A stretch of 64,000 nucleotides of DNA from the NCBI GenBank assembly GCA_002841395.1, contig PGZM01000002.1, positions 504,201 to 568,200 of the forward strand. Direction: 5' to 3'. Both the position numbers and the translations under genes were made by a program. This document shows, piece after piece, positions 1 through 64,000 of this stretch. The notes beneath the pieces were generated by a model that was not told the origin of the DNA, did not search any database, and saw nothing but the letters and a program-made list of their open reading frames with translations. The stretch is from Firmicutes bacterium HGW-Firmicutes-9. Its GTDB lineage: Bacteria; Bacillota; Clostridia; Christensenellales; CAG-138. Numbering within the stretch: position 1 is the first letter of the stretch; every line of letters begins with the position of its first letter.

Positions 1-563
1 CTCTTGGCGAGGATCATCGGGCTTGTCTCGTCCTCCCTGCGCCAGTTGCCGCGCACGAAGCTATGCGCCATGTGCCAATAGCCAATGTTCTCGCTATGCG
101 AGATATTGACGAGTTCGCCGATCTCGCCGCTGTCGATGATCGCCTTAAGCGTGTTGAAAAAGCGTGTGTAACGCAGCACGTGGCAAACGGCGGCGCGCTT
201 GCCCGTGCGCACGCTGGTGTCATAGATGCGCTTGAGCTCGTCCTCGTGTTTGGCGATGGGTTTTTCGAGCAGTACGTCGTATCCGCGCTCCATCGCGATG
301 CAAGCGGGCTCCACGTGCTGATTGTCCTGCGTCGCCACGAGCACCGCATCCGCCTCGATTCCGGCGGCGAGCGCATCCCGCCAGTCGGCAAAGACGGCGT
401 GTTCTGGGACGCCGTAGCGCGCGGCGAAAGCGTTTCTTCGCGCATCCCGCGGTTCGGCGACGGCAACAATCTGGAGCTGGTCAGGGGCAAGCAGCGCATA
501 CGGCGCATAGGCATCCATGCCGCGCGCGCCCGCACCGAGAACGATCATGCGAACGGGATTCAT
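1..563 (-). CDS. Gfo/Idh/MocA family oxidoreductase, N-terminal part (gene runs off the window start)
   Basis: Reverse-strand translation from ATG at 563: MNPVRMIVLGAGARGMDAYAPYALLAPDQLQIVAVAEPRDARRNAFAARYGVPEHAVFADWRDAL...VLVATQDNQHVEPACIAMERGYDVLLEKPIAK; Rossmann GxGxRG and EKPIA motifs. Not in the ORF track because it is truncated. Confidence 0.9.
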   Translation of the reverse strand, partial: MNPVRMIVLGAGARGMDAYAPYALLAPDQLQIVAVAEPRDARRNAFAARYGVPEHAVFADWRDALAAGIEADAVLVATQDNQHVEPACIAMERGYDVLLEKPIAKHEDELKRIYDTSVRTGKRAAVCHVLRYTRFFNTLKAIIDSGEIGELVNISHSENIGYWHMAHSFVRGNWRREDETSPMILAK

Positions 564-744
564 CGATAATTGATTCCTTTCACTTCAGTAAAATAAAACT
601 GAACGCAATTCGACTTGTCTCTACAAATCTGTTACGTTCAGTTTAACACGATGTTGCGGAAATGCAAGGATGGGTAACGATGTTATGCAGAACAAAAACG
701 CGCCCTCCTTCGAAGACGCGCAGTTTGCGAATGCACAATATTGT

Positions 745-978
745 TTAGTCCTGGCGATCTCTAGCCAATGGGAGGCCGACCACGTAGATTAGCCCGACGA
801 GGTTGAAGAAGAATCCGGTGAAAAAGTAACCGTGATATCCCTTTTTCTTCGCAAGTTTCGCCGTGAAGATTCCCATAATGATCCCCGGGATCAGAAAAGC
901 GCTAAGCCAAAGATACCAAAGATTCCCAGCAGCGACCATCATATCTGAGTAACTGCTCGAAATTGCGTTTATATCCAT
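745..978 (-). CDS. small hydrophobic membrane protein, unknown function
   Basis: 77 aa ORF with two hydrophobic segments; RBS-like aggagg upstream of ATG. Confidence 0.6.
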   Translation of the reverse strand: MDINAISSSYSDMMVAAGNLWYLWLSAFLIPGIIMGIFTAKLAKKKGYHGYFFTGFFFNLVGLIYVVGLPLARDRQD

Positions 979-1107
979 ATCGATATCCTCCTTTCATTTT
1001 CTACATCATACTACATCCAACCGTTTCGTCAATGACTTCTGTGTCAAAGTAACAAAACACCCGCACGGTTTCACCTTCCATGCGGGTATTGGTTTGCGTC
1101 TATTTGA

Positions 1108-1557
1108 TTAGTTCTGCAGTTTTGCGTTCATCGCCTGAATGCGTTTCTTCATCGCGCCATACTGACCGAGCCAGACGCCGATGTAGATTACGACGAATAT
1201 GCCGATATAAAGCAGGACGCCGGTCGCATTGTGCGGCATCCATCGTGCAAAATACGCGATCGGGAACGTTGCAAGCGTGGTCACGAGCAGATGCACCAGC
1301 GTCATCTTGAGCAGGCTCCACTTCTCCGCATCCCAGATGACCGAAGCGCCCGCCCATGCCGCGCCATAGATCATCGACAGCCCTGCCTGCAGCAGTACCG
1401 CGTTGAGTTCGCCGCCCATTTGTTGCGCAAATGCCGGAACAACAGCATAATAAGCGCCATCTCCAACAAAAACCGAAATCAGAATCGTGATCACCGTGCT
1501 GCTCGCAAGACCGATCGGCATACCGAACAGACAGCGTTTGAGTATTTCTTTCCTCAT
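1108..1557 (-). CDS. DUF3021-like four-helix membrane protein
   Basis: 149 aa, four hydrophobic segments, directly downstream of a LytTR regulator (typical pair). Confidence 0.7.
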   Translation of the reverse strand: MRKEILKRCLFGMPIGLASSTVITILISVFVGDGAYYAVVPAFAQQMGGELNAVLLQAGLSMIYGAAWAGASVIWDAEKWSLLKMTLVHLLVTTLATFPIAYFARWMPHNATGVLLYIGIFVVIYIGVWLGQYGAMKKRIQAMNAKLQN

Positions 1558-1569
1558 AATAGTATCTCC

Positions 1570-2010
1570 TTATAGTCCCAATACTTGTTTGATCTTCGCG
1601 ACATACCTGCGTGAAACATAGGTCACCGCGTCGTTCTTCATCCGCACACAAATCGTTCCCGCAAAGCTCAGGTCAAACCCGCGAATCCACGCGAGATTGA
1701 CGATCTCAGCATTACTGATGCGAACGAACCGCTTCGCGTCCAGACGCTCTTCCAGCTCATACAGCCGCTGCCGCATCTGAAATCGTCCCCCCAGCGTCTC
1801 TGTGTACACCTTGCCCCCCTCGGCAAACGCGCGCAGTATCTCCTCCTGTGTGAGGATGACCGCTTCGTCCTCCCGGAACCCGACGATCACCTGCGGCGCA
1901 TCCTGTGACAATTTCCGCACGAGTTGCTGTATTTCGTCGGTCACTTTGCTGGTGCAGATCACCACCGTTGTTTCTTCACAAGCGGCGTCTACCTTTACTT
2001 CGATCTTCAC
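1570..2010 (-). CDS. LytTR-type DNA-binding response regulator without receiver domain
   Basis: LytTR features: YELEERLDAKRFVRISNAEIVNLAWI...VSRRYVAKIKQVLGL. Confidence 0.85.
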   Translation of the reverse strand: MKIEVKVDAACEETTVVICTSKVTDEIQQLVRKLSQDAPQVIVGFREDEAVILTQEEILRAFAEGGKVYTETLGGRFQMRQRLYELEERLDAKRFVRISNAEIVNLAWIRGFDLSFAGTICVRMKNDAVTYVSRRYVAKIKQVLGL

Positions 2011-2162
2011 TTGTTCACCCCCTCGTTACAAGAGCAGTATAGCCAATCAAGTTTTATTGCGCGACCGATTTGCGATAGGCGGTCGAAATTTGCATATGAA
2101 CGGCTTACATTGCAAATTCAAAGAAAAAAACGCCGCAAAGCGCGGCGCATGAAGTTATGTTG

Positions 2163-2852
2163 TTATGCCAGTGCAAGCATGAGCGCTTTATTTGCGTGAA
2201 TCTCGGTCGTGTCGAATAACGGCAGCGTGACGTCCTTATCAGAGACGATCAACCCCAGCTCTGTACAGCCGAGCAAAATCCCCTGTGCGCCGCGTTGCTG
2301 GAGCGATTCGATCACGCGCAGGTATTCCGCACGGGATTCCTCCTTCACGACGCCAAGGCAGAGTTCCTCGAAGATCACGCGGTTGACGAGATCGATGTCG
2401 TCTCCTTCCGGAATCAGCACATCGATGCCGCGCTCAACCAACTTGTCGCGGTAGAACTCCTGCGTCATGGTATATTTCGTGCCGAGTAGCCCAACGCGGG
2501 TCACCCCTCGCTCTTGCAAGCGTTCTGCCGCCGCTTCCGCGATGTGTACGAGCGGCACATGAATGCGCGCCTGCACCTGCGGGGCAACCTTGTGCAGCGT
2601 GTTGGTGCAGATGAGGATCATATCCGCGCCTGCGCTTTCGAGCCGCGCGGCGACGCCACCAAGCAGAGCTGCGGCTTTGTCCCATTCGCCGCTGGACATC
2701 AACGCCTCCACCTCAAAGAAATCAACGCTATAGAGCAAAATCTTCGCGGAGTGCAGCCCGCCGAGCGCGTCTTTTACGCCCTCGTTGATCAGCTGATAAT
2801 ACGTTATCGTACTTTCCCAGCTCATGCCGCCGATGAGTCCGATGGTTTTCAT
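2163..2852 (-). CDS. aspartate/glutamate racemase family protein
   Basis: MKTIGLIGGMSWESTITYYQLINEGV; CTNTLHKVA and GCTELGLI racemase motifs. Confidence 0.9.
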   Translation of the reverse strand: MKTIGLIGGMSWESTITYYQLINEGVKDALGGLHSAKILLYSVDFFEVEALMSSGEWDKAAALLGGVAARLESAGADMILICTNTLHKVAPQVQARIHVPLVHIAEAAAERLQERGVTRVGLLGTKYTMTQEFYRDKLVERGIDVLIPEGDDIDLVNRVIFEELCLGVVKEESRAEYLRVIESLQQRGAQGILLGCTELGLIVSDKDVTLPLFDTTEIHANKALMLALA

Positions 2853-3364
2853 GACAGTTCCTCCCATTCGGTTGATTTTGCTTTCTCTATTTCGCCCGCG
2901 AGTTTACCCAGCGCGTCTCCGGCGACGCGATAGACTGTCCATTCGTCCATCGGTACCGCGCCAAGCGAGAGATAGAAATCGATACTAGGCTTGTTCCAGT
3001 CGAGGCAGGCCCACTCCAGCCTGCCGCAGCCGCGTTCGCGCGCAATCTGCGCAAGCCGCATCAAAATCGCCTTGCCGTAGCCTTTGCCGCGATGTTCAGG
3101 CAGTACAAACAGATCTTCCAGATAGATGCCGCCTCTGCCGAGGAAGGTTGAGAAGTTGTGGAAATACAGCGCGAAACCGACCTCGACGCCGTCTTCCATG
3201 GCGAAGAACGCCTCCGCAACACGACGCTGAAACAGCCAGTCGGTGAGAATTTCTTCTGTCGCGACCACATCATCAAGCATGTGTTCGTAGTCCGCCAGTG
3301 CGCGGATGAATGTAAGTAGTAAGGCAGTGTCTTTTTGTTCTGCCGGGCGAAATGTTAATTGCAT
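2849..3364 (-). CDS. GNAT family N-acetyltransferase
   Basis: LEDLFVLPEHRGKGYGKAIL acetyl-CoA binding motif; ATGA overlap with downstream racemase. Confidence 0.88.
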   Translation of the reverse strand: MQLTFRPAEQKDTALLLTFIRALADYEHMLDDVVATEEILTDWLFQRRVAEAFFAMEDGVEVGFALYFHNFSTFLGRGGIYLEDLFVLPEHRGKGYGKAILMRLAQIARERGCGRLEWACLDWNKPSIDFYLSLGAVPMDEWTVYRVAGDALGKLAGEIEKAKSTEWEELS

Positions 3365-3382
3365 TTTTATTTTCTCCTTCAC

Positions 3383-3796
3383 TCAAAGGTTCTTCGTGAA
3401 ATAATAGCGCTGCCCAGTGACGGGATATTCTTCCAGCACAAAGGCATCCTGATATCCGTGTTTTCGATAAAATGCAGGCGCTTGAAAGCTGAATGTATCC
3501 AGGAAAGCATACTTACATCCGCGTTCTTTTGCTGTCTTCTCGGCCTGCTGCAAAATCTCGCTGCCGATGTTCTTCCCGCGAAGTTTCTCACTCACCCAGA
3601 GGAACTTGACCGTCAACCATTTTCCGTGTGTGTTTCCGATCAGCCCCGCAATAATCTTTCCCGTTTCATCTTTTAAATATATGCCCAAGTCCTTTGGGTT
3701 CTTATCTTCCAGATGTTCTAAATTATAGGATAGCAAGCCTTCAAAAATATCTCTCTGGCTGTTCTCCTCAATATGATCCGTGATTTCAAAATTCAT
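3383..3796 (-). CDS. GNAT family N-acetyltransferase
   Basis: LWVSEKLRGKNIGSEILQQAEKTAKERGCKYAFLDTFSFQAPAFYRKHGY. Confidence 0.88.
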   Translation of the reverse strand: MNFEITDHIEENSQRDIFEGLLSYNLEHLEDKNPKDLGIYLKDETGKIIAGLIGNTHGKWLTVKFLWVSEKLRGKNIGSEILQQAEKTAKERGCKYAFLDTFSFQAPAFYRKHGYQDAFVLEEYPVTGQRYYFTKNL

Positions 3797-3936
3797 GTTC
3801 AATTCCTCTCGGGTTCAGCGACAGATCGCCGCGGATGCCGCCTTTTTGTACGAAAGAAGCCGATACTCGCGTAATCGGCTTTTTCAGTTGCGTTTGTTTT
3901 GTTCGTTTCAGTGATTGCGGCTCGATCACTGCGAGT

Positions 3937-4365
3937 TTAAATTCGCAGACTGCCGTCTCCGCCCATTGCCGCTACCATTTCTTCGATGTGTTCCACCGGA
4001 AACGGCGGATCGCAAAGCGGCTTCATCGCGATGCTCATCAGCTTCATCGGGTTATCGTCCGCCGCAACTCGGTTTGAAGATAGTGTTCCGCAGCGTCGGC
4101 AACGATGGATCACCGCCCATTCGCCTCCCTTGCGTACCCAGACAGCAACAGCGTCCATCACGCCGCCGCAATCGGATTCCCGATCGCCGGGCTCGACGTC
4201 TACATGTTGGCTGGAAAGGCAGTTGGGACAGTGATTGCGATGATCACTTCCGGCGCCGGATGGGATCACCTCTCGCCCGCAGACTTTGCATGTAAAAATA
4301 TCGTTGCAGGCGTGTGTTTTGTAATAGCCTTTGTCAAATTGCTTCCGTTTGTTTTCGCGATTCAC
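3937..4365 (-). CDS. RNHCP-domain protein
   Basis: Cys-rich translation with literal RNHCPNCLSS motif; GTG start preceded by GGAGG. Confidence 0.75.
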   Translation of the reverse strand: MNRENKRKQFDKGYYKTHACNDIFTCKVCGREVIPSGAGSDHRNHCPNCLSSQHVDVEPGDRESDCGGVMDAVAVWVRKGGEWAVIHRCRRCGTLSSNRVAADDNPMKLMSIAMKPLCDPPFPVEHIEEMVAAMGGDGSLRI

Positions 4366-4741
4366 GAGATATATCCTCCAAAAAGTATTGTTGTTCCTTT
4401 TGGGAGGAATGCGCTGATTTATTTGTCGCAAACCTCCCGGTTCGCAACAATAGCCACGTAATTCAATCTATTCAAAAAAAATAAATCTCCTTTCAATTAA
4501 CTGTTCTATTGGTTCATTTCGAGCCTACCCCGAAATACTGCTTGAAGAATTTCTACACAGCAGATTTATTATAACAAATGCAATCAGAAAAACAATTGAT
4601 TTTGCCTGTTTTGCTGTGATGTTTACAGAATTGCATGCGTTTTATTTGCCAAATGACAATTAACCAGCAAGTCTCTAGTTGCAAATGGCTCATATAACAA
4701 TATAAGCCCGCAGGTTCTATCCTACGGGCTTATATAAAAGC

Positions 4742-4817
4742 TGGCGCGCCTGGCAGGATTTGAACCTGCGACCTACCGGTTCGTAGCCGGGCACTCTATC
4801 CACTGAGCTACAAGCGC
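4742..4817 (-). tRNA. tRNA-Arg (anticodon ACG), CCA encoded
   Basis: Cloverleaf on minus strand: GCGCTTGTAGCTCAGTGGATAGAGTGCCCGGCTACGAACCGGTAGGTCGCAGGTTCAAATCCTGCCAGGCGCGCCA; anticodon loop CTACGAA. Confidence 0.95.
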
Positions 4818-4938
4818 ATGCACTTTCGCGTGCTTGATTATTTTAACCACTGGCGCGTGAAATGTCAAGCACAGAATGCATCGCAAAACACGTTTTTGCG
4901 CATTTTCAAAAAATACTTCGCGCGCTGTTGAGGATGCC

Positions 4939-6150
4939 TTATCCCTTGCTTTTCATCCGGTCGATCATCCGATAACCCTGACCGACAAAGACGCCCGTCG
5001 CCTTTGCTTCGCTTTCGGTATAGCGCGCAGTTCTCCCTGCGCTGTCGCCCTTTCGATAGAGCGCGAACGGCACAGGTTCTGCGGAGTGCGTGCGGATCTG
5101 GATCGGCGTGGGATGATCCGGCAGCACGAGAATCGCGTAATCTTCGCCGCAGGTTTCCAAATACTCAAACACGGGCTTGATCACCTGCGAGTCGATCTGC
5201 TCGATGGAATACACTTTTTCCTTTACCTGACCATGATGGCCGCACTCGTCCGCCGCCTCGATATGCAGATAGACAAAGTCCGCCCCGTTTTTGAGCACGT
5301 CGATTGCCGCCGCAGCTTTCCCGGTGAAGTTTGTCTCAAACGTACCCGTTGCGCCCTCCACCTTGACGACTTGCATGCCGGCGCACTGTCCGATTCCCTG
5401 AATCAGATCGACTGCGGAAATTACTGCGCCGTGAAGACCGGTTTTCTCATAAAAAGGCGTGAGCGCAGGCCTTCTGCCCTCGCCCCAGAACCAGATTGCG
5501 TTTGCGGGGTTCTTTCCCGCGGCAACGCGCGCCAGATTGACCGGATGATCCTTCAATAGTACATACGCCTCTTTCATCCAGTGCGACAGCAGCTCAGCAT
5601 TCTTGCCCGAAGGCAATTTGCCCGCAACTAGCTTCCCCGTGAAATCGTGTGGCGGTGTTAGTTCCGCGCCGGTTTCAGCGTGATTCATCACGAAGCAATG
5701 CCGGTAGGAAAACCCGGGATACAGCCGCACGCCTTCGCTCGAAAGACGGGCATCCAGGAACTCGATCAGTTCGCGCGCTTCCTCTGTGGAGATTTCGCCC
5801 GCGCTGTAGTCGACCATCGTCGTATCGGCGATGTCGGATTCATCCGAAAGCGTCACAAGATTGCAGCGGTACGTCACGTCGGACTCCGCAAGATCGATAC
5901 CAAGACTCGCTGCCTCCAGCGGAGAACGGCCGGTATAGTAGCGCACGGGATCATAGCCGAATACGGAGAGGTTCGCCGTGTCACTGCCGGGTTTCATTCC
6001 GTCCGGCACGGTCTTCACAAGCCCAAACTCTCCATCGCGCGCAAATCGATCCATAAACGGGTGCTGCGCCACTTCCAGCGGGGTTTTTCCGCCGAGCGCT
6101 TCCACAGCCCAATCCGCCATTCCGTCGCCTAAGATTACCGCCAGTTTCAT
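4939..6150 (-). CDS. apgM: cofactor-independent phosphoglycerate mutase, archaeal-type (ApgM family)
   Basis: MKLAVILGDGMADWAVEALGGKTPLEVAQHPFMDRFARDGEFGLVKTVPDGMKPGSDTANLSVFGYDP family signature. Confidence 0.85.
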   Translation of the reverse strand: MKLAVILGDGMADWAVEALGGKTPLEVAQHPFMDRFARDGEFGLVKTVPDGMKPGSDTANLSVFGYDPVRYYTGRSPLEAASLGIDLAESDVTYRCNLVTLSDESDIADTTMVDYSAGEISTEEARELIEFLDARLSSEGVRLYPGFSYRHCFVMNHAETGAELTPPHDFTGKLVAGKLPSGKNAELLSHWMKEAYVLLKDHPVNLARVAAGKNPANAIWFWGEGRRPALTPFYEKTGLHGAVISAVDLIQGIGQCAGMQVVKVEGATGTFETNFTGKAAAAIDVLKNGADFVYLHIEAADECGHHGQVKEKVYSIEQIDSQVIKPVFEYLETCGEDYAILVLPDHPTPIQIRTHSAEPVPFALYRKGDSAGRTARYTESEAKATGVFVGQGYRMIDRMKSKG

Positions 6151-6202
6151 CGTTCCGTTACTCCAACCATCGATACCGTTCTTGTTCTGATTATATTCAC
6201 GA

Positions 6203-7315
6203 TCAAACGTCGCGCTTTCCGAAATACTGATACAGCGTGCAGGGCATGCCGCCGTTGGTCAGCTTTCTGCGTTTGTCAGCGCGCGCACCGTAGACCTGTT
6301 CAAACTCGCGCATGCCGGTGAAGACATTGACGCTCCAACCAGGATGCGGCGAAAACACGCGGCGCATAATGAGGTACAGCCGCTTTGCTTCGTCTTTGTC
6401 CATCATCCGCTCGCCGTACGGCGGGTTGCAGACGATGATGCCACTCTTCTCCGTGACAGAGAAGCTCTTGATATCCTGCACGCGCCAGTCGCAGAACACG
6501 CCCGCTTTCTTCGCGTGCTTCTTGCAAAGATCGATGCTCCGCTCGTCGATGTCAAACCCGCGCACGTCGATTTTCTGGTTCGTGCGCGCATCCAGCGCAT
6601 TCTGACGCTCACGCGTCCAGATGCCCTGATCAAAGAACCACCAGCTCTCGGCGGCAAACGAGCGGCCAAGTCCCGGCGCTATGTTCTGCGCGATCATCGC
6701 GGCCTCGATCGGCATCGTGCCGGAGCCGCACATCGGATCGATCAGGGTGCTGTCCGGGCGGAAGCGCGAAAGCTGCACAATCGCAGCTCCCAGCGTTTCG
6801 GAAAGCGGCGCCGCAACGTTATAGGTGCGATAACCTCTGCGCGAAAGTCCCGCACCGCAGCAGTCGAGGCATAGCGAAACGTGGTTTCGAAGGATGCCTA
6901 CCTCTACGATGATCTCACTTCCGCCTTCGGGAATCACCTGCGTGCGATAAGCCGTCTTGAGGTTCTCGACGATCGCCTTTTTCACGATACTCTGACAGTC
7001 GCTGACGGAAAACAGCGTGCTTTTTGCGGATTTACCCGTCACGTGAATGTTCGTCTCGGGCTTGAGAAACTGCTTCCAGCGCACGGCTTTGGTTTTTTCA
7101 AATAGTTCATCAAACGTTTCGGCATCAAACTCATCTACGACAAGCAGCACGCGCTCCGCCGTTCTCAGCCACAAAAGCGACTTGACCATCGTCTCCATAC
7201 CGCCAGAAAAGGACACGCGCGCGTCCGCCGTCTCCAGCACTTCGATATCGAGGTCGTGCAGCTGTCTTGTTACCAGCGACTCCAGACCTAATTTACAGGT
7301 TGCAATAAATTTCAT
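6203..7315 (-). CDS. THUMP-domain class I SAM-dependent RNA methyltransferase (RlmL/YpsC-like)
   Basis: TLIDPMCGSGTMPIEAAMIAQNIAPG and IVCNPPYGERM motifs. Confidence 0.88.
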   Translation of the reverse strand: MKFIATCKLGLESLVTRQLHDLDIEVLETADARVSFSGGMETMVKSLLWLRTAERVLLVVDEFDAETFDELFEKTKAVRWKQFLKPETNIHVTGKSAKSTLFSVSDCQSIVKKAIVENLKTAYRTQVIPEGGSEIIVEVGILRNHVSLCLDCCGAGLSRRGYRTYNVAAPLSETLGAAIVQLSRFRPDSTLIDPMCGSGTMPIEAAMIAQNIAPGLGRSFAAESWWFFDQGIWTRERQNALDARTNQKIDVRGFDIDERSIDLCKKHAKKAGVFCDWRVQDIKSFSVTEKSGIIVCNPPYGERMMDKDEAKRLYLIMRRVFSPHPGWSVNVFTGMREFEQVYGARADKRRKLTNGGMPCTLYQYFGKRDV

Positions 7316-7365
7316 CGATTCTCCTCAGGGTAATCGTTTTGTTCTCTTTGTTTCACAACAGGCGT

Positions 7366-9090
7366 TTACACAGGCTCGTCCGGCTTTGGGGCAAACGGCT
7401 CCAGCTTGACCAGCGCGTTCTTCAGCCTCGACTTTGAGACGCGGTAGATTTCGCCGATCTCCTCTATCGTGATGGTCTCGCCGCAGTTGGTGCGGCCAAG
7501 GTATTCCAGCGCCGCCGCAAACGAAATCTCCTGCTCGGCAGAGATGCGCGGAAACTTCTTTTTCAAGCTCTCGACATACCGCCGGAAGATATTCGCGGCT
7601 TCCGCCGTGCATTCCTCGCGGCAATTGCCGAGCATGAACTGCATGAGCACCTGCATCACGCCTTCATACGATGCGGGCAGTTTGTAGTCCAGCTCCAGCA
7701 GACTCACACGGCCTTTGATCCAGCGGCCGTTGAGATACGCCATATACGGCTCTTTCGCGCTGAGGTGCTTGAGCATGCCGAATACCGCGCGCTTGAGTTC
7801 GTCCGGCTGATCGGTACGCAGCAGGAAGTCCCGCAGGATATGCTCCGCGTTTTTGTCCGCGAACGTAAACACGAGAGAAAGCATGCTGCGTTTGACCCGC
7901 GTGTCGGAGAGTGAAATCGCCCAGATGAGCAGGTCGCGAAACGCGGCGTCGTCTTTCCAGACACGGTTGAGTTCATCGTGCGGCAGCGCGAGCGTGCGGT
8001 TCAGGTGGTTGAGTCTGCGGAATGCTTCCGAAAACGGAACCTGATACGGGATGATCCACTTTGCATTCGGTCGTTTGCCTGCGCTGTCCGTGTGCTTGCA
8101 CTGGTTCAGATAATACTTTGCGACCGTGTCGCGCGGGTCGATCCGCAAGAGCTTCTGATAATACGTCTTTGCGCCTTCCGCATCGCCCTGCATAAAGCGC
8201 GCATAACCGAGCTTATGCAGCACGTTTTCATCGTATGGCATGATATGCATCATCTGCGTGAGGGTCTTCTCCGCGTCTGCAAACCGTTCCAGATCGAGCT
8301 GTAGAACCGCGATGCTATGCAGCTCCTCCGGTTCCAGCGCGCGCAGGTTGAGCATCACATCCAGCCGCGCGATTGCGGCGTCCTTGTTGCCTTCTTCGAT
8401 CTCATTCAGCGCAAGCGTGCTGTTGGCAAGCACGTTTCCTGCGTCTTCAGCGAGTATACCGTCTGCGATTAGTTTGGCTTCCTCACGTCTGTTTGCGACA
8501 AAATACGCAACCGACAGCTGCTCACGAATCTTGATCGACTTCGGCGTCTGGCGATAGCGTCGTTCCAGTTCTTCCACCGCATAACCAACCTCGCCGCTTG
8601 CAAGAAGCGAGCGCGCGAAGTGCGTGACCGCGTTATCCTCATAGTCGTCGTCGCCGCGCAATCCCGTGGTTTCAAACATTGCGTCGTCGTCATCGATGAG
8701 ATCGAGGAAATCCTCCGCATCCGCGGCGAATTCGCCGTCTGGCTCCAGCTCCAGATAGTCTTCGAGGCTGTCTGCCGCGCGGTCATAGTCCTGCAGGCCA
8801 AAATAGTTGCAGGCAATGCCAAAATGGCACTCCGCGGGCGCATCGTCGCGATCCGCGAGAAGGCGAAACAGGATTCGGTTGCTCTCCTCAAACCGCTGCA
8901 TTTGGCTCAATATTTCAGCAAGAGCGATTGTGATCTCCGCGTCCTCCGGGGCGCGCTCATACGCCTCGCGGTATTTGAAAACAGCCGCGATCAAATCATT
9001 TTTCTCCAGCTCCTTCGCGCCGCGCTTCATATAGAACGTCGCGCCCTGCGAGAACGGGATCACTTTTCCGGTGTTATTCTTCTTCATCAT
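7366..9090 (-). CDS. TPR-repeat protein
   Basis: repeated tetratricopeptide-like helices (e.g. AECHFGIACNYFGLQDYDRAADSLEDYLELEPDG). Confidence 0.75.
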   Translation of the reverse strand: MMKKNNTGKVIPFSQGATFYMKRGAKELEKNDLIAAVFKYREAYERAPEDAEITIALAEILSQMQRFEESNRILFRLLADRDDAPAECHFGIACNYFGLQDYDRAADSLEDYLELEPDGEFAADAEDFLDLIDDDDAMFETTGLRGDDDYEDNAVTHFARSLLASGEVGYAVEELERRYRQTPKSIKIREQLSVAYFVANRREEAKLIADGILAEDAGNVLANSTLALNEIEEGNKDAAIARLDVMLNLRALEPEELHSIAVLQLDLERFADAEKTLTQMMHIMPYDENVLHKLGYARFMQGDAEGAKTYYQKLLRIDPRDTVAKYYLNQCKHTDSAGKRPNAKWIIPYQVPFSEAFRRLNHLNRTLALPHDELNRVWKDDAAFRDLLIWAISLSDTRVKRSMLSLVFTFADKNAEHILRDFLLRTDQPDELKRAVFGMLKHLSAKEPYMAYLNGRWIKGRVSLLELDYKLPASYEGVMQVLMQFMLGNCREECTAEAANIFRRYVESLKKKFPRISAEQEISFAAALEYLGRTNCGETITIEEIGEIYRVSKSRLKNALVKLEPFAPKPDEPV

Positions 9091-10012
9091 CTCTTGACGT
9101 CGCTGTTTTCTGCAGCGAACGTAGGTCCTCTTCGGTAAACTGATAAATCTTGTCACAGAAACGGCAGGTCACCTCCGCGCCGTGATCTTCGTCGATCATT
9201 GCGGCCAACTCTTCGTGGCCTGTCGAGATCAGCGCGCGCTCAATGCGCTCACGCGAGCAATCGCAGCGGTAGAGCGGCTCCCGCTCGCCGACATACACAA
9301 GCCCAAACTCGCCAAACGCACTTTCCAGCAGCTGTTCCGGCGTTTCGCCAGCGTCCAGCCGCTCGGAGAATCGCGCGATATCCTCGCTCTTTACCTGTAG
9401 CTTGTCGATCACTTCATCCGGGCACCCGGGCAAGGGCTCCGCAAACACGCCGGCAGCCGCGCGAACTTCGCCGGTCTGCGAACGAACGCGCACGCCGAGA
9501 TAAACAAGCGCGGGACGCTGCAAGCTCGCGGCATAATAATTTGCAAAATCGATTGCAATTTCACCCGAAACGAGATTGCTCACGCCGACATACGGTTCCT
9601 TCAAACCGAGATCGCTGACCACGGAGAGTTTTCCGCTGTGTCCGACAAAGCCGCCGACATCGAGCTTGCCGATCTCGTTGACGGGCAGCTCCACTTCAGG
9701 ATTCAAGACGCTTCCTTTGATCTCCAACCGGCTGTTACCTGTGCAGATCATGCTGCCCGCAGGTCCGTCGCCCTTGAGGATTGTGGAAACGAGATCATGT
9801 TCGCCCTTTAAATCCGTACTCATGATGGCGGTCATCATGAGCTGGCGGCCGAGTGCCGCCGTTGCCACGCGGGAAAGGTTCAATAGATTCTTTGCCTCGC
9901 TGACGAGGTTTGTGCCGTCGATAAACATGATTCGCACCATGCCGTCCGCCGCCACACATTGGATCAGTCGGTCTTTTCGTTCCGGTCTATATAATAAAAC
10001 GTTGTCTTTCAT
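9074..10012 (-). CDS. hslO: Hsp33 redox-regulated molecular chaperone
   Basis: VGGFVGHSGKLSVVSDLG...; C-terminal CDCS...CRFCDKIY zinc cysteines. Confidence 0.95.
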   Translation of the reverse strand: MKDNVLLYRPERKDRLIQCVAADGMVRIMFIDGTNLVSEAKNLLNLSRVATAALGRQLMMTAIMSTDLKGEHDLVSTILKGDGPAGSMICTGNSRLEIKGSVLNPEVELPVNEIGKLDVGGFVGHSGKLSVVSDLGLKEPYVGVSNLVSGEIAIDFANYYAASLQRPALVYLGVRVRSQTGEVRAAAGVFAEPLPGCPDEVIDKLQVKSEDIARFSERLDAGETPEQLLESAFGEFGLVYVGEREPLYRCDCSRERIERALISTGHEELAAMIDEDHGAEVTCRFCDKIYQFTEEDLRSLQKTATSRDDEEE

Positions 10013-10073
10013 TTGCTTCTTTGGTTCTCTTTCTTACTTATATAATATTGTTCGGTTCTGCCGTTTCCGGCAT

Positions 10074-10838
10074 CTATTCTATGTCTCGTGTTTTTCGCGC
10101 GACAAACTGTATTCGTTCGCTGTTCTCTTCAGGCACATCCTTTGTGAACGCGTCAAACACGCCTTCCAGCGTAAACCCCGCTTGTTCCAACAGAGATGAC
10201 AACTCTGCTTCTGTATGCGCCCGTTGCACATGCCGCTCGTCAAAGCGTTTGTATGCCCCGCGTCCGTCCGGCGTGAAGAACGAAAGCCGCATCTCCAGCA
10301 GTCGCGTTTTCTCGTCAAAGCAGTTTTGCCAAAGATAGGTGCATTCCGGCTCGTCCTCGCCAAATGTCTGCCCGCCGAGAATTTTTTCCAGCTTATATGC
10401 ACTGGAGATGTCAAACAGCAGCAATCCTTCGTCTTTCAACGCACGATTTGCACAGGTGAAAAATTTTTGCACATCTTCTAATGAAAGAAGATAATTTACG
10501 CCGTCGCAAGCACATGTAATCGCGGATACTGGTTTATGCACGGAGAGAGACTGCATCGGCTGCCGCACAAACGCGATCCTTGCGCCCGCCTTGCGCGCCT
10601 TTTGCTGTGCCTGTTCCAGCATGCGTTCGGAGACATCCGCGCCGGTCATGCGGTAGCCTGCCTTGTGCAGTCGAAGCGTGATTTGGCCCGTACCGCAGGC
10701 ACAGTCGAGAATCGATTGATCTGGAACGACGCCGCCCGCCTGTAGTAAATCACGCAAATACTTCGCCCAAAGATCGTAATCGACATCCGCCATCAGCCGG
10801 TCATAGTAGGCGGCAAATTCATTGTACGCCTGTGTCAT
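10074..10838 (-). CDS. class I SAM-dependent methyltransferase
   Basis: ILDCACGTGQITLRLHKAGYRMTGADVSERML SAM motif I. Confidence 0.88.
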   Translation of the reverse strand: MTQAYNEFAAYYDRLMADVDYDLWAKYLRDLLQAGGVVPDQSILDCACGTGQITLRLHKAGYRMTGADVSERMLEQAQQKARKAGARIAFVRQPMQSLSVHKPVSAITCACDGVNYLLSLEDVQKFFTCANRALKDEGLLLFDISSAYKLEKILGGQTFGEDEPECTYLWQNCFDEKTRLLEMRLSFFTPDGRGAYKRFDERHVQRAHTEAELSSLLEQAGFTLEGVFDAFTKDVPEENSERIQFVARKTRDIE

Positions 10839-11097
10839 GGGTTTCGCCGCCTCCTTTTGAAAAATACGCAAACCGATTGCATATCATATATGAATAACCG
10901 TGCCTGTTCATACTGCATTCATACAATTCGCGCATACGTGTTCGATTTTTTATTGTACAACAAAAAGGGCGTTGCCGCAAATATATATCGTATAATATCG
11001 CTGATCTTGTTTGACAAACCAGTGAATATTTATTAAAATCATCGTAACTATAAGAAAGGCGCGCTCCTGCTTGCAGGATCGCGAACACAAGCGCAAC

Positions 11098-12105
11098 ATG
11101 AAACAGTACAAGATCGCAGTTGTCGGCGCCACAGGTATGGTCGGCAGAATGTTCCTCCGCGTACTGGAAGAGCGTAAACTTCCGGCGTCGGAATACTTCC
11201 TCTTTGCCTCCGCACGCAGTGCGGGCACTACCGTCGAATTCATGGGCAAAAAACACACCGTCCGTGAGCTGACTGAGGATGCGTTTAAAGGTCTTGGTAT
11301 TGACATCGCGCTGTTCTCCGCTGGCGGCGGTACCTCCAAGGTCTTTGCCCCCATCGTTGCCGCGTCCGGCGCGGTGGTCATCGATAACTCCAGCACGTGG
11401 CGCATGGACCCGGATGTTCCGCTCGTCGTGCCGGAAGTGAACGCGCATGCCATTCCCGAGTACAAGAAAAAAGGCATCATCGCAAACCCGAACTGCTCCA
11501 CCATTCAGGCAATGGTTGCCCTCAAGCCCCTTGCCGTGAAATACGGTCTCAAGCGCGTGGTCTACTCGACCTATCAGGCGGTTTCCGGCGCAGGCATGGG
11601 CGGCTACAGCGATCTGGAGAACGGACTGAAGGGCGAAGCGCCGAAGAAGTTTGCATATCCCATCGCGTTCAACGTGCTGCCGCAGATCGATGTCTTCCTC
11701 GACACCGGCTACACAAAGGAAGAGCAAAAGATGATCGAAGAATCCAGAAAGATCCTCGAGCTGCCGAATCTCCGCGTGACGGCGACCACCGTTCGCGTAC
11801 CCGTGTTCCACGGACACAGCGAAAGCATCAACGTCGAGTTTGAAAAGCCGTTTGAAGTCGCCGACGTTCGCAAGCTCTGGGAAGAGACGGAAGGCCTCAT
11901 CGTACAGGACGATACGGAAAAGGGCATCTACCCCATGCCGCTGTATGCCGCGGACACCGACCCGGTTTATGTGGGTCGTCTGCGCCGTGACTTCTCGGTT
12001 GAAAACGGAATCAACTTCTGGTGCGTTGCGGATAACATCCGCAAAGGTGCGGCAACCAACGCCGTGCAGATTGCACAGGAACTCATTCGTCAGTGGGAGG
12101 CGTAA
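11098..12105 (+). CDS. asd: aspartate-semialdehyde dehydrogenase
   Basis: VVGATGMVGRMFLRVLEER; NPNCSTIQAMVALKPL catalytic Cys motif; followed by dapA and dapB. Exact start uncertain (upstream TTG at 11071 possible). Confidence 0.93.
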   Translation: MKQYKIAVVGATGMVGRMFLRVLEERKLPASEYFLFASARSAGTTVEFMGKKHTVRELTEDAFKGLGIDIALFSAGGGTSKVFAPIVAASGAVVIDNSSTWRMDPDVPLVVPEVNAHAIPEYKKKGIIANPNCSTIQAMVALKPLAVKYGLKRVVYSTYQAVSGAGMGGYSDLENGLKGEAPKKFAYPIAFNVLPQIDVFLDTGYTKEEQKMIEESRKILELPNLRVTATTVRVPVFHGHSESINVEFEKPFEVADVRKLWEETEGLIVQDDTEKGIYPMPLYAADTDPVYVGRLRRDFSVENGINFWCVADNIRKGAATNAVQIAQELIRQWEA

Positions 12106-12110
12106 AACGT

Positions 12111-12986
12111 ATGTCAATCTTTCGTGGCAGCGGCGTCGCAATCGTAACCCCGTTTCAAAACGGGTCGATTGACTTCACCGCATTTACCAGACTGATCGAA
12201 CTCCAGATTGCGAATCATACGGATGCGATCATCTGCTGCGGCACGACCGGCGAAAGCTCAACCATGACGCCGGACGAACGCCTCAGCGTCATCCAGTTCG
12301 TTGTGGAGCGTGTCAACGGTCGCGTGCCGGTCATCGCCGGTACCGGCGGCAACAACACCGAAGAAGTCGTCAGCAACAGCAAGTCTGCCGAAGCCATCGG
12401 CGTAGACGGTCTGCTTGTTGTCACCCCCTACTACAACAAAACCTCTCAGGCGGGTCTTGTACGCCATTATTTCACGGTTGCAGACGCGGTGGAAACACCG
12501 ATCATCGTCTACAACGTGCCCGGCCGTACGGGATTGAATGTCCTGCCGCAAACCATGGCGGAGCTTTGCACCCATGAGAACATCGTCGGCACAAAAGAAG
12601 CCAGCGGTAACATTGAGCAGGTCGTCAACATTGCGGCGCTTTGCCCGCAGTGCGACATCTACTCCGGCAACGACGATCACGTGCTGCCCATTCTCAGCAT
12701 CGGCGGCAAAGGCGTTATCTCCACCATCGCAAACATCGTGCCAGGCGAAATGCACGCGCTCTGCGAAGCATTCTTCAAGGGTGATATTCAGCTTGCGCGC
12801 CAGCTGCAGCTGCAGTTGATCCCGCTCTGGAAAGCCGCGTTCTGCGAAGTCAATCCCATCCCGCTCAAAGCCATGATGGGGCTGATGCAGCTCTGCGAGC
12901 CGGACGTGCGCCTGCCGCTCGTTCCGCCTTCGGCTGCCAGCATGCGCCTCATCGAAGAAACGCTGAAAGGCTATGAGCTGATCTAA
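12111..12986 (+). CDS. dapA: 4-hydroxy-tetrahydrodipicolinate synthase
   Basis: GVAIVTPF; CGTTGESSTM; YYNKTSQAG; YNVPGRTGLN; GTKEASGN motifs. Confidence 0.96.
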   Translation: MSIFRGSGVAIVTPFQNGSIDFTAFTRLIELQIANHTDAIICCGTTGESSTMTPDERLSVIQFVVERVNGRVPVIAGTGGNNTEEVVSNSKSAEAIGVDGLLVVTPYYNKTSQAGLVRHYFTVADAVETPIIVYNVPGRTGLNVLPQTMAELCTHENIVGTKEASGNIEQVVNIAALCPQCDIYSGNDDHVLPILSIGGKGVISTIANIVPGEMHALCEAFFKGDIQLARQLQLQLIPLWKAAFCEVNPIPLKAMMGLMQLCEPDVRLPLVPPSAASMRLIEETLKGYELI

Positions 12987-13012
12987 CGCACAACTACATT
13001 TGGAGGACTGAC

Positions 13013-14239
13013 ATGATTTCTGTGATTATCAACGGAATCTGCGGTCAAATGGGACGCGCCGTGTATGCAGCTATCCAAGCGCAGAGCGGCGTGTTTTCCG
13101 CAGTAGCGGGTGTCGATCCCTTTGACTGCACTCAATCATACAGCTGCCCTGTCTACAAGTCGCTCGACGACGTGAAAGAACAGGCAGACGTAATCATCGA
13201 TTTTTCGATTCCTGCCAGCACGCCGGAGATCCTTCGCTATGCGTTGGAGAAGAAAATTCCGGCTGTCATCGGCACCACCGGCCTTGGCGAACGCGAACTC
13301 AAGCTCATCCGTTCCGCTTCCGAACAGGTCGCGATGTTTCAAACGGGCAATATGTCCCTTGGCGTCAATCTTCAGGTCGAGCTGGTGCAGCTTGCCTCCT
13401 CTACCCTTGGCGCAAACTTCGACGTCGAAATTATTGAAACGCACCACCGCAAAAAGGTGGACAGCCCCAGTGGCACCGCTTTGATGCTTGCAAACGCCGT
13501 CTCCTCTATCTCTCCGGAGGACGAGGAACTGGTGTTTGGCCGTCACGAGAAGAATAAGCGCCGCTCCGACAATGAGATCGGCATCCACTCCGTCCGCGGC
13601 GGCACCGTCGTCGGCGAACATCAGGTGCAGTTCATCGGCAACGACGAGATCATCGAGATTTCACACAGAGCGTTTAGCAAGCAGGTTTTCGCGCAGGGCG
13701 CGCTGCGTGCCGCAAAATTCCTCGTCGGAAAAAAGAGCGGGCTTTATAACATGAAGAACGTGGTGACTGAGCACGACGCGGCTTCCCGCCTGTTCTCTCT
13801 TGAAAATCAGGCGGTGGTCATCATTCGCTCGTTTGCCAAGGAAGATGCGTTTGCGTCCCGCGTGTTCGACGTCATCGCTGCGCACGACGTGTTTGTCGAC
13901 ATGATCGCCTGCTCCGAGCCCGACGAACAGAGCCTTAGCATCGGTTTCTCGCTCAACGAGGACGATCTTTCCGAGGCGCTCAACGCCATCAATGAGCTCA
14001 CGCGAAACGGCTACGGTTGCGATATCCGTACGCATTCCGACCTGACCAAGCTCACACTGGAAGGCACCGGCATGGCGTTGCAGCACGGCGTCGCATCCCA
14101 GCTGTTTTCCACGCTGCGCAAGGAGAACATCCACATCTGGCTGATCACCACCAGCGAGACACGCATAGAGTTCTGCATCGAATCGGTGCATACGCTCCGC
14201 GCGGCGGACGCCATCCGCGAGAAGTTCAACATCGGATAA
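13013..14239 (+). CDS. dapB: 4-hydroxy-tetrahydrodipicolinate reductase with C-terminal tandem ACT-domain extension
   Basis: DapB core (GICGQMGRAVYAAI; IETHHRKKVDSPSGTA) to about residue 252, then about 145 aa resembling aspartokinase ACT pair (LTKLTLEGTGMALQHGVASQLFSTLRKENIHIWLITTSETRIEFCI). Confidence 0.93.
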   Translation: MISVIINGICGQMGRAVYAAIQAQSGVFSAVAGVDPFDCTQSYSCPVYKSLDDVKEQADVIIDFSIPASTPEILRYALEKKIPAVIGTTGLGERELKLIRSASEQVAMFQTGNMSLGVNLQVELVQLASSTLGANFDVEIIETHHRKKVDSPSGTALMLANAVSSISPEDEELVFGRHEKNKRRSDNEIGIHSVRGGTVVGEHQVQFIGNDEIIEISHRAFSKQVFAQGALRAAKFLVGKKSGLYNMKNVVTEHDAASRLFSLENQAVVIIRSFAKEDAFASRVFDVIAAHDVFVDMIACSEPDEQSLSIGFSLNEDDLSEALNAINELTRNGYGCDIRTHSDLTKLTLEGTGMALQHGVASQLFSTLRKENIHIWLITTSETRIEFCIESVHTLRAADAIREKFNIG

Positions 14240-14258
14240 CCGTTCAACCAACACGAAA

Positions 14259-14288
14259 CGCTTCCGGCAGCAGCCGGAAGCGTTTTTG
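14259..14288 (+). terminator. Rho-independent terminator after dapB
   Basis: CGCTTCCGGC-AGCA-GCCGGAAGCG followed by TTTTTG. Confidence 0.85.
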
Positions 14289-14310
14289 ATTGTTTGTATG
14301 TATCTTTCGG

Positions 14311-14940
14311 TTACAGTCCCTCTTTGCGTAGGCGCTGTTCCTCGCCGTGGATCAGCCGCTGAATGTTTTCCGCGTGACGGATGAACACGACGATGGTCAG
14401 AAGTGCCGCGAGGATGATCATCGGCAGGTTTGAAAGCCGGAAGATCAGCGTTGCAACAAAGAACAGAAGCATCGCGGCGAGCGACATGATCGACATCTTC
14501 TTGTTGATCAGAAGAATCGCACCGCCGATCAAGATTGCACCGAGCGCGCCCAGCGGGAAGGTGAAGATTGCGATGCTATAAGAGGACGCTACGCCTTTGC
14601 CGCCGCGAAATCCGTCAAACGCCGGCCAGCAATGCCCGACAACGACGAATAGCCCAGCAATATAGCCGCCGACCTGACCCACGACCAGCTGCCCCAGCAG
14701 AACGCCGAGAAACGCCTTGAGAAAATCACCTGCAAACGTAATCGCGCCCGGGCCGTAGCCATAGACGCGTACCATGTTGGTGCTGCCTGCGTTGCCACTG
14801 CCGTGATTGCGGATGTCGTCGTGATAATATGCGCGGCTGACGATGATCGCTGTCTGAATATTGCCCAGCAGATACCCGATGAGGAGACACGCGATCACAG
14901 TCCAGACATTGATCGCAAAGATTCCTGAAAAAAACGTCAT
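14311..14940 (-). CDS. plsY: glycerol-3-phosphate acyltransferase
   Basis: LIGYLLGNIQTAIIVSR; GSGNAGSTNMVRVYG; GHCWPAFDGFRGGKGVASS motifs. Confidence 0.96.
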   Translation of the reverse strand: MTFFSGIFAINVWTVIACLLIGYLLGNIQTAIIVSRAYYHDDIRNHGSGNAGSTNMVRVYGYGPGAITFAGDFLKAFLGVLLGQLVVGQVGGYIAGLFVVVGHCWPAFDGFRGGKGVASSYSIAIFTFPLGALGAILIGGAILLINKKMSIMSLAAMLLFFVATLIFRLSNLPMIILAALLTIVVFIRHAENIQRLIHGEEQRLRKEGL

Positions 14941-14945
14941 GTTAC

Positions 14946-14990
14946 GGACTCCTTCTTATGGTTGCGGAAGAGAATCCCTACTGGCGTTCC
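14946..14990 (-). pseudogene. short remnant resembling the 3' end of der
   Basis: Minus-strand reading GTPVGILFRNHKKES resembles Der C-terminus [15 protein letters not shown]; the frame ends in a TGA overlapping the plsY ATG. Confidence 0.45.
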
Positions 14991-15070
14991 CTTCGAAAGT
15001 TTAATCAAGATACTGTTCTTTCTCTTCGATGCTGCTTGATAAAATCGCAAGCAACAAATGCGTTTCGGAA

Positions 15071-16396
15071 TTATTCGCCGTCTTTTTTCTTGCTCCGGAA
15101 GATAATCCGGATCGGCGTTCCTTCAAAGCCAAACGACTTGCGGAAATAGTTCTCCAAATAACGCTCGTAAGAGAAGTGTACGATTTCTGCGTCGTTGACG
15201 AATATGACAAACGTCGGCGGCTGAACGGAAACCTGCGTCGAATAATAGATCTTCAGCGTTCGTCCCTTGTCGCTCGGCGGATCGTTCATCATCACCGCTT
15301 CACTGACGACGTCGTTGAGTTGTCCAGTCGGGATTCTGCGTTTTGCCTGATCAAACGACTTATCGACGAGCTCCAGCACCTTATTCACGCGCTGTCCGCT
15401 CTTTGCGGAGATGAACAGCATCGGCACATAGCTCATAAACGCAAGATCCGCGCTGAGGCTCTTTTCAAACGCATGCATCGTGTGGGTGTCCTTCTCGATG
15501 AGGTCCCACTTGTTGACGATCAGCACGCTCGCCTTGCCCTCTTCATGCGCATACCCTGCGATGCGAACGTCCTGCTCGCTCAAGCCTTCGCTGGCATCAC
15601 AAACGATCAACACCACGTCCGCTCTGCGAACCGCGGAGAGAGAGCGAATGACGCTGTAGCGTTCGATGGTCTCGTCCTCTACGCTGCGCTTTCTGCGGAT
15701 GCCCGCGGTATCTACGATGGTATACTCGCGTCCATTGCGGGTAAAGTTTGAGTCGATGGAATCGCGCGTCGTACCGGGAATGTCGCTGACGATTGTACGC
15801 TCCTCGCCCAGCAGTGCGTTGACCAGGCTGCTCTTGCCGACGTTGGGTTTGCCAACCACAGCGATGTTGACGCGTTCGGTGTCCGTCTGCTCGACATCCT
15901 TCGGAAAATCTTTGACGACGGCATCCAGAAGATCGCCTAAACCAAGCCCCTGCGCGGAGGAGATGGTATAGGGGTCTCCAAGACCCAGCGCATAAAATTC
16001 GTACATCGCATCTTCAAACTTTGGCGCGTCGACCTTGTTGACCGCGAGTACGACAGGCTTGTTGGAGCGGCGGAGCATCTCGGCAACGTCCATATCCGAG
16101 CTGGTCATTCCCTCTCTGCCGTCGACGAGGAAGATGATCACGTCCGCCGTTTCGATGGCAAGCTCCGCTTGCCGCCGCATCTGCTGCATGATAATGTCCT
16201 CGCTCTCCGGCTCGATGCCGCCGGTATCGATCAGCGTAAAGGCATAGTTGAGCCACTCCGCATCCTGATAGATACGGTCGCGGGTCACGCCGGGGGTATC
16301 CTCCACAATCGCGACTCTGCGTCCGATCAGGCGGTTAAAAAGGGTCGATTTGCCAACGTTCGGGCGACCGACAATTGCTACCAATGGTTTGTTCAT
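15071..16396 (-). CDS. der: ribosome biogenesis GTPase Der (EngA)
   Basis: two GTPase domains: [16 protein letters not shown] and [18 protein letters not shown]-terminal KH-like domain. Confidence 0.97.
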
Positions 16397-16464
16397 GTGT
16401 TCTCCTGCTGCCGCCCGGCGGCATTTCTCCTGTTCATACTCGATATCGCACATGACGTGCAGAA

Positions 16465-17778
16465 TTATTCGGAAAATACGATCTCCACAAGATCTTCCCC
16501 TGTTGCGACCGGAATGATGCGCGTACCCAGCGTTTTCTCCGCGTCAGACAAACGCATACCGTCGAGGAAAAGCTCCTCGTCCGCTTTGAGCATCGCCCGC
16601 GGAATCAAAAGCGCGCGACCGAAGTCTTCGCCCTTGAGCTGCTCCACAAGGTCGCCGCCAGTCACCAAACCGCCGACGGTAACGCTCTCGCCAAAAAAAT
16701 GATTCTTGATTGCGCGCGTGTCGATCGTGATACCGTACGGAAGCAGCTGCTTGTAAGACTCCGCAAAGAAATCATGTGCGGAGGTTCCGCCCGCCATCAA
16801 AAACCGTTTCGGCTTTTTCAGCGGCTCGCGCTCTTCCAGCGCGTACTGCATTTCGCCTTCGAATAGGCGCAAGAGTCCGACGCCGTTTTCGATCTGCGGG
16901 AACCCTTCGTAATCATCATATGCGGGCAGCGATCTGCCGCAGAGCGTATACCATTCGTCCGCGAGAAACACGTAACGTGTACCGATCTTTTGCAACAACT
17001 TCTGCTGCAGCGCCTCGATCTCGTCGATCAGCGATCCCGCCTCATCGCGCGTGAACACACGCAGCGGTGTCAGGCCCTCCCGATGCTTGGTCAGTCCGAC
17101 AGGCACCACAGCGAGCGATTGCGCATGCGGATAGAGCGCGAGCATATCTTCAATCGAGCGACGGAGCACATCACCGTCGTTCAGCCCCGGGCAGAGTACG
17201 ATCTGCAGATGAAACTGCAATCCGGCTTCTGCCAGTCGCTTCAACTGCGGCACGATATCGCCTGCGTGCGGGTTTTTCATCATCGAGCGACGCACGTCCG
17301 GATCGCTCGCATGAAGCGACACATACAACGGGCTAACTCTCCTGCGGATGACGCGATCCAGCTCGCGATCGTCAAGATTTGTGAGGGTCACATAATTCCC
17401 CATCACAAACGACATGCGCCAATCGTCGTCCTTTACATGCAAGCTGCTCCTGCCGCCTTTCGGCATCTGGTCGATGAAGCAGAACACGCAGTGGTTCTTG
17501 CAGGTGCGCATTTTATCCATCAGGCTCGTTGCAAACGATAACCCCAGCGGTTCATAATCGTCTTTTTCCAGCTCGATCTGCTCACACGCGCCGTCGCATT
17601 TCTGAATCTCCAGCGTGAGCCGCTCGCTCGCGGTCAGATGCTCGTAATCCACGAGGTCGATGACCGGTTCCCCGTTGATGGAAAGCAGTACATCGCCCTT
17701 AGATAAGCCGACACGCTCCGCCGGAGAACCGGGGAGCACATCGCTGATGATTTGCTGCATTCTTCGCATATTTTCCAT
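16465..17778 (-). CDS. DUF512 family protein (PDZ plus radical-SAM-like CxxxCxxC)
   Basis: [40 protein letters not shown]; adjacent to der/plsY as commonly in Clostridia. Confidence 0.85.
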
Positions 17779-17991
17779 GATTGCATTATACCATTCATTC
17801 GGCAAAAATGCCAAACTGTGTTGATTTTTGCTGTTGCGTGGCATCCGTCGCTTCAAACCGCCGATTGCGGCCGGATTGACGAGAAAATTCCCGCAACTGT
17901 GCAATCTTACAGGATTGTACCTGTGAAATCAACCAATTTTGTTGTTATAATAATGAAAGAATTTAAACTTTTCATAAACGGAGGATATTCC

Positions 17992-18432
17992 ATGGATCAA
18001 CGGCTGATTTCCTTTCTGCTGCGCGCAAAAATGAACACCTATGCCGCTCACGGCGCGGAGGTCGCTGCCTCGCGTCCGAACTCGCATGATCTTTCTTACG
18101 AAGAGGGTAATCTCCGTTATATCGACACCTATCTCGGTGGCACGCATTTTGCGGGTGAAGAAGCCATATGGGAAAACGATATCCCCGTTTGGTCAATGAA
18201 TTATTGCGGACGAGTCATCGGCGAAGGGTTCAGCGGAGATTTTCTCAAGCGCGTGTTACTGCTCGTTCCCGAAGATGCGCCCTATCGCGGACCGGAGTTC
18301 TATGCGGAAGGCAACATGGAGTTTCATTGTCATGCGGATGGCAGCCCGAAGTGGTTTCAGGGATATGAGGAGATCACGGTTGATCAAGAACGTGTTTACG
18401 AATGCTTCTATCACGGGGGTCTGATTCGTTAG
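17992..18432 (+). CDS. DUF5680-like protein
   Basis: YIDTYLGGTHFAGEEAIWENDIPVWSMNYCGRV; RBS GGAGG before ATG. Confidence 0.7.
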   Translation: MDQRLISFLLRAKMNTYAAHGAEVAASRPNSHDLSYEEGNLRYIDTYLGGTHFAGEEAIWENDIPVWSMNYCGRVIGEGFSGDFLKRVLLLVPEDAPYRGPEFYAEGNMEFHCHADGSPKWFQGYEEITVDQERVYECFYHGGLIR

Positions 18433-18903
18433 TGTGACGATCAAATTGATAAGCAGCGCGGGCATCCAGTTCTTGCGCTATTTTTGTTTAGATATTACAA
18501 ATAACAAACCCGATTGATTTTTCTGATTGTCATCGCAGAAACCTCTGCGTTGGCTTTCTTCACGTTGTACTGAAAAGCATAACAAAAAAACCGAAATGCT
18601 CTTTGATTCGTCTTTTTCTGAAATATGCTCTTTGTGATAATGTCACAGAAAAAGAATCGCGGAGTTATATAATGACTTGGATAATGTGAAAAAAATGTGT
18701 CATTACAATGTGCACTTGAAAAAAGTTTCCATTGCTTACCGAGAACACGCGAGAAACGCACATTATGCTATCTAAAAAGAAAGTATTTCAATTCCTCATT
18801 GACATTTATACCAAATAGATTTAATACGTATTTATCAAGACTGTTCAGAAATCAATCGAACGCGAATTTATTCAATAACATATTATGAAAGAAGGTTTCA
18901 CCA

Positions 18904-19440
18904 ATGGACGTCGAGAAAGAAATTCTTGAACTCAAAAAGAAGGTCGATGATTTGCAGGGTCAGGAGAACAGACTTCTGATGATCGTGTTTTCGGGCGAGC
19001 TGGACAAGCACATCGCCGCCATGATCATCGCTACCGGTGCCGCCGCGATGGGTATGAAGGTTACCCTATTCTTCACATTCTGGGCGACCGCAGCATTGCG
19101 CGATCCAAAGAAAAATGTCAAAGGCAAGAATTTCCTATCCAAGATGTTCGGCGTTATGCTGCCCAAAGGCCGCAATAAGACCGTGCTCTCCAATATGAAC
19201 ATGGCAGGCATGGGCACCGCCATGATCAAAGACCTGATGAAGAAGAAAAACGTCGCCAGCCTCGACGAGCTGTTTGAAGCTGCGGCTGCGCTGGGCGTTG
19301 AGATTAACATCTGCGAAATGTCGATGGACCTGATGGGCTTCAAGTATGAAGAGATGATCGATTATCCCAATATGAAGGTTTGCGGCGTAGCAACTATGCT
19401 TGCCGACGCGAAAGAATCCGCCGTACAGTTCTTTATTTAA
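18904..19440 (+). CDS. DsrE/DsrF/DrsH-like family protein
   Basis: VFSGELDKHIAAMIIATGAAAMGMKVTLFFTFWATAALRDPK; C-terminal INICEMSMDLMG. Confidence 0.88.
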   Translation: MDVEKEILELKKKVDDLQGQENRLLMIVFSGELDKHIAAMIIATGAAAMGMKVTLFFTFWATAALRDPKKNVKGKNFLSKMFGVMLPKGRNKTVLSNMNMAGMGTAMIKDLMKKKNVASLDELFEAAAALGVEINICEMSMDLMGFKYEEMIDYPNMKVCGVATMLADAKESAVQFFI

Positions 19441-19460
19441 CAGAAAACGAGGAAAAACAA

Positions 19461-19700
19461 ATGGAAAGCATTACCGCAGTCAAAGTTCTGGATTACAAAG
19501 GCCTCTCCTGCCCGATGCCCATCGTCAAGATCAGCATGGAAATCGGCAAAGTCGCCGTTGGAGACGTGCTTGAAGTGCATACGACCGATCCCGGTTCGAT
19601 CGCAGACTTCCCCGCCTGGGCAAAGACGACAGGTCACGAAATCGTCGAAATCAAACAGGAACCCGGCCTGATCCGCATCTTTGTCAGACGCAAGAAGTAA
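19461..19700 (+). CDS. TusA-family sulfurtransferase
   Basis: LDYKGLSCPMPIVKISMEIGKVAVGDVLEVHTTDPGS: CPxP motif and TusA fold signature. Confidence 0.93.
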   Translation: MESITAVKVLDYKGLSCPMPIVKISMEIGKVAVGDVLEVHTTDPGSIADFPAWAKTTGHEIVEIKQEPGLIRIFVRRKK

Positions 19701-19801
19701 CCCCAGCAAAAAATTAATATCTCATCGTAAGACCCGACAAAGAAAGCCTCTTGCTTTGCCAGGAGCCTGATTTGCCCGGGTCTATTTTAAAGGAGATACC
19801 T

Positions 19802-20698
19802 ATGATGAATGCTTTATTTTCGCTTGCCGCATCTGCGGTGCAGCATCTGACCGGGGCGAAGTTAGGTTCGTTTTGGTCGAAAGCCGCTCTGATTCTCTCG
19901 GAATCGGCAGATGCAACCTCCGGTGCAACAGTTGCTGCCGACGCAACTTCCGGCGCGACTGCTGCTGCCGTAGCGGTTTCACCTTTCTTGAACGCAATTG
20001 AATACACCATTGTTGTGCCTCTGCTTTATTTCTCCGTGTTATTCTGCATCGTCGGCATAATCTGGAGACTGTATAAAATTCTCGGGGCACCGCCTGCTCC
20101 CTATTCTCTAAAAATTTATCCGTCCTCCAAGTCACCCGGACTTGGTGCGTTGAAAGACACGTTTGCCATGCCGCAGCTCAGGCGCCATAAGCCTCTTTTT
20201 TGGGTGTTCCTGGTCATCTTCCACATCTCTCTAATCATGCTGCTTTTGGGGCATCTGGATATCCTTCCCTCAATCAGCATCGTGCCGGAAAGTTCGAGGC
20301 ATATGGTCGGCGCGGGTCTCGTCGGCGTTGGCGTTACGGTTCCGCTTTTATATTTTCTGTTCCGCAGATTCCGAACACCCGTTCGCGAACTCTCGGTTCC
20401 GGCGGATTATCTGCTTCTGATTCTCATCCTGTTCCTGTTCCTGTTCGGAGATCTGATGAGCTGGGGCAATTCCTGGACGCCGAACGGCTTCGTCATGACG
20501 AAACAGGACTTCTCGCTGTACTTCCAAGGACTGGCGCAGTTCACGTTTGCCGACCCGCGCGCGGTGCTGCCGGGATCGCACTATCACTTCCTTGTGATCC
20601 ACGTGCTACTGGCTGACTTGTTCTTCATCGTACTGCCGTTTTCCAAAATACTGCACGCGTTTTTGTCCTACCCCATCAATCTGTTAAGGAGGAAGTAA
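19802..20698 (+). CDS. membrane cytochrome b-like protein (NarI/HdrE/DsrM-like)
   Basis: five predicted TM helices, conserved His (FHISLIMLLLGHLDIL; GSHYHFLVIHVLLADLFFIVLPFSKILH). Confidence 0.8.
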   Translation: MMNALFSLAASAVQHLTGAKLGSFWSKAALILSESADATSGATVAADATSGATAAAVAVSPFLNAIEYTIVVPLLYFSVLFCIVGIIWRLYKILGAPPAPYSLKIYPSSKSPGLGALKDTFAMPQLRRHKPLFWVFLVIFHISLIMLLLGHLDILPSISIVPESSRHMVGAGLVGVGVTVPLLYFLFRRFRTPVRELSVPADYLLLILILFLFLFGDLMSWGNSWTPNGFVMTKQDFSLYFQGLAQFTFADPRAVLPGSHYHFLVIHVLLADLFFIVLPFSKILHAFLSYPINLLRRK

Positions 20699-20701
20699 AC
20701 T

Positions 20702-21949
20702 ATGGATGCAGCAACGCAAGACATGCTGAAAAATCTTTTTGAAACGAAGCTGAACTCAGCAATGAGGCTGTATTTGGAAACGTGTACGCATTGCGGCGCG
20801 TGCGTGGAAGCATGCCACGTGTACAATTCCATGCCGGAAATGCGGTATTCCTCTGTCGGCAGATCTGAAATCATCCGGAAGGTCTTCCTGAAGTATTTCA
20901 AGCTGCAGGGCAAGATCGCTCCCTGGCTTGGAGAAACCATCGAGCTGGATGACGTCACGATGGATCGGTTTTATGATGCGGCATATTCCTGCACAGGATG
21001 CCGCCGCTGCATGATGTATTGCCCGTTTGGCATCGATACACAGATGATCATGGGCATCGCGAAGCTTCTGCTGATCGGCGCAGATAAAGAACCGAAGCTT
21101 CTGACGATGCTTGCCGATATGTCGATTGCCAAAGGCGAAGACGCAGAAGCATCAAAAGCCGGGTTTGAAGAGGCAATTGCGAACATCGAACCCGAAGTCG
21201 AAGCACTCTGGAAAACCGCGCCCGGCAAGAAGACGATCCCGCTGAACGTTGAAGGCGCTGATATCCTCTATGTTGCGCTTTCGCCGAAGCATTCCATCAT
21301 TCCTGCTGCTGCAATACTGAACGCAGCAGACGCAAGCTGGACGCTCAGTTCCTTTGAAGCGGTCAACTTCGGTGCCTTTATGGGAGATTCGAAGCGAATG
21401 ATGGCTATTGCCCAGCGCATTATTGCCGAAGCGGAGCGACTCAAGGTAAAAACCGTCGCGATCGTAGAGTGCGGCACGGCTTACCGCGTCATGAAGCAGC
21501 AGACGGGAAAACACCCGTTTGAAGTAGTCGCCTTTGTCGAGCTGATCGCAAAGTTCCTTCGTGAAGGAAAGATTCATACAACAAAGAATATCGCGGAGAA
21601 GCTGACGTATCACGATCCTTGCCAGGTGGCGCGTAACGGCGGTGTTTATGAAGATCCGCGCTACGTGATCAGTCAAATCGCATCGGACTTCAAGGAAATG
21701 ACGCCCAACCGAGAAATGAACTGGTGCTGCGGTGGCGGCGGCGGTTTGGTCGCGATGGGCGAACTGGAGTTCAGGATGAAATCTTCCCGTGTCAAGGCCG
21801 ATCAGGTGAAAGCATCCGGCGCAGGCAGAATCTGCACGATCTGCGAAAACTGCCAAACGCAGCTTACGGACCTCAGCGAGCATTATGAGCTGGGTGTGCA
21901 GGTGGATTCCCTGGCAAATCTTGTTGCGCACGCACTCATTCAGGAATAA
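20702..21949 (+). CDS. (Fe-S)-binding protein, HdrD/DsrK-like with two CCG domains
   Basis: CTHCGACVEACHVYN; CTGCRRCMMYCPFG; DPCQVARNGGVYEDPRYV; NWCCGGGGGL; CTICENCQTQL. Confidence 0.9.
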   Translation: MDAATQDMLKNLFETKLNSAMRLYLETCTHCGACVEACHVYNSMPEMRYSSVGRSEIIRKVFLKYFKLQGKIAPWLGETIELDDVTMDRFYDAAYSCTGCRRCMMYCPFGIDTQMIMGIAKLLLIGADKEPKLLTMLADMSIAKGEDAEASKAGFEEAIANIEPEVEALWKTAPGKKTIPLNVEGADILYVALSPKHSIIPAAAILNAADASWTLSSFEAVNFGAFMGDSKRMMAIAQRIIAEAERLKVKTVAIVECGTAYRVMKQQTGKHPFEVVAFVELIAKFLREGKIHTTKNIAEKLTYHDPCQVARNGGVYEDPRYVISQIASDFKEMTPNREMNWCCGGGGGLVAMGELEFRMKSSRVKADQVKASGAGRICTICENCQTQLTDLSEHYELGVQVDSLANLVAHALIQE

Positions 21950-21972
21950 ACGTCGTACTAAGAAACGCATTA

Positions 21973-22000
21973 AAAAGAGCACCAAAATTGGTGCTCTTTT
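21973..22000 (+). terminator. Rho-independent terminator
   Basis: AAAAGAGCACCAA-AA-TTGGTGCTCTTTT. Confidence 0.85.
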
Positions 22001-22128
22001 ATGTTTGCGATGAGCAGCAAGCCGTGACATGGTTCTGGTTACTGGTAATTATTTATATTAAGACTTTGGTTTGACAAGACGATGTTTTATTTCACTCGAA
22101 TCACGCTATAATGATTAAGAGGTGATTA

Positions 22129-24186
22129 TTGTTGAACGCGTTTACCGATATGAGAAGGCGATATTTCGAAAGTCATTCGAATGAGTCTTTCGCGGAGTAC
22201 TATCTGACGCATCGTTGCTATGTCAGCGAGCAGGATGATATTGCGCGCAATCAGCTGAAAGAAAAAATCGCCGCAATACGTTTCTTGTATGAGAAGAACG
22301 CCGTCGAGGATGATATCCTCCATCTACTGGCGGATCTTGGCGATCAGCCGTATTTGGATCGCTATATAGTCGAGCTGATCATCCAGAATAAAGAACTTCT
22401 ATTAGAGAAACGCGTACAAACCAAGCTCCAGTCCCTGCTTTGCTCATCCAACATCACTCCGGCGAAGATGGCGCATCTCATCGATATCTGCCTGGAATGC
22501 GATCTGCCGCTGTTAAACGAGGATGCATTCCGCGCGGCTTTGAACACCTACAAACTTGATTTTGATGTCGTGTCCGTGCTGGTCGAATATGCCATTCATT
22601 TCGCGATCAGAGAACCCGCCGATTTGCTGCGCGATTTCCTATGTCAGTCGATTCCTGAAAACATCAAGCTTCAGATCATCGACTATCTGATCGCAGCTGA
22701 CTTTGACCCGGCTGAAATCAATCATTGGTTGCAAGATCATAGCGGAAAAGGCCAAATGTGCAATCTGCTCCACGACTATCTACGTTTTCGACACGAAGAA
22801 CTGCTAGGCGAAGATTGCGGCATCGTCGTGATACAAACCATGTTCTACGGTGACCCGGAATTCAGCGGCAGAGGGCAAAACGGCGGATTGGGTACGCTGC
22901 TCAAAACGCTCGGTAATTACCTATCCAGACACCGGCAAATTTCTCAGGTTGTCACGTTAACAATTCAACAAGGCTGGAACGAACACACGCCGTTCTTCAC
23001 CCGATATGACAGCAAACATCTGCTTGTTCGACTGCCCATTTACCTCAATAATGAAGACAAAAATGCATTCGTGAAACGGGAGCTGGCAATCAAGCGCGCT
23101 GTTGCGCGATTTCTGTCCCTGCGGCAGATTCAGCCCGATCTGATACATATACGTTTTCTCGATAACGCCTCGAAAGCCATGGCTGCGCTGTCGAAAGAGA
23201 TCGAAGCGAAGCTTGTATTCACGCTGACGCCGGATCCGCATCGCAACATGACGGACGCAAATGCAGATATCTTGTGTTTCAAGGTAGACGAAACGCTGGA
23301 GAAGTTGAATAAGATCACCATCGGAGACGAGCTGCTCGCCATGACCGATGGCATCGTCGGCATCGGTGGCGATACCGTGAGAGAGGAGCTGGAGCTTTAC
23401 TTCCCGCAACTCAAGGCAACCGGTACTCCGGTCGATATCAGCATGATCGGCGAGGGTATCGACACAAACATCGACGCGCAGCAGTTTGATCTTTGGCAGT
23501 TTCTCGAAAATCACACAATGGGTTATTCGATCGACCCTTCCCACCGGGATCTGCCAATCATGCTGAATATTGGAAGATTAAACGAGCAAAAGGGACAACA
23601 GCATCTGCTCAAAGCATGGGGTGACTCCCTACTCTGGCAGGATTATAACCTGTTGATCATCGGTGGAAGTAAGCAGGGCGAATCCGCGGAAGAAGCCGCA
23701 ATAATAGAGTATTTTCGGAAATACATGGCTTCCCGTCCGGAGCTTGCGGGCAGATTTTCACACATTGAGGCCTTGCCCAATTCGGACGTTAGAAGCATTG
23801 AGCGAAGCATCATGGATCATGCGACCGCGCGGATGCCTAACGTATATGTCTGCTCCAGCGTTAAGGAAGAGTTTGGAATTTCCATCCTGGAAGCCATGTC
23901 GGAAGGATTTCTGATCTTTGCACCCATCAAAGGCGGCGTGAAAACATATCTGGTCGATGGTCAGAACGGGTTTTTGATCGACACCAAGGATGCAGCGTCT
24001 ATTCAACAGGGTATCGAATCGGTGCTTTACCATTCGAACCTGCAATCGAACGATTTTCAAGAGATCATGCAGCGCGGCAAACGTACGGTTCTGAATCAAT
24101 TCTCGATGGACGAGATTGCAAAGAATTTCGCGGAACTCTACCTCGGACTAAGCGCGGACGACGGTCTCATGTGCGTCATGGATTGA
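22129..24186 (+). CDS. large GT-B glycosyltransferase (group 1/GT4-like C-terminal half)
   Basis: LNIGRLNEQKGQQHLLKAW; SSVKEEFGISILEAMSEGFLIFAPIKGGVKTYLVDGQNGFLID; TTG start with AAGAGGTGAT RBS. Confidence 0.8.
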   Translation: MLNAFTDMRRRYFESHSNESFAEYYLTHRCYVSEQDDIARNQLKEKIAAIRFLYEKNAVEDDILHLLADLGDQPYLDRYIVELIIQNKELLLEKRVQTKLQSLLCSSNITPAKMAHLIDICLECDLPLLNEDAFRAALNTYKLDFDVVSVLVEYAIHFAIREPADLLRDFLCQSIPENIKLQIIDYLIAADFDPAEINHWLQDHSGKGQMCNLLHDYLRFRHEELLGEDCGIVVIQTMFYGDPEFSGRGQNGGLGTLLKTLGNYLSRHRQISQVVTLTIQQGWNEHTPFFTRYDSKHLLVRLPIYLNNEDKNAFVKRELAIKRAVARFLSLRQIQPDLIHIRFLDNASKAMAALSKEIEAKLVFTLTPDPHRNMTDANADILCFKVDETLEKLNKITIGDELLAMTDGIVGIGGDTVREELELYFPQLKATGTPVDISMIGEGIDTNIDAQQFDLWQFLENHTMGYSIDPSHRDLPIMLNIGRLNEQKGQQHLLKAWGDSLLWQDYNLLIIGGSKQGESAEEAAIIEYFRKYMASRPELAGRFSHIEALPNSDVRSIERSIMDHATARMPNVYVCSSVKEEFGISILEAMSEGFLIFAPIKGGVKTYLVDGQNGFLIDTKDAASIQQGIESVLYHSNLQSNDFQEIMQRGKRTVLNQFSMDEIAKNFAELYLGLSADDGLMCVMD

Positions 24187-24241
24187 TTTTGATGGATCAA
24201 TCAAGGCCGAGTCCATCTGCTCCACCATTGATTATTTTTAG

Positions 24242-24898
24242 CTACGGCGCAGATGCAATGATTTTTAATCCGTACGGAACAAGCGAGGCTGCCATCATGA
24301 TGGAAGCACTCAGATTTATAATTTCTGCGCCATCAGGCGTAGCAATAAATAACGTGCCGATTAAAAACAAAACACTCTGCCAGGGAGAAAGCGTTTGGGT
24401 CTTGAGTAAGGCTATGGCTTGAATGCCAAATCCGATTGGTAGAAAAACAATTCCCCAAAGCAGTTTCAACCAACCTTTTCTTGTAAACAATGTCATAACA
24501 CCCGGCATAATTTGATCAAAAGTTTTTTCTGGCAACGTGTCAAATGCACTCATCGTCAGGCACAGTGCACCTTTATCAACTGCCAGAAAAATTGCGCCTA
24601 AAATCGCGATAAATCCGCCAATAAACCCACCCCAGGCACAGGCGCTATTTGCGAGAAGTCTTGTGAAGTGCAGCGCAACCACAATCAGAAGACCTGTATT
24701 GAGCGTCACCAACACGTGCCCAAAATGGACGAGTTTGTTGCCATGGGCTCTGCGTGCCAGCTCCTCCGGCCCCAGTAATCGCGGGCGCAGCAATCTGGGG
24801 TGAGCGGCAAAAGCAAAGACAAATACAAGCGGGAATATAATTAGCGCTAAACCAACGCCAATCATTTCAATTTGATTTAAGATAAGGTTCGTACTCAT
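24242..24898 (-). CDS. polytopic membrane protein, unknown
   Basis: 218 aa, about six hydrophobic segments. Confidence 0.65.
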   Translation of the reverse strand: MSTNLILNQIEMIGVGLALIIFPLVFVFAFAAHPRLLRPRLLGPEELARRAHGNKLVHFGHVLVTLNTGLLIVVALHFTRLLANSACAWGGFIGGFIAILGAIFLAVDKGALCLTMSAFDTLPEKTFDQIMPGVMTLFTRKGWLKLLWGIVFLPIGFGIQAIALLKTQTLSPWQSVLFLIGTLFIATPDGAEIINLSASIMMAASLVPYGLKIIASAP

Positions 24899-25026
24899 TT
24901 CATAACTCCTTTTTGATATTCGATAAAAGACCTTTTATTTACTATGATCCAGATCATTTCTGTTGCAAGATGAAGAGATCACCTGAAGATACAACAATCT
25001 TCTCTGAATTCATTCATATAGTTTTA

Positions 25027-25674
25027 TTAAGAAATTTCGTGTTTGGTTTTATTGGCAGCTCTTTGAACATACTTCGAGCGATGGATCAATTGGATTAGGT
25101 TTACCGTAATAGAATAAACCGCAAGACCGACTGCGATCAAAATGAACAACCATAATGCAAAGGGTCCGACTATCTGTTGAATATTGTACAAATCACCTTT
25201 CCATCCAGTAAGTAAACCAATTACTTCACCAACTATGTTAAATGCCGGGCGAAGACATAACAGCATGAACGTTAACCCGGCAAAAAAAGCATTCCCGAGA
25301 AAACCTTTTTTGAAGATAAATAGAGAGAAAATCAAACAGATTATGTCCACCAGATAAGGGAATGCATGAAACGTAAGTTGTTGCCAACACTGAGGAATTC
25401 CGCTCGGCGTAATCCATGCAGCACCACCGCCGAATTCTCCTAACCAGAACCTTGGAATAAGTCGATAATCTATAGTTTTCCCTCCAACCAAATAAAGACC
25501 AGCGGCATGGCTCAACTCATGTAAGATCATATAAGAGAAATACCAAAAGATGGCGATAATCACGAGAGAGGGAACAACCTCGCGCATTGGCCAATTTCCC
25601 TTGAGATATAGGACAAGCAAAGGAATAACAACGATAATCAAGATTTCAATTGTGACCAACAGATAGCTTTGCAT
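25027..25674 (-). CDS. M50-like (site-2 protease fold) membrane protein
   Basis: ILHELSHAAGLYLVGG contains an HExxH-like HELSH metal motif in a polytopic protein. Confidence 0.65.
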   Translation of the reverse strand: MQSYLLVTIEILIIVVIPLLVLYLKGNWPMREVVPSLVIIAIFWYFSYMILHELSHAAGLYLVGGKTIDYRLIPRFWLGEFGGGAAWITPSGIPQCWQQLTFHAFPYLVDIICLIFSLFIFKKGFLGNAFFAGLTFMLLCLRPAFNIVGEVIGLLTGWKGDLYNIQQIVGPFALWLFILIAVGLAVYSITVNLIQLIHRSKYVQRAANKTKHEIS

Positions 25675-25747
25675 AGTAGTCTCCTGCGTTTAATAATTCT
25701 TATAACTGCTTACGGCTTAGCAGATTCGATGAATCATATCTCAATTT

Positions 25748-27193
25748 CTACTTACTCTCTTTCAAGACAATTGGCGTGTTTTTCCTTTTAATAGTGGAAT
25801 ATGCTCGCAGTTCGACGGCATTCATCCCGCACGCCTTTATGCAATTCAGGCAACGCATGCAGCTGGAACTGTCAATTTCGCATCTGCTCGTGGATATTTC
25901 GATCGATTCAGTCGGACATATCATCCTGCACTTGCCGCATTGAGCGCACTGCTCGGTTTTGATCGCTAGTTTTATTGGAGTGATTTTACTAAGGAAACGA
26001 AACATCGTCCCCCACGGGCAGAGCGCGCCGCACCAGACAACGCTGGGATAAAAAAAGGATACGATCATACCGGCCAGTGTCAGCGCAAGGAATATCTGCG
26101 GCCGCAAATGCAGTATCATCGATATTGTAAAGGCGCACAGAAACAGCAAGAAAACCATTATTCCAGCTGATTTGCTTTTTAGCCATTTGGGAACTGTTCT
26201 CTTTTTTATTGGATGATTTCGAAATAGCTTTTCTTTCAAAACATCGAACATATGTGCCGGGCATAGCCATCCGCAGTAAAAGCGGCCAAACAACACACTA
26301 AGAACAAAACCCGTGATCAAAGGAATTAGCCAGAGCCTCCCGTTACCGGTAAGAAATAAACCAGTAAATGCAGAAAGAGATATCATCTGAATTAGAAACT
26401 GTACAAGAATAGTCGTTTTGCGCCGCGGCTTTTTTCTACCGTTGCCGCTTCCTCTCTGGTAACCAAGTGCATCCTTGATTTTTCGTACGGACTTCCTGTA
26501 CATGAGCGAGCCCATCAGTAAGGGTACCACCATTGTCGCCATAAACCTGAAATTTGATTGATTTAAAGCATGTCCAAACTCAAACCCTTTGGTGATCATT
26601 AGCGACGCGATAGCTGAGACAAAAAATAAAATTACACCGGCATGATACAAGAGCTTGATTTCTCGTTTCAGCGTAAGCAGATTGTTCCTATATTCTTCCT
26701 CGTGATTTTCTCTCATTCCTTCGATGACGCTCATCACAACCGTTGTCGAGAAAAAATTGTAAAACATCAGTACTAGTGCCGCACCGGACAATGATCCTAC
26801 AATAGCTGATGAATACCATGCTCCCATATCGATCGGGATGAAGCATAAGCTGTTCGTCGATAGCATAGATAAGAACGCAAATGTACCGATCGTTCCGAAG
26901 GATACAACGAATATCGCGTTAAATAGCAAAATAAATTTTCCGTTCATGGGGCGTTGCCGATTATGGCTCAGATTATCTGTCGCCTGTTTCGCTTTGCACC
27001 CCATATACACCGTATTGGCGACGGAGTAGATCACGAACATGGAAAGCACAGGTACGGAAGTGAGGCAGTGTAAATACTGCTGAACCGAAACGATCTGCAA
27101 CCGGAATATCATCCATACGCCCCAGATGACAGGACCAATAAAGTACATAAAAAAATGGAGCGCAGCGATTTTGAGAATAGACGCATTCTTCAT
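25748..27193 (-). CDS. 4Fe-4S membrane protein, NapH/CcoG-like, with extra N-terminal membrane domain
   Basis: FGRFYCGWLCPAHMFDVLKEKL; WCGALCPWGTMFRFLSKITPIKL; CAQCGKCRMICPTESIEI; CMRCLNCIKACGMNAVEL. Confidence 0.85.
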   Translation of the reverse strand: MKNASILKIAALHFFMYFIGPVIWGVWMIFRLQIVSVQQYLHCLTSVPVLSMFVIYSVANTVYMGCKAKQATDNLSHNRQRPMNGKFILLFNAIFVVSFGTIGTFAFLSMLSTNSLCFIPIDMGAWYSSAIVGSLSGAALVLMFYNFFSTTVVMSVIEGMRENHEEEYRNNLLTLKREIKLLYHAGVILFFVSAIASLMITKGFEFGHALNQSNFRFMATMVVPLLMGSLMYRKSVRKIKDALGYQRGSGNGRKKPRRKTTILVQFLIQMISLSAFTGLFLTGNGRLWLIPLITGFVLSVLFGRFYCGWLCPAHMFDVLKEKLFRNHPIKKRTVPKWLKSKSAGIMVFLLFLCAFTISMILHLRPQIFLALTLAGMIVSFFYPSVVWCGALCPWGTMFRFLSKITPIKLAIKTEQCAQCGKCRMICPTESIEISTSRCEIDSSSCMRCLNCIKACGMNAVELRAYSTIKRKNTPIVLKESK

Positions 27194-27813
27194 TTACTTC
27201 TCTCCCTGATAAATTGGAAATCGCAAACCTGATCGCCCCTGCCAAGCGTTTTTGTTCTTGCCCAAATAACATTTCTGGACATATTTCCATACACCTCGTC
27301 GTCGATCTGGCAAAAGCATTTCAGGAGTTCTTCGCGCTGATAGCACCTCAGTACGTTCTGATAGAAACAGCAGCTGACATCAAACGCGATTGCGCTTGCG
27401 CTGTTTTCGAGCCATGTTGTCGTCCACCCCGTGCAGGGATATGTTACTGACATGCTTTTTTTCGTCATAATGCGCAGTAACGAATAAAACATCGGAAGTT
27501 TGCCCAAAAGACGATATGCAGACGTTAGTTTTCTGTAATAGATGCGGTTGAAACGTTCAAACATCGTTATCGCTTCCGTCTGCGATCGGCCGTCGTTTAA
27601 GAGAGCATCGTATAAAGCAATGCCCGGCAGGATATTCTGCGTTAAATGTTTGTTCAGAACCTTATTTGCATAAATCGCTCTTGCTTTGAATAGCGACTCA
27701 TATCGTGCGCGAAAATCCGGATAAACTATTTCCGCTTCAACTGGTTCCATCATTTCAATCAGAGTGCTCTTATATTTTCTGCACAATGCATTTGAAACTT
27801 TAGTCGTGGACAT
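27190..27813 (-). CDS. L-2-amino-thiazoline-4-carboxylic acid hydrolase-like protein
   Basis: family-like layout with YPCTGWTTTWLENSASAIAFDVSCCFYQNVLRCYQREELLKCFCQIDD; ATGA overlap with downstream gene. Confidence 0.7.
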   Translation of the reverse strand: MSTTKVSNALCRKYKSTLIEMMEPVEAEIVYPDFRARYESLFKARAIYANKVLNKHLTQNILPGIALYDALLNDGRSQTEAITMFERFNRIYYRKLTSAYRLLGKLPMFYSLLRIMTKKSMSVTYPCTGWTTTWLENSASAIAFDVSCCFYQNVLRCYQREELLKCFCQIDDEVYGNMSRNVIWARTKTLGRGDQVCDFQFIRERSK

Positions 27814-27841
27814 CAATTTATTTCCTCAAAATCTGAATTAT

Positions 27842-27863
27842 TTAATGAACCTTATTTCATTAT
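27842..27863. promoter_or_regulatory. candidate TetR operator O1
   Basis: TTAATGA-ACCTTATT-TCATTAT palindrome. Confidence 0.6.
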
Positions 27864-27869
27864 GTCGTT

Positions 27870-27898
27870 AATGTATCACCGCCCGTTCCTGCTGTCAA
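27870..27898 (-). promoter_or_regulatory. sigma70-type promoter for ATC-hydrolase operon
   Basis: minus strand TTGACA-N17-TACATT. Confidence 0.6.
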
Positions 27899-27901
27899 TA
27901 G

Positions 27902-27923
27902 ATAATGAACAATATATCATTAT
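27902..27923. promoter_or_regulatory. candidate TetR operator O2
   Basis: ATAATGA-ACAATATA-TCATTAT palindrome matching O1. Confidence 0.65.
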
Positions 27924-27926
27924 TTA

Positions 27927-27955
27927 TTGACATCTCTTTTCGCCGCTGTTATGAT
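27927..27955 (+). promoter_or_regulatory. sigma70-type promoter for tetR-like gene
   Basis: TTGACA-N17-TATGAT. Confidence 0.65.
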
Positions 27956-27986
27956 GTTGTTATATTAATTAACGGAGTCAAGTTAA

Positions 27987-28592
27987 ATGAAACATATTCC
28001 TCAGGAAGAACGAAAAGCCGAAACTAAAAAGAAACTTGTTGATTCTGCAATGACATTGTTTTCTGCGAAGGGCTATTATCAGACCAACTCAAAAGAGATC
28101 GCCGAAAATGCCGGCCTTGCAGTCGGTAGCTTTTATCGTCATTTTGCGGATAAACGGGATATTTTGAAGTTTATTCTGAGTTCCTATATCAACGATGCCT
28201 TTTCTGACGATGAGGCGAGAGAGATCAATATAAACGAGTCGAACCGTAAGGACATTTTCAGAAAACTGCTTCGCCGCGGATTTGAATTGCATCGCTTTAC
28301 CCCTGGGTTTTATCAGCAGGTTACTTTACTGAGTGCGACTGACGAAGAAATCGGATCCGTGTTTCACGAGTACAAAAATGCGATGTTCGCGCGTATCAAA
28401 GAGTTAATCATGGCAAGCGCACCAAATCTTTCGCAAGAGAGTTGCGAAATTACCTGCACCATCCTCTACGCCGCAATCGAGGGCACAATCCATGCCGTCA
28501 AATTTTCGCCAACTGTACTGGATGAAACACCGTATATCGATCAGCTATCAGATTTATTTGATGCATATCTCGCTTCGGTTCGAGATATCTAA
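27987..28592 (+). CDS. TetR/AcrR family transcriptional regulator
   Basis: KKKLVDSAMTLFSAKGYYQTNSKEIAENAGLAVGSFYRHFADKRDIL. Confidence 0.95.
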   Translation: MKHIPQEERKAETKKKLVDSAMTLFSAKGYYQTNSKEIAENAGLAVGSFYRHFADKRDILKFILSSYINDAFSDDEAREININESNRKDIFRKLLRRGFELHRFTPGFYQQVTLLSATDEEIGSVFHEYKNAMFARIKELIMASAPNLSQESCEITCTILYAAIEGTIHAVKFSPTVLDETPYIDQLSDLFDAYLASVRDI

Positions 28593-28648
28593 ATCTAAAC
28601 CATTGCTTAACTATCTAGTATCTGCCTAAACAACGAGTAATCGAAAAA

Positions 28649-28680
28649 ACCCGCAAATATTAGAAGATTTGCGGGTCTTT
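28649..28680 (+). terminator. Rho-independent terminator
   Basis: ACCCGCAAAT...ATTTGCGGGT followed by CTTT. Confidence 0.75.
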
Positions 28681-28927
28681 AAATCACACATCAATTTTAG
28701 TATATGTCAGAAACAAAATGCCTATGTCCGTTTAAATACACGATGACTGTCTACTTAAGTTCTCGGCCGTACATCAACTCAGCCAACAGCCAGCTGAGAT
28801 CATGCAATTGAAATTCGGCTCTGAAACGAAGTAGTTTCTAGTGCTATTTTGTACGACCTTAGCAAAAACCTTAGCAATAGTCTATTCGACGAGAAAACCG
28901 AGGTGTTTGTAAGTGCCTGAAAAAAAG

Positions 28928-28950
28928 AAAAAACCCCTGAATCAGGGGCT
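28928..28950 (-). terminator. terminator downstream of tRNA-Ser
   Basis: minus strand GCCCCTGATTCAGGGG-TTTTTT. Confidence 0.75.
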
Positions 28951-28955
28951 TTTCA

Positions 28956-29045
28956 TGGCGGAGAGTTAGGGATTTGAACCCTAGTTACGGTTCCCCGTAA
29001 ACACGATTTCCAATCGTGCGCCTTCGACCGCTCAGCCAACTCTCC
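28956..29045 (-). tRNA. tRNA-Ser (anticodon GGA), CCA encoded
   Basis: GGAGAGTTGGCTGAGCGGTCGAAGGCGCACGATTGGAAATCGTGTTTACGGGGAACCGTAACTAGGGTTCAAATCCCTAACTCTCCGCCA with long variable arm. Confidence 0.95.
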
Positions 29046-29215
29046 ATAGCGTTTCTCTCGGACGCAATGTGTATCATACACGAATGCGCTCAAATTTGCA
29101 AGTCTTTTTGCGTGTTTGACGGTGCAAAAATTTCATTTTCAGAGACTCGCTTTGCTATAAAACCAATCCTACTCTTCGGAGTATCGTCTTATCGGAATGC
29201 GTGTGTTAGAATGAA

Positions 29216-29953
29216 TTAAATGCACCTTCCGCCGTCGACGCAGAGCACCTGCCCCGTGATAAACGAGGCTTCGTCCGACGAGAGGAATAGTACTGCGGCG
29301 GCAACATCTTCCGGCATACCCGCGCGCAAAAGCGGCGTTTCCTCGCAGATGCCGGATATGATATCCTCTTCAAAACAGCGCGTCATATCGGTCAGCACAA
29401 ACCCGGGTGCCACGCAATTGACGCGGATCCCGCTGGGAGCAACCTCTTTGGCGAGCGACTTCGTGTATCCGATCACCGCCGCTTTGGAGGCGGAATACGC
29501 AACCTCGCAGGAGCCGCCCGTTACTCCCCACATGGAGGAAATATTCACGATCGCCCCCCGCTTTTGCGAGACCATCTCCGGCAAAACGGCGTTGGTGACG
29601 AGGAACATCCCCGTCACATTCGTGTCCATCACGCGATGCCAGTCGGAGAGCGATGTGTCGGTGACGAGTTGCGTCGGCAACGCAATTCCGGCGTTATTAA
29701 CCAGTACGTCGATAAAGCCGAATTGTTCACGTACACGGGAGACAATCTCCCCTGCCTGCGCCTCATTCGCGATATCACCTGCGACGAGCATGACGGAGCA
29801 TCCCGCTTGCGCGAGCTCGTCATACAGCGCGCGCGCCTGCGCTTCGCGTTCACGATAATGAATCGCGACGCGGTGCCCCTCTTTGGCAAACCTGCGCGCA
29901 ATCCCCGCGCCGATGCCGCGCGAGGAACCAGTGACCAATACAGTATGCTTCAT
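29216..29953 (-). CDS. SDR family oxidoreductase (FabG-like)
   Basis: VTGSSRGIGAGIARRFAKEG; NNAG; YSASKAAVIGYTKSLAKE. Confidence 0.92.
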   Translation of the reverse strand: MKHTVLVTGSSRGIGAGIARRFAKEGHRVAIHYREREAQARALYDELAQAGCSVMLVAGDIANEAQAGEIVSRVREQFGFIDVLVNNAGIALPTQLVTDTSLSDWHRVMDTNVTGMFLVTNAVLPEMVSQKRGAIVNISSMWGVTGGSCEVAYSASKAAVIGYTKSLAKEVAPSGIRVNCVAPGFVLTDMTRCFEEDIISGICEETPLLRAGMPEDVAAAVLFLSSDEASFITGQVLCVDGGRCI

Positions 29954-30017
29954 ACGCACATTCTAACAAACACAGCGCGCCAACGCAACGCGGCGCGAAA
30001 GAAAGAATCGGAAAATC

Positions 30018-30854
30018 ATGCATCAACAAACACTCTTTTTAGGTTGTCATCTGAGTAACGCAAAAGGCTATGCGGCCGCGGGTCGCGTCGCGCTTTCTAT
30101 CGGCGCGAACACATTCCAGTTTTTTACGCGCAACCCGCGCGGCGGCGGCGCGAAAGCAATCGATCCCGCAGACGCCGAAGCGCTCAACACGTTATGCTGC
30201 GAAAACAACTTTGGCACGCTTGTCGCGCATGCGCCATATACCCTGAATCCCTGTTCCGCGGACGCGAAAGTGCGGGACTTTGCCTATCGCTGCTTCTCCG
30301 AAGATATCGCGCGGATGGAGGCGTTTCCCAATCAAGTCTATAACTTCCATCCCGGCAGTCACACCGGACAAGGAATCGACGTCGGCATCCGGCTGACCGG
30401 CGAGCTGCTCAACGATGTGCTGCAGCCGGATCAATCGACGACGGTGCTCATCGAGACGATGTCCGGCGGCGGATCGGAGATCGGCGGGCGGTTCGAACAA
30501 GTTGCAGAACTGCTCAGCAGGGTCAACCGGCAGGACAAGATGGGTATTTGCCTCGATACCTGCCATGTGTTTGCGGCAGGGTACGACGTAAAAAACGATT
30601 TCGATGGCGTTCTGACGCAGTTCGACAAAATCGTCGGGTTGCGTTGGCTGCGCGCGCTGCACCTCAACGACAGCCTGTTTGATCTTGGGTGCGGTAAGGA
30701 TCGTCATGCCCGCATCGGCGAAGGATTTATCGGTTTAGAGGCGATGAAGCGAATCGCGCACCATCCCGCATTTGCAGGGCTTCCGATGATTCTCGAGACA
30801 CCGAACGAACCGCCGGAGCACGGCGACGAAATCCGGTTGCTGCGAGAAAACTAG
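30018..30854 (+). CDS. nfo: deoxyribonuclease IV (endonuclease IV family)
   Basis: NFHPGSHTGQG; CLDTCHVFAAGYD; LHLNDS; RHARIGEGFIG motifs. Confidence 0.93.
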   Translation: MHQQTLFLGCHLSNAKGYAAAGRVALSIGANTFQFFTRNPRGGGAKAIDPADAEALNTLCCENNFGTLVAHAPYTLNPCSADAKVRDFAYRCFSEDIARMEAFPNQVYNFHPGSHTGQGIDVGIRLTGELLNDVLQPDQSTTVLIETMSGGGSEIGGRFEQVAELLSRVNRQDKMGICLDTCHVFAAGYDVKNDFDGVLTQFDKIVGLRWLRALHLNDSLFDLGCGKDRHARIGEGFIGLEAMKRIAHHPAFAGLPMILETPNEPPEHGDEIRLLREN

Positions 30855-31061
30855 GTTTCAAACACATTTTTAAGTAAAATATTCAGAAAAATACCCCGCG
30901 CCTGCACGCATAGAATTGCTCACGGCGCGGGATTGTATTATAATGACAGCGATACATTTCACAGAAAAACCCGATCCATACCGTTTTCTTATCACATCTG
31001 CATTCTATGTTTATGATTGTTTTCGTTCGCCATATTCCTGCAACCGAAAGGAGCATACCGT

Positions 31062-33551
31062 ATGGAAGCCGTCGCAAAATCCGGCGTCAAGGAGCCGCAC
31101 AATCTTTCGCCGCGTATTCAATGGCTGAGGGATTACTATTTTCGAGGCGATGACCGCACCTGGAACAACGAGTTCGCGGCCTTTTCGACAGGCACGCCCT
31201 GGGACGAGGTGTTTGACGAAACGACTTTCTTAATCGTCCCGGAGGTATACTCGTTTCTATCGACCTTCCGGAAGTCCTTCCAGATGGCTGCCCGCACGGT
31301 AGAGCCGCCGAAGGGTTTCTTTTCACTTTCCTTGCCGGAACGGCGCGCGTGGATCATCAAAGAAATTATCGTCAACCGTTTGCCGCAGGAGATTCTGCCC
31401 GGTGACTTGATCGCAGGCGGACGCTTCAACGTCATGGCATCGCGCTGCTGGAGCAAAAACGAGGCGAAAGAGCGCAACGAACGCATGCTGGGCAAGGACG
31501 GCATTCGAAAGGCGACATTCGCGTTTCAGGATCGCGGTTACGGTAACTGCGGCGCAACAAGCGGGCACCTCATCCCCGACTATCCTCGCGTGCTGCGCGA
31601 AGGCTTCACGGGTATCAAGACAGATCTGATGCAGCGATACAACGCGCTCTCGCCTGCCGAACAATCCGGTCAAAAAGGCGGGCAGCTGCGCGGTATGCTG
31701 CTCAGTTGTGATATGCCGATGGAACTTGCGGAGAAATACGCGGAGCTTTGTGGTTCTCTTGCTAAAGGAGAAACGGACGCTGCGCGCAAGCAGGAACTGC
31801 TCGCTATGCGGGATGTCCTCCAGCGCGTACCGAAAGAACCCGCGCAAAACTTCTATGAAGCACTCCAATCGCTGTGGTTGACGCACATGCTCGTGCTCAC
31901 GGATGAAAACTATCCCGGCGCCGGCGTATCGTTTGGCAGAATCGATCAGTATCTGCTGCCTTATTGGGAGCAGTCGATGCGCGAGGGCATGGATCGCGAA
32001 TTCGGCAAGGAGCTGTTAAAATGCTTCTGGATGCACTGCAACTACGCCTATGACGCGATGATTCAAACGGGCAATCAAGGCATTACGGCAGGGTACGGCC
32101 AGCTTTTCAACCTCTCCGGCCTTGGCAAGAACGGCGCGGACATGACGAACGATCTGACCTGGGTGTTCCTCGAGGTCATCGATGAGATGAGTCCGATCCT
32201 CGAACCCAAGCCGAACGTACGCCTGCATAAAAACACACCCGACAAACTTCTGGACAAGGTCGTCGACATGATCTCCACGAGTCAAGGTGCGCCGTTTTTA
32301 CTCAACTTCGACGAACGCTCAATGGCGGGTATGATTGAGGAAGCCAAGCGCGCGCAAGTCGAACACCTGATCAACGAGGACAATGTGTTTGACTATGCGT
32401 CCGTCGGTTGCCTTGAGAACACCATGTGCGGCAACGACCGCTCCGCAACCGTCGACTGCAACCCGAATCTTGTCAAAGCAGTCGAACTCACGTTGGGCGA
32501 CGGGCAGGATTTGATCGTCTATACGGACGCGCTCTGGGGCAATCCATATCCAGTCGAAACCGACGCGCCAAAGACAGGCGACCCGCGACAATTTACAGAT
32601 TTTGAGACATTCTATGCGGCGTTCTTGGTACAGTTGAATTTCGTCATGGATCGCATGGCGCGGCTCTATGAACGCTCGACCGAACTGCGCGCAGAGTATG
32701 CGCCGACGCCGTATCTCAGTTGCCTTGTGCGTGGCTGCGCCGAGAGCGGCAAGGACTGCACACAGGGCGGCGCGGAGCTGTCATTTGTTACAGTAGAAGG
32801 CGTTACCTTTGCGACGACGGTTGACTCGCTGCTCGCAATCCGTTATCTTGTCTATGACAAGCAGCTCTGCACGATGGATACGCTCATCCGCGCGCTGCAA
32901 GCCAACTGGGAAGGCTATGAGATTCTCCAGGCGCAGGCGAAGAATCGCGCGCCGAAGTATGGCAGAGACGACGACGCAGCGGATGCGCTCGCGCTCCGGC
33001 TCATGCGTGACTGGTCGGACATCGTATGGGGCTATCGCACCAAGAGTACCAACGCACAATTCCGTCCCGGCATGCTCAGCTGGAACTATTGGATCGGAAG
33101 CGGATTCATCCTCCCGGCAACGGCGGACGGACGCGCGCGCGGACAGTTCCTCAGCAACGCCATCTGTCCCGTCAACGGCGCGGACACAAATGGTCCCACA
33201 GGCAACGCAAACTCCGTCGGCAAAGCGCTCGGCGGCACGGACGCGTTTGGCAACATCGTCAACCTCCTGCCCAACGGCGCAAGCCACACGATTACCCTTT
33301 CTCCCTCGTTGATGCGCGATCACGAGCGTCGCGAGAAGCTCAAAGCGTTCCTGCGCGGCTATACGCAAAACGGCGGCACCGCACTGCAGATCAATATCCT
33401 CGATGCAGAAACGCTCAAGGACGCGCAGAAGCATCCGGAGAATTACAAAAACCTGCTCGTACGCATCACGGGATACAACGCGTATTTCACGAGCATCGGC
33501 AGAGAGCTGCAGAATGAGATAATCGCAAGAGAAAGCCACAATCGCTATTGA
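31062..33551 (+). CDS. glycyl radical enzyme (PFL family), substrate unknown
   Basis: thiyl-radical region DYASVGCLENTMCGND and C-terminal glycyl loop LVRITGYNAYFTSIGRELQNEIIAR; adjacent activating enzyme. Confidence 0.93.
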   Translation: MEAVAKSGVKEPHNLSPRIQWLRDYYFRGDDRTWNNEFAAFSTGTPWDEVFDETTFLIVPEVYSFLSTFRKSFQMAARTVEPPKGFFSLSLPERRAWIIKEIIVNRLPQEILPGDLIAGGRFNVMASRCWSKNEAKERNERMLGKDGIRKATFAFQDRGYGNCGATSGHLIPDYPRVLREGFTGIKTDLMQRYNALSPAEQSGQKGGQLRGMLLSCDMPMELAEKYAELCGSLAKGETDAARKQELLAMRDVLQRVPKEPAQNFYEALQSLWLTHMLVLTDENYPGAGVSFGRIDQYLLPYWEQSMREGMDREFGKELLKCFWMHCNYAYDAMIQTGNQGITAGYGQLFNLSGLGKNGADMTNDLTWVFLEVIDEMSPILEPKPNVRLHKNTPDKLLDKVVDMISTSQGAPFLLNFDERSMAGMIEEAKRAQVEHLINEDNVFDYASVGCLENTMCGNDRSATVDCNPNLVKAVELTLGDGQDLIVYTDALWGNPYPVETDAPKTGDPRQFTDFETFYAAFLVQLNFVMDRMARLYERSTELRAEYAPTPYLSCLVRGCAESGKDCTQGGAELSFVTVEGVTFATTVDSLLAIRYLVYDKQLCTMDTLIRALQANWEGYEILQAQAKNRAPKYGRDDDAADALALRLMRDWSDIVWGYRTKSTNAQFRPGMLSWNYWIGSGFILPATADGRARGQFLSNAICPVNGADTNGPTGNANSVGKALGGTDAFGNIVNLLPNGASHTITLSPSLMRDHERREKLKAFLRGYTQNGGTALQINILDAETLKDAQKHPENYKNLLVRITGYNAYFTSIGRELQNEIIARESHNRY

Positions 33552-33603
33552 TCTCCTACAGTAAACAATAAATTCGCAATAGAAGGACACGACCGGTAAC
33601 TAT

Positions 33604-34536
33604 ATGACAAAAATCCGCTACCTCGATATTCAACGTATGTCCAGTGAGGACGGTCCCGGCCTCCGCACAACGATTTTTCTCAAGGGTTGCTCCCTGGCAT
33701 GCGCCTGGTGCCACAACCCAGAAAGCATCGCAAAAAAGTTTCAGGTGCATTGGATCTCCGCGCGCTGCATCAACTGCGGCAGCTGCGATGATGTCTGCCC
33801 CAACGGCGCACTCACACGCGACGAGAGCGGCGTACACATCGACCGTAGACTCTGCACGGGCTGCTGCACCTGCGTCTCCGCATGCCCGACGCTCGCGCTG
33901 GAATGCAAGGGCATCGACGCCGAGCCGGAAGAACTCTGCCGTGAGCTGGTCAAAGATCGCGCGTACTTTGGCAGAGACGGCGGCGTTACGTTATCCGGCG
34001 GAGAAGCGCTATTGCAGGACGGCACAGTGGAACTGTTGCGTCTTCTCAAACAGGAAGGCATCCAGACCGCAGTTGACACTTGCGGCATGGTGTTTACGGA
34101 GCAGTTGCAAGCCGCTCTGCCATATACGGACATCCTGCTCTACGATCTCAAACTCATGAACGACGCGGAACATTTGCGTTGGACGGGACGCGGAAATGCG
34201 ATGATTCTGCGCAACCTCGGCGTCGCGGCACTCTGGGCAAAGGGAAGCGGCAGGCTCTGGATTCGCACGCCGATCATACCCGGCGCTACTGATTCTGTGG
34301 AAAACATCCGCGCCATCGGCAACCGCATCAACGCCATCGGTGGCGCGGAACGATGGGAACTCTGCGCATTCAACAACCTTTGCACGGATAAATACAAGCG
34401 TTTGGACATCGACTGGGCGTTTCAAGATGCTCCCCTGATTACGAAAAAACACATGGATGATCTGCTGGAGGTTGCAAAGAGCACCAACGCGTGCGACGAT
34501 ATCCGCGCAAGCGGCGCGCTGGCGGCGGAAGATTGA
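33604..34536 (+). CDS. glycyl-radical enzyme activating protein (radical SAM, with two ferredoxin-type 4Fe-4S clusters)
   Basis: KGCSLACAWCHNPES CxxxCxxC; CINCGSCDDVCPNGA; CTGCCTCVSACPTLA. Confidence 0.94.
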   Translation: MTKIRYLDIQRMSSEDGPGLRTTIFLKGCSLACAWCHNPESIAKKFQVHWISARCINCGSCDDVCPNGALTRDESGVHIDRRLCTGCCTCVSACPTLALECKGIDAEPEELCRELVKDRAYFGRDGGVTLSGGEALLQDGTVELLRLLKQEGIQTAVDTCGMVFTEQLQAALPYTDILLYDLKLMNDAEHLRWTGRGNAMILRNLGVAALWAKGSGRLWIRTPIIPGATDSVENIRAIGNRINAIGGAERWELCAFNNLCTDKYKRLDIDWAFQDAPLITKKHMDDLLEVAKSTNACDDIRASGALAAED

Positions 34537-34589
34537 TCTTGTATAATACGACATGAACGGACGGACGAGTTTGATCGGAGGATTACGCG

Positions 34590-35414
34590 ATGAAATCTCC
34601 TTTTGTTGACCGAATCGACGAAAAAGCCATCGAGATGATGGACTGTGACAGCAAGGTCGGCGTGCTTGCGACGCAGGACGAGAGCGGATACCCGCATCTT
34701 TCGTTCATCTCGTCGATTCAGGCGCTGAACGAGAGCGTGTTGACGTTCGGTCAGTTTTCGGCGGGCTTGAGTAAGCGGTTTATCGCGGATCGTCCGCGCG
34801 TCGGGTTTCTTGTGCTGAGTGCAGACAAACGCTATCTTTCCGGCAGAGCGGTATACACGCACAGCGCGAACACCGGCAAGGAGTTTGATCTGTATAATAA
34901 CAAGCCGCTCTTTCGATATAACTCCTACATGGGGTTTTATCGCATCTTCTATCTCAATCTGGAACAAATCAGCGGCATTCGTCCGCTGCCGATGGGCGCA
35001 ATCGTCCTCGGCGCGATCTTGTCGCGCGTAAAAGCATTCTTCGTTAAAAAGAGCGAAAACAATGCGTTGCCTTTGATCGGTCAGCAGCTGTTTTCGCAAC
35101 TCGATTCTCTCAAATTCCTGTGCTATTACGATGATAAAGGCGATGCACGGCTCTTTCCGGTCGTGCAAGCGACGAGCGCAGGCTCTGATCGAATCGCGCT
35201 GAGCGGTGTTCCTTTTGGCGGCGTACTGAAACAGATACCTGACAATGCGAAAGTATCGATTCTTTGTTTGAATCTGAAAATGGAAAGCGTGCTCGTCAAA
35301 GGTCGCTTCTCAAAGGGGATTCTCGAGATCGAGCGTGTGTATAACTCCATGCCGCCGAAGATGGAGTATGTCTATCCGCGCAGCGAGACGATCAGCCCCG
35401 TTCGCTCCTTCTGA
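34590..35414 (+). CDS. pyridoxamine 5'-phosphate oxidase family protein
   Basis: flavin-binding split-barrel style VGVLATQDESGYPHLSFISSIQALNESVLTFGQF. Confidence 0.7.
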   Translation: MKSPFVDRIDEKAIEMMDCDSKVGVLATQDESGYPHLSFISSIQALNESVLTFGQFSAGLSKRFIADRPRVGFLVLSADKRYLSGRAVYTHSANTGKEFDLYNNKPLFRYNSYMGFYRIFYLNLEQISGIRPLPMGAIVLGAILSRVKAFFVKKSENNALPLIGQQLFSQLDSLKFLCYYDDKGDARLFPVVQATSAGSDRIALSGVPFGGVLKQIPDNAKVSILCLNLKMESVLVKGRFSKGILEIERVYNSMPPKMEYVYPRSETISPVRSF

Positions 35415-35476
35415 CAACACCAAAACGCAAAAGCGGAGGAATCATCCTCCGCTTTTCTTGCGCCCGTTATGCGGCG

Positions 35477-35803
35477 TTAACTGTTCTGTTGCAAATACCT
35501 TGCAATCGTGTAAAGAAACTCTTTGTTGCCCGGCGGATAACTGCCGCGGTTGATGAAAAGCTGATCGAGCCGTTTCTGATTTCCAAAGTTCCAGATCGCC
35601 TTGATCTCTTCGCGTACATTCCGCTCAATGCGTGCGGGTTTGGTGCCGCAACGCTCTGCAACTTTTGGATAGAGTACGCGCGTCGTACTGGTCACTTGCT
35701 CTTCCTGCATGATGAGTTCAAGCGTCATCGCCATCTGCACATAGCCCAAGCGTCCTGTCGGCGCGCCGAGTCGGAGTAATTCCTGATCGATTTTTGACCT
35801 CAC
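35477..35803 (-). CDS. stand-alone Spo0A C-terminal (sporulation initiation factor) DNA-binding domain protein
   Basis: LLRLGAPTGRLGYVQMAMTLELIMQEEQVTSTTRVLYPKVAERCGTKPARIERNVREEIKAIWNFGNQKRLDQLF matches Spo0A-C pattern; GTG start with GGGAGGA RBS; no receiver domain. Confidence 0.8.
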   Translation of the reverse strand: MRSKIDQELLRLGAPTGRLGYVQMAMTLELIMQEEQVTSTTRVLYPKVAERCGTKPARIERNVREEIKAIWNFGNQKRLDQLFINRGSYPPGNKEFLYTIARYLQQNS

Positions 35804-36159
35804 CTGTCTGTCCTCCCAGTCTTTTTTACACCCATAAACAGACATTAATCTACAAAATAACAAATTACAATGGTTCCGCTATTCTTCGAGATTAATCGAC
35901 TTTTTTCGCGTTTTTTCGACTTTTCTGTATATACAACAATAACAGACTTCCGATCGATATCCAATCAAAAATATATCGTTTTTATCCTGTCGTTTCCTGT
36001 ATGAGCCAACGAATCACGATTGTATTGAAAATGTGTATCACAAGGCCGATACGCAACGTTACAGCATGAAGCCGTCGATTGCGAAAGCGCAAGTATGCGT
36101 GTTACAATAAATCATATCCACTTTTCACAATCTAAAATAATAGTTGGAGGCGCGAAACC

Positions 36160-37365
36160 ATGCTTTGGACACTGAAAAAAATCTGGTACCGCGTATTTCA
36201 GTTTGTACTGACGAGCGGCATGTACCTCATGCCCTGGCGCCAGCCGGAGCTGCTCTCTGGCCCGGGCAGTATTAAAAAACTGCCCGCTCTGATCAAGAGC
36301 AAGGGCATCAAGAACGTTCTGATCGTGACGGACTCCGTACTGCGCAAGCTGGGACTGCTAGATTCCTTCTTTGCTGCCTGCGATGCGGAAGGACTCAAGG
36401 GCATTGTCTACGATGGCGTTGAGCCGAATCCGTCGATTGAGAACATCGAGGCCGCACGCAAGCTCTATCTGGACAACAACTGTGATGGCATCGTCGCGTT
36501 CGGCGGCGGCTCCGCGATGGACTGCGCAAAAGCCGCAGGTGCCCGTGTGGTGAAGCCCCGCCAGAGCGTTGAACAGATGGGCGGTACGCTCCGCGTGCTC
36601 AAGCGTCTTCCGCTGCTGTTTGCCGTACCGACAACCGCCGGCACCGGCTCGGAAACGACCATCGCAGCGGTTGTAACCGACCGCGCAACGCATCACAAAT
36701 ACGCGATTCAAGATCTCGCGCTGATTCCGCGTTATGCGGTGCTCGACCCCGAACTCACCGTTGGCTTGCCGCCGCACATCACAAGCACGACCGGCATGGA
36801 TGCGCTGACACACGCCGTGGAAGCATACACGAATCTTTTCGCGCCGAAATCGACGGACAAACTCGCCGTTGAGGCTGTGAAACTCATCTTCGAGAATCTG
36901 GAGAAGGTTTACAAAGACGGCTCCGATATTACCGCGCGTTACAACATGCAGCTTGCGGCATATTACGCTGGCGCGGCCTTTACGCGCGCGTGCGTTGGTT
37001 ATGTCCACGGGGTAGCGCACACGCTGGGCGGTCTCTACGGAACGCCGCACGGGTTAGCGAACGCGGTTATTCTGCCATATGTGATGGAAGAGTTCGGCCC
37101 TGCCGTTTATTATAAACTTGCAAGACTTGCCGAGGCCGTAGGAATCAACGGCAAAGACGACGAAGAAAAAGCAAAAGCATTTATTCGCGAAATCCGTCGT
37201 TTGAACGCGGACATGCGCATACAGGACAAATTTGACTTCATTCAGGATCAAGACATCCCGCAGATGATCCGCTGGGCAATGAAGGAAGCCAACCCGATCT
37301 ATCCCGTGCCTGTGCTTTGGCATGAGCCGGAATTCCGCGCGCTGATTGAGCGGCTCCGCGGTTGA
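36160..37365 (+). CDS. iron-containing alcohol dehydrogenase
   Basis: AFGGGSAMDCAKAAGA; PTTAGTGSETT; GMDALTHAVEAY; HGVAHTLGGLYGTPHGLANAVILP. Confidence 0.95.
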   Translation: MLWTLKKIWYRVFQFVLTSGMYLMPWRQPELLSGPGSIKKLPALIKSKGIKNVLIVTDSVLRKLGLLDSFFAACDAEGLKGIVYDGVEPNPSIENIEAARKLYLDNNCDGIVAFGGGSAMDCAKAAGARVVKPRQSVEQMGGTLRVLKRLPLLFAVPTTAGTGSETTIAAVVTDRATHHKYAIQDLALIPRYAVLDPELTVGLPPHITSTTGMDALTHAVEAYTNLFAPKSTDKLAVEAVKLIFENLEKVYKDGSDITARYNMQLAAYYAGAAFTRACVGYVHGVAHTLGGLYGTPHGLANAVILPYVMEEFGPAVYYKLARLAEAVGINGKDDEEKAKAFIREIRRLNADMRIQDKFDFIQDQDIPQMIRWAMKEANPIYPVPVLWHEPEFRALIERLRG

Positions 37366-37366
37366 T

Positions 37367-38086
37367 ATGAACAGCGGCCGGTACACGCGCCAGATCCTTC
37401 TTCCGGAGATCGGCGATATAGGCCAGGCAAAATTAGCCGCGGCAAGCGTATTCGTCGTCGGCTGCGGCGGCTTGGGCTCCACGCTGCTGTATGATCTTTG
37501 CGGCATGGGTGTCGGTAGAATCGGATTTTGCGACGGTGATATCGTTTCGCTCAATAATCTGAACCGACAGTTTCTGCACACGCCTGCCGATATCGGCAAA
37601 AACAAAGCACAATCGGCCTATGAGAAGTTGCAGGCTTTCGCACCGGAACTGATGTTGGAACCGCACGATACACTCCTGACAGATGACAACGCGATTACGC
37701 TGGTCTCCAGTTACGATCTCGTGCTGCTCGCGGTGGATTCTATCCCGGTGCGTTTGATCGCAAACCGCGCATGCGTCTCAATGCACAAGCCACTTGTCGA
37801 TGCCGGTATCCACGGGCTCAACGGCTCCGTCTACACCTATCGACCCGATCAGACGTCGTGCCTTTCGTGTTTCTATCCGGAAACAAGTAAAGCAAGCGCG
37901 ATAGAGATCCCTAGTTTTGCGCCGATCGTCTCCGCGATCGCATCGCTGGAAGCACAGTGCGCGGCAAACATCCTGCTCGGGTTGCCAAACCCCACGGACG
38001 GCAGAATGCTGCTCTTCGACGGGTCGACTATGACTACGGAGTTCGTTTCCATCGCAAAGAGCCCCAACTGCCCGGTCTGTTCGTAA
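37367..38086 (+). CDS. ThiF/MoeB/HesA family adenylyltransferase
   Basis: RYTRQILLPEIGDIGQAKL; VVGCGGLGSTLLYDLCGMGVGRIGFCDGDIVSLNNLNRQFLH. Confidence 0.92.
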   Translation: MNSGRYTRQILLPEIGDIGQAKLAAASVFVVGCGGLGSTLLYDLCGMGVGRIGFCDGDIVSLNNLNRQFLHTPADIGKNKAQSAYEKLQAFAPELMLEPHDTLLTDDNAITLVSSYDLVLLAVDSIPVRLIANRACVSMHKPLVDAGIHGLNGSVYTYRPDQTSCLSCFYPETSKASAIEIPSFAPIVSAIASLEAQCAANILLGLPNPTDGRMLLFDGSTMTTEFVSIAKSPNCPVCS

Positions 38087-38101
38087 AACCTACAAACAAA
38101 C

Positions 38102-38129
38102 AAGCACGCGGAAATCACTCCGCGTGCTT
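38102..38129. terminator. bidirectional Rho-independent terminator
   Basis: AAGCACGCGG...CCGCGTGCTT followed by TTCTTTT. Confidence 0.75.
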
Positions 38130-38143
38130 TTCTTTTGAGTTTT

Positions 38144-38734
38144 TTAGAATCTGAGAATCGGAGCTTTAAATAGATTCAACAAAATCGCCGTCAAGCCTGC
38201 TAAGGGAATGTAGATGACCATGGCCAGCATCATTAACAGTTCATAGAATACATTGCTGCGCGGGTCGGGCTTCCCGCGAAACCGCAGCAGAAACGAGCCG
38301 GACGGGATACCGACTGCGTTCCCCATCATGATCATGCGAGTAACCGCAAGAATGCCGTATGCGCCTGTTTCACCATATTCCGCAACAATCTTGTCCCAGC
38401 TTTCGCGGGAAGGTTTTCCCCGATTGTCCGCATAATGCTGCGCAAACAATACACCGGAGAGTTCCTTCTGCGGCACGTCCGTAAAGCTGCCGCCAAGCAT
38501 GGCGCGGATCTCTTCCGCTGAGAATCCCTCTTCCAACGCAACCCGCGTGTGATAATAGGAGCACATCGCGCAGCCGTTGACTTCCGTCACGGCAAGCATG
38601 ATACGCTCTAAGAATGCTTTATTCATCTTCCCCGCCGCCTTCGCGCGCCGCAGCAGCGGAATCGAACGAAATGCGAGCGTCATGATTTGATAGAGTTCAA
38701 ATACGGAAAAAAGTTTCTTACCGGATGACTGCAT
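38144..38734 (-). CDS. carboxymuconolactone decarboxylase (AhpD-like) family protein
   Basis: ERIMLAVTEVNGCAMCSYYHTRVALEEGFSAEEIRAML CxxC...H motif. Confidence 0.85.
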   Translation of the reverse strand: MQSSGKKLFSVFELYQIMTLAFRSIPLLRRAKAAGKMNKAFLERIMLAVTEVNGCAMCSYYHTRVALEEGFSAEEIRAMLGGSFTDVPQKELSGVLFAQHYADNRGKPSRESWDKIVAEYGETGAYGILAVTRMIMMGNAVGIPSGSFLLRFRGKPDPRSNVFYELLMMLAMVIYIPLAGLTAILLNLFKAPILRF

Positions 38735-38848
38735 GGATTCTCCTCTGCTGCCGAATCACTCGGCCGCTTGTTCTATCTTAAACCGATCCAGATAAAATCG
38801 CAACGAAAAACGCCCGCCGGTAGGCGGGCGTATTGCGTCAGCGTATCT

Positions 38849-40450
38849 TTACTTCTTGTTTTTTAGCGCAGCTGCGACAAATCCCTTGAACAACGGATGT
38901 GCGCGGTTCGGGCGGCTCTTGAACTCAGGATGGAACTGCACGCCGATGTAGAAAGGATGATCCTTGAGCTCAACCGTCTCCACGATGCGATCATCCGGTG
39001 AAACACCGGAAAGCACGAGACCCACGCTGGAGAGACGATCGCGATAATCGTTGTTGAACTCATAGCGGTGTCTGTGCCGTTCATGGATCAGCGGCTGTGC
39101 ATAGCACTTCTCGAGCAGCGAACCCGCCATCACCTTGCACGGATAGGTGCCAAGGCGCATTGTGCCGCCTTTGTTGATCGTTGCATACTGATCCGGCATA
39201 AAGTCGATGACCTTGTGCGGGCTGTTTTCGTCAAACTCGCCGCTGTTCGCGCCGAAGAGACCCGCAACATTGCGCGCAAATTCGATCACCGCAATCTGCA
39301 TGCCAAGGCACAGGCCAAGGTACGGAATATTGTGCTCGCGCGCATATTTCGCGGTTTGAATCATTCCCTCTACGCCGCGCACGCCGAAACCGCCGGGGAG
39401 AACGATGCCGTCAAGCCCGGCGAGCTTTTCGTCCACATTCTTCGCGTCGATGACTTCGGAATCGATCCATTCGATCTCGACCATCGCGCTGTTTTCATAT
39501 CCCGCATGGCGCATGGCTTCCGCAACAGAAAGATATGCATCATGCAGCTTGACATATTTACCGACAAGACCGATCTTGACGTGCTCTTTGCTGCCGCGCA
39601 CGCGATCCAGCATCTCGTTCCATTCCTTGAGGTTCGGCTGCGGCAAATCCAACTGCAGCTCGCGGCAGACGACTTCGGAGAAGTTGTTGCGCTCCAGCAT
39701 GATCGGCGCTTCGTACAGCGTCTCCACGGTGAGATTCTCGATCACGCAGTCGGGCTTGACGTTGCAGAACAGCGCGATCTTGCGCTTCAGGTTATCGTCT
39801 ACGGGGTGATCCACGCGCATGACGATGATGTTCGGGGTGATACCGGAGGACTGGAGTTCTTTGACGGAGTGTTGTGTGGGCTTGGATTTATGCTCGTCCG
39901 AACCGGAAAGGTACGGCACGAGCGTAACATGAATAAAGAGGCAGTTGCATGGCCCAACTTCGTGACCGACCTGACGGATGGCTTCGAGGAACGGTTGGCT
40001 TTCGATATCGCCGATGGTGCCGCCGATCTCCGTGATGACGACATCCGCGTGCGTTGCGTCCGCTACGCTGTAGATGAAGCGCTTGATCTCGTTGGTCACG
40101 TGCGGGATGACCTGCACCGTCTCACCAAGATACGCGCCCGCGCGCTCGTTGGTCAGGATGTTCCAGTAAACCTTGCCGGTTGTGAGGTTCGAAAAGCGGT
40201 TCAGGTCTTCGTCGATGAATCGCTCATAGTGCCCCAAATCAAGATCGGTCTCCGCGCCGTCTTCGGTTACGAACACTTCACCGTGCTGAAATGGGCTCAT
40301 CGTGCCGGGGTCCACGTTGATGTAGGGGTCCAGCTTCTGCGCCGCGACCTTCAACCCGCGCGCTTTGAGCAGCCTCCCCAGCGACGCCGCCGTGATGCCT
40401 TTGCCAAGCCCCGAAACAACGCCGCCAGTTACAAAAATATACTTCGCCAT
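38849..40450 (-). CDS. pyrG: CTP synthase
   Basis: [51 protein letters not shown]. Confidence 0.98.
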
Positions 40451-40618
40451 ACAATCTCCTCCGTATCACATGCTAATCTATATTGATTCTTAATAAAACA
40501 CGAATGCAAGCCCGACCGCGGGCATGGGTTTTGATATACTGTTCTTTCTGTCGAGAAACGCTGTCTTATAAAACTACAAAAGCAACGCCCCTTTTGAAAG
40601 GGGCGTGAAATAGGGTGG

Positions 40619-42445
40619 TTATTCCACCGTAACGCTTTTTGCTAGATTGCGCGGCTGATCCACCGAACAGCCTTTCTGCACCGCTAAATAGTATGCGAGC
40701 AGTTGCATGGGAATGATCGCACAGAGCGGTGCGAGCGTCGCATCCATCTGATCAATCTGCCATTGTTCGTGAGAGTGTCCAGCGGCTCCTTCCCACGGAC
40801 CGTTGGTCACGGCGAGCACATGCGCACCGCGCACACGAACCTCTTCCATATTGCTGGCGACCTTCGCCTGCAACTCCGGCTGGGTCGCGAGCGCTACAAC
40901 GAGAGAGCCTTCTTCAATCAGCGCAATCGTGCCGTGCTTGAGTTCACCCGCGGCATACGCCTCCGAGTGAATGTAGGAGATCTCCTTAAGCTTGAGCGCG
41001 GCTTCCATCGCGAGGGCATAGTCCATCCCGCGGCCGATGAAGAACACGTGCTTGACCGCAAACGAGCGGCTTGCAAAGAACTGAATCTGTTCTTTGTTGT
41101 CGAGCACCTTTTGCATGGCTGCCGGGAGCTTGCTCATCTCTTTGAGCCGCTCAGTGACCTGCGCCTGCGTCATCTCGCCGCGCTTTTGCGCGAGATCCAG
41201 CGCGCACAGATACAGCACGATGATCTGCGTTAAATACGATTTTGTTGCGGCAACGGCGATTTCTGGGCCTGCGTAGGTATACAGCACGTGATTCGCTTCA
41301 CGCGAAATCGTGCTGCCTGTGACATTGCAAACCGCCATGGTGTCGCAGCCGAGCTCTTTTGCCTTGCGCAGCGCCGCGATGGTATCCGCGGTCTCGCCGC
41401 TCTGGCTGATAACCATGAACGCCTCGCCCTTGTCGATCAGAAGATCGCCATAGCGGAATTCACTTGCGATGTCGACATCGACGCGGAGTTTTGCCATGTG
41501 TTCGATGAACTTCTTGCCGAGCATACCCGCATGGAACGCGGTGCCGCAGCTCACGATGGTGATGCGGTCGAGTGCTTTCGCCCGTGCTTCATCCCACGGA
41601 AACCGGTCGGATTTCAGCGTAAAGTCTTTTGCCACATACTGATCATAGGTCTTGCGGAACGCATCCGGCTCTTCACAGATTTCTTTCATCATGAAGTGCT
41701 CGTAGTTGCCTTTCTTCGCAGACTCGATATCCCAGTCCACATGCAGCGTTTCTTTTTCAATCTCCGCGCCGAACTCGTCGTAGAACTCGATTCCGCTCTT
41801 GCGGAGAATCGCGATCTGACGATCCTGCACAAAGCAGACGTCTCTGGTGTACTCCAGAAGCGCCGGAATATCGGAAGCGACGATGCTTTCGCCATTGCCG
41901 TGGCCTACGACCATGGGGCTGTCCTTGCAGGTGCAATAGATGGTCTCGGGATCATCCGCAAAGATGATCGCAAGCGCAAACGAACCTTCCAGCATCGCGA
42001 GCGCCTGCTTGAGCGTCGCGAACGCGTTGCCGCGATAATAGTAACCAAGCAGCTGCGCAACGACCTCCGTATCCGTCTCAGAAACGAATACGCAGCCGTT
42101 TTTCACGAGCATGCTCTTGATATGCTGATAATTTTCGATGATGCCGTTGTGTACGATCGCCAGCGTCTTGTGCGAATCCGTATGCGGATGCGCGTTCACA
42201 TCCGAAGGTTCGCCGTGTGTCGCCCAGCGGGTGTGTCCGATGCCGCTCTTGCCGCTGACAGGAGATGCCTCCAGTAAATCTTTCAGGTTCTCAATCTTGC
42301 CCTTTGCCTTACGCAGCACAAGATCAGAGCCATCCCAAACCGCAACGCCCGCGGAGTCATAACCGCGATAAGCGAGCGAAGTTAATCCGTTCATTAAGAT
42401 GGGTACGCAATTCTTTTCGCCTGTGTAACCTACGATTCCACACAT
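40619..42445 (-). CDS. glmS: glutamine-fructose-6-phosphate aminotransferase (isomerizing)
   Basis: MCGIVGYTGEKNCVPILMNGLTSLAYRGYDSAGVAV; C-terminal DQPRNLAKSVTVE. Confidence 0.98.
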   Translation of the reverse strand: MCGIVGYTGEKNCVPILMNGLTSLAYRGYDSAGVAVWDGSDLVLRKAKGKIENLKDLLEASPVSGKSGIGHTRWATHGEPSDVNAHPHTDSHKTLAIVHNGIIENYQHIKSMLVKNGCVFVSETDTEVVAQLLGYYYRGNAFATLKQALAMLEGSFALAIIFADDPETIYCTCKDSPMVVGHGNGESIVASDIPALLEYTRDVCFVQDRQIAILRKSGIEFYDEFGAEIEKETLHVDWDIESAKKGNYEHFMMKEICEEPDAFRKTYDQYVAKDFTLKSDRFPWDEARAKALDRITIVSCGTAFHAGMLGKKFIEHMAKLRVDVDIASEFRYGDLLIDKGEAFMVISQSGETADTIAALRKAKELGCDTMAVCNVTGSTISREANHVLYTYAGPEIAVAATKSYLTQIIVLYLCALDLAQKRGEMTQAQVTERLKEMSKLPAAMQKVLDNKEQIQFFASRSFAVKHVFFIGRGMDYALAMEAALKLKEISYIHSEAYAAGELKHGTIALIEEGSLVVALATQPELQAKVASNMEEVRVRGAHVLAVTNGPWEGAAGHSHEQWQIDQMDATLAPLCAIIPMQLLAYYLAVQKGCSVDQPRNLAKSVTVE

Positions 42446-42702
42446 GTAGCTCGAATTCCCCCTTTGCTAATAAATGAAGCGTCCGATAATAAGCCGCCAA
42501 CCGCCCACCCATTATCGAACGCAAAATCCTTCGGACATTATACAAAAGGTTCTTGCACTCCGTCAAGCAAATTTTAATACGGGGCAGACACAACTTATTG
42601 CGCCGCCCCGTATTGTTAGATACATAATATAGAAGTAATTACCCTTCTCACACAGAGAATCGGACTTTTGGCTACTTCTCTCTATGTAGTTGGGTACAGT
42701 GC

Positions 42703-42741
42703 TTACTTCAGCTCAAAAAACTTCTTACCGCAGCCATAATG
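42703..42741 (-). pseudogene. second, degenerate copy of the trpB 3' end
   Basis: CAT TAT GGC TGC GGT AAG AAG TTT TTT GAG CTG AAG TAA, 33/39 nt identical to the trpB terminus CAC TAT GGC TGC GGT GAA AAG TTC TTT GAG CAG AAA TAA. Confidence 0.75.
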
Positions 42742-42767
42742 CTTGATTTAAGCTGACGATTCAGCAG

Positions 42768-44003
42768 TTATTTCTGCTCAAAGAACTTTTCACCGCAGCC
42801 ATAGTGATCAAAGACGTAGTCGATGTCCTTGTCGCCTCTGCCGGAGAGGTTGACGAGGATCGATCCGCGTTTGCTCTCGCGGGCATAGCGCATGGCATAC
42901 GCCAGCGCGTGTGCGCTCTCGATGGCGGGAATGATGCCCTCGTAGCGGCTGAGGTAGAAGAACGCTTCCATGGCTTCTTCGTCCGTGACGCTTGTGTACG
43001 TCACACGGCCGACATCATGCATGAACGCGTGCTCCGGACCGACAGACGGGTAATCCAGACCGCTCGCGATGCTGTAGACGGGCAGCGGCTCGCCCTTGTC
43101 ATCCTGTAGCAGCAGGCTCTCGAAACCGTGGAGCACGCCTTTTTTGCCGAAGGTGATCGATGCCGCGTTGTCGCCGATGTTGGTGCCGCGTCCCATCGGC
43201 TCCACGCCGACAATTTCGACCGGCTCTTCATAGAACGTTGTGAACAGACCCGCCGCGTTGCTTCCGCCGCCGACGCTCGCGCAGACGACATCCGGCAGAA
43301 GACCGGTCATGTCGAGGAACTGTTCTTTTGCCTCGATGCCGACGACCATCTGGAAATCGCGCACCATCTTCGGGAACGGATGCGGGCCGACGACGGAACC
43401 GATACAATAGATTGCGTCTTCATACTCGTTTAGATATGCCATGAACGCGGCGTCGACTGCCTCTTTGAGCGTCTTGAGGCCGTGGGACGCGGGAATGACG
43501 CGCGCGCCGAGCATCTTCATGCGGGTAACGTTCGGGGCTTGCTTTGCAATGTCAACTTCGCCCATGTAGATGTCGCACTCAAGACCGAAGTATGCAGCGG
43601 CGGTTGCCAATGCTACGCCGTGCTGCCCCGCGCCGGTTTCGGCGATCAGCTTCTTTTTGCCAAGGAACTTTGCGAGCAGTCCCTCGCCCATGCAATGGTT
43701 GAGCTTGTGCGCGCCGGTGTGGTTGAGGTCTTCGCGTTTGAGGTAGATCTGCGTTTTGCCGAGCATGCGGCTGAGGCGTTCCGCGTGGTAGACGGGCGTG
43801 GGCCTGCCCTGAAACTCCTTGCGGATTCTGCGAAGCTCGCTGATAAACTGCGCGCTGTGGCAGATGGTCTCATACGCGTCGTCGATCTCTTTGAACACGG
43901 GAACCAGCTGCGGCGGCAGAAACGCGCCGCCGTATTCGCCGAAGCGGCCGTTTTCGTCGGGGTAGAGTTTGACATAGTTTGTGAAGTCTTTGTAGGTCAT
44001 CAT
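42768..44003 (-). CDS. trpB: tryptophan synthase beta chain (stand-alone)
   Basis: [69 protein letters not shown]-box upstream. Confidence 0.93.
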
Positions 44004-44061
44004 GATGTTTGTTCCTTGCCCGCCGTTGGCCGCGGACTTTCGTCCTTTCTCGTTTTAATTT

Positions 44062-44350
44062 TTATTAGAGTTCTGTGGCAAATAAAAAACGCCCTCGTTT
44101 CGGCGCTTACGCCGAAACAAGGACGATGCTCTCGCGGTGCCACCTTGTTTCCCGATGTTGAATCGGGCTCTTAACGGAAATGCCAACACATTCCCCGCGA
44201 TATAACGGTCACGACCCGTCGCAGGATACTTATCTTTCCCCTGCGCGCTCAGCGGTCCATTTGAACGATCGTTTCCTGCGGGGCTTTCACCAGCGCCCCT
44301 GCTCTCTAAGAGGTCGTATTCGTCCGTTATCTCCGCTTCACAGCTTATGG
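44062..44350 (-). ncRNA. T-box leader, predicted tryptophan specifier UGG
   Basis: minus strand AAGGTGGCACCGCGAGAGC T-box element (44127-44146 area), terminator GTCCTTGTTTCGGCG-TAAG-CGCCGAAACGAGGGC-TTTTTT, specifier TGG at 44257-44259 in CAAATGGACCGC. Confidence 0.92.
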
Positions 44351-44584
44351 CGGCATTATATATGATGCGTTTTCGTTCGTCAAGCACAAATTTTCGCGGT
44401 AAATCGGTCATTGTCAGCGTGTGACAACTGTCATATATGTCGAATCAATGAAATGCGGATGAAACGGTTGATGTTGAGTGTGTTATATGGCATAATACAC
44501 TTGATGAGTGAAACAATGATAAACTGCTCTGGTTTGAGCGGTATGAACGACCGGAACCGACCGCGCCAGCGAAAGGGTTCTGCT

Positions 44585-44992
44585 ATGAGAAAGACGCTTC
44601 TGATCGCGCTGTTTGCGCTGATAATCGCCTCCCTGTTCGGCTGCCGAAAAGAGCCGGAGGTCACCTATGTGGATACACTCCCCTGCGATCAGGCGAGCGG
44701 GTACACCTGGGTCGCGCGATCCAGCGCGGACGACACGGGTCAGGTGTATATCGGGCAAACGTATCGCGACGACGAGACTTATGAACTCATGGGCGCGAGC
44801 GGCGTGCTGGAAAACGCGTTTGCCGGTGTCGTACCGGGCATCGCCACCGTGCGCCTGTATTATGTCCATGCCATCGACTGGGACGGCTACAACAGCAGCG
44901 CAACGGGCACGGCGTATTACGAGTTTCTGGTTTACGACGATCTGACCATCAGCCTGCTGTATTCCGAGATCGAACTGCCGGATGAGTTTTAA
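44585..44992 (+). CDS. putative lipoprotein
   Basis: MRKTLLIALFALIIASLFGCRKEPE lipobox-like LFGC. Confidence 0.7.
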   Translation: MRKTLLIALFALIIASLFGCRKEPEVTYVDTLPCDQASGYTWVARSSADDTGQVYIGQTYRDDETYELMGASGVLENAFAGVVPGIATVRLYYVHAIDWDGYNSSATGTAYYEFLVYDDLTISLLYSEIELPDEF

Positions 44993-45008
44993 TCGCGAAG
45001 CATAACAA

Positions 45009-45038
45009 AAGCGGCGTTCCGAACGGAGCGCCGCTTTT
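45009..45038. terminator. bidirectional terminator
   Basis: AAGCGGCG...CGCCGCTT followed by TTTG. Confidence 0.7.
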
Positions 45039-45049
45039 TGTTGGTTGTG

Positions 45050-47644
45050 TTAACGCACGTAGAGACCGTTTTCGTTTCGGTCGATGACCAGCACCGTATC
45101 GGGCTCGATGTCGCTCGCGATGATCTTTCTTGCGAGCAGTGTCTCCACCCTGCCCTGAATATACCGCTTGAGCGGACGCGCGCCGTAAAGCGGGTCGCTG
45201 CCCTCGTCGACGATGTACTCCTTCGCGGCGTCGGTGACATCCACCTTGAGCTGCCGCGCTGCAAGCCGCTTGTTCAGATCCGCAATCAGCAGATCGACAA
45301 TCTGCTTGAGGTCGTCCTTCTTCAGCGGACGGTAGAACACGATCTCGTCGAGACGATTGAGAAACTCCGGCCGGAAGGATTGCTTGAGCATCTGCATCAC
45401 GAGGTCTCTCGCGCTGTCAGTGATGCATCCTTCGTGGTCGATGCCCTCCAGAATCACGTCCGAACCCAGATTGCTGGTCAGAATCAGAATCGCGTTCTTA
45501 AAGTCCACCGTCCTGCCCTGACCATCCGTAATGCGACCATCGTCCAACACCTGCAGCAGCACGTTGAGCACGTCCGGATGCGCCTTTTCGACCTCGTCGA
45601 ACAGCACGACGGCATACGGCTTTCTGCGCACGGCTTCGGTCAGCTGACTGCCTTCGTCATAGCCCACATATCCCGGAGGTGCGCCGATGAGACGACTGAC
45701 GCTGAATTTCTCCATGTATTCGGACATATCAATGCGAACCATGCTCTTTTCGTCGTCAAACAACGCCTGCGCAAGCGCCTTGGCAAGCTCCGTTTTGCCT
45801 ACACCGGTAGGTCCTAAAAACAGGAACGAGCCGATGGGACGGTTGGGGTCCTGTATGCCCGCGCGGGAGCGCAGGATGGCGTCGCTCACGCGATCGACCG
45901 CTTCGTCCTGTCCTATAACCCGCTGATGCAGAATTTCCGGCAGGCGCAGGAGTTTATCTCGCTCGCCTTCCATCAGGCGCGACACGGGAATGCCCGTCCA
46001 GCGTGCGACGATGCGGGCGATCTCCTCTTCACTCACGCGGTCATGCAGATAGGTCGTTTCATGCGCGCCGCTCTCAGCGAGCTTCTCCTCGCATTCCAGA
46101 TCGGCGATCAGCTGCGGCAGCTTGCCGTATTTCAGTTCCGCTGCTTTGTTGAGATCATACGCGCTCTCCGCTCTGGCGATCTCGGCATTCGCGCGCTCGA
46201 TCTCCTCGCGGAGCTGCTGCACCTTGCCGATGGCGGATTTCTCGTTTTCCCACTTCGCCTTCATCTCATTGAAGTTCGCGCGCAGTTCCGCAAGCTCGCG
46301 CTGGATATCCTCCAGATGCTCGCGGCTGAGCTTATCCGTCTCCTTTTTGAGCGCGGCCTCCTCAATCTCCAGCTGCATGATCTTGCGGCTGCTTGCGTCA
46401 AGTTCGGTCGGCATGCTGTCCAGTTCCGTCTTGATCAATGCGCAGGCTTCGTCCACAAGGTCGATGGCTTTGTCCGGCAGGAAACGGTCAGAGATATAGC
46501 GATGGCTCAGTGTTGCCGCCGCAATCAGCGCCGCATCCTGAATCTTCACGCCGTGGAACACCTCATAGCGTTCCTTCAAACCGCGCAAAATCGAGATCGT
46601 GTCCTCGACCGTCGGCTCCTCGACCAGCACCGGCTGAAAACGCCGCTCCAACGCCGCGTCTTTCTCGATATACTGGCGATACTCGTCTAGCGTCGTCGCA
46701 CCGATACAGTGCAGCTCGCCGCGCGCGAGCATCGGCTTTAAGAGGTTGCCTGCGTCCATCGCGCCTTCGGTCTTGCCCGCGCCGACGATGTTGTGCAGCT
46801 CGTCGATGAAGAGGATGATGCGTCCGTCGCTCTCCTTGATCTCATTGAGCACGGATTTCAATCGTTCTTCAAATTCGCCGCGGAATTTTGCGCCCGCGAT
46901 GAGCGCGCCCATATCGAGCGCGAACACTTTGCGGTCTTTCAGGTTGTCCGGCACGTCGCCGCGCACGATACGAAGGGCAAGTCCCTCTGCGATCGCTGTT
47001 TTGCCGACGCCCGGCTCACCGATGAGCACCGGGTTGTTCTTCGTCTTACGCGAGAGAATGCGAACCACGCTGCGGATCTCATCGTCACGCCCGATCACGG
47101 GGTCAAGTTTCTGGTTGCGCGCAAGTTCCACCAAGTCCTGCCCGTACTTGTTCAGCACGTCATAAGTATTCTCGGGGTTGTCGGTCGTCACAGGTCGGTT
47201 CCCGCGAACGACCTTCAGCTGCTCGAGAAACGCTTTTTCCGTCACTTCGTTTCGCGCAAGCAGTTTCTTGATTGGCTCGTTTGCCTTTTTTAAAAGGCCT
47301 AGAAACAGGTGCTCAACCGAGACATACTGGTCGCCCATCTCTTTTGCGCGCTTTTCCGCCTCGTTGAACGCCGCATTCAGGTCCTGCGAAATGTAGATCT
47401 GATCGGAGCCCGACCCCGTGTTGTAGGTCGGAAGTCCGTTGACCTCTCGATCCGCTTCCTGACGAAGACGGCTGACGTCCGCGCCTGTAGCGGTGAGGAT
47501 GCTGCCGATCAGCCCGTCCGGCTGCGCGATCAAGGCGTACAACATGTGCGCCTGCGTTACCTCTGTATTTTTTCGCTCGCTGGCGATCTGCTGTGCGTTC
47601 TGCACAGCCTCAATGCTTTTTTGTGTTAACTGATTGACGTTCAT
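45050..47644 (-). CDS. clpB: ATP-dependent disaggregase ClpB
   Basis: two AAA+ modules ([31 protein letters not shown]) with long coiled-coil middle domain. Confidence 0.97.
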
Positions 47645-47660
47645 ATCCGTCACCTCCTAA

Positions 47661-48302
47661 TTACAAGATCATGCCACCGCTGTGGATGTGGTTGACGTAA
47701 CGTTTTTCGACGTTCGTCACCGCCAGCGCAGGGTCATGGATGGATTCAAAATACAGTTTGAGCGCGGAGTCCAGCAGGTTGATGTACGCTGCGATTCCCT
47801 CGCCGATCTGCTCGTTGGTAAGATCTTCACTGGTTAAGCGAAGTTTTCTAAGATAGCGCCCGTCTTCCATGGCGCATTCTACGCGGCCTATGTACTTGTT
47901 TTCGATTCGCGTCCAGAGCTTGAAAAACTGTAGCATCGCAAGTACGAGCGCGCTGTTTTGGCTCCGCACCGAAACCCGCAGCTCACCGAGCAGCGGACGC
48001 GCGTTTTTGTAGAGTTCCACGCTATAACGCACGCTGGGGTTATATTTATAGTCCAGCGCGCTGCGTAGCGAAAACATCGATTCCGAAGGTTGCAGCTGCG
48101 GCTCAAACACACTGCCCAGCAGCATATGCTCGATCGCGGAAAACACCTCGCGCATGCGTTTTTCCGGCGTGGTGTACCGCACATACTCCGCGAGAATCTG
48201 GTTGATCATCGCGGATCGGCTTGCGCCTGTTTCATACGCCATGCGGTCGATTTCCTGCACGATTTCGTCCGAAAGGACAAGCGAATACACGCTTTTGTTC
48301 AT
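47661..48302 (-). CDS. ribbon-helix-helix-like N-terminal DNA-binding protein with unknown C-terminal domain
   Basis: MNKSVYSLVLSDEIVQEIDRMAYETGASRSAMINQILAEYV RHH-like pattern; 16 bp upstream of clpB start. Confidence 0.65.
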   Translation of the reverse strand: MNKSVYSLVLSDEIVQEIDRMAYETGASRSAMINQILAEYVRYTTPEKRMREVFSAIEHMLLGSVFEPQLQPSESMFSLRSALDYKYNPSVRYSVELYKNARPLLGELRVSVRSQNSALVLAMLQFFKLWTRIENKYIGRVECAMEDGRYLRKLRLTSEDLTNEQIGEGIAAYINLLDSALKLYFESIHDPALAVTNVEKRYVNHIHSGGMIL

Positions 48303-48448
48303 CTGTATCACCTCTTGTCTGATAGCTTCATTATAGCAACGTGTGTTAACTTTGCAATCGTCATTATTAATTCCGCGTACGATTTTGCAATTCTTTCACG
48401 ATTTGACTATACTGAATTCGCAATGCTTTGAGGAGAACACAACTACGC

Positions 48449-49609
48449 ATGAAATATGACTTTGACGAGATCATCAGCCGCACCGGAACCGGCAGCATCA
48501 AGCTGGAAGCGGGCGAGAAAATCAACCCCTATCTGCCGAAAGAACACATCCCGCTTTGGGTGGCGGATATGGACTTTGCCTGCGCGCCGGAGATTATCTC
48601 CGCCATGCAGCAACGGCTTGATCGCAGAATTCTTGGATACACCAACCTCACTGAAGAATGCAAGTCAAGCACCTGTCGCTGGATGGCGCACCGGCACGAT
48701 TGGAACCCGGATCCGGAGCAGATCGTCTTCTCCGCGGGCATCGTCAACGCGCTGTTTGCGGCTGTTGCGCGTTTGACGAAACCCGGTGACGAAGTCTGCT
48801 TTCTGACGCCTGCGTATCGCCCGTTTGAAGACGCGGTTAGAAAACAAAATCGTGTGCCCGTTTACTCGCGTATGATTTGCGAGGAGGGCGTGTGGAAGAT
48901 CGACTTTGCTGATCTTTCCGAGAAGTTGAGCCGTCCGAACTGCGCAATGTTCTTTCATTGTAACCCGCATAACCCGACCGGACGCGTTTTCACCGAAACA
49001 GAGTTGATGCGTCTTGGCAAGCTCTGTTTCTCGAACGATGTGTTCGTCGTCAGCGACGAAATTCACGAGGACTTGACGCGTATGGGCAAGCACCACATCC
49101 CGCTGCAGAAGCTTTTACCGAAAGAAAAGCGCATCATTACCTGCACCAGCCCCAGCAAAAGTTTTAATCTGGCGGGCAACAATCACGCGCATTTGTTCAT
49201 CCCGGATGAATCACTCCGTCGCACGTGGACAAAAAACTACTATAATGGGCATCCGAGCGCGCTCTCAAACGAGGCCACGATTGCCGCCTACAGCGATTCA
49301 GGGGATTGGCTGGAGGAACTGCGCAGTTATCTGGACGAGAGCTTTGCGATGATGAAACAGCTGCTCAACGAGCGTCTGCCAAAGGCGAAGTTTGCCATCG
49401 CGGAAGGAACATATCTCGCGTGGGTCGACCTTTCGGGCTACCGTTTGAGTGAACAGGAGCTCAAGCAGCGCATCTCGCAAGCCGGGGTGTTTGTGCAGTT
49501 TGGCGAAGATTTTGTGGACAATGCAGATTGCTTTATGCGCGTGAATCTCGCAAGTCCAAGAAGCGTTGTAAGAGAAGGATTGGATCGCATCTGCCGCGCT
49601 CTCGAATAA
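48449..49609 (+). CDS. MalY/PatB-type PLP aminotransferase / cystathionine beta-lyase-like
   Basis: IPLWVADMDFACAPEI; HNPTGRVFTETEL; VVSDEIHEDL; SPSKSFNLAGNNHAHLFIP. Confidence 0.92.
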   Translation: MKYDFDEIISRTGTGSIKLEAGEKINPYLPKEHIPLWVADMDFACAPEIISAMQQRLDRRILGYTNLTEECKSSTCRWMAHRHDWNPDPEQIVFSAGIVNALFAAVARLTKPGDEVCFLTPAYRPFEDAVRKQNRVPVYSRMICEEGVWKIDFADLSEKLSRPNCAMFFHCNPHNPTGRVFTETELMRLGKLCFSNDVFVVSDEIHEDLTRMGKHHIPLQKLLPKEKRIITCTSPSKSFNLAGNNHAHLFIPDESLRRTWTKNYYNGHPSALSNEATIAAYSDSGDWLEELRSYLDESFAMMKQLLNERLPKAKFAIAEGTYLAWVDLSGYRLSEQELKQRISQAGVFVQFGEDFVDNADCFMRVNLASPRSVVREGLDRICRALE

Positions 49610-50001
49610 TATATTTTCTAAACTTAATATTTTGCCGCCGGAAATCGCGTTTCGGCGGCTTTTTGTTGCTAGCGTGTTACATGGTTTAAATGTATTTTTA
49701 GACAAGTGATACCTATTGTGTTTTATATCGTGTAACAATTCGATTTCGCGCAAGAATCACGAAGTAGAAATCTAGAGATCTTTAATGTAATACCTTGCAA
49801 TCTCAATAAAATTTGAATACATCTCTACTAATCTCTTGATTTACGCTGATTTTTGTCTCAAATCATGTATGTGCATCGTGATTTTCGGCATTCGAAAAAA
49901 GATTCTGAAATAAACCGTTTCCAGTTCAATTCGTAACGCATATGTAACATCGAATGCGTATGCTATGTCTCGAAAGCAAAAAAAGGACGAGTGTGGAACG
50001 T

Positions 50002-50937
50002 ATGGGAAAGAATCTTAAGCGTGGATTGATCATAATCGCAATTCTTCTTCTGATCGGCGGAGGTGTTTATGGCGTGAATTATTTCGCCGGACAGCGAGAT
50101 TTTGTTGCGTCCAATCCGTCGTATATCAATGAGCTTGCGCAGAATGAAACGCTTGAGGAAATCGCAGATGAAGTCATCCCGCTGGCTGGGCCGCAGGATG
50201 TGCAGGTGGTTCCTCTTGTGATAGAGGAAGAGCCTGCTACGCCACCTTCTGCAACACCGACTCCTGTTCCTCCGGTAGTTACGCAAGCCCCGGCAGCAAC
50301 GCAAGCTCCGGCGACTCCTACACCTACGCCCACTCCAACACCGACGCTAGCGGTCTCTCCTGAACTCTCGGCTTCTCCTTCGCCTTCAGCCTCCCCCACG
50401 CCCACGCCTGCTCCGGTCTCCAACACGGCGACACGTCTGCTGGAACGTGCAAACACGCTCCTGACACAGTTTAACGCCTGCGCGAGCAACGAAGAAAAGC
50501 GTGCCCTGCTCGGCATCACCAACAGCAACTTCAGCAACGATTCGTTTCGCGCGAAGCTTCTATATGATCTTGGCGGCTCCTGGGAACAGTTGGAGGCTGA
50601 GGTCGTCGACGCAACGCAATATCAGCAGGATAAAACGCTCTATGTGCAGGTTTATATGAGCGGATTGCGCCATGATATGGTGCCTGTCGTGTACTCAACA
50701 CAAAACCCCGACCTCTCCGGCAATCAGTGGTCGACCAACCTTGTCTACAACGACGATATCGAGCTTTGGATGGAGTATACAGAGAAACATCCCTACAACG
50801 ATAGTCGCGTCGGTTACGGTATGACCGCGCTGGGCAATAACGAGGATGGTTGGGACGAGCTCAAGGACGTTATGGAGACCAGCCCCGTTTGGGAAGAGGT
50901 CGTTGTGCCGACATCGCCCGATCCGGTTGATCCGTAA
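50002..50937 (+). CDS. membrane-anchored extracellular protein with Thr/Pro/Ser-rich linker
   Basis: N-terminal TM helix, linker ATPTPVPPVVTQAPAATQAPATPTPTPTPTPTLAVSPELSASPSPSASPTPTPAPV, then an unassigned domain. Confidence 0.75.
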   Translation: MGKNLKRGLIIIAILLLIGGGVYGVNYFAGQRDFVASNPSYINELAQNETLEEIADEVIPLAGPQDVQVVPLVIEEEPATPPSATPTPVPPVVTQAPAATQAPATPTPTPTPTPTLAVSPELSASPSPSASPTPTPAPVSNTATRLLERANTLLTQFNACASNEEKRALLGITNSNFSNDSFRAKLLYDLGGSWEQLEAEVVDATQYQQDKTLYVQVYMSGLRHDMVPVVYSTQNPDLSGNQWSTNLVYNDDIELWMEYTEKHPYNDSRVGYGMTALGNNEDGWDELKDVMETSPVWEEVVVPTSPDPVDP

Positions 50938-50964
50938 ATTGGAACAACTACAAACAAACAAAAA

Positions 50965-50992
50965 ACGGACGGCATCAGCCGTCCGTTTTTTT
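50965..50992. terminator. Rho-independent terminator
   Basis: ACGGACGGC-ATCA-GCCGTCCGT followed by TTTTT. Confidence 0.85.
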
Positions 50993-51006
50993 GCGTCTCT
51001 GTATTA

Positions 51007-52077
51007 TTACTCAATATAATCTCTGGCGACATACGGGCTGGTATATGCCCGAAGGAGCGCGCCATAATCCGGCGTAAAATCGAGAACATCGCCTACGCGA
51101 TATTCCTTTGCATTCGTCAAATCGACGATCAGATGATCCGAGCTTGCGCCGATGATTTTGATATCCGTGTCTCGCGGAGTGAGCCCGTCCGCAACTGTAT
51201 CCTGGCGGCCGATTTTGCAGATACCGCGGATCTGGTCGCCGAGGCTCTCAAACGTCGGATGCTCGCCAAATGCGTTTGCCCCGCTTTCGCCGATGGGAAC
51301 CGACGGTTTGCGCTGTACTTCAATCAGGCGCGTCGAGAGGGTAAAGGCGTCGCCGTAGAGCCCGTTCATCACGCGGCAGGCGGCGGTGTCATTGCCGAGC
51401 ATGATCGATTCGCCGAGCCGCAGATGATTGACGCAATCCGGCACAAGCCCGCGCTTGAGTAGTCCCAGCGAGCTGCTGTTGCCGCCGGAAACGATCGGAA
51501 TTGGCAGTCCCGTCCGCGCGCGCAGTTCATCCGCGACGTTACAAAGTTCGCCAAGATTGTTCTCGTCCGGGATGATCGCGCCGTAGCACGTCAGGTTTGT
51601 TCCGACGCCGTACAATTCGACCCCTTCCTCCGTCTTTGCTGCGTCTGCCGCGCGGTAGATCGCCTCCCGTTCCAGAAACAACAATCCTTCGCGCAGATCG
51701 CCGAGGTCGACCATCAATATAATCTTGTGCGTTTTCCCTGCAGTGCGTGCGGCTTTTCCCAGCGCGCGAATGGTGTCGATCTCCGAAACCAGACTGATAT
51801 CGGCTAGCGCAACAGTCTCATCCGCCTCCTCCGGCGCAGGCGCCCGCAATAATAGCTTTGATTTATCTGTCTTTAGTTTTGCAAGATTCTCCGTCCGCGC
51901 ATCGGCAAGCATGGTCGCTTTGCTGTTTTCCAAAACGCGTGCGATGCGCTCATCCGCGCAGACCACTTTGGTCACCGCGGCAATAGAAACGCCGTTTTCC
52001 GCGCACAGCGCGCAAAGCATATCGACGTTGTGTTTGATCTTCTGTAAATCCGCCGTGATACGCGGGTAAGTCGCCAT
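51007..52077 (-). CDS. orr: ornithine racemase (alanine racemase-fold PLP protein)
   Basis: MATYPRITADLQKIKHNVDMLCALC...; VSGGNSSSLGLLKRG; last gene of ornithine cluster. Confidence 0.88.
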   Translation of the reverse strand: MATYPRITADLQKIKHNVDMLCALCAENGVSIAAVTKVVCADERIARVLENSKATMLADARTENLAKLKTDKSKLLLRAPAPEEADETVALADISLVSEIDTIRALGKAARTAGKTHKIILMVDLGDLREGLLFLEREAIYRAADAAKTEEGVELYGVGTNLTCYGAIIPDENNLGELCNVADELRARTGLPIPIVSGGNSSSLGLLKRGLVPDCVNHLRLGESIMLGNDTAACRVMNGLYGDAFTLSTRLIEVQRKPSVPIGESGANAFGEHPTFESLGDQIRGICKIGRQDTVADGLTPRDTDIKIIGASSDHLIVDLTNAKEYRVGDVLDFTPDYGALLRAYTSPYVARDYIE

Positions 52078-52091
52078 AGATACCTCTGTCG

Positions 52092-53453
52092 TTATGATGC
52101 AAATCTCAGTGTCGATTGTAAGAGCTGTTTTGCCGCCTGCGGGTTCGTCTTTGCAAGCACGCCGAGCGACGCCATGATATAGCTTTCGTCGAACGCGAGG
52201 CGCATGCCGCCGGGTTTGGGGTAAAGCATCGTGCCGCCCGTGTTGCAGTCCGCGAGTTTACGCAGGATATTCTCGCGCTCCGGCAGCCGCGTCAGCGCGC
52301 CACCCGTGCCGATAATAGTCTTCACCTGCGTTAAATCCTTGCCTTCCGCAGCGGTCGCTCTGCCCTGCGGCGTGTAATAGTGCCGCAATCTCCCTGCGTG
52401 ACGGCTGATTGCGGTCAATCCCGCTTCCAGACACAGGCGCGTCGTCAACTTAAACTGCGCTTCGCTCATCGGGATCGGATGATAGTCCAGCATGACCGCT
52501 GCGACGTCTATCCCCAGCTCTCTGGATAGCTTCGCTTCGCCGATCTGATCCACGAGGTGATATGCGTTGACGAATAACCCAAGATCGCCCTCAACCGTGC
52601 GCTTGTTGAACGGTTCCGGCGCGGTCAGCAGCTGTGCAATCTCGTCCGAGCCATTCGTAACCGAGTGCACGTCCGTAGTCGCCCCGCCGATATCAAGCAC
52701 GATGAGATCGCCGATCTCTTCATACAAGAGCATCGCTGCTTCCATCACAGCGCCGGGGGTCGGCAGGATCGAGCCCGTGACCAGTTCGCGGATGTGCTCC
52801 ATGCCGGGCGCGGAAACGATGTGCTTCTCAAACGCCGCGTGTATTACGCGACGAACGGGTTCGATATTAAGTGCATCGAGGCGCGGATAGACGTTCTCCG
52901 TAATATAGACGGGCACGCCCGTCTGCTCAAAGATCGTTCGGATCGCAGCTTGATTTTGCGCGTTACCCGCGTAGAGCACGGGCGCACCTGTTCCCTCTTG
53001 AGCGATGCGTTTCGCGTTGTAAAGCGCGGTTTCGCGCTCTCCGCCATCCGTTCCGCCCGCAAGCAGAATCAGGTTTGGCCGAATCGCACGCTGTTCCGCA
53101 AGGTCGTCGTCCGTGAGCCTGCCCGCCGTGGTCTGGCGCACGATTGCGCCCGCGCCGAGTGCAGCCGCTCGCGCCGCGTTGACCGTCATGTCGTAGACAA
53201 GTCCGTGGACGCACATTTTGAGGCCGCCCGCCGCGCTCGACGAAGCGAGCAGCTCGCCGTAGTCTAGTTCGCTTGTGCCGAGGCTTGTTTTCAACGCGTC
53301 GATGGCGCAATTCAAGCCCTCGCGAACGTCGCCTTGCTGCACCGTCGTCGCAGCCTGCCCCTGCCCAAGCAAATGCGGCGCGTCACCTAAAGCAAACGCG
53401 CTGACCAGCGTAGTGGTGGAGCCGATCTCGGCGATGAGTACGTCCGCGTGCAT
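52092..53453 (-). CDS. MutL/GlmL-like ATPase associated with B12-dependent aminomutase
   Basis: LIAEIGSTTTLVSAF; LLAGGTDGGE; IVLDIGGATTDVHSV (ASKHA ATPase); adjacent to oraE. Confidence 0.88.
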   Translation of the reverse strand: MHADVLIAEIGSTTTLVSAFALGDAPHLLGQGQAATTVQQGDVREGLNCAIDALKTSLGTSELDYGELLASSSAAGGLKMCVHGLVYDMTVNAARAAALGAGAIVRQTTAGRLTDDDLAEQRAIRPNLILLAGGTDGGERETALYNAKRIAQEGTGAPVLYAGNAQNQAAIRTIFEQTGVPVYITENVYPRLDALNIEPVRRVIHAAFEKHIVSAPGMEHIRELVTGSILPTPGAVMEAAMLLYEEIGDLIVLDIGGATTDVHSVTNGSDEIAQLLTAPEPFNKRTVEGDLGLFVNAYHLVDQIGEAKLSRELGIDVAAVMLDYHPIPMSEAQFKLTTRLCLEAGLTAISRHAGRLRHYYTPQGRATAAEGKDLTQVKTIIGTGGALTRLPERENILRKLADCNTGGTMLYPKPGGMRLAFDESYIMASLGVLAKTNPQAAKQLLQSTLRFAS

Positions 53454-53454
53454 A

Positions 53455-55674
53455 TTACTCTTTCTCGCGGCGATCGCGTTCTTTGACTAAAAATGTTGCA
53501 ACGTGGTTTCCGTGCGTGCCTCTGCCGAAGCCTGCGTCCGCGCCGGATTCTTTCGCGCGGTCGTGATCGACCTGCGTGCCGCCAGCGGCGAACAGGAGCT
53601 TTTCGCGCACGCCCATCTCCCGAGCGATGCGGTCGATACGGGCGATGTTCTTATAGTGAATATCGTCATGCGAGATGATGACCGACGCGAGCATTGCGTC
53701 CGCGTTGAGTTCGATCGCAGCGCCGACGAGTTTTTCCGGCGGCACGGACGTGCCCAGATAGTGCACCTCGATGCCGTACTTCTCGATGCCGCCGTGCTTG
53801 ATGTCGATGATCTCCCGCAAGCCGACCGAATGCTCGTCCTCGCCGATGGTGCCGCTGACCACGCGCATGGGCTTTCTCTCAATTGCAGCGCGCAGCTCAT
53901 CTTCATCCAGCACATCCGGGTCGGCGGGAATGGTCAGCGAGGTGATGTCGATGTCGAAATCGACCTTGCCTTTAAGTTCAATGCGTGTGCCCTCCGCGCG
54001 GTGCAGCACCTCGCGCGAGATCACTGCGATGTCCTTCAGGTTCATGCGCTTTGCGCACTCGATGGCGGCGGCTTCCGCAATCTTTCGTTCTGTCGGAAAG
54101 CAGAACGTCAGCAGCACCGTACCATCCGCGAGCCATTCCATCTCCGGGCGAATCTTCTCCGCATTCGGCTGGGCGAAGTCTTTCACCGCATCCATGCGCA
54201 GGTAGACGTTGTCGTCCTCGTCGAGTTCGTCGATGTAGACGATCTTTTCCGGCGCTTCGAGCGTGCATCCGCCGATCAGTGCGGCGGGGGTCTTGGGATC
54301 ACCGCCGTATTGCATGACGTTGTTTTTGCCGTAGTGCGCGGTGACGGGCGCCATATAGTCCGCTTCGCGCTTGAACACGGTTCCCGCGCCGATGCCACCG
54401 GAGAGTTTGCGCGCGATGCCATCGCCGTTGCGCTCCGGGAAGAGCCCGCTGTCGACAAACATGCCACTCTCGACCGCTGCAAAATATCCGCCGCACTCAA
54501 TCATCTCTTCCAAGAAGAGCACAGCGCGTTCGGTCAGCTCCCGCGATTTCTCGGTCAAGTAACCATCTTTCTTCAGCTCCACCATCTCCATCAAGCCGTC
54601 TAGTCCGACTAGCGTTTGCTTGGCCGTATCGCAGGCTTCGATGTTATAGATGTGCCAGGGCACATTGCGCCCTTCATCCGGCGTAATAGTGGATTGGATG
54701 TCCGCGCTGGTAAGCTTGCTAACGACCATGTTCAGCACATGCGTCACCGTCGCCTCGCGCGTGCTGGATTCGATGTATTTCGTGTTCATCTGCGCGCGCA
54801 TGCGATAGCCCGTAAAGAGGTTGCGGAGCGCAACTGCATACGGCAAGTCCATATAGACGCAAGGCCCCGGCGTCGCCGTCGGCGGCACGGTGGAAAGGCA
54901 GATATTCTCTTTGGGTACACCGACCTTGTGGCTGTAGAGCGCATTGATCGCGTGCTGCACCATGAGCTCCGGCATGACTTTCCATGCATCCCGCGCGGTG
55001 GCGTTTGCGTTGTGCGCGCCGTCGATCTGCGCCATATTGCCCCAGGCGATGAGCTGCTTGCTCTCCGCCGCGTCCACAAACGAGCGTAGCATATTGATGT
55101 TGCGGTAGATGACGTTGTATTGCGGGTCCTGATGGCATCCGTTGACGCCTTCTTCCGCGAACATGACGGCGATATCGGGGCCTGCCACACCGCTGACGTA
55201 ACTGTGATAGTTGATGGGTCTGCCAACTTCATCCTCGATCAAATCGAGCGCTTTTCGCTGCGCGCGCACCTGCTTGCGGGTGATTGGAACACCGCCGCTT
55301 CCCTGCGGCGTGCCTTCGATCAGGCCGTCATAATGGCTTTGTCCGGAGGTACGGATGACCATGATGTGATCCGCGCCGTGGTGCGCCGCCATGCGCATGC
55401 GGCGGATATCGTCCTCAAAACGACCGCTTGCGATCTCGGTGGTGATGACCGGCATCGGCTGCGGGTCGACATCACCGAAATAGTGCGCGGGCGGAAGCGG
55501 CACACCGTCCTTGAGAGGCTTGCTGCAATCGTGATACGTAAACGGCCCCATGGTGAGGTTCGGCGCGGGTTCGCGCCAAGTCCAGCCCTTGCGGCGCGGG
55601 TGGTAATGCTCCAGATCTTCCAGAATCTTCGCAACGTCGATGTTTTCATCCGGCAACAGACGATAGTCGCTCAT
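53455..55674 (-). CDS. oraE: D-ornithine 4,5-aminomutase subunit E (B12/PLP)
   Basis: DEHSVGLREIIDIKHGGIEKYGIEVHYLGTSVPPEKLV B12-binding region; ortAB/ord context. Confidence 0.93.
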   Translation of the reverse strand: MSDYRLLPDENIDVAKILEDLEHYHPRRKGWTWREPAPNLTMGPFTYHDCSKPLKDGVPLPPAHYFGDVDPQPMPVITTEIASGRFEDDIRRMRMAAHHGADHIMVIRTSGQSHYDGLIEGTPQGSGGVPITRKQVRAQRKALDLIEDEVGRPINYHSYVSGVAGPDIAVMFAEEGVNGCHQDPQYNVIYRNINMLRSFVDAAESKQLIAWGNMAQIDGAHNANATARDAWKVMPELMVQHAINALYSHKVGVPKENICLSTVPPTATPGPCVYMDLPYAVALRNLFTGYRMRAQMNTKYIESSTREATVTHVLNMVVSKLTSADIQSTITPDEGRNVPWHIYNIEACDTAKQTLVGLDGLMEMVELKKDGYLTEKSRELTERAVLFLEEMIECGGYFAAVESGMFVDSGLFPERNGDGIARKLSGGIGAGTVFKREADYMAPVTAHYGKNNVMQYGGDPKTPAALIGGCTLEAPEKIVYIDELDEDDNVYLRMDAVKDFAQPNAEKIRPEMEWLADGTVLLTFCFPTERKIAEAAAIECAKRMNLKDIAVISREVLHRAEGTRIELKGKVDFDIDITSLTIPADPDVLDEDELRAAIERKPMRVVSGTIGEDEHSVGLREIIDIKHGGIEKYGIEVHYLGTSVPPEKLVGAAIELNADAMLASVIISHDDIHYKNIARIDRIAREMGVREKLLFAAGGTQVDHDRAKESGADAGFGRGTHGNHVATFLVKERDRREKE

Positions 55675-56036
55675 TGATTGCCTCCAAACAGGCGCGCGGC
55701 CTCTTCCATGTTTGCGGGAACGAGCAACGCAAGCCCAGCCTCGCGAATCCCCTGCCCTGTGTGCTTGCTGTAGCGGTAAACAACGTTGCCCGCACCGTGA
55801 CCAAGCAGACTCTTCTCGACGCAACCGTCTACGATCGCCTTGGCCTCCAGTGAGCTGAATCCCATGCGCAAGAGCACGCTACGCTCTATAGCGGGCGAGG
55901 TGTTCTCTTTCGCAAGCTCCAGCAGCGGATCGACCAGTTGACCCGTCAGCGCCCAGAAACGTGCCTTGAGCTCCTCGTCGCTGAGATGTTTGAGGTGCTC
56001 GCGCCTCGTTTGAAAATCGTCTTCGCGTTTGATCAT
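55671..56036 (-). CDS. oraS: D-ornithine 4,5-aminomutase subunit S
   Basis: MIKREDDFQTRREHLKHLSDEELKARFWALTGQLVDPLLELAKENTSPAIERSVLLRMGFSS; overlaps oraE start. Confidence 0.92.
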   Translation of the reverse strand: MIKREDDFQTRREHLKHLSDEELKARFWALTGQLVDPLLELAKENTSPAIERSVLLRMGFSSLEAKAIVDGCVEKSLLGHGAGNVVYRYSKHTGQGIREAGLALLVPANMEEAARLFGGNQ

Positions 56037-56055
56037 ATCTTCCTCCCGATGTTGT

Positions 56056-57462
56056 TCAGGATTTTCTACTGTTTAGTGTTTCGAGAACGAACGATGTACT
56101 CGACTTCGTCTCTTCCGCGAGGAATGCGATGTCGCCCTCCGTCGGCGCGTGATCCACCGTCTCCGCCGCGTGGGTAATCAGCGACCTGCGCATGTGGTCG
56201 AGATCGACGTCCACCGCACGCAAAAGCGATGGATGCGCGGGGAGAATGATGCTCTCGCCCGCGATTTCTTCGCGCGGATTGCCAAGCAGCACTTTAATTC
56301 CGTTTTGCCGCGCGAAGCTCAACTGCGCGCTGCCGTGCTTGCCCGCGCCCGTGTACTCCGTCTCCTGCACGACGACCACCGCATCCTCCGGCAGCTCCTG
56401 CGCCAGCGAGATCGCCGCGGCGAGGCTCGTGTTACCTGCGGGCCCGCGCTCGATGCCTTCCAGCCGCGCGAGAAGCTCCGTCGTGTAAAACACCTCGCCC
56501 TGATTGACCGTCACGTAACGATCCATGTAGCGCAACGGTCTTGCCGCGCTCCGCGGCACATCGCTGCGATCCGGCAAGGTAGAAAACGGCATGCCGAATC
56601 CCGTGTGCCCGGTGGTGAAGGATTTTTTATTGAACTGCGTGTCGCTTGCCATATGCAAGCCCTTGAGGTTGACGCTCGCGGCAACGATCTGCGCCGTGCA
56701 GTTCGCTTTCATCAATCCGCGCGCGGTTCCCGTTAGATTGCCGCCGCCCGCGTTGGTGCAAACGACCACGTCCGGGTCTTTGCCGAGTTGCGTGCGGCAC
56801 TGCTGCGCCACTTCATAGCCAAGCGTCTCGATGCCCGCGATGCCGAACGCAGTGTACAGCGAGGCATTGAAATAGCCCGTGTCTTCGAGCATGCGCAGCA
56901 CGGTGTAGAACAGTTCGGGCCCTACCGAAAGCTGCACAACCTCCGCGCCGAGAGATTCGCACTTGCGCGCTTTTTCGATGATCTCCGGTTGACCAACGCC
57001 GCGCGAATCGTAGCACTCCTGCACGACGATGCACTTTAAGCCGCTCTTCGCGCAGCAGCTTGCGACAGCCGCACCATAGTTCCCGCTCGTCGCGGAAAGC
57101 GCACCACGGTATCCCATACGCTTGGCGTGGTGTATACTCGTCGCGGCTCTGCGCACCTTGAAGCTCCCGCTGGGGTTTGCCGCCTCGTCCTTGACAAAGA
57201 TGCGCGCGCCGTAACCTTCTTTGCTGAGTTTTCGCACAAGCGATGTAATGTTTTTGAGCTCAATCAGCGGCGTGTTGCCGATCGCAAAACCGCGCTGAAT
57301 CTCCGCGACATCCTCCAGTGTATAGCCCGTGGACGCCATCATGCGCTCGTAATCAAATGCGATAGAGCCGCTCTCAAACTGATGATAATCCACACCGACT
57401 GCGTTGCGGATGATCTCCGCTTTACGTGCCATGACGGCGGAAAAGCTGTTATCCCTACTCAT
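56056..57462 (-). CDS. ortB: 2-amino-4-oxopentanoate thiolase subunit beta (PLP)
   Basis: threonine synthase-like PLP fold: FVKDEAANPSGSFKVRRA; VCTNAGGGNLTGTARG; cluster position. Confidence 0.92.
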   Translation of the reverse strand: MSRDNSFSAVMARKAEIIRNAVGVDYHQFESGSIAFDYERMMASTGYTLEDVAEIQRGFAIGNTPLIELKNITSLVRKLSKEGYGARIFVKDEAANPSGSFKVRRAATSIHHAKRMGYRGALSATSGNYGAAVASCCAKSGLKCIVVQECYDSRGVGQPEIIEKARKCESLGAEVVQLSVGPELFYTVLRMLEDTGYFNASLYTAFGIAGIETLGYEVAQQCRTQLGKDPDVVVCTNAGGGNLTGTARGLMKANCTAQIVAASVNLKGLHMASDTQFNKKSFTTGHTGFGMPFSTLPDRSDVPRSAARPLRYMDRYVTVNQGEVFYTTELLARLEGIERGPAGNTSLAAAISLAQELPEDAVVVVQETEYTGAGKHGSAQLSFARQNGIKVLLGNPREEIAGESIILPAHPSLLRAVDVDLDHMRRSLITHAAETVDHAPTEGDIAFLAEETKSSTSFVLETLNSRKS

Positions 57463-57761
57463 TTCGCGTCACCCCCGAAGAGGAGCGCGAATGCCTCGTC
57501 CCCCGCCTGCTGCAACTCCGGCACAAAATCGCCAAAACTGTGGGTGTAATGCGGCATCTCGTCAACAATCGTGCCTGACACAACGCGACCCGTACGCGTG
57601 GTGACCGTTGCCTCTCCGCTCAACGTCGCGTCGGCGTGCAGATATCCCTTCGTCCACTGCTCCAGCGGCACACGCTTCGTGTCATCCGGCACCGCGGCGG
57701 AACGCTGTTCAGGCGTTAATATGATGCTATGGATGCGAACCCAATCGCCCTTTTTAGCCAT
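57459..57761 (-). CDS. ortA: 2-amino-4-oxopentanoate thiolase subunit alpha
   Basis: MAKKGDWVRIHSIILTPEQRSAAVPDDTKRVPLEQWTKGYL; ATGA overlap with ortB. Confidence 0.92.
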   Translation of the reverse strand: MAKKGDWVRIHSIILTPEQRSAAVPDDTKRVPLEQWTKGYLHADATLSGEATVTTRTGRVVSGTIVDEMPHYTHSFGDFVPELQQAGDEAFALLFGGDAK

Positions 57762-57782
57762 TTTGTTCACCTCATCCGGCGG

Positions 57783-58841
57783 TTATGCCAGTAAGCCATC
57801 TTCAATCTGATCTCGCATGTCTCCCATGATCGCGTGTGGGACAGGCAGATCGATCATGGTCTTGAGTCCCGGCCGCGCGTTGATCACGTGCGGTATCATA
57901 TTGACGCACATCGCGATGGTGCCGATGCCGCCGTCGACCTCCGGCTGAATCTCCATGTGCACCGGCGGCGTGCCTTCCAGCGTGATATAGTCGCCCGTGT
58001 GCGTGCCGCCGAGTTCCGGCTCGATCTGCTGCGGGTGGATCATGTCGATCTTCACTTTGCCGTCGACATAGCCCTGCCCCGTCATATTCACGCCTGCGAC
58101 GTTTCCGCGCGAGGCAAAGCCATACGGCGATTTGCGGTCGACTTCGGTCAATATCGGCGCCATCTGCTGTGAGAATTCGTCGATTCTCCAGCCCAACGCC
58201 TGCGAAATCAGGCCGACACTTTCGGCAAAGCCGACGTGCCCCGCGAGCTCGCCTTTATCCACGCCATCCTGAAAGGCTTCAGGCGTGAGACCCACGCCCT
58301 GCTCCTGCATGACCAGCGGGCCGAACGGAGAGAGCGAGTTGACCCTGCGGCAGGTGACCTTGTCGACATGCGTCATGCATCCCGTGAGGCAAATAGCGAG
58401 CAGATCCATCATCAGTCCGGGGTTGATGCCCGTGCCGAGTACGGTCACGCCATGCTCTTTCGCGATCTTATCGAGTTCACGGGTGAGTTCCGGCTCTTTC
58501 GCCGCGGGATAGCTCATCTCCTCCGCAGTGCTGATGGCGTTGACGCCGCGGGACAGCACGGTTACGAGTTTTGGATACACTTCTTTTGTGAACGAATCGG
58601 TCGCCACAATGCAGACGTCCGCGCTTTTTTCCGGCAATGCCGTGTCAATGTCGTTTGAGATAATCACGTCCGCGCGATTTCCGCGCGGGATGTCGAGCAG
58701 CGTAAAAATGCTCTTGCCAACGCGATTTGGATGCAAATCACAAACGCCCGTAATCTCCACGCCCGTCTTTTGGAACAGCACCCGTGTGATGCCGCCGCCC
58801 ATTGCGCCAAATCCCCAAACTGCTACCCGGATATTCCGCAT
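57783..58841 (-). CDS. ord: 2,4-diaminopentanoate dehydrogenase
   Basis: MRNIRVAVWGFGAMGGGITRVLFQKTGVEITGVCDLHPNRVGK; first gene of cluster. Confidence 0.92.
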   Translation of the reverse strand: MRNIRVAVWGFGAMGGGITRVLFQKTGVEITGVCDLHPNRVGKSIFTLLDIPRGNRADVIISNDIDTALPEKSADVCIVATDSFTKEVYPKLVTVLSRGVNAISTAEEMSYPAAKEPELTRELDKIAKEHGVTVLGTGINPGLMMDLLAICLTGCMTHVDKVTCRRVNSLSPFGPLVMQEQGVGLTPEAFQDGVDKGELAGHVGFAESVGLISQALGWRIDEFSQQMAPILTEVDRKSPYGFASRGNVAGVNMTGQGYVDGKVKIDMIHPQQIEPELGGTHTGDYITLEGTPPVHMEIQPEVDGGIGTIAMCVNMIPHVINARPGLKTMIDLPVPHAIMGDMRDQIEDGLLA

Positions 58842-58930
58842 ACCGTTCCTCCCGCCATATCGGCAAAGAAAATTGAGGTGATGTACTTATTTTGTTTGAT
58901 ATTACTTTTTTCTTGTTTAAATAGAAATGG

Positions 58931-59689
58931 TCAGTCGCGATAAAGTTCGCGCTTCGGAACAAAGAAATCTTCCTGCTGCAAGCCGACCTCTTCGATCATT
59001 TGCTCGACATACGCAAGGTTGCCGATCTGCAGCGCGTTGTGACAGTCGCTGCCCATCGAAAACTTCAGCCCAGCTTGATACGCACGGCGGATCATATCCG
59101 CACCCGGCGCACGCCAAAGGCCGGAAATCTCCAGTGCGACATCATGTTTTTTACAGAGTCCGATCACCGCATCTTCCCATTGGGTCAGAAACGCGGTGCC
59201 GTGCAGCTCATCATACGCGGGCAGTACTGTTGCATGCCCTAGGATATCGACGCGCTGGGTGGAAAACATCTTCTCCATGAGTTGGATAATATAGGCAAGA
59301 TAGTAGCGGTTCATATCGGAAGAATAGTTCTTCTCGTAATGATCTGTGTGTCCCGAACGCTTGGAAAAATACGCGTTCAGCGGGACAAAGCCGCCGCGGC
59401 CGTCCGGCATGCTATGCACGCTAGCGATGATATAATCGAGCTGATCGTCCAGATTGTCCGGAATGTTCAGCTTGTGCTCCATGTTCACTTCCGCGCCACG
59501 ATACACCGGAAACTGCTGGAGCACTTCGAGATAATTCTTCACGTCGTTGAGTGTGTAGATACCGCAGCAGAACAGATGGTCCGAGACGCCAAGGATATGC
59601 CCCTGCTCCTGTTCGACCGAAACGAGATCCTCAATCGGAAACCGCGCGTCGGACATGTTTGTGTGTGTGTGCAGGTCATATAGTTGCAT
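58931..59689 (-). CDS. PHP-domain phosphoesterase (histidinol-phosphatase-like)
   Basis: MQLYDLHTHTNMSDARFP; LGVSDHLF; SMGSDCHNALQIG. Confidence 0.85.
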   Translation of the reverse strand: MQLYDLHTHTNMSDARFPIEDLVSVEQEQGHILGVSDHLFCCGIYTLNDVKNYLEVLQQFPVYRGAEVNMEHKLNIPDNLDDQLDYIIASVHSMPDGRGGFVPLNAYFSKRSGHTDHYEKNYSSDMNRYYLAYIIQLMEKMFSTQRVDILGHATVLPAYDELHGTAFLTQWEDAVIGLCKKHDVALEISGLWRAPGADMIRRAYQAGLKFSMGSDCHNALQIGNLAYVEQMIEEVGLQQEDFFVPKRELYRD

Positions 59690-60009
59690 GGTGCTCTCCC
59701 GTCGATGTTTCTGCTGCGTCTGCGATCGAATGCTGCCGATTCTCTGTCTTGTAAACTCGATCAACACCCAGACAATATTGCATAAAATCGCTCAACGCTT
59801 ATACAATATACCATGAATGCATACGGGAAAACAAGGGTAGCAAGGCAAGCTTGCTTGTAAAATCGGCATTTTCTACGCTACGCATTCTCGCTTGACAGTC
59901 CATGCCATGACCCATATAATGCAAGCATACAATTCAATTATTCCCCGATTTTCTAAGCTTTTTATGACAGATAACCGAATGCAATCTATATAAGGAGACG
60001 TTTCTACTC

Positions 60010-60444
60010 ATGAAAACTGCAATATTATATTATTCTTTCAACGGCGCAACCCGAACCGAGGCTGCAAAACGTGCCGCATCCACTGGTGCGGATGTGTATG
60101 AGGTGCTCGAAGCAAAAAAACGCAGACTCTTCTCCGCGTTTCTGGTCGGTTGTCCGCAGGCGCTCGGCAGAAAGGCCTCCGCGATCAAGCCGCTCGACAT
60201 CGACTGGAGTTTATACGATTCCGTCACGCTGATGGCGCCCGTTTGGGCGGGACATCCCGCGCCTGCGTTTAACGCGGCGTTGGAGCTCATCCCGAAGGAT
60301 AAACTGCTGCACATCGCATTGACCTCCGGCGGCGGCGAAACGCCGAAGAGCAAAGAAGCCACCATCGACCTGTTGCGCAAACAGGGCTTCACACTTGCGT
60401 CGTATGAAGACGTGAAATCCGGGCAGCCACCGAAAAAAGCATAA
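60010..60444 (+). CDS. flavodoxin-like protein
   Basis: TAILYYSFNGATRTEAAKRAA...APVWAGHPAPAFNAAL. Confidence 0.85.
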   Translation: MKTAILYYSFNGATRTEAAKRAASTGADVYEVLEAKKRRLFSAFLVGCPQALGRKASAIKPLDIDWSLYDSVTLMAPVWAGHPAPAFNAALELIPKDKLLHIALTSGGGETPKSKEATIDLLRKQGFTLASYEDVKSGQPPKKA

Positions 60445-60450
60445 AAACTT

Positions 60451-60480
60451 AAAGAGCGTCCGGGAAACCGGACGCTCTTT
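60451..60480. terminator. Rho-independent terminator
   Basis: AAAGAGCGTCCGG-GAAA-CCGGACGCTCTTT. Confidence 0.85.
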
Positions 60481-60499
60481 TTATTTGTGATATAAACGA

Positions 60500-61477
60500 T
60501 TAACGTTCCGAACAGTACTTGATCAGCTCGGCTGCGACACTCACTGCGATCTCCGCCGGTGTTTCCGCACCGATGGAAAGCCCTATCGGCGCATGCAGTC
60601 GATCCATCTTTTCTTGCGGAATCCCTGTTGCTAGCAGGTTTTCCTTGATCTGCGCAATCTTTCGCTTGCTGCCGATACAACCGATATAATCCACATCTGA
60701 AAGCAGCAGCCAGCGCAAAATCTGTTCGTCTGTTTCGTGTCCGCGGGACATCACAATTGCGTGATCGCGTTTTGCGAGATGCAACAACGGTTGCAAGCTG
60801 GTATATTCACAGAGCAGCACGCGCTCCGCCATCGGGAACAACTCTTGTTTGGCGAATACTTCGCGATCCTCCGCAACCCAGATTCGATACTCCAGCAGTT
60901 CAAGCTGCCGCGCCATGCACTGCGCCACATGACCGCCGCCAAAGAGAATTACACGCGGCGCGAGCTGAATCGGCTCGATCAGCCAGCGGGATTCGCCGCC
61001 GGAAACAGTTGCTTCTTCAGGAACACAGTCGATCCCGCAAGCAGCGCATAAAGCATCTTTGAAAAGCAAGCTGCTTTCAGACGCGCAAGTTTCCAATAAC
61101 TGGCAAACTAGATAAGCATTCTGACCTGTTTCTATCGCTTCTCGCAATTGCTTGCAAAGCGCAAACCCCGCTTCGCCGGAAAACGGGCGAAACAAAATCA
61201 TCACATTGCCGGAATGATCCCCGGATGAATCCGAATGAATCCCGTATGCACGAATCTCACAGATTCCATCATTTAATAACGCGAGCGCATCCTTCCGCGC
61301 GTGAAACTCCATCGAGCCGCCGCCGACTGTGCCGACTTGCGTGCCGGATGTGGTCACGACCATCGAGGTGCCAACGCCGCGCGGCGCACTGCCCGCGCGA
61401 TCGATGATCGTCGCGAGCATGGCGGGCTTGCCCGCAGATAACTCGGTTTCGATTGCGGTAAGCAGCTCTGCGTCCAT
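60500..61477 (-). CDS. XdhC/CoxI family protein
   Basis: ATIIDRAGSAPRGVGTSMVV; GTVGGGSMEF; LFGGGHVAQCMARQLELLEYRIWVAEDR; YIGCIGSKRK. Confidence 0.93.
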   Translation of the reverse strand: MDAELLTAIETELSAGKPAMLATIIDRAGSAPRGVGTSMVVTTSGTQVGTVGGGSMEFHARKDALALLNDGICEIRAYGIHSDSSGDHSGNVMILFRPFSGEAGFALCKQLREAIETGQNAYLVCQLLETCASESSLLFKDALCAACGIDCVPEEATVSGGESRWLIEPIQLAPRVILFGGGHVAQCMARQLELLEYRIWVAEDREVFAKQELFPMAERVLLCEYTSLQPLLHLAKRDHAIVMSRGHETDEQILRWLLLSDVDYIGCIGSKRKIAQIKENLLATGIPQEKMDRLHAPIGLSIGAETPAEIAVSVAAELIKYCSER

Positions 61478-61521
61478 ACGGCTCCTCTGCGTTCAGGATT
61501 TATCCGAAACAACCGTCGTCC

Positions 61522-62211
61522 TTACAGGATCGGTTTTTTCAGCGCGGGATTTGCCGCGTCGAATACAATCATGCCGATCTTTTTCTGCTCCACGAGTGTA
61601 TACGGCAGCTCCGGATCGTCGCTCTCGCTTAAGAGGTGATCCAGTTCTTCCTCCGTCAGCTGCCGATTCAGCGAGAACAGGAAGTATGATCTTGCATCCT
61701 CGCGGGAGCGGAACGGTTGCACGTGCTCCTGATCGAACGCCTCATAGTTAAACGGAATCCCTGCGTTATTCAGTGTCTCTTTGAGTTCTCTCAAATCCGC
61801 TTCGCCTGCAGCTGTGTTTATATCCGCCAACACAAATGTCTTTGTACGAGAAAGCTCCCGCACGACGGGCAGCGTCTCTTCTGCTCCGCCGACATCGAAC
61901 AGCACGAGCGAATCGTAGAGTTTGTCCGGCGCGTAGGTATGCACGTCGCCCAGAATCGCAACCACGTTTTGCGGGCAGCGCGTGCGCAGCGCAGCAACCG
62001 CCTTAGGATCGTTCTCGATGACGGTCACTTCTTCCACGTGATACGAAAGCCAGATGGCGAGATCGCCCAATCCGCCGCCGCAGTTGAACACGCGCGAAGT
62101 CGGCGGAAGATAGGCCGCGATCCGTTCCGCGATCCAGTAATAAAACTTGCTCTTTTTCGACGCATCGCTCATCCAGCGAATATGCGCATCCGTCCAAACG
62201 AATTCTTCCAA
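61522..62211 (-). CDS. SAM-dependent methyltransferase-like protein
   Basis: RVFNCGGGLGDLAIWLSYHVEEVTVIENDPKAVAAL. Confidence 0.7.
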   Translation of the reverse strand: MEEFVWTDAHIRWMSDASKKSKFYYWIAERIAAYLPPTSRVFNCGGGLGDLAIWLSYHVEEVTVIENDPKAVAALRTRCPQNVVAILGDVHTYAPDKLYDSLVLFDVGGAEETLPVVRELSRTKTFVLADINTAAGEADLRELKETLNNAGIPFNYEAFDQEHVQPFRSREDARSYFLFSLNRQLTEEELDHLLSESDDPELPYTLVEQKKIGMIVFDAANPALKKPIL

Positions 62212-62260
62212 CTCTTGTTTCTCCTATTGTGATATATAAATCTATGATTCTCTCGCGATG

Positions 62261-62857
62261 TTACTCGCGCAAAAACGAATCTTCTGTGCAATCTTTCATC
62301 AGCTCGTCATAGCGGAAGCACGATAAATCGTGTTCATTGACGATACCAGCCGCCTGCAGGAACGAATGAATCGTGACCGACCCCGCGTAACGCATGCCGC
62401 GTTTCTTGAGATCCGCCGAGATTCGGTCGGAAATCGGGCTGGTCGCGCGCGGTTGATCGTCTGGACTCAGCACGATCTTACCACCGGAAAAGCTCCAAAG
62501 ATAGTTGCAAAACGAGCCGTATTCCTCTTGAAGCGCAAGCACGATCTTTGCGTTGCTGATCGCGGCCTCGATCTTTCCTCGGCTACGGATGATGCCTGCG
62601 TCCTGCAACAGAGCGGCAATCTTATTCTCGTCATATCGCGCAATCTTCTCGACATCAAAGCCGTCGAACGCGGCAGAAAACGCATCTCTCTTTTTTAGAA
62701 GCGTGATCCAGGAAAGCCCCGCCTGAAACAACTCCAGCATAAACAGCGCGTACATGCTTTGATCGTCGCGAATCGGCGTGCCCCACTCTTCGTCGTGATA
62801 GGCGCAATAGAGCGGGCTGTCTTCTCTTACCCAGAAACATCTCTTCTTTTGTTCCAT
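62261..62857 (-). CDS. tag: DNA-3-methyladenine glycosylase I
   Basis: YCAYHDEEWGTPIRDDQSMYALFMLELFQAGLSWITLLKKRDAFSAAFDGFD. Confidence 0.96.
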   Translation of the reverse strand: MEQKKRCFWVREDSPLYCAYHDEEWGTPIRDDQSMYALFMLELFQAGLSWITLLKKRDAFSAAFDGFDVEKIARYDENKIAALLQDAGIIRSRGKIEAAISNAKIVLALQEEYGSFCNYLWSFSGGKIVLSPDDQPRATSPISDRISADLKKRGMRYAGSVTIHSFLQAAGIVNEHDLSCFRYDELMKDCTEDSFLRE

Positions 62858-62981
62858 GGCGTTTCTCTCGCTTTCGATGCTTTACCGTGTTTATGCGGCA
62901 AAAAACATTATAACACAGCAAACTCTCAACGCAAAACACCGCCGCATAATATATACGGCGGTGCCTGACCTAATTATCTCG

Positions 62982-64000
62982 TTATCCTTGTGTCGTTGTC
63001 TCGGTCGCATCGCCGATGGAAGGTCCCTCCTGCGGGATGCCGCCGTACATGGTGTAGTTATACTCGTCCTGCATGGCTTTCCACTGTTTCAGAATCTCGA
63101 TGACGCGCACCTGATCCTCCGGCGAGAACGAACGGAAGCTCGGGTTATATGCGCTGATCGCGCCGCTCATACCGCCGTAAAGCACATCGCCGTTGCTCAC
63201 AAAGTAGATGCTGCCACCGGAAACAAACGAGTTTCCGCTTGAGACGAACTGCTGTTCAATGATGTCTCCGCCGATATACGAACCGTCATCGTTGTGTACC
63301 CTGCCGCTCCACGTCACATAGACGTTAAAATCGTTGGGGTTCGTCGTTGGCGTGCTCCTCATCAGAATCTCTGTGAACTCGTTGACGAGCGTTTGCATCT
63401 TTGTCTTGAGCTCCAGTGCAGCGTCATTCGGGTAGCGGTCAAAATAGAACGACATCGTCTGCCTGGTTCCGTCCGACATCGGTACGTTATACACCATCAT
63501 CGAGATATTGAAGTAATCCATATCCCGCGTGAGCGTCTCGGATTTATTTGCCATCTCCTGCAGGAGATCCAAATACTCATTTTTGCTGTGATTGTTCTGG
63601 TACTGCATCCAAGCAGTGGATGTCCGCGGCGTACCGAGACGAATCGTGTAGCTGTCCCAGTAGCGCATCATGCCGACATAACCCGCGGTGGAGATGTTGC
63701 CGTAGTTCTGCTCTTCATTCACCATATAGTTCATATATGGATCATAGATGCGATAGAAGTCGTTTGCGGGATAGCCGGTCTGCGGCAGCTCATCGTAATA
63801 CGCGCTCAGAATGACGCTGTTCTCCATGTATGCTTTATCATAGAGGTCTCCACCCTGCAGATAGCGCACGGAGCTTTGCGGCGGGAGCGTACGAATCGCC
63901 TCGTTAAAGTCGCTGTTCTGCTGGCAGTAATCCATCAGCGTGTTTTGGTTGAGGAACGTCAACACGCGGCTGAACTTTCTGCCGTCTTTGAGCACAAACG
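62982..64000 (-). CDS. probable extracytoplasmic protein, unknown function (5' part beyond the window)
   Basis: open frame to window end; no recognised motif. Confidence 0.6.
   Translation of the reverse strand, partial: FVLKDGRKFSRVLTFLNQNTLMDYCQQNSDFNEAIRTLPPQSSVRYLQGGDLYDKAYMENSVILSAYYDELPQTGYPANDFYRIYDPYMNYMVNEEQNYGNISTAGYVGMMRYWDSYTIRLGTPRTSTAWMQYQNNHSKNEYLDLLQEMANKSETLTRDMDYFNISMMVYNVPMSDGTRQTMSFYFDRYPNDAALELKTKMQTLVNEFTEILMRSTPTTNPNDFNVYVTWSGRVHNDDGSYIGGDIIEQQFVSSGNSFVSGGSIYFVSNGDVLYGGMSGAISAYNPSFRSFSPEDQVRVIEILKQWKAMQDEYNYTMYGGIPQEGPSIGDATETTTQG

Follow-up and report, generated by a model that had tools for sequence, protein, structure and literature searches.

Bacteria are generally taken to control lysine synthesis at aspartokinase, and many species also at DapA. 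In aspartokinases, paired ACT domains bind lysine or threonine, which shifts the activity. DapB acts after the first step of its branch and is an unusual place for feedback; to our knowledge, it is treated as unregulated.

Bacterial DapB is a tetramer, and the residue at position 56 of DapA is reported to decide lysine inhibition, with His or Glu giving a sensitive enzyme and Lys or Arg an insensitive one (PMC5109050). For the aspartokinases, mutations link Q298 and A279 of the C. glutamicum enzyme to feedback inhibition (PMC10464499), and positions 379-381 lie at or affect the lysine site in Corynebacterium enzymes (PMC8690038, PMC6321352, PMC10464499). The lysine-interacting residues of E. 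coli aspartokinase III are said to be Phe324, Ser345 and Glu346 (PMC3195717).

The window, by which we mean the whole 64,000-nucleotide stretch analysed here, contains asd, dapA and a gene in which dapB is joined to an ACT module, in that order and all on the same strand. The features are as follows.

11098-12105, forward strand: asd, the opening gene of the operon, which encodes aspartate-semialdehyde dehydrogenase (PF02774, PF01118; sequence)
12111-12986, forward strand: dapA; its product has Arg at the place of residue 56 of E. coli DapA and is predicted to be lysine-insensitive (PF00701; alignment to E. coli DapA; rule of PMC5109050)
13002-13006, forward strand: ribosome-binding site GGAGG of the fusion gene (sequence)
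13013-14239, forward strand: DapB-ACT fusion gene, 408 aa (single open frame; full-length conservation in genus, order and class)
13013-13765, forward strand: DapB catalytic part, residues 1-251 (TIGR00036, PF01113, PF05173; fold matches DapB structures)
13787-14236, forward strand: aspartokinase-type tandem ACT module, residues about 259-408 (PF22468, aspartokinase NCBIfams, AlphaFold model)

The single 408-aa frame claimed by an earlier, sequence-only reading of this DNA is confirmed: it begins with ATG behind the GGAGG and runs through 13013-14239 with no internal stop. That reading also took the N-terminal ~252 aa for a complete DapB, and profile searches agree for residues 1-251, over which TIGR00036 scores 207.5 bits (cut-off 122) and both PF01113 and PF05173 exceed their cut-offs. 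In particular, the Rossmann motif GICGQMG (GxxGxMG) is found at residues 8-14 and HHRKKVDSPSGTA, the catalytic HHxxKxDxPSGTA-type motif of DapB, at residues 144-156, and both are invariant or nearly so across an alignment of the fused family. The best structure matches of a full-length AlphaFold model are DapB (pLDDT 89), but its pTM of 0.66 means that the relative placement of the DapB and ACT halves is not fixed by the model. As one part of our best explanation, in which it is paired with an ACT sensor, this half is a putative reductase and probably a catalytically ordinary DapB. A further DapB-like gene in this genome is unfused (G000:C3:41784-42329; locus L002, about 1291-2079, forward strand) and scores 191.5 bits with TIGR00036, above the cut-off. 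It has GVGRTGS in place of GxxGxMG, lies near an rlmH-like gene, and occurs in other genomes of the genus as well.

The remainder of the protein had been read as two ACT repeats of aspartokinase ancestry starting at about nt 13803, with the proviso that a profile search might place it outside the ACT clan. PF22468 (ACT_9) matches the tail at 68.8 bits against a cut-off of 27, alongside weaker ACT_7 and PF01842 matches, and the ACT core begins near residue 259-264, or about nt 13790-13802, in agreement with that reading. The ACT_9 profile and the alignment span both repeats, and the tail aligns to residues about 262-411 of many aspartokinase NCBIfam models, which are their C-terminal part. It also matches solved aspartokinase regulatory chains (3l76, E 9e-22; 5yei; 2re1; 2dtj). 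The structure prediction, built from a 61-sequence alignment, gives the aspartokinase regulatory fold with a mean pLDDT of 93.4 and query TM of 0.83-0.89 to the leading aspartokinase regulatory chains; the best matches among solved structures include lysine- and threonine-bound C. glutamicum aspartokinase. A Pfam search of the 408-aa protein found no amino-acid kinase domain (PF00696). Profiles, predicted fold and the tree described below bear out the proposed ancestry and confirm, at the level of sequence and model, that the tail is an aspartokinase-derived tandem ACT module.

The fusion is not a one-genome curiosity. A survey of DapB-ACT fusions found a family across many lineages, as well as relatives whose operon keeps the two parts unfused. 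Within the genus, 7 of the 8 genomes carry this frame, with 81-100% identity (the remaining genome is 59% complete), and full-length matches without stops were counted in at least 58 of 297 genomes in the order sample and at least 23 of 391 in the class sample. Among the carriers are Christensenella sp. UBA7703 and further metagenome bins of Clostridia. Recurrence at this identity within the genus, and in many other families, puts the frame far beyond chance.

In Monoglobus pectinilyticus, asd, dapA and dapB are followed by a separate 150-aa protein (WP_102365209.1), and in many other Clostridia the ACT module is likewise its own gene immediately or shortly behind dapB, in or out of frame; some of these separate genes lie several hundred bases behind it. 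Where the two genes share a frame, dapB still closes with a stop codon and the gene behind it usually brings a ribosome site and a start of its own, which makes the two-gene arrangement an operon rather than a case of readthrough. Stop-codon readthrough is unnecessary in these lineages, since most sampled second genes are self-started and several are out of frame. In one genus (g476, loci L095-L101), dapB ends in ATG TGA with its stop inside the ribosome site of the ACT gene, which seemingly starts at a TTG behind dapB; the two genes are tightly coupled, not fused.

In a FastTree phylogeny of the modules, fused and separate DapB-linked modules form one clade (0.951) that sits beside the ACT modules of some clostridial aspartokinases. 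Within it, the separate modules form one clade (0.988) and the fused modules another (0.726). A slower free IQ-TREE search did not recover the fused clade and needed three changes, yet a tree with the fused clade, or with fused and separate modules as one clade, has a log-likelihood 12.6 above the free result, so a fused clade is not rejected and one fusion origin is compatible with the data. A single origin is allowed, not proven. Several origins, as the three changes of the free tree would have it, are not required, given the higher score of the single-clade tree. Probably, the module was at first encoded by a separate gene downstream of dapB, and loss of the dapB stop codon then joined the two. 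Two related cases stand apart. In family f85 (L169, 94-591, reverse strand; L170, 1329-1817, forward strand), the gene behind aspartokinase encodes a stand-alone tandem ACT protein, and in the tree these proteins fall with the aspartokinases beside them and outside the DapB-linked set. In genome G052 (L035, 1468-2694, forward strand), DapB has a 150-aa tail that can be aligned to the ACT module, although it is degenerate and no ACT profile matches it; this genome also has a second aspartokinase, of the alpha2beta2 type (L129).

We favour, with moderate confidence, a model in which a catalytically ordinary DapB carries a C-terminal aspartokinase-derived ACT pair as an allosteric sensor for its own enzyme. 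The ACT modules of neighbouring chains would pair as they do in aspartokinase regulatory units, and an aspartate-family amino acid, most likely lysine, would bind at the ACT2 site that contains the TSE motif. Binding would then alter the activity or assembly of the DapB tetramer, giving feedback on the lysine/diaminopimelate branch. As operon neighbour in some Clostridia and fusion partner in others, the module is tied to DapB both ways.

Three candidate sites in the module bear on the ligand.

13838-13849, forward strand: ACT1 loop K276-A279 (KEDA), in place of C. glutamicum D274-K-P-G277; loop lost (alignment)
13910-13912, forward strand: C300, in place of C. glutamicum Gln298 (alignment)
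14147-14161, forward strand: ACT2 motif TTSET (379-383), counterpart of the aspartokinase lysine-site TSE motif (alignment; literature on the motif)

When fused and separate forms are taken together, the module positions that hardly vary are D296, I298 and F312 and, in ACT2, K346, G351, M354, G359, T380, S381 and I385 (numbering of the 408-aa protein). The ACT2 residues, near-invariant family-wide, include the loop and the TSE motif that publications place at the aspartokinase lysine site. The genus studied here keeps both the ACT2 glycine loop (M354, G359) and the TSE motif (T380, S381, E382). By alignment, it has lost the threonine-site D-x-P-G loop and Gln298 of ACT1, with K276, A279 and C300 found instead, so only one type of site may work. 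Gln is kept at the Gln298 position in about 81% of other fusions, and of the alpha2beta2-type aspartokinases compared, about one in three or more likewise lack a complete Pro-Gly loop. Degradation of the threonine-type ACT1 side favours lysine over threonine as the ligand; aspartokinase ACT2 units share the TSE motif as a general feature, so lysine is favoured, not fixed. S345/E346 of aspartokinase III are equated with S381/E382 of the fusion by motif. In the E. coli enzyme, that motif lies in the first ACT unit. From these residue patterns, lysine is the most likely ligand of the module, a call that we put at close to even. Two further positions, E350 (in 96% of other fusions) and T383 (in 85%), are occupied by Val and Ile in aspartokinases and may mark a changed ligand or a contact with DapB.

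Could the module bind no ligand and merely shape the oligomer or stabilise DapB? The lost ACT1 loop and Gln298 equivalent, the poor conservation of ACT1 across the family, and the L035 tail that is no longer recognised as ACT are all consistent with such a role. However, the ACT2 loop and TSE motif hardly vary within the fused family, and purifying selection acts on the ACT half as strongly as on the DapB half: the median dN/dS within the genus is 0.056 for residues 255-408 versus 0.059 for DapB, values usable only as a comparison of the two halves because synonymous sites are near saturation. We consider a ligand-free role unlikely.

Placement of the module nearest to the ACT modules of some clostridial alpha2beta2-type aspartokinases raises a different prospect, namely that it is a docking or trans-acting regulatory subunit that pairs with the ACT domains of the cell's aspartokinase as beta does in the alpha2beta2 enzymes, tethering DapB to aspartokinase or controlling aspartokinase instead of DapB. 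ACT units do dimerise in aspartokinases, and the module also exists as a free protein. Against this, the one full-length aspartokinase that the genome was found to encode belongs to another class (PRK09034) and brings an ACT pair of its own, and in the loci examined the module gene is linked to dapB, not to aspartokinase. On balance, docking strikes us as improbable. Replacement of a lost alpha2beta2 aspartokinase by DapB-ACT is suggested within the order but is not general, as several fused genomes also have such an aspartokinase. Finally, a sequencing or assembly artefact, a frameshift included, could have joined two parts that are adjacent separate genes in other lineages, but its chance is negligible because the same uninterrupted frame recurs in independent assemblies of the genus, in many families of the order and class, and in genomes that are a single contig (for example, G066 and G088).

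Returning to the sensor model, we count in its favour the profile and fold matches, the wide conservation, the tie to DapB by operon and by fusion, the dN/dS values, the near-invariance of the ACT2 residues, and Arg56 in the neighbouring DapA. Counted against it are the ACT1 losses in this genus, the generality of the TSE motif, the full-length model with its loose domain placement, the unusual step for feedback, and the second DapB-like gene, a possible way around control should it prove a true DapB. We infer allosteric control of DapB with indirect support from purifying selection, from a conserved gene pair that is also found fused, and from the retained ACT2 residues.

The DapA residue offers a potential explanation for feedback at this step. 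At fused loci, DapA position 56 is Lys or Arg in 45 of 59, Glu in 4 and His in 0, versus His56 in 28/28 separate-gene DapB-linked loci (32 were so labelled, and the four aspartokinase loci L125, L126, L127 and L145 were left out) and Lys or Arg in 13 of 21 loci with no detected DapB-linked ACT, an association that is strong in raw counts but comprises only about three independent contrasts on the DapB tree. This pattern, with Arg56 next to the fusion, fits a shift of feedback from DapA to DapB. We tentatively suggest, as a possibility we hold with less than even confidence, that one clostridial clade shifted lysine feedback on the diaminopimelate branch from DapA to DapB: DapA with Lys/Arg56 is predicted to be insensitive, and DapB would have gained the aspartokinase sensor as an operon neighbour and later by fusion, yielding a lysine-gated DapB. 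Upstream of the operon, no lysine riboswitch, other riboswitch or T-box was found at Rfam gathering scores. Elsewhere in the window, a T-box leader lies at 44116-44350 on the reverse strand (RF00230, 96.7 bits).

Taken together, these observations suggest that, in a large clostridial group, an aspartokinase sensing tail on DapB adds feedback to lysine synthesis at an unusual step. A literature search that covered mainly open papers found no described DapB-ACT enzyme, and the sequence-only reading likewise knew of none that was characterised. Each part is familiar by itself; none of the papers searched describes the two combined as a regulated DapB, and the separate ACT gene is annotated merely as 'ACT domain-containing protein'. 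If the model is true, a widespread sensor-bearing DapB would be a third control point of lysine synthesis and would explain control of the branch in lineages with a predicted lysine-insensitive DapA. The family also illustrates clearly how a sensor module can pass from one enzyme to another in the same pathway, since relatives retain the unfused arrangement.

Compared with known DapB (TIGR00036, PF01113, PF05173), the fusion has the same complete catalytic protein, motifs and operon place, but known DapB structures span about 215-275 residues and have no ACT module, whereas the fusion has about 150 residues more. With the beta unit of alpha2beta2 aspartokinases (C. glutamicum LysC, 3aaw and 2dtj; Thermus, 2dt9), it shares the tandem ACT fold, the order of the repeats and the ACT2 motifs. 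It differs in being joined to DapB with no kinase domain, in having lost, in this genus, both the Pro-Gly loop of ACT1 and the counterpart of Gln298, and in the E350 and T383 typical of the fused family. The stand-alone protein behind dapB in Monoglobus and relatives is the same module at the same operon position, but is a separate gene with its own start and usually has Tyr or Phe at 350 and Val at 383. CASTOR1, the arginine sensor, is likewise an aspartokinase-type ACT array that senses an amino acid without a kinase, but it is an animal signalling protein with four ACT domains and no attached enzyme (PMC5020642).
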